From Ensifer sp. PDNC004 (lineage in GTDB: Bacteria; Pseudomonadota; Alphaproteobacteria; Rhizobiales; Rhizobiaceae), in assembly GCF_016919405.1 (NCBI RefSeq), contig NZ_CP070353.1, positions 3,100,501-3,164,500 of the forward strand: DNA of 64,000 bases, in the 5' to 3' direction. The position numbers were made by a program, and so were the translations under genes. Of this stretch, positions 1 to 64,000 are shown piece after piece. The stretch's first letter is position 1, and each line of letters opens with the position of its first letter. The notes beneath the pieces were generated by a model. The model searched no databases, was not told the DNA's origin, and worked only from the letters and a program-made list of their open reading frames with translations.

Positions 1-45
1 TTCGCTTGACGCGAATCTGCTGGAATCGCCTTGCCGTCCGCTGGC

Positions 46-2703
46 TTACTCTTCGGTCGGAACGAGGATCTCGCGCTTGCCGGCGTGGTTCGCCGGGCCG
101 ATGATGCCTTCCTGCTCCATGCGCTCGATCAGCGATGCGGCACGATTGTAACCGATCCCGAGGCGACGCTGCACGTAGGACGTGGAGGCCTTGCCGTCGC
201 GCAGAACGACGGCGACCGCCTGGTCGTAGGGATCGTCGGAATCGGCGAGATTGGAGGTGCCGGCGGGGCCGCCGCCCTCGCCATCCTCGTCGTCATCCTC
301 GGTGATGGCATCGAGATATTGCGGTACGCCTTGCGTCTTCAGATAGGCGACGACCTCTTCGACCTCGGTGTCGGAGACGAAGGGGCCGTGGACGCGCTGG
401 ATGCGGCCGCCACCGGCCATGTAGAGCATGTCGCCCATGCCGAGCAGCTGTTCGGCGCCCTGTTCACCAAGGATGGTACGGCTGTCGATCTTCGAGGTCA
501 CCTGGAACGAGATGCGCGTCGGGAAGTTCGCCTTGATCGTGCCGGTGATGACGTCGACCGAGGGGCGCTGGGTCGCCATGATGACGTGGATGCCGGCGGC
601 GCGGGCCATCTGCGCGAGCCGCTGCACGGCGCCTTCGATGTCCTTGCCGGCGACCATCATCAGGTCGGCCATTTCGTCGATGATGACGACGATGTAGGGC
701 ATCGGCGCCAGATCGAATTCTTCCGTCTCGTACATGGCTTCGCCGGTCTGGCGGTCGAAGCCGGTCTGCACTGTGCGGGTGATTTGCTCGCCCTTGGCAA
801 GCGCCTGCTCGACGCGGCTGTTGAAGCCGTCGATGTTGCGCACGCCGATCTTCGACATCTTCTTGTAGCGCTCTTCCATCTCGCGCACCGTCCACTTCAG
901 TGCGACGACCGCCTTCTTGGGGTCGGTCACGACAGGCGAAAGCAGGTGCGGGATGCCGTCATAAACGGAGAGTTCGAGCATCTTCGGGTCGATCATGATC
1001 AGGCGGCACTGATCGGGGCTCAGCCGATAGAGCAGCGACAGGATCATGGTGTTGATCGCGACCGATTTGCCGGAGCCGGTGGTACCGGCGACGAGCAGAT
1101 GCGGCATCTTGGCGAGATCGGCAACGACGGGCTCGCCGCCGATCGTCTTGCCGAGCGCCATGGCAAGGCGGGCCTTGGAGGTTTCGAAGTCGCGCGAGCC
1201 GATGAGTTCGCGCAGATAGACGGTTTCGCGCCTCTGGTTCGGCAGTTCGATGCCGATGGCATTGCGGCCGGGAACGACGGCGACGCGGGCCGCGATCGCG
1301 CTCATCGAGCGGGCGATATCGTCGGCAAGGCCAATGACGCGGGAGGACTTGATGCCGGGCGCCGGTTCCAGTTCGTAGAGTGTAACGACCGGGCCGGGGC
1401 GAACGTGGATGATCTCGCCCTTGACGCCGAAGTCTTCGAGCACGCCTTCGAGCATGCGGGCGTTCTGCTCCAGCGCATCGGGCGAGAGCGAGGCGTCGCG
1501 GCTGACATTCTTCGGCTCGGCGAGGAAATGCATCGGCGGCAGTGTGAAGTCGCCGTCGTTGTCTTCGACGAAGGAGCGCTGGGCTTCGCGTTCGATCCGC
1601 TGGCCGGTCTTCGGGCGGGGACCCGGCGTGACGACGCGCGAGCCGCCGTTGGGCAGGCCCTGCTTCGGCGGCGCCGCCTTCGGCGCCCAGTCGGCAGCCG
1701 GATCGTAGTCTTCGTCGTCGGGCAGAATGCCGGCGGGGCGGCGCTCGTCGATGTCGAAGGGCATGTCGTCATCCTCGTCGTCGGCCATGATCGGCGGCGG
1801 GGTGAGGATGCGGCGCTCGGAGCGGTCGAGCGAGGGCTCGATGCGGTCGCCGGCGGCCATCGGCTTCGGCCGGGCGGGCTCGTTCAGCGTGCCGAACTCG
1901 TCGTTGTTGAAATCATAGGGCTCGTCGTACTGGCGCTTGGGCGTGGCGCGGGTGCCGCTCATGCCGAAGATGCGGCGCATGCGCGCGTGCATGGTGTAGC
2001 GCATATGGGCAAAGGAGCCCATCAGCAGGGTGAAGGGGCCTTCGCTGTCGTCCTCGTCCAGTTCGTCGCGCACGGTGCGCGCCTTGCTCGGCGTCGGCTC
2101 GGCGATTTCCTCTTCCTCCTCCTCGTCGCTGACGCCGATCAGGCCGGCGCTATAGACCAGGCACCAGGCGGCGGGGACGGCGAAGATACAGGCAAGAATG
2201 GTCGCAAGCGTGCCGGTCGGGAAGGCGCCGGTAAAGAGCGCCGGGAAACGCAGGATCATGTCGCCGAAGACGCCGCCGAGACCGTTGGGCAGCGGCCAGG
2301 TGATGGGGGCGGGAACACAGCTGAGTGCTGCGCCGGCAAGCACGGAACCGACGAACCAGAGACCGAGGCGCTTGAAGACCTTGTCGAAACGCTTGCCGCC
2401 GATCAGCACCAGGGCCCAGGCGACGGCCGGCAGGAGGGCGACGACGCTGGCCAGCCCGAAGAACTGCATGAAGATGTCGGCAAAGGCAGCGCCGGTGTAA
2501 CCGAGCACGTTGGTCGGCGCTTGTGACGTGGCGTAGGAGAAGCTTGGATCGGCGACATTCCACGTTGAGAGCGCAGCGACGGCCAGCGCCAATGCGCCGA
2601 ACAGCGCAAAGCCCGCCAGCGACGCGATCTGTCGCCAAACGAAGGTGGTTAGCACGAACCGGTTGGAACGGCTGTCAAGCGCTGCCGGATTGCTTCTGCT
2701 CAT
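46..2703 (-). CDS. ftsK: DNA translocase FtsK
   Basis: Septum-anchored ATPase that pumps chromosomal DNA through the closing division site and aligns dif sites for XerCD. The 885-residue protein has an N-terminal region with four hydrophobic membrane segments (about residues 25-190), an acidic/proline-rich linker, and a C-terminal RecA-like motor. The Walker A AGTTGSGKS lies near residue 540 and the Walker B VVIIDEMADL follows. The C-terminal winged-helix gamma domain ends the protein (YVQRRLGIGYNRAASLIERME), so it should recognise KOPS-like DNA. Length and domain order are normal for the family. It is a single-gene unit; the ATG at 2703 begins MSRSNP, directly before the membrane region. Confidence 0.97.
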   Translation of the reverse strand: MSRSNPAALDSRSNRFVLTTFVWRQIASLAGFALFGALALAVAALSTWNVADPSFSYATSQAPTNVLGYTGAAFADIFMQFFGLASVVALLPAVAWALVLIGGKRFDKVFKRLGLWFVGSVLAGAALSCVPAPITWPLPNGLGGVFGDMILRFPALFTGAFPTGTLATILACIFAVPAAWCLVYSAGLIGVSDEEEEEEIAEPTPSKARTVRDELDEDDSEGPFTLLMGSFAHMRYTMHARMRRIFGMSGTRATPKRQYDEPYDFNNDEFGTLNEPARPKPMAAGDRIEPSLDRSERRILTPPPIMADDEDDDMPFDIDERRPAGILPDDEDYDPAADWAPKAAPPKQGLPNGGSRVVTPGPRPKTGQRIEREAQRSFVEDNDGDFTLPPMHFLAEPKNVSRDASLSPDALEQNARMLEGVLEDFGVKGEIIHVRPGPVVTLYELEPAPGIKSSRVIGLADDIARSMSAIAARVAVVPGRNAIGIELPNQRRETVYLRELIGSRDFETSKARLAMALGKTIGGEPVVADLAKMPHLLVAGTTGSGKSVAINTMILSLLYRLSPDQCRLIMIDPKMLELSVYDGIPHLLSPVVTDPKKAVVALKWTVREMEERYKKMSKIGVRNIDGFNSRVEQALAKGEQITRTVQTGFDRQTGEAMYETEEFDLAPMPYIVVIIDEMADLMMVAGKDIEGAVQRLAQMARAAGIHVIMATQRPSVDVITGTIKANFPTRISFQVTSKIDSRTILGEQGAEQLLGMGDMLYMAGGGRIQRVHGPFVSDTEVEEVVAYLKTQGVPQYLDAITEDDDEDGEGGGPAGTSNLADSDDPYDQAVAVVLRDGKASTSYVQRRLGIGYNRAASLIERMEQEGIIGPANHAGKREILVPTEE

Positions 2704-2838
2704 GTTGCCTGCTGCCCGTCTCGATCTTCACGGCGCATTGCGCGCCATGGAATCAACCTAAGCGGTGTACGGTTAATGCGACATTAACCATGCGTAGTTG
2801 GCGCTAAAATAGCAGTCGCAGCCGGACCGATCGGCACG

Positions 2839-2867
2839 AAAAAGGCCCGGAGCTTCCGATCCGGGCC
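2839..2867 (-). terminator. Rho-independent terminator of glnK-amtB
   Basis: On the minus strand an 8-bp stem GGCCCGGA/TCCGGGCC (2844-2867) is followed by five T residues, just downstream of the amtB stop codon. Confidence 0.85.
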
Positions 2868-2938
2868 AAGAGCGATCCGCGTGGGGCGGATCGCGACGGG
2901 ACTGTAAACGGCGCCGGACTGCCGGCGCCGCGATCCGC

Positions 2939-4294
2939 TTAGCTGTGGTAGGCGGCTTCGCCGTGCGACGAGAGGTCGAGGCCCTCGCGTTCGGCTTCGA
3001 CGGAGACGCGCAGGCCGACGATCGAGTCCACCAGCTTGTAGAGGATGACCGAGACGACGCCGCACCAGACGATGGTGATGGCAACCGCGGTCAGCTGGGT
3101 CATGAACTGGCCACCCATGGTGACGCCGTCGGCATAACCGATGCCGCCGAGCGACGAGGAGGCGAAGATGCCGGTCGCAAGCGCACCGAAGAAGCCGCCG
3201 ACGCCGTGGACGCCGAAGACGTCCGCGGTGTCGTCGTAGTGGAACTTGTTCTTCACGACCGAGACGAAGAAGTAGCAAAGCGGCGAGACGAGCACGCCCA
3301 TGACGATCGCGCCCATCGGGCCGGCAATGCCGGCGGCCGGCGTGATGGCGACGAGGCCGGCGATCATGCCCGAGGCTGCACCCAGCATGGAGGCCTTGCC
3401 GCGGGTGATGGTTTCGACCACTGACCAGGAGAGGACTGCGGCTGCGGTTGCAAGGAAGGTGTTGACGGTTGCGAGAACCGCGCCGCCCGAGGCCTCGAGG
3501 TTGGAGCCGGCGTTGAAGCCGAACCAGCCGAACCAGAGCATGGCAGCACCGACCAGCGTCAGCGTCATCGAGTGCGGTGCCATCATGTCACGGCCGTAGC
3601 CGGTGCGCTTGCCGACCATGATCGCGCCGATCAGGCCCGCAACGCCGGCATTGATGTGAACGACGGTGCCGCCGGCAAAGTCGAGCGCGCCCATGCCGAA
3701 GAGCAGGCCGTTGCTGTCCCAGACCATGTGGGCGATCGGGAAGTAGACGAAGGTGGCCCAGAGGATGGAGAAGAGCACTGCGGCCGAGAACTTGATGCGT
3801 TCGGCAAACGCGCCGACGATGAGCGCCGGCGTCAACGCCGCGAAGGTCATCTGGAACAGCATGAAGATGTATTCCGGAATGACGACGCCTTCCGAGAAGG
3901 TTGCCGCCGTGCTCTCACCGGTGACGCCGGCAAGGAACATCTTGGCGAAGCCGCCGAAATAGGGGCTGGTCGAGCCGCCGAAGGCGAAGGAGTAGCCGTA
4001 GACGACCCAGACGATCATCATCGCCGCGCCGATCACGGTGCACTGCATCAGCACCGACAGCATGTTCTTGGCGCGCACGAGGCCGCCGTAGAAGAGTGCG
4101 AGGCCGGGGATCAGCATGAAGAAGACGAGAAGCGTCGAGAAGAACATGAAGGCGGTATCGGCCTTGTCCGGGACCGGCGCTGCGGCGGCTGCAGCCGGAG
4201 CTGCTTCCTGCGCGAAGGCGATGGCCGGCGCAAGCAAGACGGCGCCGAGTGCGCCGAGGCGTCCAAGAGAGGTGGTAAGTTTGCTGGATGACAT
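2939..4294 (-). CDS. amtB: Ammonium transporter AmtB
   Basis: Trimeric inner-membrane ammonium channel. The 451-residue product starts with a signal-like segment (residues 1-30, ending AIAFAQEA) and an alanine-rich stretch, followed by about 11 membrane helices. Family signatures are visible: FYGGLVRAKN, DFAGGTVVHINAGVAGL (with the pore His) and DTADVFGVHGVGGFFGALATGIF (with the second pore His). It lies 27 bp downstream of glnK in the same operon, so the encoded PII protein is the expected gatekeeper of the channel. Expression should be nitrogen-controlled from the sigma54 promoter upstream of glnK. Confidence 0.97.
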   Translation of the reverse strand: MSSSKLTTSLGRLGALGAVLLAPAIAFAQEAAPAAAAAAPVPDKADTAFMFFSTLLVFFMLIPGLALFYGGLVRAKNMLSVLMQCTVIGAAMMIVWVVYGYSFAFGGSTSPYFGGFAKMFLAGVTGESTAATFSEGVVIPEYIFMLFQMTFAALTPALIVGAFAERIKFSAAVLFSILWATFVYFPIAHMVWDSNGLLFGMGALDFAGGTVVHINAGVAGLIGAIMVGKRTGYGRDMMAPHSMTLTLVGAAMLWFGWFGFNAGSNLEASGGAVLATVNTFLATAAAVLSWSVVETITRGKASMLGAASGMIAGLVAITPAAGIAGPMGAIVMGVLVSPLCYFFVSVVKNKFHYDDTADVFGVHGVGGFFGALATGIFASSSLGGIGYADGVTMGGQFMTQLTAVAITIVWCGVVSVILYKLVDSIVGLRVSVEAEREGLDLSSHGEAAYHS

Positions 4295-4321
4295 CGAGAA
4301 GTGCTCCCTGAACGGCGTGAT

Positions 4322-4666
<345 letters not shown>

Positions 4667-4745
4667 TCATCCTTGTTCGCCTCCGGCGGAGGCCGTCTCT
4701 CCTTGCTGCGGAGCGCCCCAAGCGCCGTGCAACCGAACCATGACA

Positions 4746-4761
4746 TTCAAGGGGCGTGCCA
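4746..4761 (-). promoter_or_regulatory. Sigma54 (-24/-12) promoter of glnK-amtB
   Basis: On the minus strand the sequence reads TGGCACG-CCCC-TTGAA, matching the sigma54 consensus TGGCACG-N4-TTGCW with one change in the -12 block. It lies between the glnK start (4660) and the next gene. An NtrC site was not resolved. Confidence 0.85.
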
Positions 4762-4895
4762 GATTCGGATAGCTGTCTTAAGTGTATGAAAAAAAATAGA
4801 AAAAAAGAAATCCGCAGCACGAATGCTGCGGCGCATCAAAAAATCGGCACTTTAGAAGATTAAAAAATAGGCAGAATGAAACTTCTGCTTATTTC

Positions 4896-5780
4896 CTATT
4901 CAGATGCCTTTTTCCGGATCAGCCCTTCCTGGGCGACGGAGGCGATCAGTACGCCGGAACGCGTAAAAAGGCTGCCTCTGGTCATCCCGCGGGCACCATG
5001 TGCACTCGGACTGTCCTGGGTATAGAGCAGCCAGTCGTCCATCTTGCAGGGGCGGTGGAACCACATGGCATGGTCGAGGCTTGCGACCTGCAGGTTGCGG
5101 TCGAAGACCGACGTGCCGTGCGCGTAGAGCGAGGTGTCGAGCAGCGTCATGTCGGAGAGATAGGCAAGGATCGCCGCCTGGATATGGCGCTCGTCCGGAA
5201 CGGTGCCCACCGCCTTGACCCAGACATCCTGGATCGGTTTGCCGTCGTCGCGGGTGAAATAATGGTGAAACGAAGCCGGGCGGATCTCGATCGGCCGTGG
5301 CCGTTCCCAGTAGCGACGGATCGCTTCGGGCGCATGCACGAGGAACTTTTCCTTCAGCTCCTGCTCGCCCGGCAGCGTCTCGGGCATTGCGAGATCAGGC
5401 ATGTCGATCTGGTGGTCGAAACCGTCCTCGTCATACTGGAAGGAGGCGGACATCGAGAAGATCGCCTTGCCATGCTGGATGGCGACGACCCGGCGGGTGG
5501 CGAAGCTCGTACCGTCGCGGATGCGGTCGACCTCGTAGATGATCGGCACCGACGGGTCGCCTGGCCGCATGAAATAGGCGTGCAGCGAGTGGACGAAGCG
5601 GTCCGCATCCACGGTGCGCTGGGCGGCAACCAGCGCCTGGCCGATCACCTGGCCGCCGAAGACCCGCTGCCAGCCGACCTGTGGGCTCAAGCCCCGGAAC
5701 AGATTTTCCTCGAGTTTTTCGAGATCGAGAATGGCCAGCAGCGCATCCATGGGGGTGGCGGTCTCGGTGGGGCGCGACAT
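4896..5780 (-). CDS. tesB: Acyl-CoA thioesterase II (TesB family)
   Basis: Hydrolyses medium- and long-chain acyl-CoA to free fatty acid and CoA. The 294-residue protein has the double hot-dog layout of TesB: N-terminal repeat with FGGQVIGQALVAAQRTV and HSLHAYFMRPGD, and C-terminal repeat with LAYLSDMTLLDTSLYAHG (the region of the catalytic Asp) and SLDHAMWFHRPCKMDDWLLY. The reading frame is open far upstream, but homology begins at MSRPTETATP, so ATG 5780 is chosen. It is divergent from the UbiH-type gene, leaving an 84-bp shared promoter region. Confidence 0.93.
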   Translation of the reverse strand: MSRPTETATPMDALLAILDLEKLEENLFRGLSPQVGWQRVFGGQVIGQALVAAQRTVDADRFVHSLHAYFMRPGDPSVPIIYEVDRIRDGTSFATRRVVAIQHGKAIFSMSASFQYDEDGFDHQIDMPDLAMPETLPGEQELKEKFLVHAPEAIRRYWERPRPIEIRPASFHHYFTRDDGKPIQDVWVKAVGTVPDERHIQAAILAYLSDMTLLDTSLYAHGTSVFDRNLQVASLDHAMWFHRPCKMDDWLLYTQDSPSAHGARGMTRGSLFTRSGVLIASVAQEGLIRKKASE

Positions 5781-5864
5781 TTCGGCTTTCTCCGATGGTA
5801 GGAACGTCGATGGCATTGATCTATATAGACATAAAACGATGCTCAAGTGCGACGGAGAAAGCCG

Positions 5865-7079
5865 ATGCTCGATGTCTTGATTGCCGGTGGCGGCTATGTC
5901 GGCCTTTCGCTCGCGGTGTCCTTGAAGAAGGCGGCGCCGCATCTCGACGTGATGGTGATCGACGGCGCGCCGGAAGATGCCTGGAAAAAGGACCAGCGCG
6001 CTTCCGCCGTTGCGTCCGCGGCCGAGCGCATGCTCGACGTGCTCGGCGTCTGGGATGAGATCGCGCCGGAGGCCGAGCCGATCCGCCGCATGGTGATCAC
6101 CGATTCGAAGGCGGCCGATCCGGTGCGCCCCGTGTTCCTGACCTTCGACGGCGACGGCGGCGAGGGTCGTCCCTTCGCCCATATGGTGCCGAACACGGCG
6201 ATGGTCGGCGCACTGCGCCGCGCCTGCGAGGCGCTCGGCGTCGTCAATCGCCAGTCGACCATGGTCGAGAGCTTCAAGAGCGGCGACCATGCGGTGGCCG
6301 TGACGCTTGCCGGAGGGGAAGAGCTGCAGGCCCGTCTTCTGGTCGCTTGCGACGGCGTGCGCTCGAAGCTGCGCGATGCCGCAGGCATCAAGACCGTCGA
6401 GTTCGATTATGGCCAGTCCGGCATCGTCACGACCGTCGAGCACGAGCGGCCGCACGAGGGCACGGCGGAGGAGCATTTTCTGCCGGCCGGGCCGTTTGCG
6501 ACCCTGCCGCTCAAGAACAACCGCTCGTCGCTCGTCTGGACCGAGCGCACCGAGGATGCCGAACGCCTGGTCAAGGGCGACGATTTCCTGTTCGAGGAAG
6601 AACTGGAGCGCCGCTTCGGCCACAAGCTCGGCCACCTGAAGGTGGTCGGCGGCAGGCGGGCATTCCCGCTCGGGCTGACGCTTGCCCGTGATTTCGTCAA
6701 GCCGCGCTTCGCACTTGCCGGCGACGCGGCCCATGGCATCCACCCGATCTCGGGGCAGGGGCTCAATCTCGGCTTCAAGGATGTGGCAGCGTTGGCCGAG
6801 ACCATCGTCGAGGCGGATCGTCTCGGGCTCGACATCGGCTCGCTTGCGGTGCTTGAGCGCTACCAGAGCTGGCGGCGCTTCGACACGTTCCGCATGGGTG
6901 TGACGACCGACGTGCTCAACCGGCTGTTTTCCAACGACATCACTCCGGTCAGGATCGCCCGCGATTTCGGCCTTGGCCTCGTCGATCGCATGCCTTCGCT
7001 GAAAAGCTTCTTTATCCGCCAGGCGGCCGGCATTGCCGGAGACGCGGATCCGCGGCTGCTGTCCGGCCAGCCGATCTAG
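5865..7079 (+). CDS. UbiH/UbiF/COQ6-family FAD-dependent monooxygenase
   Basis: Flavoprotein aromatic hydroxylase, most likely acting on the ubiquinone ring. The 404-residue protein begins with the dinucleotide-binding motif DVLIAGGGYVGLSLA, has the central VACDGVRSKLR (DG motif), and the FAD ribose-binding signature FALAGDAAHGIHPISGQGLN near residue 290. ATG 5865 is chosen because GGAGAAA lies 7 bp upstream. Which ubiquinone carbon it hydroxylates cannot be told from sequence, so no gene symbol is given. Confidence 0.9.
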   Translation: MLDVLIAGGGYVGLSLAVSLKKAAPHLDVMVIDGAPEDAWKKDQRASAVASAAERMLDVLGVWDEIAPEAEPIRRMVITDSKAADPVRPVFLTFDGDGGEGRPFAHMVPNTAMVGALRRACEALGVVNRQSTMVESFKSGDHAVAVTLAGGEELQARLLVACDGVRSKLRDAAGIKTVEFDYGQSGIVTTVEHERPHEGTAEEHFLPAGPFATLPLKNNRSSLVWTERTEDAERLVKGDDFLFEEELERRFGHKLGHLKVVGGRRAFPLGLTLARDFVKPRFALAGDAAHGIHPISGQGLNLGFKDVAALAETIVEADRLGLDIGSLAVLERYQSWRRFDTFRMGVTTDVLNRLFSNDITPVRIARDFGLGLVDRMPSLKSFFIRQAAGIAGDADPRLLSGQPI

Positions 7080-7098
7080 GCTCGTGTGGTTTGGAGTT

Positions 7099-7180
7099 TG
7101 ACCCTGTCCTCGGGTTTAACCTGAGGACTGGCCCTCTCCCTGCAAGCGGGGAGTGGCCGGCAGGCCGGATGAGGGGCAGC
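7099..7180. repeat. Rhizobial intergenic mosaic repeat, copy A
   Basis: A segment containing CCTCGGGTTTAACCTGAGGA (imperfect palindrome) followed by CCCTCTCCCTGC and GCGGGGAGTGG. It closely matches 37595-37660 in content and order. Such paired palindromes behind genes are typical of rhizobial RIME-like elements. It occupies the gap between the monooxygenase stop and the convergent Trm112-like gene. Confidence 0.75.
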
Positions 7181-7214
7181 TGAAAACGTGACGTTCGAGG
7201 GGCCGACTCGGCCC

Positions 7215-7403
7215 TCAATCCTCGATCTTGCGGGCTTCCGAGATCAGCATGATCGGCACGCCGTCGCGGATCGGATAGGCGAGGCGGGCCTTTTCCGAGA
7301 TGAGCTCGCCGGCTTCCGCATGATAGCTGAGACGGCCCTTGGTCAGCGGGCAGACGAGCAGTTCGAGCAGTTTCGGGTCGACCTTGCTGGCATTGATATC
7401 CAT
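7215..7403 (-). CDS. Trm112-like / UPF0434 family protein
   Basis: A 62-residue protein of the Trm112/YcaR family. It has the [14 protein letters not shown] and [14 protein letters not shown] signatures. In eukaryotes and archaea Trm112 is a zinc-binding partner of methyltransferases; the bacterial role is not established. Only one cysteine (CPLTKG) is present, so the metal site is incomplete, as in many alphaproteobacterial members. It ends the LON-domain gene cluster, 10 bp downstream of it. Confidence 0.9.
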
Positions 7404-7413
7404 TGTCCGTCGC

Positions 7414-8094
7414 TCACTGCAAAATGCTGTCCATATCGCCGAAGTCGCGCGCGAGCACGATCTCGGTGATGGCGATCAGGGTTTCGGCACGGGTCTTGAG
7501 ATCGGGGGCCTCGAGCAGCGCCTGTTTCTCCGCCGGGCCATAGGGCGACATCATCGCCATGGAGTTGACCAGCGTGCGGTTGCTCGCGCGCTCGACGCTT
7601 TCCCAGTCGGCTTTCAGCTTGTTGGCTTCGAGATAGGCCTTGAAGGCGGCCAGCAGCGCCGCTCGATCGACGAGGGTCTCGTCGTCGCGATTTTCGAGAT
7701 CGGCGGCAAAGGGGCCGATGCGGAAGCGGCGGTAGCCGCGGGTGCCGCCGACTTCCGAAAACAGCCGGTAGCGGCACACGCCCGTGAGCGAGGTGATGTA
7801 GCGGCCGTCGCCGGTCTCGGCAAAGGAAGTGATGCGGCCGATGCAGCCAACCTCGCAGAGCGCCTGCATCGGGCCGGTGGCGGTGTCGTTGCGACCTTCA
7901 CAGAAGGACGGTTGCACGATGCCGATCAGCCGGTTGCCGGAAAGCGCGTCGTCGAGCATGGCGAGATAGCGCGGCTCGAAGATGTTGAGGGGAAGCTGGG
8001 CGCCGGGAAGCAGCAAGGCACCGGTCAACGGAAACACCGGAATGATCTCCGGCAAGTCCTTCGGACCGAGATAGCGTGCATTTCCGACGTGCAT
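7414..8094 (-). CDS. LON N-terminal (substrate-binding) domain protein
   Basis: A stand-alone homologue of the N-terminal domain of Lon protease with no ATPase or protease part. Visible features: [27 protein letters not shown] at the start of the domain, GIVQP, and GCIGRI followed by [12 protein letters not shown] 8094 ([10 protein letters not shown]) is chosen because the 30 codons upstream in frame lack family similarity. The GGAAATGCACG sequence is tandemly duplicated at the start. The gene forms a small unit with the Trm112-like gene. Confidence 0.88.
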
Positions 8095-8242
8095 TTCCGA
8101 TAGACCCTGCCGGTATTCGCTTTGCCCCGCCAAGGAAGCGCGGTCAACCAGATCAAAAGATGGTGCGCTGCTTGAAAATCTCAAGGGAGGAGCCTGTCGA
8201 TCTTCACAGGTGAAGATGGATCGTGATCGGATCCGCTTACGA

Positions 8243-8266
8243 AAAGGGGCGCCGACGCGCCCCTTT
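8243..8266 (-). terminator. Terminator downstream of the thioredoxin-TPR gene
   Basis: Perfect 10-bp stem AAAGGGGCGC/GCGCCCCTTT with a CGAC loop. On the minus strand it is followed by a short T-rich tract. Confidence 0.8.
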
Positions 8267-8288
8267 CAAAAAAAACATGCCTGCCGGT

Positions 8289-9263
8289 TCAGGAGAACAG
8301 GATCGACGAGAGCTTGCGCCGGGCAGCGATCGTTGCCGGATCCTTCGGGCCCCAGACTTCGAAGAAGGAAAGCAGCTCGCGACGCGCGCCGTCGTCGTCG
8401 TAAGCCCGGTCGCGCTTCATGATCGTGAGCAGATGGTCGGCCGCAGCCATCCGGTCGCCCTCGACGTTGCGGATCTTGGCGAGCAGCACGCGCGCCTCGT
8501 GATCATCGGGGTTTGCGGCGAGGCGCCGTTCGAACTCGTTGGGATCGCCGAGCTTGCGGGCTTCCTCGATCTGGTCGAGCTTCTTGCCGAGGGCGGCAAT
8601 GCCGGCGTCCTTGGCAAGATCTTCCGGCAGGCTGGACAGCGCCTCGCGGGCCTCGGCGAGCTGCCCGAGCGCGATCATGCAATCGACCATGCCGGCGATC
8701 GCGACGACGTTTTCGGGATCGGCCTGCAGCACGGCGCCATAGAGGCCGGCGGCGTTCTCGGCATCGCCGGCATCGATCAGCGCCTTGGCGTCGGCGAGAA
8801 CCGCTTCGATCTCGGCCTTGCTGTCGTCAACGGCGGGGCCGGCGATCTTTTCGATGAACTGCTTGATCTGGCTTTCCGGTACTGCGCCCATGAAGCCGTC
8901 GACCGGGCGGCCGCCGACGAAGGCGATGACGGCGGGGATCGACTGGATGCCGAGCTGGCCGGCGATCGAAGGATGATCGTCGATGTTCATCTTGACGAGC
9001 TTGACGCGGCCTGCGGCTTCCGTGACCACCTTTTCGATGACGGGGGTCAGCTGCTTGCAGGGACCGCACCAGGGCGCCCAGAAATCGACGAGAACCGGCT
9101 GCTGCCTGGAGGCTTCGAGCACGTCCTTGGTGAAGTTGGCAGTGGTGGTTTCCTTGATCAGGTCGCCGCTCGACGCGGCCGCCGGCGCCGGCTGGCCGAA
9201 GGAGGCCGAGGCCGTCATCTGAGTGCCGAAAGACCCTGCATAGGGATTGTCGCTGCCCGTCAT
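8289..9263 (-). CDS. Thioredoxin-TPR protein (CnoX/YbbN-like)
   Basis: A 324-residue protein with a thioredoxin fold (about residues 35-145) joined to C-terminal TPR-like repeats, the architecture of CnoX/YbbN, a chaperone-type thioredoxin. It keeps a full redox-active WCGPC in VDFWAPWCGPCKQLTPV and the cis-Pro loop SIPAVIAF. E. coli CnoX lacks the second Cys, so this version is probably oxidoreductase-active as in Caulobacter. It is transcribed alone and ends in a strong terminator. Confidence 0.9.
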   Translation of the reverse strand: MTGSDNPYAGSFGTQMTASASFGQPAPAAASSGDLIKETTTANFTKDVLEASRQQPVLVDFWAPWCGPCKQLTPVIEKVVTEAAGRVKLVKMNIDDHPSIAGQLGIQSIPAVIAFVGGRPVDGFMGAVPESQIKQFIEKIAGPAVDDSKAEIEAVLADAKALIDAGDAENAAGLYGAVLQADPENVVAIAGMVDCMIALGQLAEAREALSSLPEDLAKDAGIAALGKKLDQIEEARKLGDPNEFERRLAANPDDHEARVLLAKIRNVEGDRMAAADHLLTIMKRDRAYDDDGARRELLSFFEVWGPKDPATIAARRKLSSILFS

Positions 9264-9321
9264 TCTTCTCTCCTCGCCGGCTCGTCCGCCAGCTTACTGC
9301 ATTCGCGCCAAAGATCGTATG

Positions 9322-9831
9322 TCAGGCCGTGACTTTCAAGACAAGCGGTTCGTGTCCGGTCGCTTCCATGAAGCGCAGAAGATCCTTCGAAGCGATCGCG
9401 GTCGTCGCGTCATTGGAAAGCGGGTGGCAGTTGACGATATCGAACGTCATCAGCGCCTCGTCGAGGATGACCTTGACGTTGCCCCCGGTGTCGTTGATCG
9501 CGCCGAAGGCGGTCACCGCACCCGGAATGACGCCGAGATATTCCATCAGCTTCTCCGGCTTGCCGAAGGACACCTTGCTGGCCGCGCCGATCACCTGGTG
9601 CACGGTCTTCAGGTCCACCGTCGCGTGCTCCTCGACGGTCAGCAGGAAATAGTTGTCCTTCTTGTCCTTCACGAAGAGGTTCTTCGTGTGGCCGCCGGGC
9701 ATCTCGTCGCGAAGCGCCACCGATTCAGCCACGGTGAAAACCGGCGCGTGGGTCTTCGTCTTATGCTCGATTCCAAGTCCATCGAGAAAATTGAAGAGGT
9801 CTTCGGCGGTTTTCGGCTGTGATTCACGCAT
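9322..9831 (-). CDS. Prolyl-tRNA deacylase (ProX/YbaK family)
   Basis: Free-standing trans-editing enzyme that hydrolyses mischarged Ala-tRNA(Pro). The product is 169 residues. The YbaK core is visible: THAPVFTVAES, GGHTKNLFVKDKK with the catalytic-region Lys, and AVTAFGAINDTGGNVKVILDEAL. This pattern fits the ProXp-ala/PrdX branch. ATG 9831 (MRESQPKT) is preferred to the ATG 9 bp upstream because GGGATGAGA can serve as its ribosome site. Confidence 0.9.
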   Translation of the reverse strand: MRESQPKTAEDLFNFLDGLGIEHKTKTHAPVFTVAESVALRDEMPGGHTKNLFVKDKKDNYFLLTVEEHATVDLKTVHQVIGAASKVSFGKPEKLMEYLGVIPGAVTAFGAINDTGGNVKVILDEALMTFDIVNCHPLSNDATTAIASKDLLRFMEATGHEPLVLKVTA

Positions 9832-10082
9832 GATTCTCATCCCTTGGGCACTCGTTTCGTCTCAGCTTTAGGGGAGAAGCCCGTCAGGACGCAATCTCAC
9901 AGGCGGCGAGGCCAGCCAAAAACGCGGCATTTCCGGGCTTTGCGGGGGGTCTCCCAAAAAATATTCGATTTCTCGTCATTTCCCTGTTGCATTCCAAAAT
10001 CGCTTAGGCCATATACCGCCCGTCGCCGCAAGACAGCGCCGACGCCACGGTCCACCGACTACCCCCGGACCTTGGATGATGA

Positions 10083-10157
10083 GCGGGTGTAGCTCAGGGG
10101 TAGAGCACAACCTTGCCAAGGTTGGGGTCGGGCGTTCGAATCGCCTCACCCGCTCCA
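10083..10157 (+). tRNA. tRNA-Gly (GCC)
   Basis: Complete cloverleaf: acceptor GCGGGTG/CACCCGC, D-arm GCTCAGGGGTAGAGC, anticodon loop TTGCCAA with GCC at 10115-10117, T-arm GGCGTTCGAATCGCC, discriminator T and encoded CCA. It is the integration site of the island that follows; its 3' 45 bp are duplicated at 29140-29184. Confidence 0.97.
10113..10157 (+). other. attL: 45-bp direct repeat within tRNA-Gly
   Basis: From TTGCCAAGGTT through the CCA end of the tRNA, identical to 29140-29184. The repeat begins at the anticodon loop, a usual crossover region for tyrosine integrases. The tRNA is left intact. Confidence 0.93.
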
Positions 10158-10381
10158 GTTTTCCAAAACGTTCAAAGCCTCGGTTTACCGAGGCTTTTGT
10201 GTTTTCCGGCGCGGTTGAAATCGACGGACGCAGAAGGATGTCGGAAGGCCGCGGTTACCATCGGGTTACGTGTTTGCCGCCTGGCAATCGTCCTCTGTAT
10301 CTTCGGCTTGGGTTGCGAATTTACCCGTTTTGGTGTTTCCTTCGCCCTCGATCCGACCTCCCCCGAAAGTGAGTTAAGTAC

Positions 10382-11407
10382 ATGAAGTCAGTTTGTTTTT
10401 TCAACAACAAAGGTGGCGTCGGAAAAACAACATTAACCGGTAACATTGCGGCATACTTTGCGATCGAGCAAAAGAAGCGGGTTCTGGTAATTGATTGCGA
10501 TCCGCAATGCAATATCACACAGTTTATACTTGGTGATGTAAAAACAATTGATCTATATTGGCCTGAGAAGGGAAGTAGAGAAGAAACAAAAACGAAGACA
10601 ATACTAGACATTGTTGATCCAATACTTAGTGGTGACGCAGATATTAACAGTCGAATACGGCCGCTCAGGTCGAGTGTAAATCGATTTGGGGTGGATCTGA
10701 TTCCAGGGCATCCGCGCTTCTCGACATTTGAGGATGAACTTTCTTCTGCGTGGGCTGAGTTGCCTACGGGTAAAGCCGGGGGCTTTCGCGTATCAAATTG
10801 GTTAAGGTCATACCTGCGGACAGTCGAAGACGATTACGATATTGTCTTTGTTGATGTTAGTCCTTCTTTGGGAGCCCTAAACCGGTCTGTTCTGCTATCC
10901 TCCGATTACTTTGTGGCACCCCTTGGCGCCGACGCCTTTAGCGTGCTCGGAATACGCAACATATCGCGCTGGATGAACAGCTGGGCGGATTACTATGAAG
11001 TGGGCTTGGAACAATCTGAGAGACTGAACCCTGGTGGACTTAAACGGTACGAAATCTTAACTTCTTTACCCATAAAGAGCGGGTTTCTCGGATTCACGCT
11101 TCAGCAGTACATCGCCAAAGCTAAAGAGGGCGTGCGTCGCCCGACAAAAGCGTACGAAAGAATTTTGGCGGATATACCTGACGAAGTTGATACATTTCTC
11201 AGTGGATTTGCGGCACACAACAACTTGCCTTTCCATTTAGGTGACGTACCGAATCTCTATAGCCTTATCCCCCTAGCGCAGAGCGCGAACGCCCCGATTA
11301 TTGCGCTTGAGGCGCGAGATGGATTGGTTGGCAGTCAATTCAGCCAAGCGTCGCGATACAGGGAAATCATAGGCAATTTGGCCGAAGCCATTTCTGAGAG
11401 GGTATGA
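10382..11407 (+). CDS. ParA/MinD-like P-loop ATPase
   Basis: A 341-residue deviant-Walker ATPase. Residues 10-17 form KGGVGKTT (signature Lys at 11), VIDCDPQCN follows at 37-44, and FVDVSPSLGALNRS is the Walker B region. Family members partition DNA or protein cargo; here there is no parB or centromere-like array. Instead it sits 3 bp ahead of a SIR2-like gene, so the two are co-transcribed. The sequence is AT-rich compared with the flanking chromosome, which suggests recent transfer. A role in defence is inferred only from its partner and from being island cargo. Confidence 0.85.
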   Translation: MKSVCFFNNKGGVGKTTLTGNIAAYFAIEQKKRVLVIDCDPQCNITQFILGDVKTIDLYWPEKGSREETKTKTILDIVDPILSGDADINSRIRPLRSSVNRFGVDLIPGHPRFSTFEDELSSAWAELPTGKAGGFRVSNWLRSYLRTVEDDYDIVFVDVSPSLGALNRSVLLSSDYFVAPLGADAFSVLGIRNISRWMNSWADYYEVGLEQSERLNPGGLKRYEILTSLPIKSGFLGFTLQQYIAKAKEGVRRPTKAYERILADIPDEVDTFLSGFAAHNNLPFHLGDVPNLYSLIPLAQSANAPIIALEARDGLVGSQFSQASRYREIIGNLAEAISERV

Positions 11408-11410
11408 GCT

Positions 11411-12262
11411 TTGGTTAGCTGGCCTGTACCACTTGTCCGAGAAATTGCTGAACGCCGTGTGGTGGTCTTCATAGGCGCGGGAATATCAAAGTCTGCCGTT
11501 CCAGCTTTACCGAGTTGGCCGGCCTTGATAGGGGACCTTTCAGCAAGGTTACCTGCGAAGAAGGACCAACGGCTGGTAGGTCAACTCGTCCGAAACGATC
11601 GATTACTGGATGCTGCTGAGCTCATAAACTCTGTCATTTCGGCTGCCGAGCGAAGAAATTTTCTGGAGCAAAAATTTCTATTGGCTCCACCCCCTATTTC
11701 GGAAATATACAAAGATATACTTAGTCTTGATTTTAAAGTGTGTATTACGACAAACTATGATCAGCTAATTGAGAAGAATTTCGAGCATTTTAGTGGCGGG
11801 CATGTGACGCACCATGTTAGGACTCACACCTACAAGAATTTTATTGCAGATCTTAGGTCTCCATCTAGAACAATTTTAAAATTGCATGGATGCGTGACAA
11901 ATACCGCCGAGATTGTATTGGATAGAAAATCATATTTCAACGCGAAAGCGGATAACCCTGGTATATACGATGCAGTCCAGGCGCTCTCAACGGTCAATAC
12001 AGTTCTTTTCCTTGGATACTCTATATCTGACCCAGATATACAGTTGATCTTGGAAAGTGTTCACGCTCGCACTCGAGCGGACCATACTCACTACGCCTTA
12101 ATGTCTAAGTTTGAGCACCCCTCTTTGAGACAGGCAATAGGGTCAACATACAATGTATCATTCATAGAGTACCCAGCGGGACAACATCGTGAGGTTCCTT
12201 TAGCCGTAGCTGACCTATGGAAGTCCGTTAAAGAGGAACGGGCGGGGCGCGGCATACCATGA
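11411..12262 (+). CDS. SIR2-like (NAD-binding) protein paired with a ParA-like ATPase
   Basis: A 283-residue SIR2-fold protein of the SIR2_2 type found in bacterial defence effectors. VFIGAGIS (residues 19-26), TTNYD (113-117), LKLHGC (156-161) and LGYSISD are the nucleotide-pocket motifs; no deacetylase zinc Cys pairs are present. In known defence systems such domains deplete NAD+ when activated. The start is TTG 11411, with GAGAGG 9 bp upstream and only 3 bp from the ParA-like stop, which implies translational coupling. The effector function is inference. Confidence 0.82.
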   Translation: MVSWPVPLVREIAERRVVVFIGAGISKSAVPALPSWPALIGDLSARLPAKKDQRLVGQLVRNDRLLDAAELINSVISAAERRNFLEQKFLLAPPPISEIYKDILSLDFKVCITTNYDQLIEKNFEHFSGGHVTHHVRTHTYKNFIADLRSPSRTILKLHGCVTNTAEIVLDRKSYFNAKADNPGIYDAVQALSTVNTVLFLGYSISDPDIQLILESVHARTRADHTHYALMSKFEHPSLRQAIGSTYNVSFIEYPAGQHREVPLAVADLWKSVKEERAGRGIP

Positions 12263-12269
12263 AGTGCCA

Positions 12270-12531
12270 CTACAGATCGTCTGTTCGTCGTGACGATGCT
12301 TCTGCTTCATCTATAAACGCATGTGGATCAGCTTTAAGCGCTCTGCAGATTCTCACGTATTCGGCTACATCGAGCCTTCGCTCGCCAAGTTCGTACTTGG
12401 AAACGAACGTTTGCCGCTGGCCTATTAGCTTGCCCAGTTCGACCTGTATGATGCCCGCGCTCTTTCGAGCCGCAATCCAGCAGTTCAATTGTGCGACGAT
12501 AGAGATCCGAGCGTAATGATGACAATGTCAA
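12270..12531 (-). pseudogene. XRE-family HTH regulator, frameshifted
   Basis: A typical small Cro/CI-type regulator split between two frames. The N-terminal part LTLSSLRSDLYRRTIELL reads from TTG 12531. The HTH body (IAARKSAG, QVELGKLIGQRQTFVSKYELGERRLD) reads in another frame, ending at 12270. One extra base around 12475-12480 would explain this. A short product could still start at TTG 12488 and keep most of the HTH. The gene is convergent with the SIR2 gene, with only 7 bp between the stops. Confidence 0.65.
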
Positions 12532-12633
12532 CGCCAGTTCAAGAACCAGCACTTCAATAGAACCCGAATTTCGAGTACCCCAAATTAGGGTATTTGGACA
12601 TACTGCACGTGCGCACGATTCGTTGGGGCGCGC

Positions 12634-13300
12634 GTGAAAGATCAGTATGTCGGGGATATCAACGACTATCGAAAATATGCGCTCCTGCGGGCGCTCTCCG
12701 CATCGGAGTCTGTTGGATGATGACGCCATCGGATGGCGGATTGGATGGCGGGAAGCTCGGCTATTTGCGGCAGCCAGAGCGCCATCGCCAAATCGACCCG
12801 GAGCTTTTCGATATCCTGGAGCACGCAACTTCTGCACCATCGCCGCCGATTGCAGACGATCGAAAAAAGCCGCGCTACCATTCCCGGGGCGATCTACTAC
12901 AACGACCTGCTTCCGATGACCTTTCCGGCCGCCATGTCTTCATGGGGCGCTGCCTCGATACTTTCCACAACGGCGATTTAATCTTCTTTGACCCGAAAAG
13001 AACTCCTCTAAATACCTCTACCTCGACGAGGTGTCTGACTTTTATGCCGCCGGCAAGTCGCTGCTGATCCACCAACACTTCCCGCGCATCGAACGATTGG
13101 GGTTTGTCCGCCAGTGCATTGATCGACTTTGTTCCGTCGCTACCACGGCTTCCGTTTGGTCGTTCACGACGCCACACGTGGTGTTCTTCCTACTGGTCCA
13201 CCGAGAGTCCTGCACGGTTGGTAATTGCGGCCATTCAGGCCAGTGGACGTTGGGACGCGGAGTTCATCTCGGGCAGCTTTTGAAGGCTGGTCCGCCGGCT
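12634..13300 (+). pseudogene. Decayed hypothetical gene with several frameshifts
   Basis: Pieces of one protein can be followed across all three plus-strand frames. It starts at GTG 12634 (MKDQYVGDINDYRKYALLRA), then GVCWMMTPSDGG and DPELFDILEH, then GAIYYNDLL, then GDLIFFDP, then SSKYLYLDEVSDFYAAGKS and LLIHQHFPRIERLGFV. The order and spacing fit a single family of roughly 220-residue hypothetical proteins I recognise by this motif series, but whose function I do not know. At least four frame changes are needed, so it is inactive. Confidence 0.65.
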
Positions 13301-13365
13301 CAATAATTGACAGGGATTTTGTTCCTGTGTTTTCTGGAAAACTTTTAATTTCAATAGGATAGACA

Positions 13366-13920
13366 ATGAAGAGGGTAGCCTTTCTCGCAGTCTCACTGGT
13401 TCTGCCGCTTGTTTCCGCCTGTGCGCCGGTGGAAACGAAGACCAAACTTGTAACCCCGGCCGGAAGCCAAGTCCGGTCAGCTGGCCCCGGCGACGTGGTG
13501 ATGTCGTTCCAGTCCCGCAAGGCCCTGCCCAACATTGTCGGCGGTGCTGACATCTGGGGGCGGACGACGAATGCTGGCGGGACGACGGTGCGCTTTATCG
13601 GGGCGCGCGGATCGAAGGCAGTTCTCGAACGGACGGACGTTGTTGTGGAGAGCAACGCGACGACAATGACCGAAAGCCCGATGATCATACCGCAGACCAC
13701 CACGACGACCATCAACGGAACTGTCGGCATGACGGATGTATCGGGGACAGCGCGATCGACGTCCTACCAATTCATTCCGCCGCGCGGCTCCTCGCAATAT
13801 GCCACAATGCAGCGACCTCTAGCGATCGCGCTCGGCAGTGGCCAAAGCGTGACCATTCAGGGCAGAACGCTCCGGGTCGTCGGCGTTGCGGCGAACGAAC
13901 TCCGATATGTGGTTGAGTGA
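13366..13920 (+). CDS. Putative lipoprotein
   Basis: A 184-residue protein with an N-terminal signal peptide and lipobox LVSAC (Cys at residue 19), so it is probably lipid-anchored. The rest is Thr/Ser/Gly/Val-rich with no recognised domain; it includes a central VVVESNATTMTESP segment. ATG 13366 follows an AGGATAG sequence. Its GC content is like the chromosome, unlike the ParA-SIR2 block upstream. No function is proposed. Confidence 0.7.
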   Translation: MKRVAFLAVSLVLPLVSACAPVETKTKLVTPAGSQVRSAGPGDVVMSFQSRKALPNIVGGADIWGRTTNAGGTTVRFIGARGSKAVLERTDVVVESNATTMTESPMIIPQTTTTTINGTVGMTDVSGTARSTSYQFIPPRGSSQYATMQRPLAIALGSGQSVTIQGRTLRVVGVAANELRYVVE

Positions 13921-14103
13921 CCCGCTGAGTCATGGTGGCGAGCGCTCTACTGGGAGCGAGCGCCGCGTATGGGGGTACAGACCGTCGAGGCATAGCGCGG
14001 CTGACCGGGTCCTTCCAGGCCTAGTCCGAATCGTTCGATAGGGGGGAGGGCTCGAACCAAAAGCCCGGAATGTCGAAGGCAGCTCTGGCTCAATATGAAG
14101 GGT

Positions 14104-14298
14104 TCAAACGACGATCACGTCGGCCTCATCAGCCGCCTCAGTGTCGACGATCGTATGATCCATCGAGATGCAGACACCTGAGTTCTGTATCGACCTCTCG
14201 ATGTCTTTCATATCCATATGCGTGTGAGAGGCGGCATTGGCGAGTGCCATCATCCGCGCTTCGCCGGTCGCATTGTCGATAACCATAAGATAGTCCAT
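14104..14298 (-). CDS. Small hypothetical protein
   Basis: A 64-residue acidic protein (MDYLMVIDNATGEARMMALA, ending DEADVIVV). A GGGAGAA ribosome site lies 5 bp before the ATG, supporting a real gene. It has no membrane segment or known motif and is not recognised. Confidence 0.5.
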   Translation of the reverse strand: MDYLMVIDNATGEARMMALANAASHTHMDMKDIERSIQNSGVCISMDHTIVDTEAADEADVIVV

Positions 14299-14497
14299 CT
14301 ACGTTCTCCCGCTTTGGGAGATTAAAACACGGCGTAAGGCCTGCCACAATTTATCTAGTAATTTCAATGGCTTTAGTAGCCGCCGCCGGCATGCAGCCGC
14401 CACCGCCGCCTGCTGCGGTAGGTGACGCCGGCGCACTGTACGCCGGCGTCCCGGCGGTGTGGACGCTACAGGGTGCCCCTAGCTACGGGGCCGCCAG

Positions 14498-14800
14498 TCA
14501 CGGGGCGCGTGGCAGGGTATTGATCGCCTTCATAAAGCTGAAGTCGAGGAAGGATCCATCAGAGAGTTCGGCGAAGAAGCCAGGGGTATTGTGGCGATGC
14601 ATTTTACGAAGGAACCGCACAACCGTTCTGGTTCCCAATGCTGCCACTTTATCTTCTCGAAGGTTGAACACTGCGCGCACAAATTCTGCGTCTGCGCCTT
14701 CGATCTCAGTCTCCAATGGGTGCCGGTGGAGAACCTCCTGACAATATCCGATCGCGTCTTCCTTCGTACGAAACGACTTTGAACCGATTTTGTAGGGCAT
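14498..14800 (-). CDS. DUF3223 (DCL-like) domain protein
   Basis: A 100-residue protein matching the DUF3223 pattern: MPYKIGSKSFRTKEDAIGYC at the start, the DAEFVRAVF segment, and FFAELSDGSFLDFSFMKAI at the end. The family is named after the plant DCL (defective chloroplasts and leaves) proteins; its bacterial members have no established role. The ATG at 14800 lies 12 bp after the integrase stop, so it is probably the second gene of an int operon. Confidence 0.75.
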   Translation of the reverse strand: MPYKIGSKSFRTKEDAIGYCQEVLHRHPLETEIEGADAEFVRAVFNLREDKVAALGTRTVVRFLRKMHRHNTPGFFAELSDGSFLDFSFMKAINTLPRAP

Positions 14801-14812
14801 ATGAGTTTCTCC

Positions 14813-16069
14813 TCATTTCGTCAGGCCAGTCGGATTATACGCGCGCTCCAGGGCGTCGACGGCGGCAGCGCCTCCCCGGACGGCTTGGGTGTAGTGGCCG
14901 AGCGTCACGGTCGGGTTGGCATGTCCGGCGATCTGCGCGACGAGACCGACCTCGATCCCCTGGGCCTGCAAGGTCGAGATAAAGGAATGGCGGGCGCTAT
15001 GCGGCGTAACGTAGGAGAGGCCAAACTTCTTGAACGCAGGCTGCCAGTACCGCTTCCGGAAGTTCTGATAGAGCAGCGGCCCACCGCCGCCAATCCGGAG
15101 CTTCGGCCATTCCTGAAGGCGACCGGGACCGGGGAAGACGCGATGGAGCTCCTTTCCCTTGCGCGGGCAGCGAAGTCGCCATTCAAGTAACATCTCCCGC
15201 AATGTTGCGCCCATGGGGATGTCGCGTGTGCCGGCCTCCGTCTTTGTCATTTCCGTCAGCGAACCGTCTCGCTCCTGGATGCGGCGGATCCGGATGACAT
15301 TCTTGTCAAAGTCGACCTCGCTCCAGAGCAGGCCGAGCTGTTCCGACGGCCGCGTGCCGGCGAGGAAAGGGAAGGCATAGTAGATGCCGTGTTCCGCATC
15401 CATCTTGGCGGCGGCGATAAGCTTGGCGATGTCTTCCGGCGTAAGGATGACTTTCTTCGCCTTGTGACGGGCGCGGGTGAGCCCGGTTGGCATGGAAGGA
15501 GCGCGGATACCGAAGTCTTCCTCGGCGAGTGCTAAGACCGATTTGAGATGCGACTTTGCCCGGTTGGCGGTGTAGTTACCGCATTGCTCAATGATGGTCC
15601 GATGCCAGACGCGGATCATGGCCGTCGTCAGATCGGTGAGTTTGATCTCGCCCAATAGCTTTATGAAGCGAGCGCCTTTTGGTGGGACGCCGCTTTCGGT
15701 GTAATCCGCGCGGTCCTGCGGGGTGCCAATCAACAATGGCCCCCGGAGCGCACCGTTCGCCACGACCTTGTAGCCCTTCAGAGTGGATTCTTTGACTTTG
15801 CCTTCTTTGTCAGCAAGCCAGTGATCAATGGCCTTCCCGACAGATGGAGCTGTTCGCTCGTCGGTGAAATCCCCTTCAGCAAACTTAAGAAGCAGCTCAT
15901 TCCGCTTAGCTTCCGCGTCCTTCTTGCGATCAAATGCGCGCCGAACGCGTCTTCCAGTTTTGGGGTCACGGAAGTTGACGTACCATTGTGCGTAGGAGGC
16001 AATCGTTCCACTTGAAAGCTTGCGGCGACGGGTGGTTGACGTGATGGAGATACTGACGGATTTGGTCAT
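14813..16069 (-). CDS. Tyrosine recombinase/integrase of the island
   Basis: Phage-type integrase expected to recombine the tRNA-Gly att sites. The 418-residue protein has an N-terminal arm-binding region, a SAM-like core domain (GKAIDHWLADKEGKVKESTL), and a catalytic domain with GTRPSEQLGLLW (first Arg), HSARHSFISTL (His-x-x-Arg) and GHANPTVTLGHYT (His and the Tyr nucleophile). ATG 16069 (MTKSVSIS) is preferred to a 19-codon extension that lacks family similarity. Unusually, it lies 4.7 kb inside the left att site instead of next to it. Confidence 0.93.
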   Translation of the reverse strand: MTKSVSISITSTTRRRKLSSGTIASYAQWYVNFRDPKTGRRVRRAFDRKKDAEAKRNELLLKFAEGDFTDERTAPSVGKAIDHWLADKEGKVKESTLKGYKVVANGALRGPLLIGTPQDRADYTESGVPPKGARFIKLLGEIKLTDLTTAMIRVWHRTIIEQCGNYTANRAKSHLKSVLALAEEDFGIRAPSMPTGLTRARHKAKKVILTPEDIAKLIAAAKMDAEHGIYYAFPFLAGTRPSEQLGLLWSEVDFDKNVIRIRRIQERDGSLTEMTKTEAGTRDIPMGATLREMLLEWRLRCPRKGKELHRVFPGPGRLQEWPKLRIGGGGPLLYQNFRKRYWQPAFKKFGLSYVTPHSARHSFISTLQAQGIEVGLVAQIAGHANPTVTLGHYTQAVRGGAAAVDALERAYNPTGLTK

Positions 16070-16400
16070 GTTGTTCCCGTTGAGAATGAAAAAATGGCGA
16101 GGAAAACACGGGGCAGTAACCGGCACAATTAATCGCGAATTGCGCTCGGACGGCCCGTCGGCGGCCAGAATTGTAACCTGCCGCGTAACCTCGCTGTGTT
16201 CGTGGAAATCAAGGCCCTGAAGAGACGGGGCCTCTAAGGAATTCGGATTCCCCGGTCATCCGGGTTGAAATCGCAAGTGTGACGCGTGGCGGCGGTGACG
16301 GCAGTAGCAGCCGGCGGGGCCAGGGGCGGGCGGCAGGAGTACCCCCCTACGCAATCGGCACCAGCTCAAAGGTGAGCATCACGGCCGTCACAACGTCATG

Positions 16401-18608
16401 CTAGAAAGCCGTCTGATAGCCGCCGTCAAGCGACACTCTGATCTTCATTCCCTTCCGGTCCTTGCCGACGTATTCGACGTGGACCCCTGCCTTTGCCATG
16501 GCAGGCCGCATGCGCTTGAGCTGGTTCGAAAGATGGGACGCCGTCTTTGGAAGCGCGTGCTCGGGAACGGAGTCTCTACGTTCCCTGAACTCTGCGAACA
16601 ACTCGATGGCATACCCTTCGAAAGGACCATTTCGGCACACAAGGCGAAGCATTGTCACCAGCGGATCTTCATTGACCTTCTCGATGACGAAGTCGTCCTG
16701 GGCCTTGGCGATCGCGTCGATAAGGCTGCCATTTTCGAGCTTGAGCGCCGACTCGGCCGCCTTGATCCACTTCGCCGCATCCGCCATGCGGAGATGACGG
16801 GGTGGTTCCACCATGCTAAAGTTTTCTAGGCCTCTCGCGACAGCATCGTACAGCGCGCCCAAAATACCCGGCAGAAGCTCTGCAAACTCCGCGAGCAGTT
16901 CCGCTTCGGTTCTTCTGCCCCCCTCCTGCATCGGTACGAGGCGAATCGGAATGGCGCGCTCCATTAGGTCAGGGCGGTTGGCATAGCCGGCGATTCCGTT
17001 CATGATAAAAGGCCGGGTATAACTCATCACATGTATATCGCCGTCGCTGTAGAGCTTACGAACCGCAATGCCGCCGCCTGTAGCGAGGGTACAAAGAACG
17101 TCCGACATCTCGGCTTTCATGCCCGAGGCGTTGTCGAAGGACAGCAGTCGATACTCTTTGGCCTGGATCATCAGATCCTGCGGCTTATCGGGTAAGCGAA
17201 GGCGCATCGCCTTGTTCGGATCGATGACGCGCTTCACTATTTCGCAGAACACGCTTTTGCCTGAGCCCTGCTCGCCCTCCACCAGAAGTACGAAGTAGGG
17301 GCCGTGCGGTTTAAGTGCGTTAATGAGGAAGGCGGCTAACAGGCGAAAATTGTGCTCGTCCAGGCCGAGGAAGTCCTTTAATGCAAAGAGGTTGCCGCCT
17401 TCCTCTGGAGTAGGAAGGCTTTCAAAACCGGCTCCCCGCACGAACTTCAGTCGACTCCCGCCTTCGACCGACCAACCGATCTTGTCGATTTTGACGACGC
17501 GGCCGTCTGATGCACCTATATCAATGAGCACGATCTCGTCGTCGCCAGCCACGCGCGCGAAAACGGGGTATGCCAGACCATCAAACAAGGCCTTCGTCTC
17601 GATTGTCGCTACTGCCTCCATCAGCGGCGTGGAGTTCACCGCCTTTTCCATGACCACGTAAGCCTGATGACGGAGCCACTGCTTGAAGGCGTCCGATTTA
17701 ATGCGATACGCCACGGCCGATCCTGTGTGTGGCAGCGTCGCGAACGCGGCGCCATCGCCGTCGTTGAACAGCTCGATGCCTGCGTTAAGCGCCAGCGATA
17801 CGAGTGCGTGGGTAAGCGTCGGTGCGTCCTCGTCGCTTAGATTGCCGAACCCCTTTGCTCGTGCCGAGGCAATCCATCCTGGTAGCTCGTCCAAAGAATT
17901 GCCACTGTAGTCCCTCGGTAGAAGGCCGACGAAAATGTTGGCAATTTCCTCGTCCGTAGCCCCCGTTCTGACTAGTGTCGCCACAAGCGCAACGCCAGCA
18001 TCGTGGGTGCTTTCACCCATGGTAAGGGTGAAGGCATGTTCGGAGCCAAGCGTCACCTTCATCAGCTTGATCTGGTGTTCGGTGATTTCGGGCAGGTTCG
18101 CGAAGTCAACGTTCAAAATCGGTTCACCCAAGACCTCGTAGGGCTTCCGTGTATCCGGATGAACCGACGGCGGCATGACCGTCATTTTGCCAGCGGCCAG
18201 TACGTCTATGTTGCCGAGGCCACCAGCACCTTTGATGACGGTTGATTTCAACGCCTTAACCGCGCGGGCGAAGATGGTTGCCCCCTTCTTGCCTCTTTTG
18301 CCCGAAAGGACGACGCGCCTTTGCTGATTACTTAGTCCAAGAATTTGAAGGCTGACGTTCAGTAGACGATCGTCATCCACGTCGAGACCAACAAAAATCT
18401 TACCATCACCAACGTCAAATCCGGTAAGCAGGCCGATATTGTTATCTCCATATTGGTTTTGCCACAGCGTACGCTTTTCTTCAGTCGGAAGCGCTCCTAG
18501 TTGACCCTGCCAGCCGGGCAGGATCGGTACCTTGCCTTCGACCGGGATAACGGGCAGGTTGCGGTTCCAAAACCTCCGGGATTCCTTGCGAAAGATGTGC
18601 TCAACCAT
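16401..18608 (-). CDS. Primase-helicase of phage/satellite type
   Basis: A 735-residue replication protein. The N-terminal 190 residues resemble bifunctional primase-polymerase (prim-pol) domains: LPVIPVEGKVPILPGW, FVGLDVDDDRL and MTVMPPSVHPDTRKPYEVLG. The C-terminal half is a helicase-like ATPase with Walker A VEGEQGSGKSVFC near residue 445, LLSFDNASGMKAEMSD and a DLMERAIPIRL sensor-like block. It probably starts island replication after excision. It follows the HTH gene with an 8-bp overlap. Confidence 0.85.
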   Translation of the reverse strand: MVEHIFRKESRRFWNRNLPVIPVEGKVPILPGWQGQLGALPTEEKRTLWQNQYGDNNIGLLTGFDVGDGKIFVGLDVDDDRLLNVSLQILGLSNQQRRVVLSGKRGKKGATIFARAVKALKSTVIKGAGGLGNIDVLAAGKMTVMPPSVHPDTRKPYEVLGEPILNVDFANLPEITEHQIKLMKVTLGSEHAFTLTMGESTHDAGVALVATLVRTGATDEEIANIFVGLLPRDYSGNSLDELPGWIASARAKGFGNLSDEDAPTLTHALVSLALNAGIELFNDGDGAAFATLPHTGSAVAYRIKSDAFKQWLRHQAYVVMEKAVNSTPLMEAVATIETKALFDGLAYPVFARVAGDDEIVLIDIGASDGRVVKIDKIGWSVEGGSRLKFVRGAGFESLPTPEEGGNLFALKDFLGLDEHNFRLLAAFLINALKPHGPYFVLLVEGEQGSGKSVFCEIVKRVIDPNKAMRLRLPDKPQDLMIQAKEYRLLSFDNASGMKAEMSDVLCTLATGGGIAVRKLYSDGDIHVMSYTRPFIMNGIAGYANRPDLMERAIPIRLVPMQEGGRRTEAELLAEFAELLPGILGALYDAVARGLENFSMVEPPRHLRMADAAKWIKAAESALKLENGSLIDAIAKAQDDFVIEKVNEDPLVTMLRLVCRNGPFEGYAIELFAEFRERRDSVPEHALPKTASHLSNQLKRMRPAMAKAGVHVEYVGKDRKGMKIRVSLDGGYQTAF

Positions 18609-18831
18609 TTGCGCGCCCTACCTTTGCAGCACTAATGGCCGCCTCGACTTCGGAGAGGCGTACGAGCTTCCGGCTGTTAAAAGGCGTATATGCGGGGATG
18701 GTGCCCGACTTAACGGCGCGGCGAAGAGCCCAAACGCGTACGCCGAGAATTTCAGCAGCCTTCTGGACGGTGAGCATGGGTTCGACACGCCCCGGATTAG
18801 CGGGTGTCGTAGAAGCATTGGTGGGGGTCAT
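18601..18831 (-). CDS. Excisionase-like HTH (helix-turn-helix 17) protein
   Basis: A 76-residue MerR-like winged-helix protein: MLTVQKAAEILGVRVWALRRAVKSG then RKLVRLSEVEAAIS. Such AlpA/Xis-type proteins control excision or early genes in satellites. Translation may start at ATG 18831 or at the internal ATG ahead of LTVQKAA. It overlaps the primase-helicase start by 8 bp, implying coupling. Confidence 0.8.
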   Translation of the reverse strand: MTPTNASTTPANPGRVEPMLTVQKAAEILGVRVWALRRAVKSGTIPAYTPFNSRKLVRLSEVEAAISAAKVGRANG

Positions 18832-18917
18832 TCATGACACTCCTGTCGGTTACAGTTGTGCCAAAGGCCTTTGACGATCAATGTGTGACCGATCGCGGTG
18901 TAGTGGTCTATCCAACC

Positions 18918-19658
18918 CTAAGGGTAGGAAATCTTTCGCGCGAACTCGGGAACGCCATCCCACGGAGCGCGGTCCAGCTTTTGCATGTCTGAAATGCTAA
19001 GGTTTTGCATGAACGCTTTTGTCAGGCGGCGGGCGTTCTCACGGCTGTCAGCTTCCTTCTCGCTCAGGAAACGAGCAAACCAGACGCGTTCGCCTCCGTC
19101 CAAGCGAACAATCGTGGCGTTTACGAATTCTTCCATTTCGTCCATGGCAACAGATTTGGATTTTCCAACCCTGGCCTTCAAAAACTGATGAGCGAACCAG
19201 CGCCGATGGGCGGCCAGATTATCACTTCCCTCGCGGAGCCGCCCGACATCGGGCCTAGCAAAATAGACGATACGGACCGCCCCGCCGCAACGATTCAACG
19301 AGCCCCATTGCTCGAAAAACTCAAATGTCATCTTTCGTGCAGCGATCCCCTGTTCGACCTGGGGGATGAGTCGTCTTCCGGCTTCGAAATGTTCGCAAAG
19401 CAATTCTTGGTCGATGGCATCCACGTATGGAATCATCTGCCATGAACGAACCGACTGTCCGACTTCTTCGTCATGCCAATGTGGCGCGGTGTCCCGCCAC
19501 TCCGATTTCCTCCCACTTTTCGTTTTGGTAGTGGCTATTCGTTGGCCGATACCTTCCGCTTGGGTTTCAAAATGCATACTGAAGAGATCCCGGAGTTCGC
19601 CAAACTCAACCTGGATCTTGGCCCAGAAAGCATTCTCCGTTTCGGCGTCCATAACCAT
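18918..19658 (-). CDS. Hypothetical protein, island-borne
   Basis: A 246-residue soluble protein, not recognised. It begins MVMDAETENAFWAKIQVEFG and has helical, charged content, with a C-terminal DRAPWDGVPEFARK. ATG 19658 is chosen because GGAAGG lies 6 bp upstream. The frame stays open for another 77 codons, but these translate an atypical Pro/Ser/Arg-rich stretch. It lies upstream of the HTH gene on the same strand and may be part of the same island operon. Confidence 0.6.
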   Translation of the reverse strand: MVMDAETENAFWAKIQVEFGELRDLFSMHFETQAEGIGQRIATTKTKSGRKSEWRDTAPHWHDEEVGQSVRSWQMIPYVDAIDQELLCEHFEAGRRLIPQVEQGIAARKMTFEFFEQWGSLNRCGGAVRIVYFARPDVGRLREGSDNLAAHRRWFAHQFLKARVGKSKSVAMDEMEEFVNATIVRLDGGERVWFARFLSEKEADSRENARRLTKAFMQNLSISDMQKLDRAPWDGVPEFARKISYP

Positions 19659-20030
19659 CTCCAACCTTCCGAGGGGACTATCCCTCCAACTTGCGCTGCC
19701 GGTGGCGGTTACCGGTGCGCCGTCACGAGCGTCACTGCCGTCACAGGCATGATGCCGTGGCGGCAGTGATGGCGTCAGCCGTACACTGAAACGCAAGGGG
19801 AGGGGAGGGGAGGCTTGCTCGCTGGACAGTCGCGCGCCCGCGTAGCTGCGCAGCCCGAACACCTGGTGGCATATGCGCACCTGGGACACTCAGGACATCG
19901 CGACGTGCCTGAACGAGTTCGCGGCAAAGACCGGTCGCGCGCCCGCGTAGCTGCGCTGCCACGAACGACTGCGGCATAGGCGCACGGCACGGCATTGTGG
20001 CACCCGCATTTGTTCAACCGGAAGGTCGTG
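19659..20030. other. Non-coding gap inside the island
   Basis: No credible gene is seen. It contains G-rich tracts (AGGGGAGGGGAGG near 19800) and two imperfect copies of a roughly 52-bp unit, listed separately. It separates the replication module from the RM-SIR2 block. Confidence 0.6.
19829..19985. repeat. Two imperfect direct repeats, about 52 bp each
   Basis: Units 19829-19880 and 19934-19985 share a perfect 23-bp start (GTCGCGCGCCCGCG plus TAGCTGCGC), a variable middle, and a conserved GGCATA-GCGCAC end. The period is 105 bp. They could be binding sites, origin iterons or integrase arm sites; nothing distinguishes these. Confidence 0.6.
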
Positions 20031-20540
20031 TCAATCTTCCAAGTACTTTTCTTGGAGCCATCCGGTCCATGCTTCATCGACCTCGCCGTTAGTATATACG
20101 GTGCAGGAAGCTAATCTTCGAGCGGCAATAAAGAAGACGAGATGGACACCGACGAAATAACCGTATTCTCCCTCCTGCCATGTCATCCCGCGAAGTTTCC
20201 AGTCATCGTAGGCGTAATTGTTGTTACCATGAAGCTTCGCTTCCACAACAAGCAGATTATTTCGCTCGCCCATGATGTGAACGATAATGTCGGGACGTAT
20301 CCTGTTAGTGGGTTTTCGAGGTGGCCTGCCGGGGTACTGAAGCGCTTTCTCGTCTTCGCCAAGACGATCATACTCGCCGTTAACATCCCATTCGTTGCCA
20401 AATAATTCTCGGAGGTGCCATCCTAACTCGAAGGTGACTGCAACTTCACTTGGCTGAAACCGCGCGAGCCGATCGTTATCAAGGACCCTGTCGATAGCCT
20501 CTGCCAGTCGACCCAGCACATCCTCCATCTCGTGCTCCAT
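20031..20540 (-). CDS. PD-(D/E)XK nuclease-like hypothetical protein
   Basis: A 169-residue protein whose central part reads RIRPDIIVHIMGERNNLLVVEAKLHG. The Asp, then Glu-x-Lys in VVEAK, gives the spacing of a PD-(D/E)XK nuclease core; RIRPDI and the following strand fit as well. It is the last gene of the leftward hsdR-hsdM-hsdS-SIR2 series, 88 bp beyond the SIR2 stop. It may be an accessory nuclease of that block or an independent gene. Confidence 0.6.
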   Translation of the reverse strand: MEHEMEDVLGRLAEAIDRVLDNDRLARFQPSEVAVTFELGWHLRELFGNEWDVNGEYDRLGEDEKALQYPGRPPRKPTNRIRPDIIVHIMGERNNLLVVEAKLHGNNNYAYDDWKLRGMTWQEGEYGYFVGVHLVFFIAARRLASCTVYTNGEVDEAWTGWLQEKYLED

Positions 20541-20628
20541 TCGATGGGTCCCTCCCGCTATTGCTGAAGAAAATCAGGTAGTTGACACAACTGTCCCTCG
20601 GACTGCCGAGTGCAATAGACCACTTCGA

Positions 20629-21741
20629 TCAATATCGATAAAGTTCATCTGAAATGGCGTTCAGAATTTCTGGTAGGCGATCATGCTCCCCTCTAGGGTA
20701 CCAAATTGGCGTGATCCCATGTTGCGATAGAAACGCGTTTCGATTTGGCAACTGGCTCACGTCGGCCGGCGCTTCTAAGATCGCGAAATGTTGAGGAACG
20801 TTTTCCCCCAGCTCCTCTTTTAGCGCCCTAAAAACATTCATAGTGCGATCTGCAATGAGACTGCAGCCGACAAACAAAAGGCTAACGTGCTCATATAGTC
20901 GCCGCAGCTTCTTGGGGATTGGCAAGCTCATGTTGAGGTAGGCCTCGCCATAAGCTACGTCGTAGTGCGCCTTGCTCAGGATGCAGTTCGCGGGCGATGT
21001 GATAGTGCCGTGAAGCTTTAGCAAGGCGCGTTTGCGGTTGGAACAAGCAAAAATAAGATCTTGGTTGTCCCTTTCGGTCGAAGAAATTGGAGTGACATAG
21101 GCACCACCTGACGCTGCAAGAGCCTTCTCGATGCATAAATCATAGTTTGTGGTGACGATGACGTGCTTGCACAAATTAACAATCAGCCTCTGCAAATCCA
21201 GGTTGGCGGGCTCCCCCAAGAAGTCATCCTTCATGCCTTGGACGAATAAGGGCATTTTGTGTTTTTGGATCAGCTCGTCGATGATTTCTTCGTGAAGCCC
21301 CTCATCGATGCGGCGCTGAGCGTCGCTAAGCCCGCTTGCATTGGCATGGTTTACAAGATGCTGAGACCAGCCGGGGTAGCCAGACGTACAAGAGACGCCC
21401 GCACCAATAAAAGGGACAATCGACTCGCCCTTCAGGTGCTCAATCAGTTGGTTGAAATGCGCTTTGTTCTTTCGAAACCACAGATCATCGAAGGAGTCAG
21501 CGCCAAGTGCGAAATCACGCTTCTCCTGAAAATGACGATCGATCTCTAGTTCGTAGGCCGTTGGATCGCCTGCAAATAAAGCTTTGCTGGGCGTTGCGAT
21601 ATTCAGCAATCCGTATCGTTCAAGAACTTTCTCAGCATCTTCTCCCTTTTCATCCAACCAATTATTGAATGACTTATGCTGATGATATGTCGCGTGCCGG
21701 TCTTCCTCACACCAGGAGATGGAAGTCGAATGTGTCGGCAT
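20629..21741 (-). CDS. SIR2-like protein in a type I RM operon
   Basis: A 370-residue SIR2_2-type protein. After a 100-residue N-terminal extension come VPFIGAGVS (109-117), TTNYD (197-201), LKLHGT (241-246) and LLFVGCSL, the same motif series as the other SIR2 protein of this island, but with low overall similarity to it. ATG 21741 has GAGG 7 bp upstream and begins 1 bp after the hsdS stop, so translation is coupled. Likely an NAD-consuming abortive-infection effector linked to the RM system (inference). Confidence 0.82.
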   Translation of the reverse strand: MPTHSTSISWCEEDRHATYHQHKSFNNWLDEKGEDAEKVLERYGLLNIATPSKALFAGDPTAYELEIDRHFQEKRDFALGADSFDDLWFRKNKAHFNQLIEHLKGESIVPFIGAGVSCTSGYPGWSQHLVNHANASGLSDAQRRIDEGLHEEIIDELIQKHKMPLFVQGMKDDFLGEPANLDLQRLIVNLCKHVIVTTNYDLCIEKALAASGGAYVTPISSTERDNQDLIFACSNRKRALLKLHGTITSPANCILSKAHYDVAYGEAYLNMSLPIPKKLRRLYEHVSLLFVGCSLIADRTMNVFRALKEELGENVPQHFAILEAPADVSQLPNRNAFLSQHGITPIWYPRGEHDRLPEILNAISDELYRY

Positions 21742-21742
21742 C

Positions 21743-24202
21743 TTACGCCTCGAACAGTGCTTTGATTTCAATAATGGCGGATTGAATGCTGAATTCTGTC
21801 AATCCGAGCTTCTCGATTTTCGGGCGCCACTCATCATCTGCACGAATGTAGTCGAGGACCTTGCTTGCGTTAGGCTCTACGCCAAGTGAACGCATGTGCT
21901 CGATGGCATAGTCGACAGTGGCGAGAGTTTCCCAGTCCTCGTTTTTCTTGAAGCGGAACTGGTCTGCGACCCAACCGGCAATCTCACCATAGGCATAGGT
22001 ATCGATCCACTCCTTCATCTCTGCGGCCGCACCGCCCGGCACGTGGCCGAAGCCATAGCGTCCACGAGCTTCGCGTAGCCAGTTCTTCTGTTTGGCAATT
22101 GCTATGCCGCCGGAATGCTTCATGGAAGGGTTGTAGGGGCCTGCTGCCTTGCGAGCGAACTCGCGGTTGAGCGCATGCTCGCCACTGTGACGTCGAGCGA
22201 AATATACAGCTTTTTGCAGACGGAAGTTACCGATGGGCTCGCCGCCGGCCTCGAAAAACGCCTTCACGATAGCACCGACCAGCACAGCCTCCTTGAACTT
22301 GCTGTCAACGTCAGCTGAGCGAGCGAGCAAGTGCTCATCGCCACCAGCGGCAATCTTGGTCGTGCGCGGATCGTTTCGGTTGTTTAAACGGTTTACCACG
22401 TTGGCAGGGGGCGCCTTGATGCTTTTGAAGCTAACGGCTCCCTCACCCGTAACTGGTTCTAGCAAGCGAGGCCCATTGCCGCCTTCGGGCCCGCTCGCGC
22501 TTAAGGTATGGACCAGCGACGCCAGTAATTCTGTATTCAGCCGTTCGCCCTCGCGCACCTGTTCTTCCAGCAGATCGCACAACGCCATCAGCTCATCGAT
22601 CCTGGCGACAATGCGTTTTTGCTCGGCGACCGGCGGGAGCGGAAGTATAATGTTGATTAGGCGAGTTAGCCCAAGGTCCCTATTCCCTATTCCCTGGGTG
22701 AACTCTTGACTTTGTTTGTAACAGCGCGGGCTGTTCAGGGTATAAGCTAAATATTCAGGGACGATCAAATCATGATCGAACTTAAGAACCGCGATGTGAA
22801 CCCAAACGCTGAATTCTTTATCTGATCGATTTACTGCAGCTACCCCCGTGGTCCCGCCTTTGGTGTATAATAAATCACCATGCTCCGGCTTTGTTCTTCT
22901 AGAAAACTCCTCATGGTCTAAACGACTGATGAATTTGCAACCGGAGAAATCAAGCTTACCGGAAACGATATTGCGGGTAGAAATAAAGGGAACACCAATT
23001 TTTGCATCCACGTATTTTGGCGAAAAGTGCGGTCCATCGGTTACTGACCAGCAGAGATCTCCCAACTGCACCCAACGCCATCCGTCCGGGAGAGGCGCAA
23101 GCGTGTCAGTGCAAAAGCCACTCGTTTGCTTTGGTTTGCGGATCTTTTTCTGGGCTACTCGATCCTCGATCCGAGAGCGAATGGCTTCGTATTGATTTAC
23201 ACTTGAAGCTGCTCCGTTCGAGAACCTCCCCTTTGTTACCAGATCCAGGATAGTCCCTCTCAGTGCCTCGATCGTCTCAAGTTCATCGAACAGCTCACTA
23301 AATCTTGGGGCAATTCTGTCCCAACGCTCGGCGGTCGCTTCAGCGGTGTTCGCTTCGTTCAGATCAATCAAAGCTGAGGCTGCGGTGGCGCGCTTGAGGC
23401 TGATTGCTCTATCCCGTCGCTCCTCCAGCGTATCGCATAGCGCCATGAGTTCACCGACCTTGGCAACAATGCGCTTCTGCTCAGCGAGAGGTGGGAAGGG
23501 CACCCAAGTATTGCGAACATAGCTAGTTGATAGTTCGACCTGGTTTGTCGATCCCGAGGCATCAGACTCCAGCGTACGCTGTACGTCTGGCGAAGCGAGA
23601 CAGCACCAAACATATTTCGGATCGCCCAATGCAAGCCGGACTACTGTTACGTGGCTATCTGCGACAAAAATCTGCTCTCCGAACGGAGCGCCATCGAAAT
23701 TGATTATACGGCCGATCGTGCCAGTTCCGGTTGAATTCCAAAGGAGATCGCCGTCTCGTATTATCCGTTCTCGCCCGAATTTTTTGAACGCATCGGCGTC
23801 TAGCCACCTACATGGCTGATCGGCAAACCCTGTCCATTGGATACATTTTTGGGAGATGATCTTTATACTGCCGCTGTCGGCGTAAGTAGGACTTTTCCCC
23901 CTCTGAATATAGCTGGCGATCGTATCGAGCCGTACCCATTGCCAAGAACTTGGAATCTCAAACGGCGGCGTACTCAAGTCGAACTCAATCTCTTTTCGTT
24001 TCGCGCCGACTCCGCTTGCAATATCAGCAGAAACGAAATCATCGGCGCGACTCAAATGGCTCAGAATGTTGTCGTCATCCGAAGATGTGGAGGTTAATTT
24101 CCCTCTGACTGCAAGTTGCAGCACTAGGTCCCGGAGATCTTGGACACCACCGGGACCGGATGTTAGCGGAGCGAAATGTTTCAGAAAAACATTAGCGTGC
24201 AT
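21743..24202 (-). CDS. hsdS: Type I restriction specificity subunit HsdS with C-terminal extra domain
   Basis: DNA-recognition subunit. Two target-recognition domains are visible, each ending in a helical spacer with PPLAEQKRIVAKVGELMALCD (about residue 250) and LPPVAEQKRIVARIDELMALCD (about 530). Ordinary HsdS proteins stop soon after this; here about 220 residues continue. The extra part contains FRLQKAVYFARRHSG near residue 660 and AAGPYNPSMKHSGG, resembling Panacea/DUF4065-type domains by pattern only. Start is 4 bp after the hsdM stop. The total of 819 residues is unusually long. Confidence 0.9.
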   Translation of the reverse strand: MHANVFLKHFAPLTSGPGGVQDLRDLVLQLAVRGKLTSTSSDDDNILSHLSRADDFVSADIASGVGAKRKEIEFDLSTPPFEIPSSWQWVRLDTIASYIQRGKSPTYADSGSIKIISQKCIQWTGFADQPCRWLDADAFKKFGRERIIRDGDLLWNSTGTGTIGRIINFDGAPFGEQIFVADSHVTVVRLALGDPKYVWCCLASPDVQRTLESDASGSTNQVELSTSYVRNTWVPFPPLAEQKRIVAKVGELMALCDTLEERRDRAISLKRATAASALIDLNEANTAEATAERWDRIAPRFSELFDELETIEALRGTILDLVTKGRFSNGAASSVNQYEAIRSRIEDRVAQKKIRKPKQTSGFCTDTLAPLPDGWRWVQLGDLCWSVTDGPHFSPKYVDAKIGVPFISTRNIVSGKLDFSGCKFISRLDHEEFSRRTKPEHGDLLYTKGGTTGVAAVNRSDKEFSVWVHIAVLKFDHDLIVPEYLAYTLNSPRCYKQSQEFTQGIGNRDLGLTRLINIILPLPPVAEQKRIVARIDELMALCDLLEEQVREGERLNTELLASLVHTLSASGPEGGNGPRLLEPVTGEGAVSFKSIKAPPANVVNRLNNRNDPRTTKIAAGGDEHLLARSADVDSKFKEAVLVGAIVKAFFEAGGEPIGNFRLQKAVYFARRHSGEHALNREFARKAAGPYNPSMKHSGGIAIAKQKNWLREARGRYGFGHVPGGAAAEMKEWIDTYAYGEIAGWVADQFRFKKNEDWETLATVDYAIEHMRSLGVEPNASKVLDYIRADDEWRPKIEKLGLTEFSIQSAIIEIKALFEA

Positions 24203-24206
24203 GGCG

Positions 24207-25691
24207 TCACGCTGCCGTCGTCTTGCCGAGTGCTGCGGTCAGGATGGCCTTCAGGCTTTCCTGTGTGGCGGCCAATTGTGCGCGGGCTTCCTGCCACTCG
24301 CCCAGAAGTTCGGTTGGGTCCTTGTGCCCTTCTTCCCTGCGATGCGGATTGGCAATGTCGAGGTTGTACCCGTTGGCTCTGATCTCGGCGGCGCTGACCT
24401 TCCAGGCGCTGTCGTTCTCTTTGCGACCTGTTCGGGTGGTCAGATCACCCCACCAGGCCTTCTCGGAATTCTCACCTTCGAACTCTTCGATCCGCATTGG
24501 TTTTGTTTTGGAGTAGCTCTTATAGCCTTCCGGATAGGTGTGCTCGTAAAACCAGACCTCTTCAGTTGGTTTGCCTTTTTCAAAGAAGAGGAGGTTCGTC
24601 TTAATGCCCGTGTAAGGGTTGAACACACCGTTGGGCAGGCGGACGATGGTGTGCAGGTTGCACTCGGTCATGAGCTTTTCCTTGATGCGCGTCTTGATGC
24701 CCTCACCGAACAGCGTGCCGTCAGGCAGAACCACGGCTGCACGGCCGTTGTCCTTTAGGAGCTCGATGATCAGCACCAAAAAAAGATCCGCGGTCTCACG
24801 CGTCTGGAAGGCCTGGGGCACGTTTTTTTCGATTCCGTCCTCCTCCGTGCCACCGAAGGGCGGGTTGGTGATGATGACATCGATCTTGCCGCGCCACTTG
24901 TGATCCTTGAGCGCTGTTGCAAGCGTGTTGTCATGCTCGATGTTGATCGGTGACTCGATTCCGTGCAGCATCATGTTGGTGACGCAAAGTAGATGCGGCA
25001 GTGCTTTTTTCTCTACGCCGAGAATGCTCTCCTGAACCGTCTTCGCATCTTCGACGGACTGCACATAGTGGTCGCTCTTGTGATCCATTACATGGGCCAG
25101 AAAGCCGCCGGTGCCACAGGCGGGATCAAGAACCAGTTCGTCCAGCTTCGGATCGAGCATGTCGACCATGAATTGGGTGACGGCGCGGGGCGTATAGAAT
25201 TCACCTGCGTTCCCGGCGCTTTGCAGGTCTTTCAGGATCTGTTCGTATACGTCGCCGAACGCGTGCTTATCGCCCGTGTTATTGAAATCGATATCGTTGA
25301 TCTTGTTGATCACTTGGCGGATCAACGTGCCATTTTTCATGTAGTTGTAAGCATCCTCGAAGGCTGAGCGGATGACGATCGCACGGTCACGCTCGGGTCC
25401 ATCGAGAGTGAGATTCTTCAGTTTCGGAAAAAGCTGGTTGTTGATGAAATCGAGCAGCGCATCTCCGGTGATGCCCTCTGGATTGCTGGCCCACGCAGAC
25501 CAGCGCAGATGTGCCGGGATGGGTGAGCGATAGTCGTCGCTCAACAGCATGAGCGAGTCTTCTTGATCATCCAGGATCTTTAGGAAGAACATCCAGACAA
25601 GCTGACCAATGCGCTGCGCGTCTCCATCAACGCCCGCATCCTTGCGCATGATGTCCTGGATCGATTTGATGACACCCGAAACGTTGGTCAC
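24207..25691 (-). CDS. hsdM: Type I modification methyltransferase HsdM
   Basis: N6-adenine methyltransferase subunit. The 494-residue protein has the N-terminal HsdM helical domain (QRIGQLVWMFFLKILDDQE), GEFYTPRAVTQFMVDML, the AdoMet motif I LDPACGTGGFL (residues 188-198) and catalytic motif IV TNPPFGG (275-281). It starts 3 bp after the hsdR stop. All key motifs are intact, so the host's DNA should carry its methylation. Confidence 0.95.
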   Translation of the reverse strand: MTNVSGVIKSIQDIMRKDAGVDGDAQRIGQLVWMFFLKILDDQEDSLMLLSDDYRSPIPAHLRWSAWASNPEGITGDALLDFINNQLFPKLKNLTLDGPERDRAIVIRSAFEDAYNYMKNGTLIRQVINKINDIDFNNTGDKHAFGDVYEQILKDLQSAGNAGEFYTPRAVTQFMVDMLDPKLDELVLDPACGTGGFLAHVMDHKSDHYVQSVEDAKTVQESILGVEKKALPHLLCVTNMMLHGIESPINIEHDNTLATALKDHKWRGKIDVIITNPPFGGTEEDGIEKNVPQAFQTRETADLFLVLIIELLKDNGRAAVVLPDGTLFGEGIKTRIKEKLMTECNLHTIVRLPNGVFNPYTGIKTNLLFFEKGKPTEEVWFYEHTYPEGYKSYSKTKPMRIEEFEGENSEKAWWGDLTTRTGRKENDSAWKVSAAEIRANGYNLDIANPHRREEGHKDPTELLGEWQEARAQLAATQESLKAILTAALGKTTAA

Positions 25692-25694
25692 GCG

Positions 25695-28154
25695 TTACGC
25701 CCCTTCACGATACAATTCCGCCTGCAAGTCTTTGATGGCGGCTTCATAAGCTGATTTGCCGCCGAAAACACCCTTCATGATCTCAACCGGAGTGCCGATT
25801 TGATCAAAGGGCTTAAGCTGCAGCACGCGAGCGTTTTCTAATGGCGCGAAGTCGTCGTCGGCGTATTTATCTAGCAACGCCTCTAGAACAGAGCGGGCTT
25901 TACCCTCGTATTTCGCGAAGTAATTGCGTTTCTTCACCTTCTCGACGCGTTCTTTGCGCGTAAGCGGCGGCTGGCCATAAGCCACATGGCAGAGTAGGTC
26001 GAAGGAACTGAAGGCATCGCCGTTTCTGACCTCTTCCCGTAGCCCTTCTAGCGAAACGCCCAAGGCTTCCAGCTCCTCAATGATCGCCTGCTTTTTCTCT
26101 GCACTGGACCAGCGCCGTAGGAATTCGCCCAGCGTCTTGTAATCCTTCTGCAATGTCTTCTGCGCGTAGCTGCGCAGCGATTCTGTGATCAGTTTGCCGC
26201 CTGGCCCAAGATATTGGACCCGCTTCGACAACACGATGACCTCCACACCGTCAACGTAGAATTTGCGCAGCGGTTCTGGCGGAAGATCGCCGTCCGACCC
26301 ATCGATGATCGACGGTTGTTCTTCCTCGCCGAACCCTCCTTTAGGTGTTGCAGGCGCCTCATTTCCATCGGGCGGAAGCGGCGAGTCGTTTTCGCCGGGC
26401 TCGTAAATCTGGACGGGATCGCCATCGAAGTCGGGATCAGCGAAAAGCTCAGTCGCCCGCTTGAAGTCCATTATCGTGAAAAATTTTTTGCCGTGCTCTT
26501 CATCAATGCGTGTGCCGCGACCGATAATCTGCTTGAATTCGGTCATGGACTGGATGCGTTGGTCCAAGACGATTAGCTTGCAGGTTTTGGCGTCCACGCC
26601 GGTAGTCAGCAGCTTCGAAGTCGTTGCAATCACAGGATACTTGGCTTTCGGATCGATGAAATTGTCGAGCTCCGCTTTGCCCAAGGGGTCATCACCGGTG
26701 ATCCGCATAACGTAACGATGATTCTCTGCGACCAAATCGGCATTCGCATTCGTAAGCTCTTGCCGCATACGTTCAGCATGCTCCGTGTCTTCACAGAACA
26801 CGATGGTCTTGTCGAAGCGGTTCGTTGCCTTCAGAAACTCGGTGATCTTTGCGGCGACCAACTTCGTACGTTGATCGAGAACGAGTGTACGATCGAAGTC
26901 CCGTTGATTGTAGATTCTGTCGAGCACCTCGTGTCCATATCGATCGACCGTACCTGCTTCGGGCCTGTATCCAGTGAGGTCCTTATCCAGATCGTAACGG
27001 ATGACCTTGTAGGGAGCGAGGAAGCCATCTTCGATCCCCTGACGTAGCGAGTAGGTGTAGACCGGTTCACCGAAGTAATCGACGTTGGAAACGTCCTTCG
27101 TTTCCTTGGGTGTAGCGGTGAGGCCAATCTGAGCCGCGCTAGAAAAATACTCGAGTATCTCGCGCCAAGCAGAGTCCGCTGCAGCGCTGCCACGGTGACA
27201 TTCGTCGATGATCACGAGATCGAAAAAATCAGGCGAGAACTGCTTGTAGATGTTCGCCGCATCGTCCGTACCAGTCACCGCCTGGTATAGTGATAGATAG
27301 ATCTCATACGACTTGTCCGCTTGGCGATTACTGATCTTCGTCATCGCCCCACCAAAGGGCTTGAAGTCGTTCGTCTTGGTTTGATCTACGAGAATGTTCC
27401 GGTCTGCGAGGAACAAAATGCGCTTCTTGGCGCCGGCCTTCCACAGCCTCCAAATGATCTGAAAGGCCGTGTAGGTTTTCCCGGTTCCTGTCGCCATCAC
27501 GAGCAGAAGCCGGTCCTTCCCCTTAGCGATTTCCTCAATGACGCGATTGACTGCCAGAGTTTGGTAATAGCGCGGCGCTTTGTCGGAACCATCATCGAAA
27601 TAGTCTTGATCGAGGAGGTTACGCTTTGGAGCGGCAATGCCTTTCCATGCGACATAACGGGACCACAACTGGTTTGGCGAGGGGATGTCGTGGAGTGCAA
27701 TTTCACGCTCTAGGCGTCCATCGGCTGAGGTCTTGTCATGAAACACAAATCCTTTGCCGTTGGTCGCAAAGGCGAAGGGCGCGCCAATCATATCCGCATA
27801 TTCCAGCGCTTGCTGCATTCCAGACCCTACATTGTGCGTGGCATCCTTAACCTCGATCACGGCGATTGGAATGTTAGGCTTGTGGTAGAGGACATAGTCT
27901 GCCCGCTTTTGCTTACCGCGCGCGGTGAGTCTTCCGCGAACCACGATTCGACCAGCGGTTAAGGTTACCTCTTCTCTGATTTGTTTATGCAAATCCCATC
28001 CGGCACTTACGAGCGCGGGCGTCACAAGCTTTGTGCATACGTCACGTTCGCTATGATCTCTCATTGCAGCCTGCCAAGTCATTGATTCAACGCAAGGTAG
28101 TTTATACTGAGCGACTTGGCTAGTTAGATTTCTGTGGGTCATGCCTATCACCAC
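25695..28154 (-). CDS. hsdR: Type I restriction endonuclease HsdR
   Basis: Translocase and nuclease subunit. An N-terminal HSDR_N nuclease with Asp86 and IEVKD (Glu101-x-Lys103) is followed by a superfamily-2 motor: Walker [10 protein letters not shown] (220-228), DECH (317-320), ATPKET, and motif [16 protein letters not shown]. Length 819 residues. It is first in the hsdR-hsdM-hsdS-SIR2 operon. The start is uncertain: GTG 28154, ATG 28142, or an internal Met nearer MRDHSERDV, where family similarity becomes clear. Confidence 0.94.
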
Positions 28155-28331
28155 TACGCCGGTGTCTTTCTCACTGGTTCTCTGCGGGCCACTGCCATTG
28201 GACGTGACTTAGGTTCAATCACGTTCGGGGATTTAGCCTAGGGGTCAGTCAGAAGCATGTAACATATTCTGATTGACCACCGGTAGATGATATGTAACAT
28301 TGATTTCCTGTCATCCACGGTGGAGACCTTC

Positions 28332-28895
28332 ATGCCAGTTGTCAGAATCAACGATGCCACCTTCGCGGATCTTAAATCCATCGCGACTTGGTTCGGGATG
28401 AAGACACCCAGCGAAACCATCGAGCGCGTTGTAAAGGAGGTTATGGAGCAGCTGGGAATGGAACGGGACGGCGAGCCCGATGAGGATATAAATGTCGCCA
28501 GCGATGGCGTAATGCAGTTCGATTCTGATCCGGGCCTCGCGTTTACGAAGCCCCTCGTGGCTACGGTCAACGGTAAGGCTGTTCCCAATCCACGCTGGTC
28601 CTCCATCCTGTTGACGATGATCGCGCAGGTGAAAGCGAAAGGTTTGGAGGGCGACGAACTGGTTCGCGAGTTAGGCGTCTCGTCAAAGGCGGCGAAGTTC
28701 GAGGGCGAGGGCTTCAGATACCACGCCGACCTTGGCATTTCGGTACAGGGTCAGTCAGCATCCGATGCTTGGAAGGAAGTCGACCGGATCGCGAGAAAAT
28801 GGCGAATCCCTGTTGCGGTCGAGTTTTGTTGGCGCCAGAATCCTAGGGCGAAATATCCCGGCCGGAACGGAGTGCTTCATTCGGGAAACCGGTAA
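28332..28895 (+). CDS. Hypothetical protein divergent from hsdR
   Basis: A 187-residue soluble protein beginning MPVVRINDATFADLKSIATWFG; GGAGA sits 5 bp before ATG 28332. The N-terminal 45 residues look like a ribbon-helix-helix or similar DNA-binding region (VRINDATFADL, then ETIERVVKEVMEQLG). The C-terminal part YHADLGISVQGQSASDAWKEVDRIARKW looks like a separate compact domain. Not recognised. It is the last island gene before attR and could regulate the divergent hsdR promoter (177-bp gap), which is inference. Confidence 0.6.
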   Translation: MPVVRINDATFADLKSIATWFGMKTPSETIERVVKEVMEQLGMERDGEPDEDINVASDGVMQFDSDPGLAFTKPLVATVNGKAVPNPRWSSILLTMIAQVKAKGLEGDELVRELGVSSKAAKFEGEGFRYHADLGISVQGQSASDAWKEVDRIARKWRIPVAVEFCWRQNPRAKYPGRNGVLHSGNR

Positions 28896-29139
28896 TGGGC
28901 GCAACAGGCGTTACTGAAAGGAAACAGTACAGCCTTTCGAGTGATGAACGAATCAACCACAACTGTGGTCACCGCCCGGTCACCATCACTCGTTTTAGAA
29001 CTAGTTCGCCGCAATCCGTTGGGTTACCGCTCAATTCGAAACGGCTAACTCAGGTGCCTGCGTGAGATGGCGCAATTTAATGTATCGTGGTGAATGGGAT
29101 GATATTTTCGCGTAACGCGCGAAACGTGCAATTCCTAGT

Positions 29140-29184
29140 TTGCCAAGGTTGGGGTCGGGCGTTCGAATCGCCTCACCCGCTCCA
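29140..29184 (+). other. attR: tRNA-Gly 3' fragment
   Basis: Perfect 45-bp copy of the tRNA-Gly 3' half (from the anticodon loop to CCA). The preceding bases do not form the 5' half of a tRNA, so it is a fragment that marks the right end of the island. The 166 bp to galM hold nothing recognisable. Confidence 0.93.
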
Positions 29185-29350
29185 ATTTCTCCCAACCACT
29201 TCATTTCACAGCCATTTCTGGAATGAAACGGCATTTGCCGTCAGGCATTGCATGCGCCGTTAGTGCGAGTCCGCACCATGTGGTTCGGACCGCCGAGACG
29301 GCTCCTTTGCGTTTTGCCTTTGTTGGTGAAGCCGGCTGGCGCTTCCGCGC

Positions 29351-30373
29351 TCAGCTCTTCATGAACACGTAGTCCGTTTCCTGCCGGCGGGTCTCGCCCG
29401 GGCGCAGCACGGCGTTCGGGAAGCCGGCATGGTTGATCGCGTCCGGCCAGATCTGTGTTTCCAGGCAGAAGCCGGCAAAGGCGCCGTAGCGGCGGCCTTC
29501 GAGGCCGGGGACGGGGATGTTCAGCTTTGCGCCGGTATAGAGCTGCACGCCGGGCTCGGTCGTCAGCACTTCCATCGTGACGCCCGAATCGATGCTGCGG
29601 GCAAGCGCCACCGAATGTTTCACCATGCGTTCGTTCGAAAGGCAGAAATTATGATCGTAGGCGACGCGCTCGCCTTCGGTCTGGCGGCTGAGCCGCGTCA
29701 TCTCCCTGAGATCGAAGGCGGTGCCTTCGACGGCAAGGATCGCACCCGTCGGCACCTGGCGTTCGGTGGTCGGCAGATAGTGGTCGGCGGCGATCATGAT
29801 GTCGTGGCCGAGGGCGTCGGCGCTGCCGTCGAGATTGAAATAGCTGTGCTGGCAGACATTGGCGAGCGTCGCTCGGTCGGTTTCGCTCTCGTAGACGACG
29901 CTCAGGACACCGCCGGGCTTCAGCTGGTAGGTGCAGGTAACCTTGCAATTGCCGGGATAGCCGGCGCGACCATCCGGGTCGGTAATGGCGAGCGTGACGC
30001 TGTCGGGCGTGTGCCGAACGATCGTCCAGTTGCGCTTGCCGATATTGTCGCTGCCACCGTGCAGATGCGTGACGCCCTTCTCGTTCAATTCGAGCTGGTA
30101 GGCCTCGCCATCGAGCGTGAAGCGGCCGTTGCCGATGCGATTGGCGCAGCGGCCGGGCGTAGCGCCGAGATAGGGCGAATGGGCGAGATAGCTTTCGAGA
30201 TCGGTGAAGCCGAGCACCAGCGGCGGCTCGTGGCCTTCCAGGCGCAGGTCCTGGATCACCGAACCCCAGGTGAGCACATGCGCGGTGAGGCCGCCACCGG
30301 AAAGCACCACACGATGGACCGGCTCGCCGGATGGCAGGTGGCCGAAGATTTCCGTGTTCTGATGCATGTTCAC
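29351..30373 (-). CDS. galM: Aldose 1-epimerase (galactose mutarotase)
   Basis: Interconverts alpha and beta anomers of hexoses. The 340-residue protein shows the family active site: LGATPGRCANRIGNGRF, THLHGG (first His), CQHSYFNLDG (catalytic His) and FCLETQIWPDAINHAGFP (catalytic Glu). No signal peptide, so it is cytoplasmic. It is the first chromosomal gene after the island and has no sugar-pathway neighbour here. Confidence 0.95.
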   Translation of the reverse strand: MNMHQNTEIFGHLPSGEPVHRVVLSGGGLTAHVLTWGSVIQDLRLEGHEPPLVLGFTDLESYLAHSPYLGATPGRCANRIGNGRFTLDGEAYQLELNEKGVTHLHGGSDNIGKRNWTIVRHTPDSVTLAITDPDGRAGYPGNCKVTCTYQLKPGGVLSVVYESETDRATLANVCQHSYFNLDGSADALGHDIMIAADHYLPTTERQVPTGAILAVEGTAFDLREMTRLSRQTEGERVAYDHNFCLSNERMVKHSVALARSIDSGVTMEVLTTEPGVQLYTGAKLNIPVPGLEGRRYGAFAGFCLETQIWPDAINHAGFPNAVLRPGETRRQETDYVFMKS

Positions 30374-30493
30374 CGCTTACTCCCCTCTTCGCGATCGCAG
30401 CAACCTGCGTCATTTCAAAGAGCGCGGCAACTGGAATTCTCACTGCACGTGCCGTTAAATCGTCTCCGCTGCCGGCACGAAAACATGCAAGCC

Positions 30494-30543
30494 ATTCAAA
30501 GCGCTACGGCGACCCTGGCGTCTGTTCAAAGGCACACGGCGCT
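30494..30543. repeat. Intergenic repeat family B, copy 1
   Basis: Contains AAAGCGCTACGGCGACC then GGCACACGGCGCT, corresponding to 50874-50929 and 55838-55886. Ends are partly complementary (AGCGC-, GGCGCT). It lies between the CoxE-like gene and galM. Confidence 0.65.
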
Positions 30544-30562
30544 CAAGATTTTCGTGGCGCGT

Positions 30563-31747
30563 TCAACGCGACAGCTGCTTGGTCGCATCCTGAAGGCCAG
30601 CGAGCGTCAAAGGAAACATCCGCCCCTCGAACAGGCTCTTCACCATGCCGATCGACTGGGTGTAACTCCAGTGCTGTTCGGGCACGGGGTTGATCCAGAT
30701 CGAGCGCGGAAAATGCGCCGTCAGACGCGAGAGCCAGAGGGCGCCTGCCTCGTCGTTCCAATGCTCGACCGAGCCGCCGGGGTGGCTGATCTCATAAGGG
30801 CTCATCGAGGCGTCGCCGACGAAGATCGCGCGGTAGTCGCCGCCATAGGTGCGCAGCACTTCGGTCGTCCGGGTGATGTCAACGCGCCGGCGGCGATTGT
30901 CCTTCCACAGGCCCTCGTAGACGCAATTGTGGAAGTAGAAATGCTCCATGTGGCGGAACTCGCTGCGAGCCGCTGAAAACAGTTCTTCGACGATGCGGAT
31001 ATGATCGTCCATCGAGCCGCCGATGTCGAAGAACATCAGGAGCTTCACGGCATTGCGACGCTCGGGCCTTGTCACCACGTCGAGATAGCCGTGTTCGGCG
31101 GTGGCGCGGATCGTGCCACCGAGATCAAGCTCGTCGGCAGCACCCTGGCGCACCCAGCGCCGGAGGCGTTTTAGCGCCACCTTGATGTTGCGCGTGCCGA
31201 GTTCGACCGTGTCGTCGTAATCCTTGAACTCGCGCCGGTCCCAGACCTTGACGGCGCGGCGGTGGCGCGACTGGTCCTGGCCGATCCGCACACCCTCGGG
31301 GTTGTATCCATAGGCGCCGAAAGGCGAGGTGCCGGCGGTGCCGATCCATTTCGAGCCGCCCTGGTGCCGGCCATTTTGTTCCTGCAGCCGCTGGCGCAAG
31401 GTCTCCATCAGCTTGTCGAAGCCACCGAGCGCCTCGATCAGGCGTTTTTCTTCCTCGCTCAGATGCTTCTCTGCGAGCTTGCGCAGCCAGTCCTCGGGGA
31501 TGACGGCCTCTTCGCCCGCCTCCATCGGGTTGACGGCTTCAAGACCGGAAAAGCAATGCTGGAACACCCGGTCGAAGCGGTCGATATGGCGCTCGTCCTT
31601 CACCAGTGCCGTGCGCGCCAGATAGTAGAAGGCCTCGACGTCGAAGGTGGCGATGCCCGCCTCCATCCCCTCGATCAAGGACAGGAATTCCCGGAGCGTG
31701 ACCGGGACCTTCGCCGCCTTGAGTTCGAGGAAGAAGGGAATGAACAT
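30563..31747 (-). CDS. VWA domain protein, CoxE-like
   Basis: A 394-residue protein of the CoxE/VWA family that works with MoxR-type AAA+ ATPases in protein or cofactor maturation. The VWA core begins LLMFFDIGGSMDDHIRIVEE, a modified MIDAS (DxGGS instead of DxSGS). The N-terminal REFLSLIEGMEAGIATFDVEAFYYLARTALVKDE is typical of this subfamily. The matching MoxR-like gene lies 1.6 kb upstream on the same strand with metA and a Nudix gene in between. Confidence 0.88.
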   Translation of the reverse strand: MFIPFFLELKAAKVPVTLREFLSLIEGMEAGIATFDVEAFYYLARTALVKDERHIDRFDRVFQHCFSGLEAVNPMEAGEEAVIPEDWLRKLAEKHLSEEEKRLIEALGGFDKLMETLRQRLQEQNGRHQGGSKWIGTAGTSPFGAYGYNPEGVRIGQDQSRHRRAVKVWDRREFKDYDDTVELGTRNIKVALKRLRRWVRQGAADELDLGGTIRATAEHGYLDVVTRPERRNAVKLLMFFDIGGSMDDHIRIVEELFSAARSEFRHMEHFYFHNCVYEGLWKDNRRRRVDITRTTEVLRTYGGDYRAIFVGDASMSPYEISHPGGSVEHWNDEAGALWLSRLTAHFPRSIWINPVPEQHWSYTQSIGMVKSLFEGRMFPLTLAGLQDATKQLSR

Positions 31748-31753
31748 CTGACC

Positions 31754-32680
31754 TCAGCTTTTCCCGGCGCCGATCTCCGCGACATCATACGGCGTCGTCT
31801 GGTACATCTCGTTGATCCAGTTGCCGAAGAAGAGATGCGCATGACTGCGCCAGCGATTCTGCGGCGGCAGGGTCGAATCGTTGTGCGGGAAGTAGTCGTG
31901 CGGCATCTTGATCGGCACGCCCGCATCCACGTCGCGGAAGTATTCGTCCGACAGCGAGGTCGAATCATACTCCACGTGGTTGAACATGTAGAGCCGGTTG
32001 CCCTTCTTCTCGTGCACCAGGCAGACGCCCATCTCCTTCGATTCCATCAGGATTTCGAGGCTCGGCACCTTGTCGATGTCGGCGCGGCGGACCTCGGTCC
32101 AGCGCGAGACCGGGACGGCGAAATCGTCGGAGAAGCCATTGAGGTAGACGGAGGAACGATTGAGGTTCTGGTGGCGGTAGACGCCGAAGGCCTTTTCCTT
32201 CAGCGGATACTTCGGCACGTTGTGGAAGTGATAGATCGCCGCCATCGCGCCCCAGCAGACGTTGAGCGTCGAATGCACGTTGGTCTCGGTCCAGTCGAGG
32301 ATGCGCTTCAGCTCGTCCCAATAGGTGACGTCCTCGTATTCGAGCGTCTCGACCGGCGCGCCGGTGATTATGAAGCCGTCGAACTTGCGGCCCTGCACTT
32401 CTTCCCAGGTCTCGTAGAAGGAGAGCAGGTGATCTTCCGAGGTGTTCTTGGCCCGGTGAGCGCCGATGCGCACCAGTGACAATTCCACCTGCAGCGGCGA
32501 GGCGCCGATCAGGCGCGCCATCTGGATCTCCGTCTTGATCTTGTTCGGCATGAGGTTCAGGAGCCCGATCTGGAGCGGGCGGATATCCTGACGGATCGCC
32601 ACGGTCTCGGTCATCACCCGCACGCCCTCATGCACGAGGGTTTCGAAGGCGGGCAGCGTATCGGGAATCTTGATGGGCAT
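31754..32680 (-). CDS. metA: Homoserine O-acyltransferase MetA
   Basis: First committed step of methionine synthesis: acylates homoserine from acetyl- or succinyl-CoA. The 308-residue protein has the catalytic Cys in [16 protein letters not shown], and the His-Glu pair in MFNHVEYDS. Start [10 protein letters not shown] (ATG 32680) matches the family N-terminus; an ATG six codons upstream is less likely. Expression is controlled by a SAM-II riboswitch and a terminator directly upstream. The choice between acetyl and succinyl donor cannot be made safely here. Confidence 0.96.
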
Positions 32681-32701
32681 GGGCTTCCACTCGATCAATA
32701 C

Positions 32702-32733
32702 AAAAAAACCGGCGGCGATTGATCGCGACCGGT
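32702..32733 (-). terminator. Attenuator of the SAM-II riboswitch
   Basis: On the minus strand ACCGG-N2-GCGAT pairs with ATCGC-N2-CCGGT, followed by seven T. It lies between the riboswitch and the metA start, so it is the probable expression platform. Confidence 0.8.
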
Positions 32734-32760
32734 CCTCGGAAATCCAACTTTCCTCGGCCC

Positions 32761-32811
32761 TTTAGCGACTTGTTTAACGTGGCTGCAAGCCGGCCGGCCA
32801 AATCACCACAG
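32761..32811 (-). promoter_or_regulatory. SAM-II riboswitch (metA motif)
   Basis: Reading the minus strand: GTGGTGATTTGGCC, CGGCTTGCAGCCACG, TTAAACAAGTCGCTAAA. These are the conserved SAM-II blocks (the GGTGATTTG start, the CTTGCAGCCAC hairpin/pseudoknot region and the terminal GCTAAA) in order and spacing. SAM binding should repress metA. Confidence 0.93.
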
Positions 32812-32867
32812 GGAATTTGATAGCGCGAGTGGGCCGCGGGGGTCAAGAAAAACGATTCGGGGTGTCG

Positions 32868-32938
32868 TGGTCCCTCATCCCGCTGCCGCGACCTTCTCGC
32901 CGTTTTGACGGGGAGGAGGCGCCTTGCTGCTCCCAGTT
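32868..32938. repeat. Degenerate rhizobial intergenic repeat
   Basis: CCCTCATCCCGCTGCCGCGACC then TTCTCGCCG and GACGGGGAGGAGG resemble the CCCTCATCC...CTTCTCCCCG...GGGGAG arms of the mosaic repeat also seen at 7099 and 37595. It fills the gap between the riboswitch and the Nudix gene. Confidence 0.5.
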
Positions 32939-32943
32939 GGCGT

Positions 32944-33384
32944 CTACCACTCAACAGTTCGCAGCAGGCTTAGAGCCTCCCGCATGCCATAACCGAGCCG
33001 GCGCTCAGCCTCATCGAGGCCGAGCCAGAAGAAGCGGAAGCGGATCGGCTCGCCGCCGCCAAAAGGCGTCATTTCCTGATGTATCCAGGTCTGCCGTTGC
33101 TCGCCGGCGAGCGCGACGTGAAAGTAGTGCCGCCGATGGCAGATCGTCCTGCCGTCCTTCGGGTAGTGGTAGTCCTGCGTGACGAGATGTGTGAGTGTCT
33201 GCGACGGCGTCAGCCCTGTCTCCTCGACGAACTCCCGCAAGGCCGATGTCTGCGGGCTTTCGCCCGGCTCCATCGTGCCGCCCGGCACCTGCAGCTCGAT
33301 CTCGGGAAAGTCCGGTTCGTCGAAGACCAGCAGCCGGTCCTGCCAGGTGCCATAGATCAGCACCTTATGGGCGTCGGGCGTCAT
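32944..33384 (-). CDS. Nudix hydrolase
   Basis: A 146-residue hydrolase with a complete Nudix box: GGTMEPGESPQTSALREFVEETGL (G-x5-E-x7-REVxEExG pattern, catalytic Glu residues in REFVEE). The substrate is unknown. The start overlaps the stop of the MoxR-like gene by 4 bp (ATG 33384), so the two are coupled. Confidence 0.92.
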   Translation of the reverse strand: MTPDAHKVLIYGTWQDRLLVFDEPDFPEIELQVPGGTMEPGESPQTSALREFVEETGLTPSQTLTHLVTQDYHYPKDGRTICHRRHYFHVALAGEQRQTWIHQEMTPFGGGEPIRFRFFWLGLDEAERRLGYGMREALSLLRTVEW

Positions 33385-34220
33385 TGGTCGCGGCGGGCCA
33401 TGAAGGCGAGGCGCTCGAAGAGGTGCACGTCCTGCTCGTTCTTCAGCAGCGCACCATGCAGCTTCGGCAGCATGGTCTTGGCGTCGGCCCTGAGGTCGGC
33501 CGGATCGACCTCGTCGGCGACGAGCAGGCGGATCCAGTCGAGCGCCTCGGACGTGGAGGGTTTCTTCTTCAGGCCCGGCACCTGGCGGATGTCGTAGAAG
33601 GCGGCGAGCGCTGCGGACAGCAGCGTCTTGCGGATGCCGGGATAATGCACCTCGACGATGCGGGCGAGCGTGTCCGCGTCGGGGAAGCGGATATAGTGAA
33701 AGAAGCAGCGGCGCAAAAATGCGTCCGGCAGCTCCTTCTCGTTGTTGGACGTGATGATGACGATCGGCCGGTGACGGGCGCCGATCATCTCGCCGGTCTC
33801 GTAGACATGGAATTCCATGCGGTCGAGTTCCTGCAGCAGGTCGTTCGGAAACTCGATGTCGGCCTTGTCGATCTCGTCGATCAGAAGCACCACGCGGCGG
33901 TCCGCCTCGAAGGCCTGCCAGAGCTTGCCCTTGCGGATGTAGTTGCGGACCTCGTTGACGCGCTCGTCGCCGAGCTGGCTGTCGCGAAGCCGCGACACGG
34001 CGTCATATTCGTAAAGGCCCTGCTGCGCCTTGGTCGTCGACTTGACGCTCCATTCGATCAGTTCGAGGCCAAGGGCTGCGGCGATCTGGCGGGCAAGCTC
34101 GGTCTTGCCGGTGCCGGGCTCGCCTTTGACCAGCAGTGGCCGCTCCAGCCGGATCGCAGCGTTGACGGCGATCATCAGGTCCTTGTCGGCGATATAGTCG
34201 GCGGTGCCTTGAAATTGCAT
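33381..34220 (-). CDS. MoxR-family AAA+ ATPase
   Basis: A 279-residue ATPase that normally partners a VWA (CoxE-like) protein. Walker A GEPGTGKTELARQIA is near residue 38, Walker B VVLLIDEIDKADIEFPNDLLQELD near 110, and sensor IVIITSNNEKELPDAFLRRC near 150. The matching VWA gene is at 30563-31747. The usual adjacency is broken by the Nudix and metA genes. Confidence 0.93.
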   Translation of the reverse strand: MQFQGTADYIADKDLMIAVNAAIRLERPLLVKGEPGTGKTELARQIAAALGLELIEWSVKSTTKAQQGLYEYDAVSRLRDSQLGDERVNEVRNYIRKGKLWQAFEADRRVVLLIDEIDKADIEFPNDLLQELDRMEFHVYETGEMIGARHRPIVIITSNNEKELPDAFLRRCFFHYIRFPDADTLARIVEVHYPGIRKTLLSAALAAFYDIRQVPGLKKKPSTSEALDWIRLLVADEVDPADLRADAKTMLPKLHGALLKNEQDVHLFERLAFMARRDQ

Positions 34221-34323
34221 GGGCGTCTTCCGGTTCAGCGTAAGTCAGGCGAAGTCATGCCCTATGGACTATCGCATAATGGCTTAAATCGGAATCGTTT
34301 TGAGGGCAGGCGTGATCAAGCGG

Positions 34324-34704
34324 TCAGCCGCGAAGGGCGGTGACCTCGATCTCGATCAGCATTTCCGGGCGGATCAGGTCGCAGACGATCATCGTTGCGG
34401 CCGGGCGGATCTCGCCGAAGACTTCGCCGAAGATCGGGAACACCCGGTCGGCGAAGCTGGCATCGGTGACGTAGTAGTGGTTGCGCACCACATCCTTCAT
34501 CGAGAAGCCCGCTTCCTTCAGCGCGCCCTCGATCGTCTTCAGGCAATTGCGCGCCTGCTCCTCCACCGTCTCGGGCATGGTCATGGTGGCGTAGTCATAG
34601 CCGGTCGTGCCGGAGACGAAGCACCAGTCGCCCATCGCGACGGCACGCGAATAGCCTGCCGTCTTTTCGAAGGGTGAACCCGAGGAGATGAGCTTGCGCG
34701 CCAT
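34324..34704 (-). CDS. RidA-family protein
   Basis: A 126-residue YjgF/YER057c/UK114-family protein. Typical parts: FVSGTTGYD, TVEEQARNCLKTIEGALKEAGFSMKDVVRNHYYVTD and IEIEVTALRG. The canonical Arg that deaminates enamine/imine intermediates is expected in an ARATVEV-type strand, which here reads AATMIVCDLIRPEM, so it belongs to a divergent Rid subgroup and deaminase activity is uncertain. It lies 10 bp downstream of leuD. Confidence 0.88.
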   Translation of the reverse strand: MARKLISSGSPFEKTAGYSRAVAMGDWCFVSGTTGYDYATMTMPETVEEQARNCLKTIEGALKEAGFSMKDVVRNHYYVTDASFADRVFPIFGEVFGEIRPAATMIVCDLIRPEMLIEIEVTALRG

Positions 34705-34714
34705 GCTTCTCGCT

Positions 34715-35320
34715 TTAAGCCCAGGGACGCGAAGCGCCGACCGTCTTTTCGAAGTTGTCGATGGCGGTTGCCTTTTCCAGCGTCAGGCCGATGTCGTCGA
34801 GGCCGTTCAGCAGGCAGTGACGCTTGAAGGCATCGACCTCGAACTTGACCGAGCCGCCGTCCGGGCCGGTGATTTCCTGGGATTCCAGGTCGATCGAGAG
34901 GATGGCGTTGGAGCCGCGCGAGGCGTCGTCCATCAGCTTGTCGAGGTCAGCCTGGCTGACGACGATCGGCAGAATGCCGTTCTTGAAACAGTTGTTGTAG
35001 AAGATGTCGGCAAAGGACGTGGAGATCACGCAGCGGATGCCGAAGTCGAGCAGCGCCCACGGAGCATGCTCGCGAGAGGAGCCACAGCCGAAGTTGTCGC
35101 CGGCAACGAGGATGCTTGCGTTCTGGTAGGCCGGCTTGTTGAGGACGAAATCCGGGTTGACCGAGCCGTCTTCGTTGTAGCGGGCTTCGGCGAAGAGGCC
35201 CTTGCCAAGGCCGGTGCGCTTGATCGTCTTCAGGTAGTCCTTCGGAATGATCATGTCCGTGTCGATGTTGACGACGGGGAGGGGGGCTGCGACACCGGTG
35301 AGCTTGACGAATTTTTCCAT
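34715..35320 (-). CDS. leuD: 3-isopropylmalate dehydratase small subunit
   Basis: Small (swivel-domain) subunit of LeuCD, the isomerase converting 2- to 3-isopropylmalate in leucine synthesis. The 201-residue protein has [16 protein letters not shown] and [27 protein letters not shown], the substrate-recognition loop. leuC is not in the window; in rhizobia the subunits are often apart. Confidence 0.96.
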
Positions 35321-35475
35321 AACTTCAGGCCTTCGATTTCAGAAGAATGTTGCGCTAGCGTTTAGATGAGTTTTGCGCCGAAATGAAGGAAAATCTGTTC
35401 AAATAGGCTTCGCCGGGTGGGTGAAAATGCCCGCCCGGCGAGAGCTTCGTCCGGATTTCGATTGTCTGCAGGGAC

Positions 35476-35892
35476 TTAGCCTGCCTTCACCGGGCTGTTC
35501 ATGGCCCATAGAACGCCGAAAGGATCGCGGAGCTGGCCGTAGCGGTCGCCCCAGAACATCACCTCGATCGGCATCACCACCTCGGCGCCGGCGGCAACCG
35601 CACGGTCCCACCAGGCATCGATATCGTCGACGGTGAGCGTCAGGGTGAAGGCCTGCGGCTTTTCCAAGGGATGGCCGTATTCCGGATAGGCATCGGCCAG
35701 CATCAGCGAGCTGCCGTTGATGTAGAGGTGGATGTGCATCGTCCGGCCCTGCTCGTCGAGCGGATGCCGGCCCACTTCCTTGCCGCCAAAGGCGCGCTGG
35801 TAGAATTCGGAGGCCTTGGCGGCGCCATCGACCTGAAGATAGGGCAGAAGGCCGTTGAGGACCGGTGCCGGCTGCTGCGTCTGGGTATCCAT
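35476..35892 (-). CDS. Glyoxalase/bleomycin-resistance (PhnB-like) VOC protein
   Basis: A 138-residue VOC-fold protein of the PhnB/YxeI type: LLPYLQVDGAAKASEFYQRAF at the start, LMLADAYPEYG, DDIDAWWDRAVAAGAEV and WGDRYGQLRDPFGVLWAM. The ATG at 35892 (MDTQTQQ) has GGAG 7 bp upstream. Enzymatic activity is unknown; many relatives are described as 3-demethylubiquinone-type or uncharacterised proteins. Confidence 0.88.
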   Translation of the reverse strand: MDTQTQQPAPVLNGLLPYLQVDGAAKASEFYQRAFGGKEVGRHPLDEQGRTMHIHLYINGSSLMLADAYPEYGHPLEKPQAFTLTLTVDDIDAWWDRAVAAGAEVVMPIEVMFWGDRYGQLRDPFGVLWAMNSPVKAG

Positions 35893-36102
35893 ATCGTTCT
35901 CCATCCTGTTCGAAGAGCCAGGACCGTGCTGGCCTGCTTCAAGGACGGACATGGAATGGTCGATCCGACATGGGGTCGAAAAAAAATCGCAGCCGGCTGA
36001 ACGACGGTTTTCAAGGGACGCAAACAGGGTTCGAGCCGATCGTCGATCGGCCCGGATTGCGGGGTACCAAGATCGCTGGAGATCGATTCCGACCGCCGGG
36101 AA

Positions 36103-36357
36103 TTAGAGGTCGATGATCGTGCCGCGACCGTCGTTCCAGATGCGCATCTCGCGCTGGCCCTGGGCGGGGCCTGCGGCAGCCGGGCGCACGGTGGCGCGGG
36201 CTGGCCTGAAGTTCAGCCGGGTGGCAATGGCGCTGCCGACCACGACGACGGCGGCGATGCCGGCAAGGGCCAGCGCCAGCGAGGCGGTAAGCACAAAGGC
36301 CGCGAACGTGATGGTCAGGGCTGCGGCCGTAAAGAGAACAGAGCGAATGCTTTGCAT
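36103..36357 (-). CDS. Small membrane protein
   Basis: An 84-residue protein with one long hydrophobic stretch (about residues 8-46, possibly two helices) and a basic then acidic C-terminus ending RIWNDGRGTIIDL. ATG 36357 has AAAGGTG 6 bp upstream. The frame is open upstream but the translation there is not protein-like. Not recognised; its C-terminal short motif may be conserved. Confidence 0.65.
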   Translation of the reverse strand: MQSIRSVLFTAAALTITFAAFVLTASLALALAGIAAVVVVGSAIATRLNFRPARATVRPAAAGPAQGQREMRIWNDGRGTIIDL

Positions 36358-36482
36358 AATCGTCACCTTTCTGATGGCGATGTGGGGGCTCGCCTTCGGA
36401 CTTGCAAGAGGCGGGCCCTCGAAAGGGGTGCGGCGGTTCGCCTCGTCTTGCGGAACGCGGCAAAGGCGGGCACAACTGAAGC

Positions 36483-37388
36483 ATGAACAAATCGAGCGAA
36501 CATCACCCGGTACGCCTGCGCCGCTCGGTGCTTTGCGTGCCGGCCGACAATGCCCGCGCGCTTGCCAAGGTCGCGGAACTTGCGACGGATGCTGCGATCT
36601 TCGATCTCGAGGATGCGGTTGCGCCCGAGCGCAAGGTGGAAGCGCGTGCGGCGCTGGTGCAATATCTGACGACAAGCCGGCCGGATTGCGAGATCGTCAT
36701 CCGCATCAATGCGATCGGCTCGGACTATGGTCAGGGCGATCTTGCTGCAGCGCTTGTGGCCAATCCCGACGCCATTCTGTTGCCGAAGGTCGAAAGCCCG
36801 GCGGATATCCAGGCGGCGGCCGACTGGCTCGACGAGAACGATGCGCCGGAGACGTTGCGCCTCTGGGCGATGATCGAGACGCCGCGCGGGGTGATCAACG
36901 CGCCTCTTGTCGCCGAGGCCGGCCGCACCTTCAGCGGCAGGCTCGATTGTTTCGTCGTCGGCCTCAACGACCTGCGCAAGGAGACCGGCGTTCCGGATCG
37001 TCCGGGCCGGCCCTATCTCGTCCCCTGGCTGATGCAGATCCTGCTTGCCGCGCGGGGCGGCGGGCTCGATGTCATCGATGCCGTGTTCAACGATTTTCGT
37101 GACGCTGCCACCTTTGACGAAGAATGCCGGCAGGGCCGCGACATGGGCTATGACGGCAAGATGCTGATCCATCCGGCGCAGATCGGCCCGGCGAACGAGC
37201 GCTTCGGCGTCGAGCAGATCGCCGTCGACGAGGCCCGCGCGATCATCGCCGCCTTTGCGCTCTCGGAAAATGCCGGCAAGGGCGTCATCAATCTCAACGG
37301 ACGCATGGTCGAGCGGCTGCATCTCGACCAGGCCGTAAAGCTTGCCGCCAAGGCGGACCTCATCGAACAACGAAAGACAAGATCTTGA
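36483..37388 (+). CDS. HpcH/HpaI-type CoA ester lyase (CitE-like)
   Basis: A 301-residue TIM-barrel lyase of the CitE/malyl-CoA lyase group. RRSVLCVPADNARALAKV, AIFDLEDAVAPERK (metal/substrate Asp-Glu), VIRINAIGS, ILLPKVESPADI, MIETPRGVINA and DGKMLIHPAQI are all present. It probably cleaves a malyl- or citramalyl-type CoA ester; the exact substrate is not resolved. It overlaps the DUF1737 gene by 4 bp. Confidence 0.92.
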   Translation: MNKSSEHHPVRLRRSVLCVPADNARALAKVAELATDAAIFDLEDAVAPERKVEARAALVQYLTTSRPDCEIVIRINAIGSDYGQGDLAAALVANPDAILLPKVESPADIQAAADWLDENDAPETLRLWAMIETPRGVINAPLVAEAGRTFSGRLDCFVVGLNDLRKETGVPDRPGRPYLVPWLMQILLAARGGGLDVIDAVFNDFRDAATFDEECRQGRDMGYDGKMLIHPAQIGPANERFGVEQIAVDEARAIIAAFALSENAGKGVINLNGRMVERLHLDQAVKLAAKADLIEQRKTRS

Positions 37389-37591
37389 AACTCTACCGCT
37401 TCCTGACCGGTCCCGACGACGCCACCTTCTGCCACAAGGTGACGGCGGCGCTGAACCAGGGCTGGAGCCTGCACGGCTCGCCCACCTACGCCTTCAATGC
37501 CGATACGCAGCACATGCAGTGCGGTCAGGCGGTGGTCAAAGAGGTCGAGGGCAAGGATTACACCCCGGATATCAAGCTGTCGGAACAGTAG
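37385..37591 (+). CDS. DUF1737 domain protein
   Basis: A 68-residue protein: MKLYRFLTGPDDATFCHKVTAALNQGWSLHGSPTYAF, the typical DUF1737 start. Function unknown. It is translationally coupled to the CoA ester lyase by a 4-bp overlap. Confidence 0.9.
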   Translation: MKLYRFLTGPDDATFCHKVTAALNQGWSLHGSPTYAFNADTQHMQCGQAVVKEVEGKDYTPDIKLSEQ

Positions 37592-37594
37592 GCA

Positions 37595-37660
37595 GTTTAG
37601 CCCTCTCCTCGGGTTTAACCCGAGAACTAACCCTCTCCCCGATGGCAGGGAGTGGGGACG
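37595..37660. repeat. Rhizobial intergenic mosaic repeat, copy B
   Basis: CCTCGGGTTTAACCCGAG is a near-perfect palindrome, followed by CCCTCTCCCC and GCAGGGAGTGG. Same order as at 7099-7180. A further GGGGATGAGG-type arm follows near 37757, so the mosaic may extend to about 37800. Confidence 0.75.
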
Positions 37661-37826
37661 CGACGGACGCTTGGTCATCGCGAATAGTCGGCACGTGAAG
37701 CCCGTTTCTGGAATTGGGTATGAATGCGAGCGGGTGCCGCGCGTTTCCTTCGCCCCGCCTGCGGGGATGAGGTGCCTGCAGGCGGATGGGGCAGCCCTTA
37801 CCGCACGATGATAGGCAAATGAAGCG

Positions 37827-38261
37827 TCAGCCGCCGACGTGCTCGACGCTGGCCTCGATCCGTTCCATGTCGTCGTCGGAAAGGCCGAAATGGTGGCCGA
37901 TCTCGTGGATCAGAACGTGGGTGATGATGTCGCCGAGCGTCTCCTCGTTCTCCGCCCAGTAGTCGATGATCGGGCGGCGATAGAGGGTGATGCGGTTCGG
38001 AAACTGGCCGGTTTCCATGGTGAAGCGTTCGCTGATGCCGCTGCCTTCGAAGAGGCCGAGCAGGTCGAAAGGCGTTTCCAGCGCCATGTCCTCGAAAACG
38101 TCGTCGCTCGGGAAGTCGGCAACTTCGATGACAAGGTCGGTCGTCAGCTGGCGGAATTCCTGCGGCAGGTGGCCATAGGCCTCCAGCGCAAGCTGCTCGA
38201 AAGTGGTAAGCGTCGGTGCGTGGCGTTCCCGCCAATCATCGGTCTGGTCAATGCGGGCCAT
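37827..38261 (-). CDS. Metallopeptidase family (zincin-like) protein
   Basis: A 144-residue protein with the zinc motif HVLIHEIGHHFGLSDDDMERIE (HExxH, with a downstream acidic residue) at its C-terminal end and the conserved YRRPIIDYW. This is the predicted minimal gluzincin-like family common in Alphaproteobacteria. ATG 38261 (MARIDQTDD) has AAGGAG 6 bp upstream, so the upstream 23 in-frame codons are not used. Physiological substrate unknown. Confidence 0.88.
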   Translation of the reverse strand: MARIDQTDDWRERHAPTLTTFEQLALEAYGHLPQEFRQLTTDLVIEVADFPSDDVFEDMALETPFDLLGLFEGSGISERFTMETGQFPNRITLYRRPIIDYWAENEETLGDIITHVLIHEIGHHFGLSDDDMERIEASVEHVGG

Positions 38262-38393
38262 AGGCACTCCTTGTTGCCCTCCATATAGCGATTTTGCCTT
38301 TGTTTTTCGAGTGTTGAATTCCTTGACCACAGGGACAGGAATAAATTCTTAGAATTGGCTGTTGACTCATTTAGGAAGCTCTGGAATCTAATA

Positions 38394-38408
38394 GAACATA
38401 ACATGAAC
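38394..38408. promoter_or_regulatory. LexA (SOS) box of imuA-imuB-dnaE2
   Basis: GAAC-N7-GAAC, the alphaproteobacterial LexA operator, 23 bp before the imuA start. Confidence 0.9.
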
Positions 38409-38430
38409 ATACTGATGGGAGTTGACCGTC

Positions 38431-39384
38431 ATGGCCGACACAGCCGTGCAGCGGGAGACGGTACTTTCGCTCCGAGAAACCATAGCCAGGATCGAAAACC
38501 GTCGGCTTCCGGGCGTCGTGCGCACCGCCAAGGCGGCCGATCCCGGCGGCTTCCGTCAACGGGAAGAAGACGAACCAGGCCGCAAGTCGCTGGCGCTCGG
38601 CGTTCCCGATCTGGACGATCTTCTCGAAGGCGGTCTGCCGCTTGAAGGCATGACGGAAATCCGCAATGCCGAGACGCGCGATGCGGGTGCTGCCGCCGGT
38701 TTTGCCGCAGCACTTGGCGTGCTCTGCCAACGGGCGCGGCTTGAGAAGGGAGAGCCGGCCGCCCCCGTTCTCTGGATCAGCCAGTCGATGGCTTCCAACG
38801 AGGCGGGCATGCCCTATGGCCTGGGTCTGAAGGCCTTCGGTCTCGATGTCCGCGGCCTCGTCTTCAGCCTGCCGCGCACGATAAAGGACGCGCTCTGGAT
38901 CGCCGAGGCTGCACTTTCCGTCCCGAGCTTCTGCGCCGTCATTCTCGAAATTCGCGGCAACCCGGCTGCCCTGGCACTCAGCGAGAGCCGGCGCCTGCAT
39001 GTGCGCTCGCGCGCCGGCCACGTCCCCCTTCTGCTTTTGCGCCAATCCGGACACGAGGAGGCGAGCAGCGCCTTCTTCCGCTTCCTCGTCGAGCCGGCGC
39101 CGGCGCGCGAGCGACCGCTACCGGATGGATCGATGCTTCGCGGCAGCATCGGCCATCCCGTCTTTCACGTCATTGCCGAGAAGAGCAGGGCTCCTGCGCC
39201 GCTCGGCTTCTTCCTGGAGTGGAACCCCCATGACCGCCGCCTTTACCCCGTCGAGCCCCTATCAGCCGCTGCTGCGGCAGATCCACAACCAGCGCATTCT
39301 GTCGCTCGCCTTTCCGCATCTTCCGGCCGATCGGGTCGCGCGCAAGCGCTGGGGGAACTCGTGGCTTTCCCGCGGGCGTCCTGA
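38431..39384 (+). CDS. imuA: Mutagenesis protein ImuA
   Basis: SulA/RecA-like accessory protein of the damage-inducible translesion cassette. The 317-residue protein shows LGVPDLDDLLEGGLPLEGMTEI and LWISQSMASNEAGMPYGLGL and the [14 protein letters not shown] end of the conserved part. A Walker A is not intact, as usual for ImuA. ATG 38431 (MADTAVQ) follows GGGAG. The last about 50 codons overlap imuB by 155 bp and translate a low-complexity Ala/Ser tail. Confidence 0.92.
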   Translation: MADTAVQRETVLSLRETIARIENRRLPGVVRTAKAADPGGFRQREEDEPGRKSLALGVPDLDDLLEGGLPLEGMTEIRNAETRDAGAAAGFAAALGVLCQRARLEKGEPAAPVLWISQSMASNEAGMPYGLGLKAFGLDVRGLVFSLPRTIKDALWIAEAALSVPSFCAVILEIRGNPAALALSESRRLHVRSRAGHVPLLLLRQSGHEEASSAFFRFLVEPAPARERPLPDGSMLRGSIGHPVFHVIAEKSRAPAPLGFFLEWNPHDRRLYPVEPLSAAAAADPQPAHSVARLSASSGRSGRAQALGELVAFPRAS

Positions 39385-40852
39385 GCATCCGCCCGTCGTC
39401 TTCGCCGACAAGGTGAAGAGCGCGATGCGTCTTGTCGCGCTCGATGGTTTTGCTGAAAGGCGTGGGTTTCACATCGGCCAGGGTGTCGCCGAAGCGCGGG
39501 CCATGTGTCCCGAGATCGACGTGCTGCCGGCCGATTCCGCCGCCGATCGGGCGCTGCTTGCAGGGCTGGCGGACTGGTGCAGCCGTTACACCCCGCTCGT
39601 CGCGCTTGATGGCGACAGCGGCCTCTTTCTCGACATCACCGGCTGCGCCCATCTTCTCGGCGGGGAAAAGGCGCTGCTTGACGATCTGCTCGCTCGCCTT
39701 TTCCATCTGGGGGTCGAGGCCCGGGCGGCGATCTCCTCGTCCGCTGGGCTCTCTTGGGCGGTGGCGCGTTTCGGCTCCGACGCTATCCTTGCCGAGGACG
39801 AGGCGGCGCGGGCGCTGGCGCCGTTGCCGATGGCAGCACTCCGGCTGCCGCGGGAAACGATCGAAACACTTGGCCGGGTCGGGCTCAAGCAGATCGGCGA
39901 CCTCATCGAGGCGCCGCGGGCGCCGCTTGCCCGCCGGTTCGGCGCAACCCTGCTTCTGCGTCTCGACCAGGCGCTCGGGCGCGAGGACGAGCCGCTGTCG
40001 CCACGGCTGCCGGTCGCTGCGCTTTCGGCGGAGCGGCGTCTCGGCGAGCCGGTCCAGGGTGAAGACGATATATTGGGCCTGACGGAAGAACTGGCACTGC
40101 GGCTGAAACCGGAACTGGAGAAGCGCGGCGAGGGCGGACGCCTGTTCGAACTGCTGCTTTTCCGCGTCGACGGTGCGGTCTTCCGCATCGCCGCCGGTAC
40201 CTCCTCGCCGCTCAACGATCCGCGGCGTGTCGCCGGTCTTTTCCGCGAGCGCCTGCAGGCGGTGCACGACGATCTCGATGCCGGCTTCGGCTTTGAAATC
40301 CTCCGGCTTTCGGTGCCGAAGAGCGAAAAATACGAGGTGATGCAGGAGGATTTCTCCGGCACGCCGGATCGCGCGCGTCCGCTTGCCGCCTTCGCCGACC
40401 GGGTCATGGCGCGGTTCGGCGCAGAAAGCCTCATGGTGCCGGCGCTCTCGGAAAGCCATGTGCCGGAGCGGGCGGCAAGCTTCCGGCCGCTCACGGACTT
40501 GGCGCTGATCGGCAAGGCTGAGGAACCGGCGCAAAACATTCCGGCGCCCCTGCTTGCCGCCGCCGCCCGGCCGCAGCGGCTCTTCCCAAGTCCCGAGCCG
40601 GTTGAGGCGGTTGCCGAGGTGCCAGAGGGGCCGCCGAGAAGCTTTCGCTGGCGGCGCACGCTGCACCGCATCGCGCGGGCCGAGGGGCCGGAGCGGATCG
40701 CCGGCGAATGGTGGCTCGACGGCGAGCCGGCGCTGGAGCGCGACTATTTCCGGGTGGAGGACGATAGCGGCCGGCGGTTCTGGCTGTTTCGCGAGGGTCA
40801 TTATGGCGCCAGCGCCCCGCCACGCTGGTTCATGCATGGAGTCTTCGCATGA
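39230..40852 (+). CDS. imuB: Y-family polymerase-like protein ImuB
   Basis: Catalytically dead DinB-like scaffold that links DnaE2 and ImuA to the beta clamp. 540 residues. The family start [21 protein letters not shown] is near residue 20; [14 protein letters not shown] replaces the active-site acidic motif, consistent with loss of polymerase activity. The little-finger region and an ImuB C-terminal domain ([22 protein letters not shown]) follow. ATG 39230 is chosen because homology begins there, which creates a 155-bp overlap with imuA. Confidence 0.93.
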
Positions 40853-43800
40853 GCGACGTTGCCTCCTATTTCGAGATCGGCGCCTGGTCGAATTTCTCCT
40901 TCCTCGAAGGTGCCTCCCATCCGGGTGAGATGGTGGTTGCGGCGAGCCGCCTCGGTATTGGCGGCCTTGGCATTGCCGATCGCAACACGGTCGCCGGCGT
41001 GGTGCGCGCCCATGCGCAGGCCAAGGTGGAGAAGTCGGCCTTCCAGCCGGGTGCGCGGCTCTCCTTTGCCGAAGACCTGCCCGACGTGCTCGCCTACCCC
41101 CTAAACCGCCGCGGCTGGGGCAATCTCTGCCGGATGCTGAGTGCCGGAAACCTGCGCGCCAAGAAGGGTACCTGCACGCTCTACGAGACCGATCTCATCG
41201 AATGGGGCGAGGATTTGCTTCTCGCGGTGCTGCCGGGTCCCGTCATCGGTGCGCCGGAGGCAACCCTGCTTGCCGATTTCCTCAAGCGGCTGAAACCGCA
41301 TTTTGGCGACCGGCTCTATCTGGCGCTGGTGCCGCGTTATGACGGCTTCGACCAGCTTGCCTTTGCCGGGCTCGCGACCATTGCCCGCCATGCGTCCGTC
41401 AAGCTCGTCGCCACCAACAGTCCTCTGTTCCATGCCGCCGATCGACGGCCGCTTGCCGATGTCGTCACCGCCATCCGCGAGCATGTGACGATCGCCTCGG
41501 CCGGCTATCGGCTGCATGCCAATGCCGAGCGGCATCTGAAGACGCCCGCCGAAATGGCGCGCATTTTTCGCGACTATCCGGAAGCGATCGCCAATACCGG
41601 GCATTTCTTTGGACGCCTGAAGTTCTCGCTGTCGGATCTCGAATATCAATATCCGGATGAGAGTATTCCGGGTGAAACACCGACGCAGACCTTGCGGCGG
41701 CTGACCATGGAAGGCGCGCGCGAGCGGTATCCCGGTGAGATCCCCAAGAAGATTTCGACGCAGATCGAGTACGAGCTCGAATTGATCGCCAGCAAGCGTT
41801 ACGAGCCCTACTTCCTGACGGTGCGAAATATCATGCAGTTTGCGCGCGGTGCCGAGATCCTGTGCCAGGGTCGCGGCTCGGCGGCCAATTCCACCGTCTG
41901 CTACTGTCTGAGGATCACCGAAGTCGATCCGCTTTCGACCACCCTGCTCTTCGATCGTTTCCTCTCGACCGAACGGGACGAGCCGCCGGATATCGACGTC
42001 GATTTCGAGCACGAGAAGCGGGAAGAGGTGATCCAGCACATCTACCGCACTTACGGCAAAGAACATGCGGGGCTGACGGCCGCCGTCATCAGCTACCGGG
42101 CGCGTTCCGCCGGCCGCGAGACCGCCAAGGCGTTCGGGTTCTCGGAAGACGTGCAGTCGGCGCTTGCCGGGTCGGTCTGGGGCTGGTCGGTCGCCGATCT
42201 CTCGGAGCGCGAGGCGCAGGCCGCCGGTCTCGATACGAAGGACCCGACGACCGTGAAGGTTCTCGATTACGCCACCGAGCTGATGAGCTTCCCGCGCCAT
42301 CTCTCCCAGCATGTCGGCGGCTTTGTCATGACCCGCGATCGGCTCGACGAGGTGGTGCCGATCATGAACACGGCGATGCCCGACCGCTTCATGATCGAGT
42401 GGGACAAGGACGACCTCGACACGCTGAAGATCCTGAAGATCGACGTTCTGGCGCTCGGCATGCTGACCTGCATCGCCCGGGCCTTTGACCTGCTCGACCG
42501 GCATTACAATGAGCAGAAGAACCTGCATCAGCTCTTCAAGGATCATCAGGACGCCGTCTACGACATGATCTGCCGGGCCGATACGATCGGCGTCTTCCAG
42601 ATCGAGAGCCGGGCACAGATGAGCATGTTGCCGCGGCTGAAGCCGAAGAAATTCTATGACCTCGTCATCGAGGTGGCGATCGTCCGACCCGGACCGATCC
42701 AGGGCAACATGGTGCATCCCTATCTGAAACGGCGGGAGCAGCACGCACTCGGCATTCCCATCGAATACCCGAGCAAGGAACTGGAGCTCGTTCTGGAGCG
42801 AACGCTTGGCGTGCCGCTCTTTCAGGAGCAGGCAATGCAGATCGCCATCACTGCCGCTGGCTTCTCACCCAGCGAGGCCGACCGGTTACGGCGTGCGATG
42901 GCGACCTTCAAGCGCACCGGGACCATCCATACCTTCCACGAGAAGATGATCGAGGGCATGGTCACGAACGGTTATGACAGGGACTTCGCCGAGCGTTGCT
43001 TCAAGCAGATCGAAGGTTTTGGCGAATACGGTTTTCCCGAAAGCCACGCCGCGTCCTTCGCGCTGCTCGTCTATGTCTCGTCGTGGCTGAAGACCTATTA
43101 TCCGGATGTCTTCTGCGCGGCGCTTCTGAACTCGCAGCCGATGGGCTTTTACGCGCCGGCGCAATTGATACGCGATGCCAGAGAGCATGGGGTGCGGGCG
43201 CGGCCTGTCGATATCAACCATTCGGTCTGGGATGCCGATCTCGAAGATGGGGGCCTGGATCGCAACGCCATCGAACCGCGGCATCGCGAGATGCAGGATG
43301 TGATCAGGACGACGAAAGCGATGCGTCTCGGCTTCGGCTCGATCAAGGGGCTGAAGCAGGAGGAGATCGAGGATAAGCTCGTCGCCAACCGGGGCGCCGG
43401 TTACGCAACGGTGCGCGATCTCTGGCTGCGCTCCGGCCTCTCCCGTTCCGCGCTCGAAAGGCTTGCCGACGCGGATGCCTTCCGCTCGATCGGGCTTGAT
43501 CGTCGCAAGGCGCTCTGGGCGGTGAAGGCGCTCGACGAAAAAAGCGCTGCCGAGCGGCTGCCGCTTTTCGAGGGGGCTGCGAGAGAGGAGTTGCGGCCCG
43601 AGCCGGCGATGCTCCTGCCGGAGATGCTGGCGGGTGAGCAGGTGATCAACGACTACCGCTATCTCTCCTTCTCACTGAAGGCGCATCCGGTTTCCTTCCT
43701 CAGAGATACACTTGCCGCACAGGGGATCGTGCAGAGCCGCATGCTTGCGACCGCCCCGGTCGGGCGGCGGGTGACCGTTGCCGGGCTGGTGCTCGTCCGC

Positions 43801-44217
43801 CAGCGCCCGGGTTCGGCCAAGGGCGTCATCTTCATGACGATCGAGGACGAGACCGGTGTTGCCAATGCGATCGTCTGGCCGAAGGTGTTTGCGACCTATC
43901 GGCCGGTGGTCATGGGCGCGCGTCTCGTGAAGATCCGCGGCCGGCTGCAGCGCGAAAGCAGCGTCATTCATGTGGTCGCCGAACATATCGAGGACATCAC
44001 GCCGATGCTCGGGCTGTTGCGCAAGGAGGCGCGGCGGTTCGGCGCAAGCGAGCGTGCCGACGAAGCGCTGAGACCGACCGGTGACGCGCGCATGAAACGG
44101 GCGCAAGGCGACCAGCGCCTACCGATGGCCCGCCACTCCGGCAGTAATTCCAGCAATCCGGATCGGGCGACAGCCGAGATGGCTGAGGTGATGCCGAAGG
44201 GGCGCAACTTCCATTGA
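40849..44217 (+). CDS. dnaE2: Error-prone DNA polymerase DnaE2
   Basis: C-family polymerase that does mutagenic lesion bypass with ImuA/ImuB. The 1122-residue protein has an N-terminal PHP domain ([18 protein letters not shown]), the polymerase active-site block [21 protein letters not shown] near residue 375, [17 protein letters not shown], and a C-terminal OB fold ([25 protein letters not shown]). It overlaps imuB by 4 bp, so the whole cassette is one SOS operon. Confidence 0.96.
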
Positions 44218-44459
44218 AAGCCTCCGGCTTAGGCTTTATCGCCTCTCAAGTGAGTGGGCTGTCTGGGGAAGCGCTGCCGGGTCGCCGGAAGGATTCTACG
44301 GAATGCTTCCGGCGCAGGTCACGGGCAGGGTTTCCCGCGGTCGCGATCGGAGGTGTGTAAAAATGTCGCAGGCTGCGCGCCTCGCGACCCATTCAGGGTT
44401 TGCAGGATCAGTCGCCCAGGAATCTCTAAAATTCTGAAAAGGCGAAGTTTTTTGTCAAG
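44218..44459. other. Gap after dnaE2
   Basis: About 240 bp with no gene and no obvious terminator hairpin; GC falls towards the bfd promoter at its right end. Confidence 0.5.
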
Positions 44460-44476
44460 TTTAGAGTCGTTCTAAT
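44460..44476. promoter_or_regulatory. Irr-type iron control element (ICE)
   Basis: TTTAGAG-TCG-TTCTAAT matches the ICE consensus TTTAGAA-N3-TTCTAAA at 12 of 14 fixed positions. It lies about 100 bp before bfd. In rhizobia Irr binds such sites and represses or activates iron genes; it should control storage here. Confidence 0.75.
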
Positions 44477-44576
44477 CCACCCGCAACTTCCGCTCGCGGA
44501 GTTTTTAGTTGACACTAAATGTCCTGTTTTGCTTTATGCGCTGATAAAGGGCGTTGCGTACGACAGGCGAGACGAC

Positions 44577-44888
44577 ATGCTGGTTTGCAGCTGCAATTTC
44601 ATCACGGAAAAGGAGATCGAGGACACGATCATTGGTCTCCTCGACGAGGACTGTTGGCAGCTGATCGTGCCGGCGAAAGTCTACCACGCGATGGAAAAAC
44701 GTGGCCGTTGCTGCGGCTGTTTCCCCAATGTCGTCGACATCATCATCCGCACCACCGAGCAATATCACGCGCACCGCGACTCGACGGACGCAGAGATATT
44801 TGATTTCATGACCCGCCTCAGACAATTCCACGACGACAACCGGAGGGCGGATCTTGAAAGGCGACAAAAAAGTCATCGAGCAGCTTAA
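44577..44888 (+). CDS. bfd: Bacterioferritin-associated ferredoxin-like protein
   Basis: Small [2Fe-2S] protein expected to deliver electrons to bacterioferritin for iron release. The 103-residue protein starts [16 protein letters not shown] and contains [15 protein letters not shown]; Cys-x-Cys and Cys-Cys-x-Cys supply the cluster ligands. The C-terminal 35 residues are charged and more variable than in E. coli Bfd. ATG 44577 is the family start. It overlaps the bfr gene. Confidence 0.85.
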
Positions 44889-45345
44889 CGAAGCGCTCTA
44901 TCTCGAACTCGGTGCCGTCAACCAGTATTGGCTGCATTACCGCCTCCTCGAAGACTGGGGCTATACGCTTCTCGCCAAGAAGGAGCGGGCCGAATCCATC
45001 GAGGAGATGCAGCATGCCGACAAGCTCGTCGCGCGCATCATCTTCCTTGAAGGCCATCCCAACCTGCAGACGGTTGCGCCGCTGCGCATCGGCCAGAACG
45101 TCAAGGAAGTGCTGAAGGCGGACCTCGCCGGCGAATACGACGCCCGCACCGCCTACAAGAAATCCCGCGACATCTGTCATGCCGCCGGAGACTATGTCTC
45201 CATGAAGCTCTTCGAAGAGCTGCTCGCTGACGAGGAAGGCCATATCGACTTCCTCGAAACCCAGCTCGAGCTGCTCGACAAGATCGGCGAAGAGAAATAC
45301 GGCCAGCTCAATGCTTCGCCTGCCAACGAGGCCGAATCCGACTGA
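44854..45345 (+). CDS. bfr: Bacterioferritin
   Basis: 24-mer iron-storage protein with haem and a di-iron ferroxidase centre. 163 residues. Ligands visible: Glu18 in [11 protein letters not shown], Glu51/Met52/His54 in EEMQHAD (Met52 = haem ligand), Glu94 in [11 protein letters not shown], Glu127/His130 in DEEGHIDFL. The start is TTG 44854 with GGAGG 8 bp upstream, inside the bfd reading frame by 35 bp, so synthesis is coupled to bfd. Confidence 0.96.
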
Positions 45346-45368
45346 GCCTGGTGAAAGCCTAGAAATAC

Positions 45369-45394
45369 AAAGGCCGGCGATCTAGCCGGCCTTT
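45369..45394. terminator. Bidirectional terminator between bfr and rppH
   Basis: Perfect 10-bp stem AAAGGCCGGC/GCCGGCCTTT with a 6-nt loop, between the convergent bfr and rppH genes. The A/T ends can serve both strands. Confidence 0.85.
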
Positions 45395-45421
45395 GTCGTT
45401 TCAGGAGCGCGCAGCGCCGGT

Positions 45422-45943
45422 TCACGGCGCCAGATGCGTGAAAGCCGCGACCACTTCCTCGTAGACCTTGCGCTTGAACGGCACGATCAGCTCCGGCAGG
45501 TCGCGCATCGGCTTCCATTCCCAGGCGTCGAATTCCGGTTCGTGCCCGCCCGGCGGCGGGTTGATGGCGATCTCGTTTTCCTCGCCTTCGAAGCGGAAGG
45601 CATACCAGCGCTGCGTCTGGCCGCGATACTTGCCCTTGAGGCCGATGCCGATCAGGTGTTCGGGCAGATCGTAGTTGATCCAACCGGGCGCTTCCGCAAG
45701 CAGCGAGACGGTGCTCATGCCGGTCTCTTCGTAGAGCTCGCGATAGGCCGCCTTCAGCGGGTCTTCGTTCTTGTCGATGCCACCCTGCGGCATCTGCCAT
45801 TGCTGCGGCGAGCCGTCATATTCGGAATTGCCGACGGCGATGCGATGGCCGGCCCAGACGAGGCCCGACCGGTTCAGCACCATTACGCCGACACAGGGGC
45901 GATAGGGAAGGTCGTCCGCCTTCAGTTTCTTGTCCTTGCTCAT
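45422..45943 (-). CDS. rppH: RNA pyrophosphohydrolase RppH
   Basis: Nudix enzyme that removes pyrophosphate from 5' triphosphate RNA ends, starting mRNA decay; also called IalA/NudH in rhizobia. 173 residues, with [22 protein letters not shown], the Nudix box [22 protein letters not shown] and [18 protein letters not shown] 45943 (MSKDKKLK) is the family start. The frame continues upstream through a non-homologous stretch. Confidence 0.95.
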
Positions 45944-45995
45944 CGGCTGCCTCTTCTTTGCAAACGTCGATTGGTCCCATCGGGACGGCTTTAAG

Positions 45996-47210
45996 CTAGT
46001 TCTGTTGCGGATCCTTGACGAGCGCGGAAACGCCGACGATCTCGATGCCGCGGGCCTGTGCCTCGCTGACCCAGGAGGCAATCGCGCCGACGCTTTCGTC
46101 GAAGGCGGAAGCGACGCCGATGGCAGTACCGTTGCGGCGCGCGATGCGCTCGAGTTCGTCGAGCTTGCGCAGGATCGCGCCGCGGCTGAGTTCACTGTCG
46201 AGCGTCAGGTCGGCAAAGCCGTGCGGCACGTCGAAGGCGCCGGCAAGCTTGCCGGAGAGCGATTGCGCCGAGGTCCCGTCGTCGAGGAACAGCAGGCCGC
46301 GCTTGCCGAGATCGCGCATGACCGGCTCCAACGCATCGGCATCGGACAGGAAGCGGCCGCCAAGATAATTCATGACGCCGGTATAGTTGGTGATCTCGGC
46401 GAGGTTGCGGTGCAGTTCCGCGAGGTTCTTCTTTTCGCTGAGGCCGACGCGCAGCGCATTGGGGCCGGGATCGTTGGCCGGATAGTCGAACGGCTCCATC
46501 GGCAATTGCAGCAGGATCTCGTGGCCGCTCCGGCGCGCTTCCTGCATCCAGCGCTGCAGGCTGTTTCCGGCCGTGGCAAAGCCGAGTGTCACCTCGCCCG
46601 GCAGGTCGCGGATCGCCTTCTGGGTTCCCGTCTGGCTGAGGCCGAGCCCGCCGACGACAAGTGCGATGCGCGTGCCGCGCGCACCCGACCAGGGGCGTGC
46701 ATATTGATCGAGTGGACGCAGTCCGTCGGGGCCGATGGTCGGCAGGCGCCCGGCGGGGCTTTCTTCCAGCAGGTCGTCATTGGGCATCGCCGCCATGCGC
46801 GGATCCTGGCCGCGGATCGGACCGACATTGATCAGCGCCGGACCCTTGCCGTCGCGGCCGCGTGGCGAGAACGTCGTGACGGTGGAGCCGTCGTCGGTGA
46901 GCGTGCGCTCGACATCGGCGCCGGAATAGGCCGTCCCCGGCGTCATCGTTCCGGAACCGACGCCCGTCCGGCCGCTTTCCGGATTGGATGCCTTGTCGCC
47001 CGGGCTCTTCGCCTTCTCGGCGGTTGCGACCGGCGACGCGGGATCACGCCGCAAACCGTCCGGCGAAAGCGTGTTCCAGGCGGAAAGGCCAATCACCGCG
47101 GCGATGCAAAGGCCGGCAAGAGAAAACCCGAGCAGCCGTCGGGGATTGCGCTTCGACGCTGGCTTGGCCCGCCGGTTCTGGCCGAGCGGTGCATTGAGAT
47201 CAGTTCCCAA
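45996..47210 (-). CDS. Divergent polysaccharide deacetylase (YibQ/DUF610)
   Basis: A 404-residue single-pass membrane protein (helix at about residues 26-46, [20 protein letters not shown]) with a Ser/Thr/Gly-rich linker and a periplasmic YibQ-type deacetylase domain: [43 protein letters not shown] and [11 protein letters not shown]. It follows ctpA-envC in many rhizobia and is thought to act at the cell envelope; the substrate is not known. Confidence 0.9.
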
Positions 47211-47402
47211 AACGGAGCCTCGGTCGAGCTGTGGGATGTTGCCGCTGGAGCGAGGCCGGCGCCAGGACGCGTGCCGATCCTCTCCCGTCGCACGCCGTAT
47301 GCCTTCGAAGAATCAGTGGCCGCGGCAGCGCTTGCTAACCCTATAATTTAGTGGCGAAGGCTTGACCAGTGCATCGGCCGGCCCGGCCATGAAGCCAAAC
47401 GC

Positions 47403-47438
47403 AAAGCGCCGCATGTTCGGGTGAACATGCGGCGCTTT
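47403..47438. terminator. Long hairpin terminator downstream of ctpA
   Basis: Perfect 16-bp stem (47403-47418 with 47423-47438) and a GGGT loop, ending AAAG.../...CTTT. It lies just beyond the ctpA stop on the minus strand. Confidence 0.8.
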
Positions 47439-47456
47439 GTTTCGTGTCTGTCAGGT

Positions 47457-48779
47457 TTACTTCTTCAGCTGCGCCTGTTCGGGGCTCGCCGGGAAGGACG
47501 GGTCCGTCTTCTTGCCGCGCAGAAGGTCGAGCGCGTAGTTCAGCTGCAGGTCGTCCTTGGTTTCCGGCGGGACATAGGCGACCGAGCCGGAGCCTTCGTC
47601 GGTCTCGCTCTGGCCCTGGATGTGGCCACGCAGATCGGACTCGCCCTGAGCCTCGACCTTGCCGAGCAGTTCCGGCGGAAGCGGCTGTTCGACCTTGACG
47701 TCGGGCGTGATGCCCGTGCCCTGGATCGATTTGCCCGACGGCGTGTAGTAGAGCGCGGTCGTCAGACGCAACGCACCAGCTTCGCCGAGCGGGATGATCG
47801 TCTGGACCGAACCCTTGCCGAAAGAGCGGGTGCCGAGCACGGTTGCGCGCTTCAGGTCCTGCAGGGCGCCGGCGACGATTTCCGAAGCGGAAGCAGAGCC
47901 GCCGTTGACCAGCACGATCACCGGCTTGCCATCGGTCAGGTCGCCCGGCGTGGCGTTGAAGCGGCGGGTCTCGTCCGGGTTACGGCCGCGGGTCGAAACG
48001 ACTTCGCCGCGCTCCAGGAAGGCGTCGGAGACGTTGATCGCCTGGTCGAGCAGACCGCCCGGGTTGAGGCGCAGGTCGAGCACGTAGCCCTTCAGCTTGT
48101 CGGCCGGCACTTCCGCCTTGATCTTCTCGATGCCCTTCTTCAGGTCGTCATAGGTCTTTTCAGTGAAGGATATGACGCGCAGGTAGCCGACATCGCCTTC
48201 GGTGCGGAACTTGACCGCGCGAACGGCGATGACGTCGCGGACGATCGTCAGTTCGATCGGCTTGTCCGCACCCTTGCGCAGGATCGTCAGCTTGATCGGG
48301 GTGCCGATGGCGCCGCGCATCTTTTCGACCGCGTCCTCGAGCTTCAGGCCGCGAACGTCCGCCCCGTCGATCTTGGAAATGAAGTCGCCGGCAAGCACGC
48401 CGGCGCGCGCTGCGGGCGTGTCGTCGATCGGGCTCGTGACCTTGACGAGGTCGTCTTCCATCGTCACTTCGATGCCGAGGCCACCGAATTCACCGCGGGT
48501 CTGGGTGCGCATGTCCTCGGCGTCGGCCGAGTTCATGTAGCTCGAATGCGGGTCGAGCGAGGAAAGCATGCCGTTGATGGCGTTCTCGATCAGCTTGTCG
48601 TCCTGCGGCGGCGTCACGTATTGCGCCCGCACGCGTTCGAACACGTCGCCGAAGATTGCCAGTTCGCGGTAGGTCGAGGTGTTGGCAGCGACGGCCGGAA
48701 CGACAGCCGAATAAACCACGCCCATCGCGGTCGCGCCCATCAGCGCCCCGACCAGAACAAGTGAAGCCCTACGTATCAT
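47457..48779 (-). CDS. ctpA: C-terminal processing peptidase (S41)
   Basis: Periplasmic serine protease. 440 residues: signal anchor MIRRASLVLVGALMGATAMG, a PDZ domain (GGLGIEVTMEDDLVKVTSPIDDTPA, about residues 95-180) and the S41 core with VNGGSASASEIVAGAL (catalytic Ser) and GTRSFGKGSVQ (catalytic Lys). ATG 48779 overlaps the envC stop by 11 bp, so the pair is coupled; EnvC-type activators and Ctp proteases both act in peptidoglycan remodelling. Confidence 0.95.
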   Translation of the reverse strand: MIRRASLVLVGALMGATAMGVVYSAVVPAVAANTSTYRELAIFGDVFERVRAQYVTPPQDDKLIENAINGMLSSLDPHSSYMNSADAEDMRTQTRGEFGGLGIEVTMEDDLVKVTSPIDDTPAARAGVLAGDFISKIDGADVRGLKLEDAVEKMRGAIGTPIKLTILRKGADKPIELTIVRDVIAVRAVKFRTEGDVGYLRVISFTEKTYDDLKKGIEKIKAEVPADKLKGYVLDLRLNPGGLLDQAINVSDAFLERGEVVSTRGRNPDETRRFNATPGDLTDGKPVIVLVNGGSASASEIVAGALQDLKRATVLGTRSFGKGSVQTIIPLGEAGALRLTTALYYTPSGKSIQGTGITPDVKVEQPLPPELLGKVEAQGESDLRGHIQGQSETDEGSGSVAYVPPETKDDLQLNYALDLLRGKKTDPSFPASPEQAQLKK

Positions 48780-50199
48780 TTCGCGCCTTTCCAACCTCTG
48801 CTGCGGTCCACCATGGTCGGGAATCAACCGGTTTTCCGTCTTTTCGGAATTCAATGTAAAGCGTCGGCCGGTCCGTTTCCAGCGCCAAGGCCGCAGCGCT
48901 CGCCACTCTTTTTGCACCCATCGTCGCCAGCGGTTCTCCGGCCACGACGAACTGCCCAGTCTGCACGCTCACCTTCTCCATCCCCGAAAGCACGACGTGA
49001 TAGCCGTCGCCCGGGTTGAGAATGATCATCTGTCCATAACTGCGGAAATTGCCTGCATAGACGATCCAGCCATCTGACGGCGCGGTCACCAGCGCGCCGG
49101 GATTGGTTTCCAACATGATCCCTTGCAGGGAATGCCCCGTGCCGTCTGCATCACCGAATTTGCGCAACAGCGATCCCGCAGCCGGATAGGCAAGCTTGTT
49201 CCTCAGCTCCGAAAACACATATGCGGGCGCAATGCGGTTTTTGTCAGGCACCGCGTTGCGGGCCAATTCCCGCGCCGCTTCGCGCTCAGCCTCGCTCATG
49301 CGCCGGCGTTCTTCCTCCTGGGCGCGCGCCGCTTCGGCGGCCTCGCGAACGGAGGAGATCTGATCCTCGAGCGAACCGATCAGGCCCTGGAGATTGGTCG
49401 CCTGCGAGGCCAGTTCCTGCGCCTTGCGCTGCTCGGCGGCAAGCTCGGTGGCGCTCGACTGACGCAGCTTCTCCTTCTCGGCGACCAGCATAGACATGCG
49501 ACGCTCTTCCTCGACATTGGCGGTCATTGCCGCCGTCAGGTCTTCGCGCTGCCGGTCGATGCCGGCGCGGATATCGGCGAGCGCCTTGAGGTCGGCCACC
49601 AGGTTCTCGGTTTCCTTGCGCAGGCCGGGCACGACGGCGCCAAGCAGGATGGCGCTGCGCACGGAGCCGAGCGCATCCTCGGGCGTCACCAGGATCGCCG
49701 GTGGCGGGTTGCGCCCCATCCGCTGCAGGGCGGCGAGCACCTCGGCAAGCACACCGCGGCGGGAGCGCAGCGAGCGGCGGACCGTATCTTCCTTGGTTCT
49801 CAGGTCGCTCAGCTTTTTCTCGCCGTCGACGATCTGCTGCTCGAGATCCTGGCGCTTCTTCGCGGACTCGACGATCGCGGCGCGCAGCGCCTCGTTGGTC
49901 TTGTCGATCTCGGCAATAGTCTCCGTCAGCGCATTGGCGCGCTCCTGGGAAAGCGTAATCGTCTTCGACAGCGCATCCAGTTCGCTGCGCGTGCTGTTGC
50001 GGCGAAGCGTAAGGTCGGCGGCGGGGTCGGGTGGCCCCTGTTCCTGACCGGTCGTGGCGGCGGCGGGCGGCGTGGCCTCCTGGGCGCTCGCCGGCAGGCC
50101 GATTGCGAGCGCAAGCGCAAAGGCCGCCGCTTTACGGGCAAGCCGTCCTGCGTCGTCTCTTCCCATGCCGAAAACGCTGGTCCTGCCTCGGGGCGTCAT
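48769..50199 (-). CDS. EnvC-like murein hydrolase activator
   Basis: Periplasmic coiled-coil protein with a C-terminal LytM domain. After a signal peptide (LARKAAAFALALAIGLPASA) come about 270 residues of heptad-rich coiled coil and the LytM part LETNPGALVTAPSDGWIVYAG / YGQMIILNPGDGYHVVLSG. The HxxxD and HxH zinc ligands are replaced, so it is an activator of amidases and not a peptidase. Start is uncertain (ATG 50199 or ATG 50166). Confidence 0.88.
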   Translation of the reverse strand: MTPRGRTSVFGMGRDDAGRLARKAAAFALALAIGLPASAQEATPPAAATTGQEQGPPDPAADLTLRRNSTRSELDALSKTITLSQERANALTETIAEIDKTNEALRAAIVESAKKRQDLEQQIVDGEKKLSDLRTKEDTVRRSLRSRRGVLAEVLAALQRMGRNPPPAILVTPEDALGSVRSAILLGAVVPGLRKETENLVADLKALADIRAGIDRQREDLTAAMTANVEEERRMSMLVAEKEKLRQSSATELAAEQRKAQELASQATNLQGLIGSLEDQISSVREAAEAARAQEEERRRMSEAEREAARELARNAVPDKNRIAPAYVFSELRNKLAYPAAGSLLRKFGDADGTGHSLQGIMLETNPGALVTAPSDGWIVYAGNFRSYGQMIILNPGDGYHVVLSGMEKVSVQTGQFVVAGEPLATMGAKRVASAAALALETDRPTLYIEFRKDGKPVDSRPWWTAAEVGKARNDT

Positions 50200-50325
50200 C
50201 CGTTGCGTGCGTCCATCCGAAAATATGAGGAAAAAACCTAATCTGATTTGGCGCGCACGACCAAGCATATTCTCGTTATCGCCGCGTGTAGCGGGTGGGG
50301 AATCCTGCACGGCAGTCCCGTCGCT

Positions 50326-50808
50326 TCAGACCCGATGATAGGGGTGACCGGAGAGAATGGTGACGGCGCGGTAGAGCTGTTCGGCGATCAGGATGCGCAC
50401 GAGTTGGTGCGGCCAGGTCATCTTTCCAAGGTTGAGCACCGTATCGGCGCGGGCGTGGAGGCTCGGATCGAGACCATCGGCGCCACCGATCGCGACCATC
50501 AGGTCGCGCTTGCCGCTGTCGCGGAAGGTTCCGAGAAGCGATGCGAAGCCTTCCGAATCCAGCGCCTTGCCGCGTTCGTCCAGAAGCACGAGCAGGCTGC
50601 CTTCGGCCAGTGCCTTTTCGAGCTGCGCGGCTTCCTCGCGTTTGCGCGTTTCGGCGTTCGAAGCGCGGCTTTCGTTGACTTCGACGACGCGGGAAAGCTC
50701 AAGCCCGATCGCCGGACCGGCCTTGGAGAAGCGATCGAGATAACGGGCCGCAAGATCCTTTTCCGGCCCCGCCTTGAGGCGGCCGACTGCGAAAAGTCCG
50801 ATACGCAT
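50326..50808 (-). CDS. rlmH: 23S rRNA (pseudouridine1915-N3)-methyltransferase RlmH
   Basis: SPOUT-class methyltransferase for position 1915 of 23S rRNA. 160 residues with LLVLLDERGKALDSEGFA, MVAIGGADGLDPSLH (AdoMet-binding knot) and LGKMTWPHQLVRILIAEQLYRA, the full family signature ending in HPYHRV. It follows rsfS, as in related genomes. Confidence 0.96.
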   Translation of the reverse strand: MRIGLFAVGRLKAGPEKDLAARYLDRFSKAGPAIGLELSRVVEVNESRASNAETRKREEAAQLEKALAEGSLLVLLDERGKALDSEGFASLLGTFRDSGKRDLMVAIGGADGLDPSLHARADTVLNLGKMTWPHQLVRILIAEQLYRAVTILSGHPYHRV

Positions 50809-50830
50809 GACCTTGTCCGTCCTCGCAACT

Positions 50831-50870
50831 GCATGTTTCCTTTAATCGCAGCCGATTAAAGGAAACATGC
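50831..50870. repeat. Perfect 18-bp inverted repeat
   Basis: Arms 50831-50848 and 50853-50870 are fully complementary around a CAGC loop (GCATGTTTCCTTTAATCG). Located between rsfS and rlmH. The AT-rich arms lack a T-tract, so it is not a normal terminator. Confidence 0.9.
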
Positions 50871-50873
50871 AGC

Positions 50874-50929
50874 GATTCAAAGTGCTACAGCGTCCTTTGC
50901 GCGTCCGATAAGACGCGCGGCGCTGTAGT
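50874..50929. repeat. Intergenic repeat family B, copy 2
   Basis: AAAGTGCTACAGCGTCC ... GACGCGCGGCGCTGTAG; outer arms CTACAGCG/CGCTGTAG are complementary. Matches 30494 and 55838 copies. The gap 50809-51170 otherwise holds only such repeat-like sequence. Confidence 0.75.
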
Positions 50930-51170
50930 GCTGCAACGCGCACTGCATAGTTCCTGAAATCGGGTCGATTCAAGGAGAATCTTATGCCGCGTTCCTGGAG
51001 CCTTGCAGCGCCGCTGCGCGCCTCGTCCGGTTGACGGGCCTGAAAGTTACGATCAGTCGCAACAAACATCCGGCTGACAACGCCGCCCAAGGCGGCGCCA
51101 GCCCTTCACATTCATGCATGACCGCAACTCGGCTCGTCCGGCATTTAGCTGCGCGGCGACCCGGTCGGTC

Positions 51171-51602
51171 TCAATGCAAGGTGCCGTCCTCGATCTCGGG
51201 AGCCGCCCACATCTTCTCGATGTTGTAGAACTCCCGGATTTCCGGCCGGAAGATGTGAACGATCACATCACCGGTGTCGATCAGCACCCAGTCACCACCT
51301 TCCAGACCTTCGACACGGGCATTGCCAAAGCCCCCGTCTTTCAGGTCGGTCGTCAGGTGATCGGCTATGGCCATCACATGCCTGCTCGATCGCCCGGAGA
51401 CAACGACCATGAAGTCTCCCAGCGCCGACTTACCGGCAATGTTGATGCTGACGATGTCTTCTGCCTTCGAGTCCTCTAGGCTCTCGAGGACCAGTTGAAG
51501 CGCACGGACAGCGGCTTCGTCGCTAGATCCCGTGCTGCGCGGGAATGCGGTAACCGCATATCCCTTGGCGTGTGCTGTTGTCAGGGTCTTTCCTTTCCAC
51601 AT
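51171..51602 (-). CDS. rsfS: Ribosome silencing factor RsfS
   Basis: Binds ribosomal protein L14 and blocks subunit joining in starvation. Core motifs: LESLEDSKAEDIVSINIAGKSALGDFMVVVSGRSSRHV and DWVLIDTGDVIVHIFRPEIREFYNIEKMW. Start is uncertain: ATG 51602 (MWKGKT) is listed; a CTG codon nearer TTAHAKG follows a better GGAAAGG site, and a TTG also lies upstream. It follows nadD on the same strand (102-bp gap). Confidence 0.92.
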   Translation of the reverse strand: MWKGKTLTTAHAKGYAVTAFPRSTGSSDEAAVRALQLVLESLEDSKAEDIVSINIAGKSALGDFMVVVSGRSSRHVMAIADHLTTDLKDGGFGNARVEGLEGGDWVLIDTGDVIVHIFRPEIREFYNIEKMWAAPEIEDGTLH

Positions 51603-51704
51603 GAACAGAACAGGCACTTTCGATTCGAACAAAGATCGAACCGTCCATGAATGTAGGCATCAAACCGTAGCTGTTTCAAGACAGCAGAACTGAATCCCAG
51701 GAAA

Positions 51705-52355
51705 TCATACTCCACCGGCGGCGCGCAGCGCCGTCGAGCTCATCGATGAGCGCGGTCCATGGATGAAGGTCCAGGCGGGCGCGCGGTGGAAGGGGAGGCG
51801 CCGCGCATCGTCCTCGTCGATGCGGGCATAGTCGAAAGTTTTCGCCATGCGCGAGGAGAGATAGGCGAGCGTCGAGCCCGGCCGATCGATGACGGCGATC
51901 GGGAAGGTGCGGGCGATCTTCTGCCAGTTCTGCCAGCGGTGGAAACTTTTCAGGTTGTCGGCGCCCATGATCCAGACGAAGCGAATGTCGCGGTTTCGCG
52001 CCTGGACGATCTCGAGCGTGCGGGCGGTATAGCTCTGCCCAAGCGCCTTTTCGAAAGCGGTCACCTTGATGCGCGGGTTACGCGCGATCTCCTCGCTCAT
52101 GGCGATGCGGTCGGAAAGCGGCGCGAGATTGTTGTGGTCTTTCAGCGGATTGCCGGGTGTGACCATCCACCAGAGCTGGTCGAGCCCGAGCCGCTGGATC
52201 GCGGTGTCGGCAACAAGCACATGGCCTTCGTGCGGCGGATTGAAGGATCCGCCGAAAAGGCCGACCACCATGCCGGCTTCGACATGGGGCATGCGCAGGT
52301 AGCGGGCGTTGACCTTGCCCGCCGTCACCTCAGGGCCTGACCTGTCCAGCACCAC
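51705..52355 (-). CDS. nadD: Nicotinate-nucleotide adenylyltransferase NadD
   Basis: Joins ATP and nicotinate mononucleotide in NAD synthesis. Up to 216 residues; the nucleotidyltransferase signature [19 protein letters not shown] begins near residue 32, with [11 protein letters not shown] and [16 protein letters not shown] further on. Start is GTG 52355, or one of the ATGs nearer the core. It overlaps the proA stop. Confidence 0.94.
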
Positions 52356-53613
52356 GCACCCGATACTTGAAGGAGGTCAACTGTTCGACGCCGACCGGGC
52401 CGCGCGCATGCATCTTGCCTGTGGCGATGCCGATCTCGCCGCCCATGCCGAATTCGCCGCCATCGGCAAACTGGGTCGAGGCGTTGTGCAAGAGGATCGC
52501 GGAATCGATTTCCGAGAAGAAGCGCTCGACGACCTCCGGGTCTTCGGCAATCACCGCTTCCGTATGCGCCGACGACCAGGTGGAGATGTGCTCGATGGCA
52601 CCCGAAATGCCGTCCACCAGCTTCACCGAGATGATGGCGTCGAGATATTCCGTCGCCCAGTCCTCGTCCTTGGCCGCCTTCAACCCGTCGACGATGCCTG
52701 CGAGTTCGTCGGAGACGCGCACTTCGCAGCCCGCTGCCAGCAGCGCGTTCAGCAACGGCTTGACCAGCCGCTCGGCGTCGTTGCGGTCGATCAGCAGCGT
52801 TTCGGCAGCACCGCAGATGCCGGTGCGGCGCATCTTGGCGTTGACGACGATTTTTTCCGCCATGGCGAGATCGGCCGAGGCGTCGACATAGATGTGGCAG
52901 AGCCCTTCGAGATGGGCAAAGACCGGCACGCGCGCTTCGTTCTGGACGCGAGCCACCAGGCTCTTGCCGCCGCGGGGAACGATGACGTCGATCGTGCCGC
53001 CAAGACCCGAAAGCATGGCTCCGACGGCGGCGCGGTCGGCGACCGGCACCATCTGGATCGCATGTTCGGGCAGACCGGCAGCCTTCAGCCCCTCGACCAG
53101 GCAGGCGTGGATCGCGCCCGAGGAATGAAAGCTGTCGGAGCCGCCGCGCAAGATCACGGCATTGCCGGCCTTGAGGCAGAGCGCGCCGGCGTCAGCCGTC
53201 ACATTGGGCCGGCTTTCATAGATGACGCCGATGACGCCGAGCGGCGTGCGCACGCGCTCGATATGCAATCCGTTCGGGCGATCCCATTCGGCAATGACGT
53301 CGCCGACCGGATCCTTGAATTCGGCAATTGCACGAATGCCGTTCGCCATGTCGCGGATGCGGCTTTCGCTCAGTGTCAGGCGGTCGATGAAAGAGGCGGC
53401 GACGCCGCTTTCGCGGGCGTTTTCAAGGTCGATCGCATTGGCGGCCAGGATATCGTGCGTGCGGGCGACGACCGCGTCGGCCATGGCGATCAGGGCGGCG
53501 TGCTTGCGTTCGGCGCTGGCGATGGCGAGCGGTCGGCTGGCGGCCTTGGCGTTGCGGCCGATCTCCAGCATGACGCTTTCGACGTCTTGCCTGTTCTTCA
53601 CCTCGTCAAGCAT
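52330..53613 (-). CDS. proA: Gamma-glutamyl phosphate reductase ProA
   Basis: Second step of proline synthesis (glutamyl phosphate to glutamate semialdehyde). 427 residues with the ALDH-fold motifs [56 protein letters not shown], and the catalytic Cys in [16 protein letters not shown] 53613 (MLDEVKNR) is favoured because GGAAGG lies 9 bp upstream; it overlaps proB by 8 bp. Confidence 0.95.
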
Positions 53614-54775
53614 GGACTTCATCCTTCCGGCTGCCCTCGGCCTCAGCGCGTTTTCCGGTCATCACCATATCGTCGCGGTGCACCATGGCGGCGCGGCCGG
53701 CATAGCCAAGGATCGCGGCGATCTCGGCCGATTTCTTGCCGGCGATCTGGCGGGCCTCGTCGGCATCGTAGCCGGCAAGACCACGGGCGATCTCGCGGCC
53801 GGAGGTGCCGAGAATGGCGATCGTGTCGCCGCGGCTGAAGCTACCCGTCACGTCACGAACACCGGCCGGTAGCAGGCTCTTGCCCGAGCGCAGCGCCTCT
53901 TCGGCGCCGGCATCGACGCGGAGCGTTCCGGCCGGCAGCAATTGCCCGGCAATCCAGGTCTTGCGCGCGGTCACCGGCGACCCTGATGGGGCGAACCAGG
54001 ACGAGCGGGCACCGTCTTCGATCGCCGCCAGCGGATGATCGGGCTTGCCCGACGCGATGATCATGGCGCAGCCGGCGGTCGTGGCGATCTTGCCGGCGTC
54101 GATCTTGGTGCGCATGCCGCCACGCGAAAGCTCGGATGCCGCACCGCCGGCCATCGCCTCGATTTCGGGCGTGATCTCGGCGATCGTTTCGAGGAAACGG
54201 GCGTTGGGGTCGAGATGCGGCGGGGCCGTGTAGAGCCCATCGATATCGGAGAGCAGCACCAGCAAATCGGCGCCGACCATGGTGGCGACGCGGGCGGCGA
54301 GGCGATCGTTGTCGCCATAGCGGATTTCCGTGGTGGCGACCGTATCGTTCTCGTTGATGATCGGCACGGCGCCGAGCTTCAGTAACTGGTTGATGGTGGC
54401 GCGGGCGTTCAAATACCGGCGGCGTTCTTCCGTGTCACCCAGCGTCAAAAGCACCTGGCCAGCGACGATGGCGTCGGTCGAAAGGCTCTCCGACCAGGCA
54501 CGCGCCAGCGCGATCTGGCCGACGGCGGCGGCGGCCTGGCTCTCCTCCAGCTTCAGCGCGCCCGAGGGGACATTGAGCACGGTGCGGCCGAGCGCGATTG
54601 CGCCCGAGGAGACGACCAGCACTTCGACGCCCTTGGCCTTGAGGCCGGCGATGTCGGCGCACATGGCGTCGAGCCAGGCTTTCTTCAGCCCGGTGGCGCG
54701 GTCGACCAGCAATGCCGACCCGATCTTGATGACGACCCGGCGATACTTCAAAAGCGGCTTGCGGGTCTTGGTCAT
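53606..54775 (-). CDS. proB: Glutamate 5-kinase ProB
   Basis: First, feedback-inhibited step of proline synthesis. 389 residues: an amino-acid kinase domain ([52 protein letters not shown]) and a C-terminal PUA domain ([23 protein letters not shown]). ATG 54775 begins 1 bp after the obgE stop, and proA follows with overlap. Confidence 0.96.
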
Positions 54776-54776
54776 C

Positions 54777-55922
<1,146 letters not shown>

Positions 55923-55934
55923 TCAAAGAATATC

Positions 55935-56795
55935 GTGCGGTTCGTAAGCTACAACATCCAATACGGCATCGGTCTCGACGGCCGGTTCGACCCCGAGCGC
56001 ATTGCCGCCGAGATCGGCGATGCCGATATCATTGCGCTGCAGGAAGTGACACGCGGCTTTCACCGCAACGGCCATGTCGATCTCGTCACCCGCTTCGAAA
56101 AGCTGTTTCCCGGCCATTTCTCCGCCTTCCATGCCCCCTGCGACATCGACGTCGGTTCGGCGATCGAGGATGGACGCGCCGTCAGCCGCCGTTTCCAGTT
56201 CGGCAACATGATCCTGTCGCGCTGGCCAATCCTTGCGACGAGGCTCATCCCCTTGCCGCGCACCCGCACGATCAGCCCAATGAACCTGCAGCGCGGGGCG
56301 ACCGAAGCGCTGATCGTGACGCCTGCCGGTCCGCTGCGGGTCTATTCCGTGCATCTCGATCACGTGCTGCCGGCCGAGCGCATCGCCCAGATCCGCTATC
56401 TGAAGGACCGGCTGCTCGGCTATCCGCTCGAAGGCGGCGCGATCACCGGCGCCGCTGACTTTGGTCTTGCCGAGCCGCCGTATCCGGAAGACTTCGTCGT
56501 CATGGGCGATTTCAACATGGAGCCCGAGACCCCCGAATACTGCGCCATGGTTGGCTCGCGCGACGCCTATTATGGCCGCTCGCTGCGGCTCGAAAATCCG
56601 GTCGACGCGCTTGCCCATCTCGGACGGCTGACACTGGAAAGCTATAGCTGGGTCCATCCCGAAAACCCCGAAAAACGCATGCATCTCGACTATTGTTTCC
56701 TGAGCGCCGGCCTCGCATCGCGCCTGACGGATGCCTGGACAAACTACGACGCCAAAGGTTCCGATCATCTGCCCATCGGCTTCACGCTTGCATGA
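55935..56795 (+). CDS. Endonuclease/exonuclease/phosphatase family protein
   Basis: A 286-residue metal-dependent hydrolase of the EEP fold. Motifs: FVSYNIQYGIG (Asn), DIIALQEVTRG (catalytic Glu), YSVHLDHVLP, VVMGDFNMEPETPEY (Asp-x-Asn) and GSDHLPIGFTL (Asp-His). No signal peptide. Substrate (nucleic acid, lipid or inositol phosphate) is not resolved. GTG 55935 is chosen; upstream sequence is repeat. A GGAGGT lies 11 bp before it. Confidence 0.88.
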   Translation: MRFVSYNIQYGIGLDGRFDPERIAAEIGDADIIALQEVTRGFHRNGHVDLVTRFEKLFPGHFSAFHAPCDIDVGSAIEDGRAVSRRFQFGNMILSRWPILATRLIPLPRTRTISPMNLQRGATEALIVTPAGPLRVYSVHLDHVLPAERIAQIRYLKDRLLGYPLEGGAITGAADFGLAEPPYPEDFVVMGDFNMEPETPEYCAMVGSRDAYYGRSLRLENPVDALAHLGRLTLESYSWVHPENPEKRMHLDYCFLSAGLASRLTDAWTNYDAKGSDHLPIGFTLA

Positions 56796-56800
56796 CGAAA

Positions 56801-56833
56801 ACACCCCCGCGAAGCTGCGCTTCGCGGGGGTGT
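56801..56833. terminator. Terminator between convergent genes
   Basis: 14-bp perfect stem ACACCCCCGCGAAG/CTTCGCGGGGGTGT around a 5-nt loop, 5 bp after the EEP-family stop and 3 bp before the end of the convergent GNAT gene. Confidence 0.85.
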
Positions 56834-56836
56834 CCT

Positions 56837-57421
56837 TTAGTGCGGTCGGTGCAGATCGGCAGCGGTCAGCCGCGTCTCGATATGCGCAACCATGGCGTTG
56901 CGGGCGAGTGCATAGACCTGGGTGCAGCCGGTGATCTGGAAGCCGATCTTCTCCTGCACCTTCAGCGATCCTGGATTGTCGGCAAAGACGCCGGAATACA
57001 GGGTCGTTTCGGGCATGCGGCGGAAGAAGCGCTCGACCGCCGCATAGGCTGCCTCCGAGGCAAAGCCCTTGCCCCAGTAGAAGCGGTTCAGCCAGTAGCC
57101 GACATGCCATTGGCCGTGGCGGAGTTCGATGCCGACGCAGCCGATATGCACGTCGTCACCGGTGGTGACGGCGAAGGTCCAGTCCGGCGTCAGCCCCGAG
57201 GTCTGCGCCGTCAACCAGTCGAGCGCGTCCTGCTGATCGTAGGGTGCCGGCACGCGCGCCAGCATGCGCGCCACCTGGAAATCGCCGAGCGACTGGGCGA
57301 TCGCCTCGGCGTCGTTCCGTCGGTGCGGGCGCAGGACCAGGCGCTTGGTCTCGATGACCGGGCAGGGGCCGGGACCGGGGCGGGCAACGACCCGCTGGCG
57401 TTCGGAGGCGAGCGCGTTCAT
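56837..57421 (-). CDS. GNAT family N-acetyltransferase (RimJ/RimL-like)
   Basis: A 194-residue acetyltransferase: IETKRLVLRPHRRNDAEAIAQ, GCVGIELRHGQWHVGYWLNRFYWGKGFASEAAYAAVERFF (acetyl-CoA loop) and NPGSLKVQEKIGFQITG. Target unknown. ATG 57421 overlaps the upstream GNAT gene stop by 4 bp. Confidence 0.9.
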   Translation of the reverse strand: MNALASERQRVVARPGPGPCPVIETKRLVLRPHRRNDAEAIAQSLGDFQVARMLARVPAPYDQQDALDWLTAQTSGLTPDWTFAVTTGDDVHIGCVGIELRHGQWHVGYWLNRFYWGKGFASEAAYAAVERFFRRMPETTLYSGVFADNPGSLKVQEKIGFQITGCTQVYALARNAMVAHIETRLTAADLHRPH

Positions 57422-58050
57422 CGCATGCCTCCCCAGCTTCTCAAGGAGACCCAGGTCTTGCGGTCGAGCCGGTACCATTCGACTGATATCGAGCCGCCGA
57501 GCGCCAGGCTGCCGACCATGCCGCTTCCCTGGAACTGGAAGCCGCACTTCTGGATGACCCGGCGCGACGCGAGGTTCATGACGCGGCAGCGCGCATCGAT
57601 CTGGTCGATATCACGGGTGCGGAAGGCCATGTCGGTCAGGACCTGGGCCGCCTCGGTGGCATAACCCTGGTTCCAGTAAGGCTCGCCCAGCCAGTAGCCG
57701 AGTTCCGCCGTCTTGCCGTCGGGATGCGGCTCGATACCGCAGCAACCGAGAAATGCGCCATTGTCCGCTTTGGTAATCGCGTAGACGCACTTGCCAATCG
57801 TGCCGGCTTTCGCGCGTCGCACGAAGTCGGCGGCGTCGGCCGTCGTATACGGGTGCGGCATGCGCGAGACCATGGTCGCGACATTGGCATTGTTGGCAAG
57901 ATGGGCAAGGGCGTCGATATCGTCTTCATGGGGCGCGCGCAGAACGAGCCGGGGTGACAACAATATCGGGCAATCGGTCCTTGACCGTTGGGGCCGCAGC
58001 CTCTGCTCGGGAGACCGGGATTGGTCTTCCCTCAACAACTCGGTTTGCAT
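57418..58050 (-). CDS. GNAT family N-acetyltransferase (RimJ/RimL-like)
   Basis: A 210-residue acetyltransferase: LLSPRLVLRAPHEDDIDALA, GCCGIEPHPDGKTAELGYWLGEPYWNQGYATEAAQVL and NLASRRVIQKCGFQFQG. A GGAGG lies 6 bp before the ATG. Paralogue of the next gene, probably from an old tandem duplication. Confidence 0.9.
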   Translation of the reverse strand: MQTELLREDQSRSPEQRLRPQRSRTDCPILLSPRLVLRAPHEDDIDALAHLANNANVATMVSRMPHPYTTADAADFVRRAKAGTIGKCVYAITKADNGAFLGCCGIEPHPDGKTAELGYWLGEPYWNQGYATEAAQVLTDMAFRTRDIDQIDARCRVMNLASRRVIQKCGFQFQGSGMVGSLALGGSISVEWYRLDRKTWVSLRSWGGMR

Positions 58051-58069
58051 GGTTTCCTCCAGAAACGAA

Positions 58070-58103
58070 AAAGGGGAGTTGGGTATTGCCCCATCTCCCC
58101 TTT
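58070..58103 (-). terminator. Terminator of rplU-rpmA
   Basis: On the minus strand a 9-bp stem AAAGGGGAG/CTCCCCTTT, 16-nt loop, followed by a run of T. Confidence 0.85.
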
Positions 58104-58176
58104 GAAGTCTGGCTTGGAACCATCAGGTGCGTCAGCCGGGTCGATGAGACGCCGGCTGTTTTAGAGCGCTACCGGC

Positions 58177-58446
58177 TTATTCCGCTGCTTCGGCTTTCGG
58201 CATTACAGACACGTACACGCGGCCATTGGCCTTCGTACGGAAGTTCACGTTGCCGGCCGTAAGTGCAAAAATCGTGTGGTCCTTACCGAGGCCGACATTG
58301 GCGCCCGGATGCCACTTGGTACCGCGCTGACGCAGAATAATGTTGCCGGCGATGACCTGCTCGCCGCCGAACTTCTTCACGCCAAGGCGCTTGGACTCAG
58401 AATCGCGACCGTTACGCGACGAACCGCCAGCTTTTTTGTGTGCCAT
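58177..58446 (-). CDS. rpmA: 50S ribosomal protein L27
   Basis: 89 residues: [28 protein letters not shown], then [20 protein letters not shown]. The N-terminus reaches the peptidyl-transferase centre. Second gene after rplU, 33-bp gap. Confidence 0.98.
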
Positions 58447-58479
58447 TGGTGTTCTCCTTTAAACCTTAGATCCAGGAAC

Positions 58480-58854
58480 TCAGTTTGCAGCGGCTTCGGC
58501 GGCAGCTTCAGACTTCTTCGAAGCCTTCTTTGCCTTGCCACCGGCAGCAGCGATGTCCAGGATGCGGACGGTCGTCTGGTGCTGGCGGTGACCGCGCGAG
58601 CGCTTGGAGTTCTGGCGGCGACGCTTCTTGAAGGCGATGACCTTCTTGGCGCGACCCTGCTCAACAACTTCAGCGCTGACTACGGCGCCTTCAACGAACG
58701 GAGCACCGATGGTTGCATCGGCGCCGACGCCGACCATCAGGATCTCGGTGAATTCGATCTTGTCGCCTGCAACGCCTTCCAGCTTTTCGATGGTGAGGAC
58801 GTCGTTGGCGGCCACGCGGTACTGCTTACCGCCGGTCTTGATGACTGCGAACAT
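58480..58854 (-). CDS. rplU: 50S ribosomal protein L21
   Basis: 124 residues. [27 protein letters not shown] is the family start and [20 protein letters not shown] the rRNA-binding end; a Lys/Ala-rich tail of about 20 residues follows, common in Rhizobiales. First gene of rplU-rpmA. Confidence 0.98.
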
Positions 58855-59148
58855 TTTTTATCCTTTCATGTTCGATCCGGCTCTCTGCCCGAAGACAAGG
58901 CCGTCTTTTTCTCAGTCGACAGTTGAGTGGATCTCCTTTTCGGATATCCACCGGTGAATGGGCGCAAATCACACCCGATGCGGTGAGCTAGGCCACACCA
59001 CTTCATTGCGCGGATTACAAGGATTTGCACAGGTGTGTCAAGGCGAAAGCAACGGGGCCGTTACATATTCTTCAAACAAGGCCCTTGCCAGCACCCGAAT
59101 CTGCCGCTATGAACCCGACCGCGCCGAACAAGCGCCGACCAGCAAAGC

Positions 59149-59238
<90 letters not shown>

Positions 59239-59364
59239 TGCTGAACTCCGGTTTCGGAGTTTTTTTATGCCTCTGCGGCGATCTCCTTTGTTCTTGAATA
59301 TGTCGTTCTCACTGGTCTGTCGCGCGCTTGCCTGCGGGCGCCGTGACGTTTCCTCCGCAACCAC

Positions 59365-60972
59365 CTAGTTCCGCCTTCTTATATCGTCGAACCTGATGTC
59401 GAAGCGCGCCAGGTATTTGCTCAGGCGGTCGGCGTCGTTGCTGCTTTTCTTTTCCAGCCGTGACTGAGCGAACAGGGCGCGGCCGGCGGCGCTGAGCGTC
59501 GGGTGTTCGCGGCAGGCGCGGATCACGGCCGAGAGTTGGACGGCGTCGAAGCGGTCGAGGCGGGCGGCGGCTTCCGTGCCGAGCAGGTCCTGAAGGGTCG
59601 CATCGTCTGCGTCCTTGACCGACGACGTGTGCCAGAACGCGTTCAGGCGTTGGACTTCGTCATCGACGACATCAGTCGTGATGCGTCCGTGTGGCGCCAG
59701 CGTCGCCATCCGGGTGACGGAGGCCGAGAGGTCGCGGAAATTGGCACTCCAGACGCCCTGAGGCCCGGTTGCAAAGGCCAGATAGCGTTCGCGGGCTTCC
59801 TTGTTGAAGGTGATGTTCTCGCCCTCGCGTTCGAGAAAGCGTTTCAGTTCGAACTCCAGATTGGGCTCTATGTCCTCCCGGCGTTCGCGCAGGGCCGGCA
59901 GTCGAAATGTCCAGAGATTGAGGCGCGCATAGAGGTCTTCGCGGAATCTCCCCTTGGCGACCTCCGCGCCGAGGTCGCGGTTGGTGCCGGCGAGAAGCTG
60001 GAAGTCCGCGGAAACTTCGCGGTCCGCGCCGACCGGCAGAAAGCGTTTCTCCTCGATCGCCCGCAGGCACATTGCCTGTTCGTCGAGGCCGAGTTCGCCG
60101 ATCTCGTCGAGGAAGAGCACGCCCTGGTCCGCCGATTTGAGCAGGCCGGCCCGTTCGGTGGCTGCCCCCGTGAAGGCGCCTTTCACGTGCCCGAATAGGG
60201 TCGACATCGCCTGGTCGCCCCTGAGTGTTGCACAATTGACTTCGACGAAGGCGCCGCTGGCCTTCCGCTGCGATTTCTTGAGTTCATAGATACGGCGCGC
60301 GAGCTGCGATTTTCCGGCGCCGGTCGGTCCGGTCAGCAAGACGGGCGCGGTCGAGCGGATCGCCACGCGTTCGATTTCGTCGATCATCCGGTTGAAGGCG
60401 ACATTGCGGGTCGAGATGCCCGATTTCAGGAAAGAGGCGGCGTCCTCACGTTCCGAGGCAAAGCGTTTGGCGATCTCGTCGTAGCGCGACAGGTCCAGGT
60501 CGATGATCCGGTGCGTGCCGGCGAAATCCTGGCCCGGCTCGCGGTCGCGCGGTGGCGACAGTTGAAGCAGTCGGGCGGGAATGATGCGGGCCTCGGTCAG
60601 CAGGAACCAGCAGATCTGCGCCACGTGCGTGCCGGTGGTGATGTTGATGAGATAGTCTTCGGCATCCGGGTCGAAGGCATAGCTGCGGGCAAAGTCCCTG
60701 AGGCTGGTATAGACCTCCGAGAAATCCCAGGGATCTCGGAAATTGATGGTGTTGCTGCGCACTTGCGTGGCCGGCGATACGGTTTCGATGTCGCCGATGA
60801 TCCGCCGGGCCAGCGGCGAGGCGTGATTGTCGTGGATCAGTTCCAGTCGGTCGACGAAAAGCCCGGGCTGTTGGCATAGCCCGACATTCGGCCGCCACCG
60901 GTTCCAGCGGTCCTCCCATTTGCCCATGTCGAGCGTGGTTCCCAGGATGCTGATGACGACACGACGTTTCAT
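59365..60972 (-). CDS. rtcR: RtcR, sigma54-dependent regulator of RNA repair
   Basis: Enhancer-binding protein that switches on the rtc RNA-repair genes. 535 residues: an N-terminal CARF-like sensor (about 1-180, MKRRVVISILGTTLD ... INITTGTHVAQICWFLLTEARI), then the AAA+ domain with Walker A LTGPTGAGKS (214-222), the sigma54-contacting GAFTGA (265-270) and Walker B GVLFLDEIGELGLDEQ. A C-terminal DNA-binding region follows. Family members are thought to bind RNA ends or cyclic oligonucleotides through the CARF part. Divergent from rsr. Confidence 0.95.
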   Translation of the reverse strand: MKRRVVISILGTTLDMGKWEDRWNRWRPNVGLCQQPGLFVDRLELIHDNHASPLARRIIGDIETVSPATQVRSNTINFRDPWDFSEVYTSLRDFARSYAFDPDAEDYLINITTGTHVAQICWFLLTEARIIPARLLQLSPPRDREPGQDFAGTHRIIDLDLSRYDEIAKRFASEREDAASFLKSGISTRNVAFNRMIDEIERVAIRSTAPVLLTGPTGAGKSQLARRIYELKKSQRKASGAFVEVNCATLRGDQAMSTLFGHVKGAFTGAATERAGLLKSADQGVLFLDEIGELGLDEQAMCLRAIEEKRFLPVGADREVSADFQLLAGTNRDLGAEVAKGRFREDLYARLNLWTFRLPALRERREDIEPNLEFELKRFLEREGENITFNKEARERYLAFATGPQGVWSANFRDLSASVTRMATLAPHGRITTDVVDDEVQRLNAFWHTSSVKDADDATLQDLLGTEAAARLDRFDAVQLSAVIRACREHPTLSAAGRALFAQSRLEKKSSNDADRLSKYLARFDIRFDDIRRRN

Positions 60973-61035
60973 GTTTATCCAAGTTTATAAGAACGTATAT
61001 TTTTGGATAATATATCTTGCGTTGCGCCGTTTCGC

Positions 61036-61083
61036 AAATTTTCGTCGAAATTCGCCGGCGAAAATTTTATTGTTTTAAAACAA
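61036..61083. promoter_or_regulatory. Palindromes upstream of rsr: candidate RtcR activator sites
   Basis: Three features in 48 bp: inverted arms AAATTTTCG (61036-61044) and CGAAAATTT (61059-61067); a 12-bp palindrome TTCGCCGGCGAA (61051-61062); and a 14-bp palindrome TTGTTTTAAAACAA (61070-61083). They lie 50-95 bp upstream of the sigma54 promoter, a typical enhancer distance. Assignment to RtcR is inference. Confidence 0.55.
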
Positions 61084-61129
61084 CATCATGAGTGAGTATT
61101 TGCCAATTTTTCTGCGGAGTTTTCGAAAC

Positions 61130-61145
61130 TGGCACGCCTCTTGAA
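61130..61145 (+). promoter_or_regulatory. Sigma54 promoter of rsr-Y RNAs-rtcB
   Basis: TGGCACG-CCTC-TTGAA fits the -24/-12 consensus. Transcription should start near 61156, so ATG 61157 would be leaderless, and ATG 61181 with its AAGAGGTG site is the true rsr start. Confidence 0.88.
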
Positions 61146-61180
61146 TTGTATCTGGCATGAAACAACCAAGAGGTGCCGTC

Positions 61181-62737
61181 ATGGTCAACAAGGCGATCTT
61201 CAAGACCTATCTCGGAAAATTGCTTCCGGGCACGGACACGAAAAACCACGCAGCCGCGCCGGCCTATAGGCTGACCCCGCGCGAAGCGCTGGCGCAGTAT
61301 GCGGTGACGGGAACCTTCAACGGCACGTTTTACGCCGACGGCGCAGAACAGCTCGAGGCGGTCAGGGCGCTGGCAGTCGAGGTCGAGCCGGATTTCGTGG
61401 CCAAGGTGGCAGTCTATGCCGCCGAGCGTGGTCACATGAAGGATATGCCGGTGATGCTGCTGGCCCTGCTTTCGAGCCTGCAAAGCGACGTCTTTGCCCG
61501 CGCATTCCCGCGTGTGGTCAAGAGCGGCAAGATGCTGCGCGGCTTCGTACAGGTGATGCGTTCGGGCGCGGCAGGGCGCAAGTCGCTCGGCACTCGGCCG
61601 AAGAAGGCGGTGCAGGCCTGGCTGGAGCACGCCAGCACGATGCAGGTCCTCGGGGCAATGGTGGGCAACGATCCATCCTTGGCCGATGTGATCCGTATGG
61701 TTCACCCGCGGCCGGCCACGCCGGAGCGACAGGCGTTCTATGCCTGGGCGCTCGGCAAGCCGTACGATTACGTGGCGCTGCCGGACGTGGTGAAAGCTCT
61801 GCAGGCCTTCAGGCGCGACCAGACCCAGCCGCTGCCGGACGTTCCGTTCCAGTTGCTGACGTCTCTTGCCCTGACGCGGGAGCATTGGGTCGAGATCGCA
61901 GCCAAGGGCGGCTGGCAGATGCTGCGGCAGAACCTCAACACCTTCGCGCGCAACGGCGTGTTCGAGGTGGAAGGGGTCGCCGAGGCGATCGCTCGGCGCC
62001 TGGCGGATCCGGACGAGATCCATAGGTCGAAGGTCTTCCCCTATCAGTTGATGATGGCGTGGAAGATGGTCGACGGTCAGGTGCCGGAAGTCGTGCGAGA
62101 CGCATTGCAGGATGCGATGGACATCGCCATCGGCAATGTGCCGTCGCTCGCCGGCCATGTGGTGTTGTGCCCGGATGTTTCCGGCTCGATGGGTTCGTCC
62201 GTGACCGGCTACCGCCAGGGCGCCACATCCGCGGTTCGTTGCATCGACGTTGCCGCGCTGATGACGGCCGCATTCCTGCAGCGCAACCCGCAAGCACGCG
62301 TGTTGCCGTTCGGGAACAACGTGGTGAACGTCAGCCTCAACCGGCGAGACACGGTCATGACCAATGCCGAGAAACTGGTTGCCGTCGGCGGTGGCGGAAC
62401 GAACTGCTCCGCACCGTTGAGGGCGCTCGCAAATGAGAAGGTCAAGGTCGATCTCGCCGTTTTCATCTCGGACAACGAATCCTGGGTGGATGCGACCCGG
62501 GGCGGTCAGGCAACGGCCGTCATGGCGGAATGGGCAAGGATCAAGCGGGTCAACCCGGCTGCAAAGCTGGTCTGCCTCGACATCCAGCCCTATGCGACGA
62601 CGCAGGCGCCGACGCGGGACGACGTTCTCAACATCGGCGGCTTCTCGGATGCCGTCTATGGGGTCATCGCGTCCTTTGCCGCCGGCACCAACGGAGCGGA
62701 CGGCTGGGTGAAAACCATCGAGGCGACCGAACTTTAA
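61181..62737 (+). CDS. rsr: Ro60 orthologue Rsr (TROVE domain RNA-binding protein)
   Basis: Ring-shaped RNA-binding protein that holds misfolded RNA and Y RNA; in Deinococcus it feeds RNA to PNPase. 518 residues: TROVE HEAT-repeat ring (about 1-320) and a VWA domain with an intact MIDAS: PDVSGSMGSS (from residue 331), the Thr in GGGGTNCSAPL, and Asp in FISDNESWVD. Start ATG 61181 is set by AAGAGGTG and the promoter position. Followed directly by the Y-RNA-like array, its likely partner. Confidence 0.95.
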   Translation: MVNKAIFKTYLGKLLPGTDTKNHAAAPAYRLTPREALAQYAVTGTFNGTFYADGAEQLEAVRALAVEVEPDFVAKVAVYAAERGHMKDMPVMLLALLSSLQSDVFARAFPRVVKSGKMLRGFVQVMRSGAAGRKSLGTRPKKAVQAWLEHASTMQVLGAMVGNDPSLADVIRMVHPRPATPERQAFYAWALGKPYDYVALPDVVKALQAFRRDQTQPLPDVPFQLLTSLALTREHWVEIAAKGGWQMLRQNLNTFARNGVFEVEGVAEAIARRLADPDEIHRSKVFPYQLMMAWKMVDGQVPEVVRDALQDAMDIAIGNVPSLAGHVVLCPDVSGSMGSSVTGYRQGATSAVRCIDVAALMTAAFLQRNPQARVLPFGNNVVNVSLNRRDTVMTNAEKLVAVGGGGTNCSAPLRALANEKVKVDLAVFISDNESWVDATRGGQATAVMAEWARIKRVNPAAKLVCLDIQPYATTQAPTRDDVLNIGGFSDAVYGVIASFAAGTNGADGWVKTIEATEL

Positions 62738-62750
62738 AAACAAGGCAATA

Positions 62751-62779
62751 CCCTCGCGCCGCCGTGAACGGCGCGGGGG
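62751..62779 (+). promoter_or_regulatory. GC-rich hairpin between rsr and the first Y RNA
   Basis: 11-bp stem CCCTCGCGCCG/CGGCGCGGGGG with a 7-nt loop, 13 bp after the rsr stop. No T-tract, so it is probably a partial terminator, mRNA 3' protector or processing site. Confidence 0.6.
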
Positions 62780-62918
62780 ACCGTGACGAATGCCGGTTGA
62801 AACTACAGATCGTTAATCTCCAGGTCGCGGGTTCAAATCCCGTCGGATCCCCCACTTTGTGGATCCGTAGCTCAGCGGATAGAGCAGGACGTTTCACCAC
62901 ACCTCGTCGTCACGGACC
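62778..62918 (+). ncRNA. Y RNA 1 with permuted tRNA-like domain (YrlA-like)
   Basis: Outer Ro-type stem CCGTGACGA (62781-62789) with TCGTCACGG (62907-62915), carrying GACGAATG, the GNCGAAN(0-1)G signature of bacterial Y RNAs. An inner stem GAAAC (62799-62803)/GTTTC (62891-62895) leads to a tRNA-like module in permuted order: T-arm GCGGG-TTCAAAT-CCCGT (62827-62843), acceptor CGGATCC (62844-62850), loop starting CCCA, acceptor GGATCCG (62861-62867), TA, then D-arm GCTCAGCGGATAGAGC (62870-62885). All seven acceptor pairs match. It is co-oriented with rsr and rtcB. An intact tRNA is excluded by the order of parts. Confidence 0.88.
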
Positions 62919-62920
62919 AG

Positions 62921-63031
62921 AGATATGGCGAATGCAAGAGGAACTACATGGCCGCGGCAGGTTCGAATCCTGCAAGGGATCACGCATCCCTTCGGTAGCG
63001 GGGCGTTTCTCAATCACTTGTCGCCATAGCC
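62921..63031 (+). ncRNA. Y RNA 2 with T-arm
   Basis: Outer stem TATGGCGA (62924-62931)/TCGCCATA (63021-63028) with motif GGCGAATG. Inner stem GAGGAAC (62938-62944)/GTTTCTC (63005-63011). Enclosed: T-arm GCAGG-TTCGAAT-CCTGC (62957-62973) and a 7-bp acceptor-like hairpin AAGGGAT/ATCCCTT closed by CACGC. The D-arm is reduced to a short GGTAGCGG remnant. Confidence 0.85.
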
Positions 63032-63034
63032 GAA

Positions 63035-63168
63035 CGCAGCGGCGAATGCCGGACGGAACTACATCGCCACCACAACTGGATGGCCTGGCAGGTTCGACTC
63101 CTCCTCGGCATACGCTCTCTGGCACGAGCGGGGCCATCCGGTTTCGTCCACCCTCGTCGCCGCTGCAT
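63035..63168 (+). ncRNA. Y RNA 3 with degenerate T-arm
   Basis: Outer stem GCAGCGGCGA (63036-63045)/TCGCCGCTGC (63157-63166), motif GGCGAATG. Inner stem GGACGGAAC (63051-63059)/GTTTCGTCC (63141-63149), then GGATGGCC (63078-63085)/GGCCATCC (63132-63139). A T-arm-like GCAGG-TTCGACT-CCTCC (63088-63104) has one mismatch; an imperfect CTCG...CGAG stem follows. No D-arm. Confidence 0.83.
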
Positions 63169-63202
63169 GGCTTTCAATGACACCCGCCTGGCGGGCGTGA
63201 AA

Positions 63203-63342
63203 TGCCCGGCGAATGCCGGCAGGACTACAGGTAGAGCGGCTCGCCGGTTTCGGCGGGCAGGTCGGATGTTCAAGTCATCCCGCTTCCCCGAAAGGCGGAG
63301 CGTAGCTCAGCAAACCGTCCTGCCAAAACTCGTCGCCGGGAG
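63203..63342 (+). ncRNA. Y RNA 4 with T-arm and partial D-arm
   Basis: Outer stem CCCGGCGA (63205-63212)/TCGCCGGG (63333-63340), motif GGCGAATG. Inner stem GGCAGGAC (63218-63225)/GTCCTGCC (63317-63324). Inside: an extra 8-bp hairpin GCTCGCCG/CGGCGGGC (63239-63258), T-arm GGATG-TTCAAGT-CATCC (63264-63280), acceptor-like CGCTTC/GGAGCG, and GTAGCTCAGCA recalling a D-arm 5' half. Confidence 0.85.
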
Positions 63343-63344
63343 AC

Positions 63345-63445
63345 GGCCCACGGCGAATGCCGCTGGAGACACCATTGAGTCGCATCGCGCCACGACCGTG
63401 GAATGCGTGCGGCAATGTCTCCGGCCTACGCTTGTCGCTTGGGGA
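63345..63445 (+). ncRNA. Y RNA 5, lacking a tRNA-like T-arm
   Basis: Motif GGCGAATG (63352-63359). The outer stem is weak (GCGA/TCGC plus CCC/GGG). The inner stem GGAGACA (63365-63371)/TGTCTCC (63416-63422) is perfect. The interior has a CCACG-AC-CGTGG hairpin but no TTC loop. The 3' strand CTTGTCG matches the other four units. It ends 5-45 bp before the possible rtcB starts. Confidence 0.65.
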
Positions 63446-63491
63446 CTAGATGAACACAGAGCACAGAAGGGCTGCGAACGCAGAAAAGAAG

Positions 63492-64000
63492 ATGACCGAG
63501 ATAATGAGCGGACAGGATTTGATCGATGCCGGCATGAGCCAGGGCAAGTGGTTTCGCGATGCGCTGGACGCCGCCAACAGGGCGCTCGGCGCCGGCAGCT
63601 CCATGACCGATGCGCTGGAAATCGCTCGCGGCTATCAGCCGGGGCCGACCCTGCCGCTGAAGGCCGCCAACGACGTGCCGATCCACATGAACATCCGCGC
63701 CGAGAACGCCCACGAACAGGAGAATATCGAAAAGGTGCGCGCGACCATGCGCGAGCTCGCCCGCACGCCAGTCGTACGGTCGGCGGCGATCATGCCTGAC
63801 GCCTGCCCGTCCGGACCCGTCGGAACGATCCCGGTTGGCGGCGTGGTCGCGTCCGAAGCGATCCATCCGGGCATGCATTCGGCCGATATCTGCTGCTCGA
63901 TGGCGATCTCCATCTTTCCGGGCGTGGCCCCGAAGGCGTTGCTCGATGCCGTGCATGCCGTGACGCATTTCGGTCCGGGTGGTCGTCCGCGCGGCTCCCA
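63492..64000 (+). CDS. rtcB: RtcB-family RNA ligase (partial, continues past window)
   Basis: Start of a GTP/Mn-dependent RNA ligase that seals 2',3'-cyclic phosphate or 3'-phosphate ends to 5'-OH. The visible 169 residues include MTEIMSGQDLIDAG, MPDACPSGPVGTIPVGGVVASE and IHPGMHSADICCSMA. The D-x-x-C of ADICCS (Asp132, Cys135) aligns with the metal-binding DIGCGM of E. coli RtcB, so this is a divergent branch. Start may be ATG 63492, 63504 or 63450. No stop occurs before 64000. Last visible gene of the rsr-Y RNA-rtcB unit. Confidence 0.93.
   Translation, partial: MTEIMSGQDLIDAGMSQGKWFRDALDAANRALGAGSSMTDALEIARGYQPGPTLPLKAANDVPIHMNIRAENAHEQENIEKVRATMRELARTPVVRSAAIMPDACPSGPVGTIPVGGVVASEAIHPGMHSADICCSMAISIFPGVAPKALLDAVHAVTHFGPGGRPRGS

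Follow-up and report, generated by a model that had tools for sequence, protein, structure and literature searches.

Five Y-RNA-like genes, not five copies of one gene, are encoded in the window (the whole stretch of 64,000 nucleotides of Ensifer sp. PDNC004 that was analysed), and four of the five predicted RNAs copy different subsets of tRNA. The array (62781-63444) lies between rsr, the gene of a Ro60 orthologue, and rtcB, and it probably constitutes an ordered set of five Y RNAs in an rtcR/rsr-Y-rtcB repair operon, in which the RNAs would present different tRNA parts and act as tethers or decoys. A preliminary description of this DNA had placed Y-RNA-like genes between rsr and rtcB, and the flanking protein domains, the density of the 5' motif and alignments to the YrlA family all agree with that placement, as does the presence of rtcR upstream.

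The rsr gene (61157-62737, plus strand) encodes a protein with vWA_Ro60 and TROVE domains (Pfam, E 2e-19 and 6e-7) that matches PDB 2nvo, a structure carrying the name Rsr (E 4e-25); the TROVE-domain protein structures 9l5y and 9kop also match it (E 4.5e-15). Its open reading frame opens at 61157, but a start at 61181 suits the promoter and the relatives better (alignment A1). The putative promoter is a sigma-54-like -24/-12 element (TGGCACGCCTCTTGAA, 61130-61145, plus strand) recognised from its sequence, and 60 of 90 loci have a match to TGGYAY-N4-6-TTGNW upstream of rsr, a raw count with no chance control. The divergent rtcR gene (59365-60972, minus strand) encodes a sigma-54 activator with an RtcR sensor domain (Pfam RtcR, E 8e-80; Sigma54_activat, E 2e-50), whereas rsr, the Y array and rtcB share one strand. 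The rtcB gene, taken from the list of open reading frames (63450-64000 within the window, plus strand; Pfam RtcB, E 4e-29), encodes 485 amino acids and runs past the end of the window to L004:6907. Despite the presence of rtcR, rsr and rtcB, RtcA is absent, the RTC family having no match in the whole genome in a search that found matches in 5 of 14 control genomes, including that of E. coli.

Motifs, folds and orthologous classes of the five units

The 5' motifs are located where the preliminary description had put them, GACGAATG at 62785 and GGCGAATG at 62927, 63041, 63208 and 63352, and the motif GNCGAAUG, present in all five units, agrees with the consensus of the Rfam YrlA family (RF02553). 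On the same strand of 92 loci, the rsr-rtcB spacers (or, alternatively, the first 1-1.3 kb after rsr), 72,628 nt in all, have 353 copies of GNCGAATG versus 46 in 641,419 nt elsewhere, which makes it approximately 68-fold denser between rsr and rtcB. The complementary ends reported for units 1-4 pair as written in perfect outer stems of 9, 8, 10 and 8 bp, giving each of these units a basal stem of GNCGAAUG and a complementary 3' end; this stem is weak in unit 5, which has no clean outer stem and folds as a rod. Single-sequence folds of units 1-5, compared with the mean of 200 dinucleotide shuffles, gave z values of -2.55, -2.23, -3.86, -4.23 and -2.06, those near -2 being modest.

A comparison of the units with Rfam, proposed at the outset, aligned RF02553 to units 1-4 at 58.7, 48.9, 19.2 and 37.2 bits (E 2e-12 to 3e-6 for units 1, 2 and 4, and 0.5 for unit 3), all below the gathering score of 69, and gave no match to unit 5. 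A search of the whole window at the gathering cut-off, which none of the five units reaches, returned zero YrlA and alone would have read as nothing there, and ARAGORN found zero tRNA in the array as it stands. The T-acceptor-D module of tRNA, entered from the anticodon side, is recognised in unit 1; it is without its D arm in unit 2 and without its acceptor in unit 3, is opened elsewhere in unit 4, and has no counterpart in unit 5. Units 3 and 5 are putatively Y-like by motif, fold and orthology only.

Rsr is patchily distributed, being matched in 18 of 297 genomes of a family sample (one of them weakly, at 29%), in none of the four other genomes of the genus, and in 32 of 397 genomes of an order sample, of which three matches are weak (E 1e-14 to 1e-11) and two are in broken pieces; a scan of named genomes for Rsr gave at least 80 loci. 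Of 97 loci, 92 were used after duplicates were dropped (L023, L024, L026, L031 and L032), and three of the 92 are unit-free. Searching for GNCGAATG together with a complementary 3' end, a script detected 343 units in the 92 loci, a count that is approximate because the script overlooks some units and misplaces some ends. The 89 loci with units have a median of 4 and a range of 1-7, so that five is not exceptional.

Louvain clustering of blastn scores, which yields communities and not a tree, placed window units 1-5 in five classes, lettered A-E in window order, that hold 99, 43, 54, 63 and 21 units in 74, 39, 51, 50 and 21 loci, respectively. Counting the window, 12 of the 89 loci that have units show the exact order A-B-C-D-E, and two further loci have ABACDE or ABBCDE; Mesorhizobium has classes A, C and D together with further classes absent from the window. 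The recurrence of separate classes in one order indicates that the paralogues form an ordered set which predates the species compared and did not arise by recent copying, and the preservation of the same set in the same order in some relatives suggests that each RNA may have its own job. The earlier proposal that the copies have diverged and have different partners agrees with the data insofar as the five classes are separately conserved, the partners themselves being conjectural. The covariation of inner stems first put forward had been drawn from a comparison of paralogous units, whereas the valid test lies within each orthologous class, where covariation is found in class D (with controls, described below) and is partial in class C (10 of 31 pairs doubly changed, an uncontrolled count). 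One locus, L087, labelled Mycobacterium sp. KBS0706, has the order GADA and unit lengths as in Inquilinus limosus (L085), and its label may be wrong.

A tRNA cloverleaf opened in the D loop

Sequence comparison showed class D to be a complete tRNA cloverleaf that is circularly permuted, the predicted Ro-binding stem entering via the D loop. Unit 4 (63205-63340, plus strand), assigned by fold, alignment, covariation and a rotation test, runs through the 3' half of the D loop and the 3' strand of the D stem (63230-63237), an arm at the anticodon position (63239-63258), the variable loop (63259-63263), the T arm (63264-63280), the acceptor (63281-63287 with 63296-63302), UA (63303-63304) and the 5' strand of the D stem with A14 and G15 (63305-63310), the D stem itself pairing 63234-63237 with 63305-63308. 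Its minimum-energy fold has four arms (a closing GAGC/GCTC helix, a hairpin, the T arm and a closed acceptor hairpin), the T arm bearing a 7-nt loop, TTCAAGT, and the acceptor hairpin being followed by UA and GCTCAG, the order that results when a tRNA is read as a circle beginning at G18 and ending at G15.

Unguided folding of 59 class D sequences by RNAalifold returned the cloverleaf entered from the D loop, with 23 of 36 pairs doubly changed (alignment A2 contains 59 of the 63 units, L083_399 and L103_354 having no mapped 3' end and L033:2841-2922 and L084:6337-6447 being partial). The proportion of cells paired was 94.4%, versus 79.4 in shuffled alignments, and the covariation was 0.433, versus 0.161 in shuffled alignments and at most 0.150 in slid ones, every measure lying above both controls. 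The D stem is paired in 99.2% of cells and three of its four pairs are doubly changed; one pair has C-G in place of A-U in 13 sequences, and another has A-U in place of G-C in 2; the acceptor is the weakest helix, with 84.1% of cells paired. The core of tRNA is retained after rotation, with U8, A14 and G15 each in 58 of 59 sequences, G18 and C48 in 57, G19 in 56, and, in the T loop, U54 in 54, U55 in 58, and C56 and A58 in 57.

When the modules were rotated so as to open at the acceptor, with the linker cut, ARAGORN called 40 of the 59 as tRNA and left 19 uncalled, versus 0 of 59 native modules, 0 of 295 shuffled ones and 0 of 59 with arms exchanged. The coordinates of the cuts come from the structure under test, a circularity answered in part by a scan of 18 rotation offsets, in which calls were confined to the four offsets at the acceptor (8, 39, 40 and 4 of 59), the remaining 14 giving zero. 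At an ARAGORN threshold of 80% the calls were 55 of 59 for rotated versus 39 of 59 for native modules, and at 70% and below there was no separation. A covariance model built exclusively from rotated modules (R2, 20 of the 59 class D rows) was run on the same genome, where 150 of 4313 candidates were scored and 29 of the 53 tRNA genes matched at E<=0.01; the model's best match in the window is a tRNA-Gly (10082-10154), and it also finds unit 4 itself, in a shifted register.

The permuted order, the cloverleaf and the core nucleotides would also be expected if the class D module were a permuted tRNA gene that is still processed to a working tRNA, but the loop at the anticodon position has 7 nt in only 1 of 59 sequences, N-CCA follows the acceptor in 1 of 43, and the acceptor is closed by short loops such as GAAA (11 of 59) and GCAA (8 of 59), which makes a working tRNA extremely improbable. 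The loop at the anticodon position is instead 4 nt long in 46 of 59 sequences, of the GNRA type in 17 and UNCG in 3. Class D thus appears to have kept the elbow and core of tRNA, with the anticodon loop and both ends gone. Having neither an anticodon loop nor free tRNA ends, it would be uncuttable, and may serve as a tRNA decoy or adaptor during tRNA damage.

A covariance model of native class D (R1) matched 53 of 337 genomes in a sample of the taxonomic class and 75 of 349 in a sample of the phylum at E<=1e-5, but these figures were rejected as counts of class D, since 12 of 18 loci checked proved to be tRNA genes, the other six having Y-RNA motifs. Two R1 loci checked in the Ensifer genome itself were likewise tRNA genes, and of the 14 in all, nine matches extend across two successive tRNA genes and five have a single annotated tRNA gene. 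As an unplanned check of the permuted structure, weak R1 matches often span adjacent tRNA genes, where the permuted order arises from the order of the genes. In view of the tRNA genes among the matches, only those well above 50 bits are trusted, and these are in arrays of Hyphomicrobiales and of one or more further orders of Alphaproteobacteria (G719, 98 bits); in scans that included the phylum sample, trusted matches to class D were seen only in Alphaproteobacteria. A match in G1158 (51.5 bits) folds like class A. In L085, the Rfam tRNA model has a match of 30.1 bits (E 0.07) that spans the junction of a class A and a class D unit.

Elbow, acceptor and internal N-CCA in the other classes

Class A has a T arm, an acceptor and a D arm and, like known YrlA, is entered from the anticodon side. 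In unit 1 (62781-62915, plus strand), the T arm (62827-62843) is followed by the 3' strand of the acceptor (62844-62850), N73 (62851), CCA (62852-62854), a linker (62855-62860), the 5' strand of the acceptor (62861-62867) and the D arm (62870-62885). N-CCA directly after the 7-nt acceptor strand is present in 64 of 96 class A units and absent from 32, and CCA at offsets 0, 2, 3 and 4 occurs in 0, 1, 0 and 1 units, respectively; in class B, N-CCA was found in 1 of 35 units, and it is as scarce in class D (above). The 64 units with N-CCA, from 57 loci, represent 51 combinations of acceptor and linker, but their acceptor strands are of just 14 kinds. Linker lengths after CCA vary between 3 and more than 90 nt, with inserts of 46 nt in L027 and L058 and of up to about 94 nt in others, such as Mesorhizobium-type loci, and the inserts sit exactly at the would-be cut site of RNase P or RNase Z.

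G3:U70 is the alanine identity pair, and among 40 of the genome's 53 tRNAs that were read it is found in only the two tRNA-Ala. It is present in 14 of the 16 class A CCA units with A73 versus 2 of the 48 without (Fisher p 3e-10, shared descent ignored), and the relatives in which A73 and G3:U70 occur together include Bosea, Labrys, Microvirga, Inquilinus and others. Class A could be imagined to carry a latent tRNA 3' end, which RNase P could open at the freely variable linker and which in some relatives would be chargeable with alanine, so that an opened Y RNA would act like tmRNA in charging; the Ro60 ring would then carry tRNA as a kit of separate parts, each class offering one subset of its recognition surfaces. 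Taken jointly, these two ideas are unlikely. The alanine reading does not apply to window unit 1, which has A3:U70 and C73, and this, together with the 32 of 96 units that are without N-CCA, counts against a functional reading of the CCA. The Rfam tmRNA model gives unit 1 a score of 20.3 bits, under its cut-off, and a comparison with the nearest tRNAs, covering 40 of the 53 tRNA genes, identified no clear parent for class A or class D.

Class B has a T arm and an acceptor, which in unit 2 (62924-63028, plus strand) are at 62957-62973 and at 62974-62980 with 62986-62992, a paired D arm being absent. The class is heterogeneous, some members having a full D arm and others none, and in some genomes it is the nearest to the Rfam YrlA model (96.8 bits in L040). 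Class C, represented by unit 3 (63036-63166, plus strand), has a T-loop hairpin (63090-63102) and a D-like arm (63113-63130) with no recognised acceptor stem. In 38 aligned units its T loop, GGTTCGACTCC, is invariant and its arm, CGCTCTCTGGCACGAGCG, has three slightly variable positions (alignment A3 contains 38 of the 54 units and omits two without a mapped end, five short ones and nine near-identical rhizobial ones). In 21 of 54 class C units the 7 nt that follow the T arm have a possible pairing partner (6 pairs or more), but in none does a UR-GNNC junction of acceptor and D arm come after that partner, and on this account, and with the agreement of RNAalifold, class C is read as lacking an acceptor. 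Class E, represented by unit 5 (63348-63444, plus strand), has no T arm in any of its 21 units and no recognised tRNA feature; at least two of its members (L056_913 and L061_484) are truncated.

The differences in tRNA parts might be attributed to decay among drifting tandem duplicates of YrlA, in which only the Rsr-binding stem matters. Such redundancy would accommodate the variable number of units in the 89 loci, the lack of a paired D arm from class B in some genomes, this one included, and the lack of any recognised tRNA part from class E, but it is rather doubtful given that the five classes are separately conserved, with a fixed order in 12 loci, that the stems of class D covary, and that the T loop of class C is invariant and its D-like arm nearly so. 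Because the entire array is on the same strand between rsr and rtcB, with class E directly 5' of rtcB, the units might alternatively act in cis, as a structured spacer for the translation of rtcB or the processing of rsr/rtcB mRNA, and not as free RNAs. This is quite unlikely, considering that every unit carries the predicted Rsr-binding motif, that the tRNA core is conserved in class D, and that three loci (L030, L036 and L037) have rsr and between one and three Y-like units yet lack an rtcB match in the downstream sequence examined, so that a Y array is not strictly accompanied by rtcB.

Relation to known systems and possible roles

Classes A and B add new members to the YrlA kind, known from Salmonella (rsr-yrlBA-rtcBA), with which they share the basal stem of GNCGAAUG, the T/acceptor/D module entered from the anticodon side and the neighbouring rsr and rtcB genes; in 15 relative loci, all 12 matches over the RF02553 gathering score are class A or B units and none are of class C, D or E. 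Where the YrlA consensus has a 3-nt loop, class A has the internal N-CCA and the variable linker, and the locus differs from that of Salmonella in having five classes in order instead of two genes and in the absence of rtcA from the genome. In tmRNA and permuted tRNA genes, acceptor, T and D parts are found in a non-standard order or with parts replaced. The Y-RNA classes resemble them in the reordering or replacement of tRNA parts, and class A in keeping N-CCA, but have no anticodon loop and no coding region, have their ends within the predicted Ro-binding stem, and are broken at other places, class A on the anticodon side and class D in the D loop.

It was reportedly already published by Chen in 2014 that a genome can have several Y RNAs and that at least one of these is tRNA-like. 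A literature search met no permuted Y-RNA classes in titles or the beginnings of abstracts, its coverage excluding the main Y-RNA papers; on that basis the opening in the D loop, the sealed anticodon position, the class without an acceptor, the ordered set and the N-CCA may possibly be new, and class D is not claimed to be unpublished.

In published work (PMC7790460, PMC8394870), cleavage of tRNAs turns on the Salmonella operon, which is induced by 5' tRNA fragments that bind RtcR; a role of competitive inhibitor has been suggested, and in Deinococcus a Y RNA tethers Rsr to PNPase. The Deinococcus RYPER complex (Y RNA/Rsr/PNPase) resembles the present system in its Rsr orthologue and in the idea of a tether, and differs in that several structurally different RNAs are predicted from one array here. 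In the window operon, tRNA cleavage would similarly act as the switch, as in Salmonella (PMC7790460); the basal stems would bind the Rsr ring, and the distal modules would show different tRNA surfaces to tRNA-binding proteins so as to recruit or compete with them, Rsr thereby being loaded after tRNA damage with five exchangeable tRNA-shaped modules. Classes A, C and D have the elbow in common, which points towards a partner that binds it, and a second place of opening, in the D loop, on the same basal stem suggests that the three-dimensional shape of tRNA is under selection. Fragments of Salmonella YrlA were not detected when tRNAs were cut (PMC7790460), which allows a decoy role and does not demonstrate it.

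Among these orthologous RNAs the parts of tRNA are split into elbow, acceptor and CCA (class A), acceptor without a D arm (class B), elbow only (class C), sealed cloverleaf (class D) and none (class E), so that baits of a single class could reveal the tRNA surface on which the Ro particle relies and the enzyme against which it is used. In loci titled as betaproteobacterial (L107, L109, L111, L114, L118 and L119), a Y-like unit of 57-61 nt forms a class of its own, too short for a tRNA part. Apart from the Y array, the window has a SAM-alpha riboswitch (32742-32819, minus strand), which matches its Rfam model at 82.2 bits.
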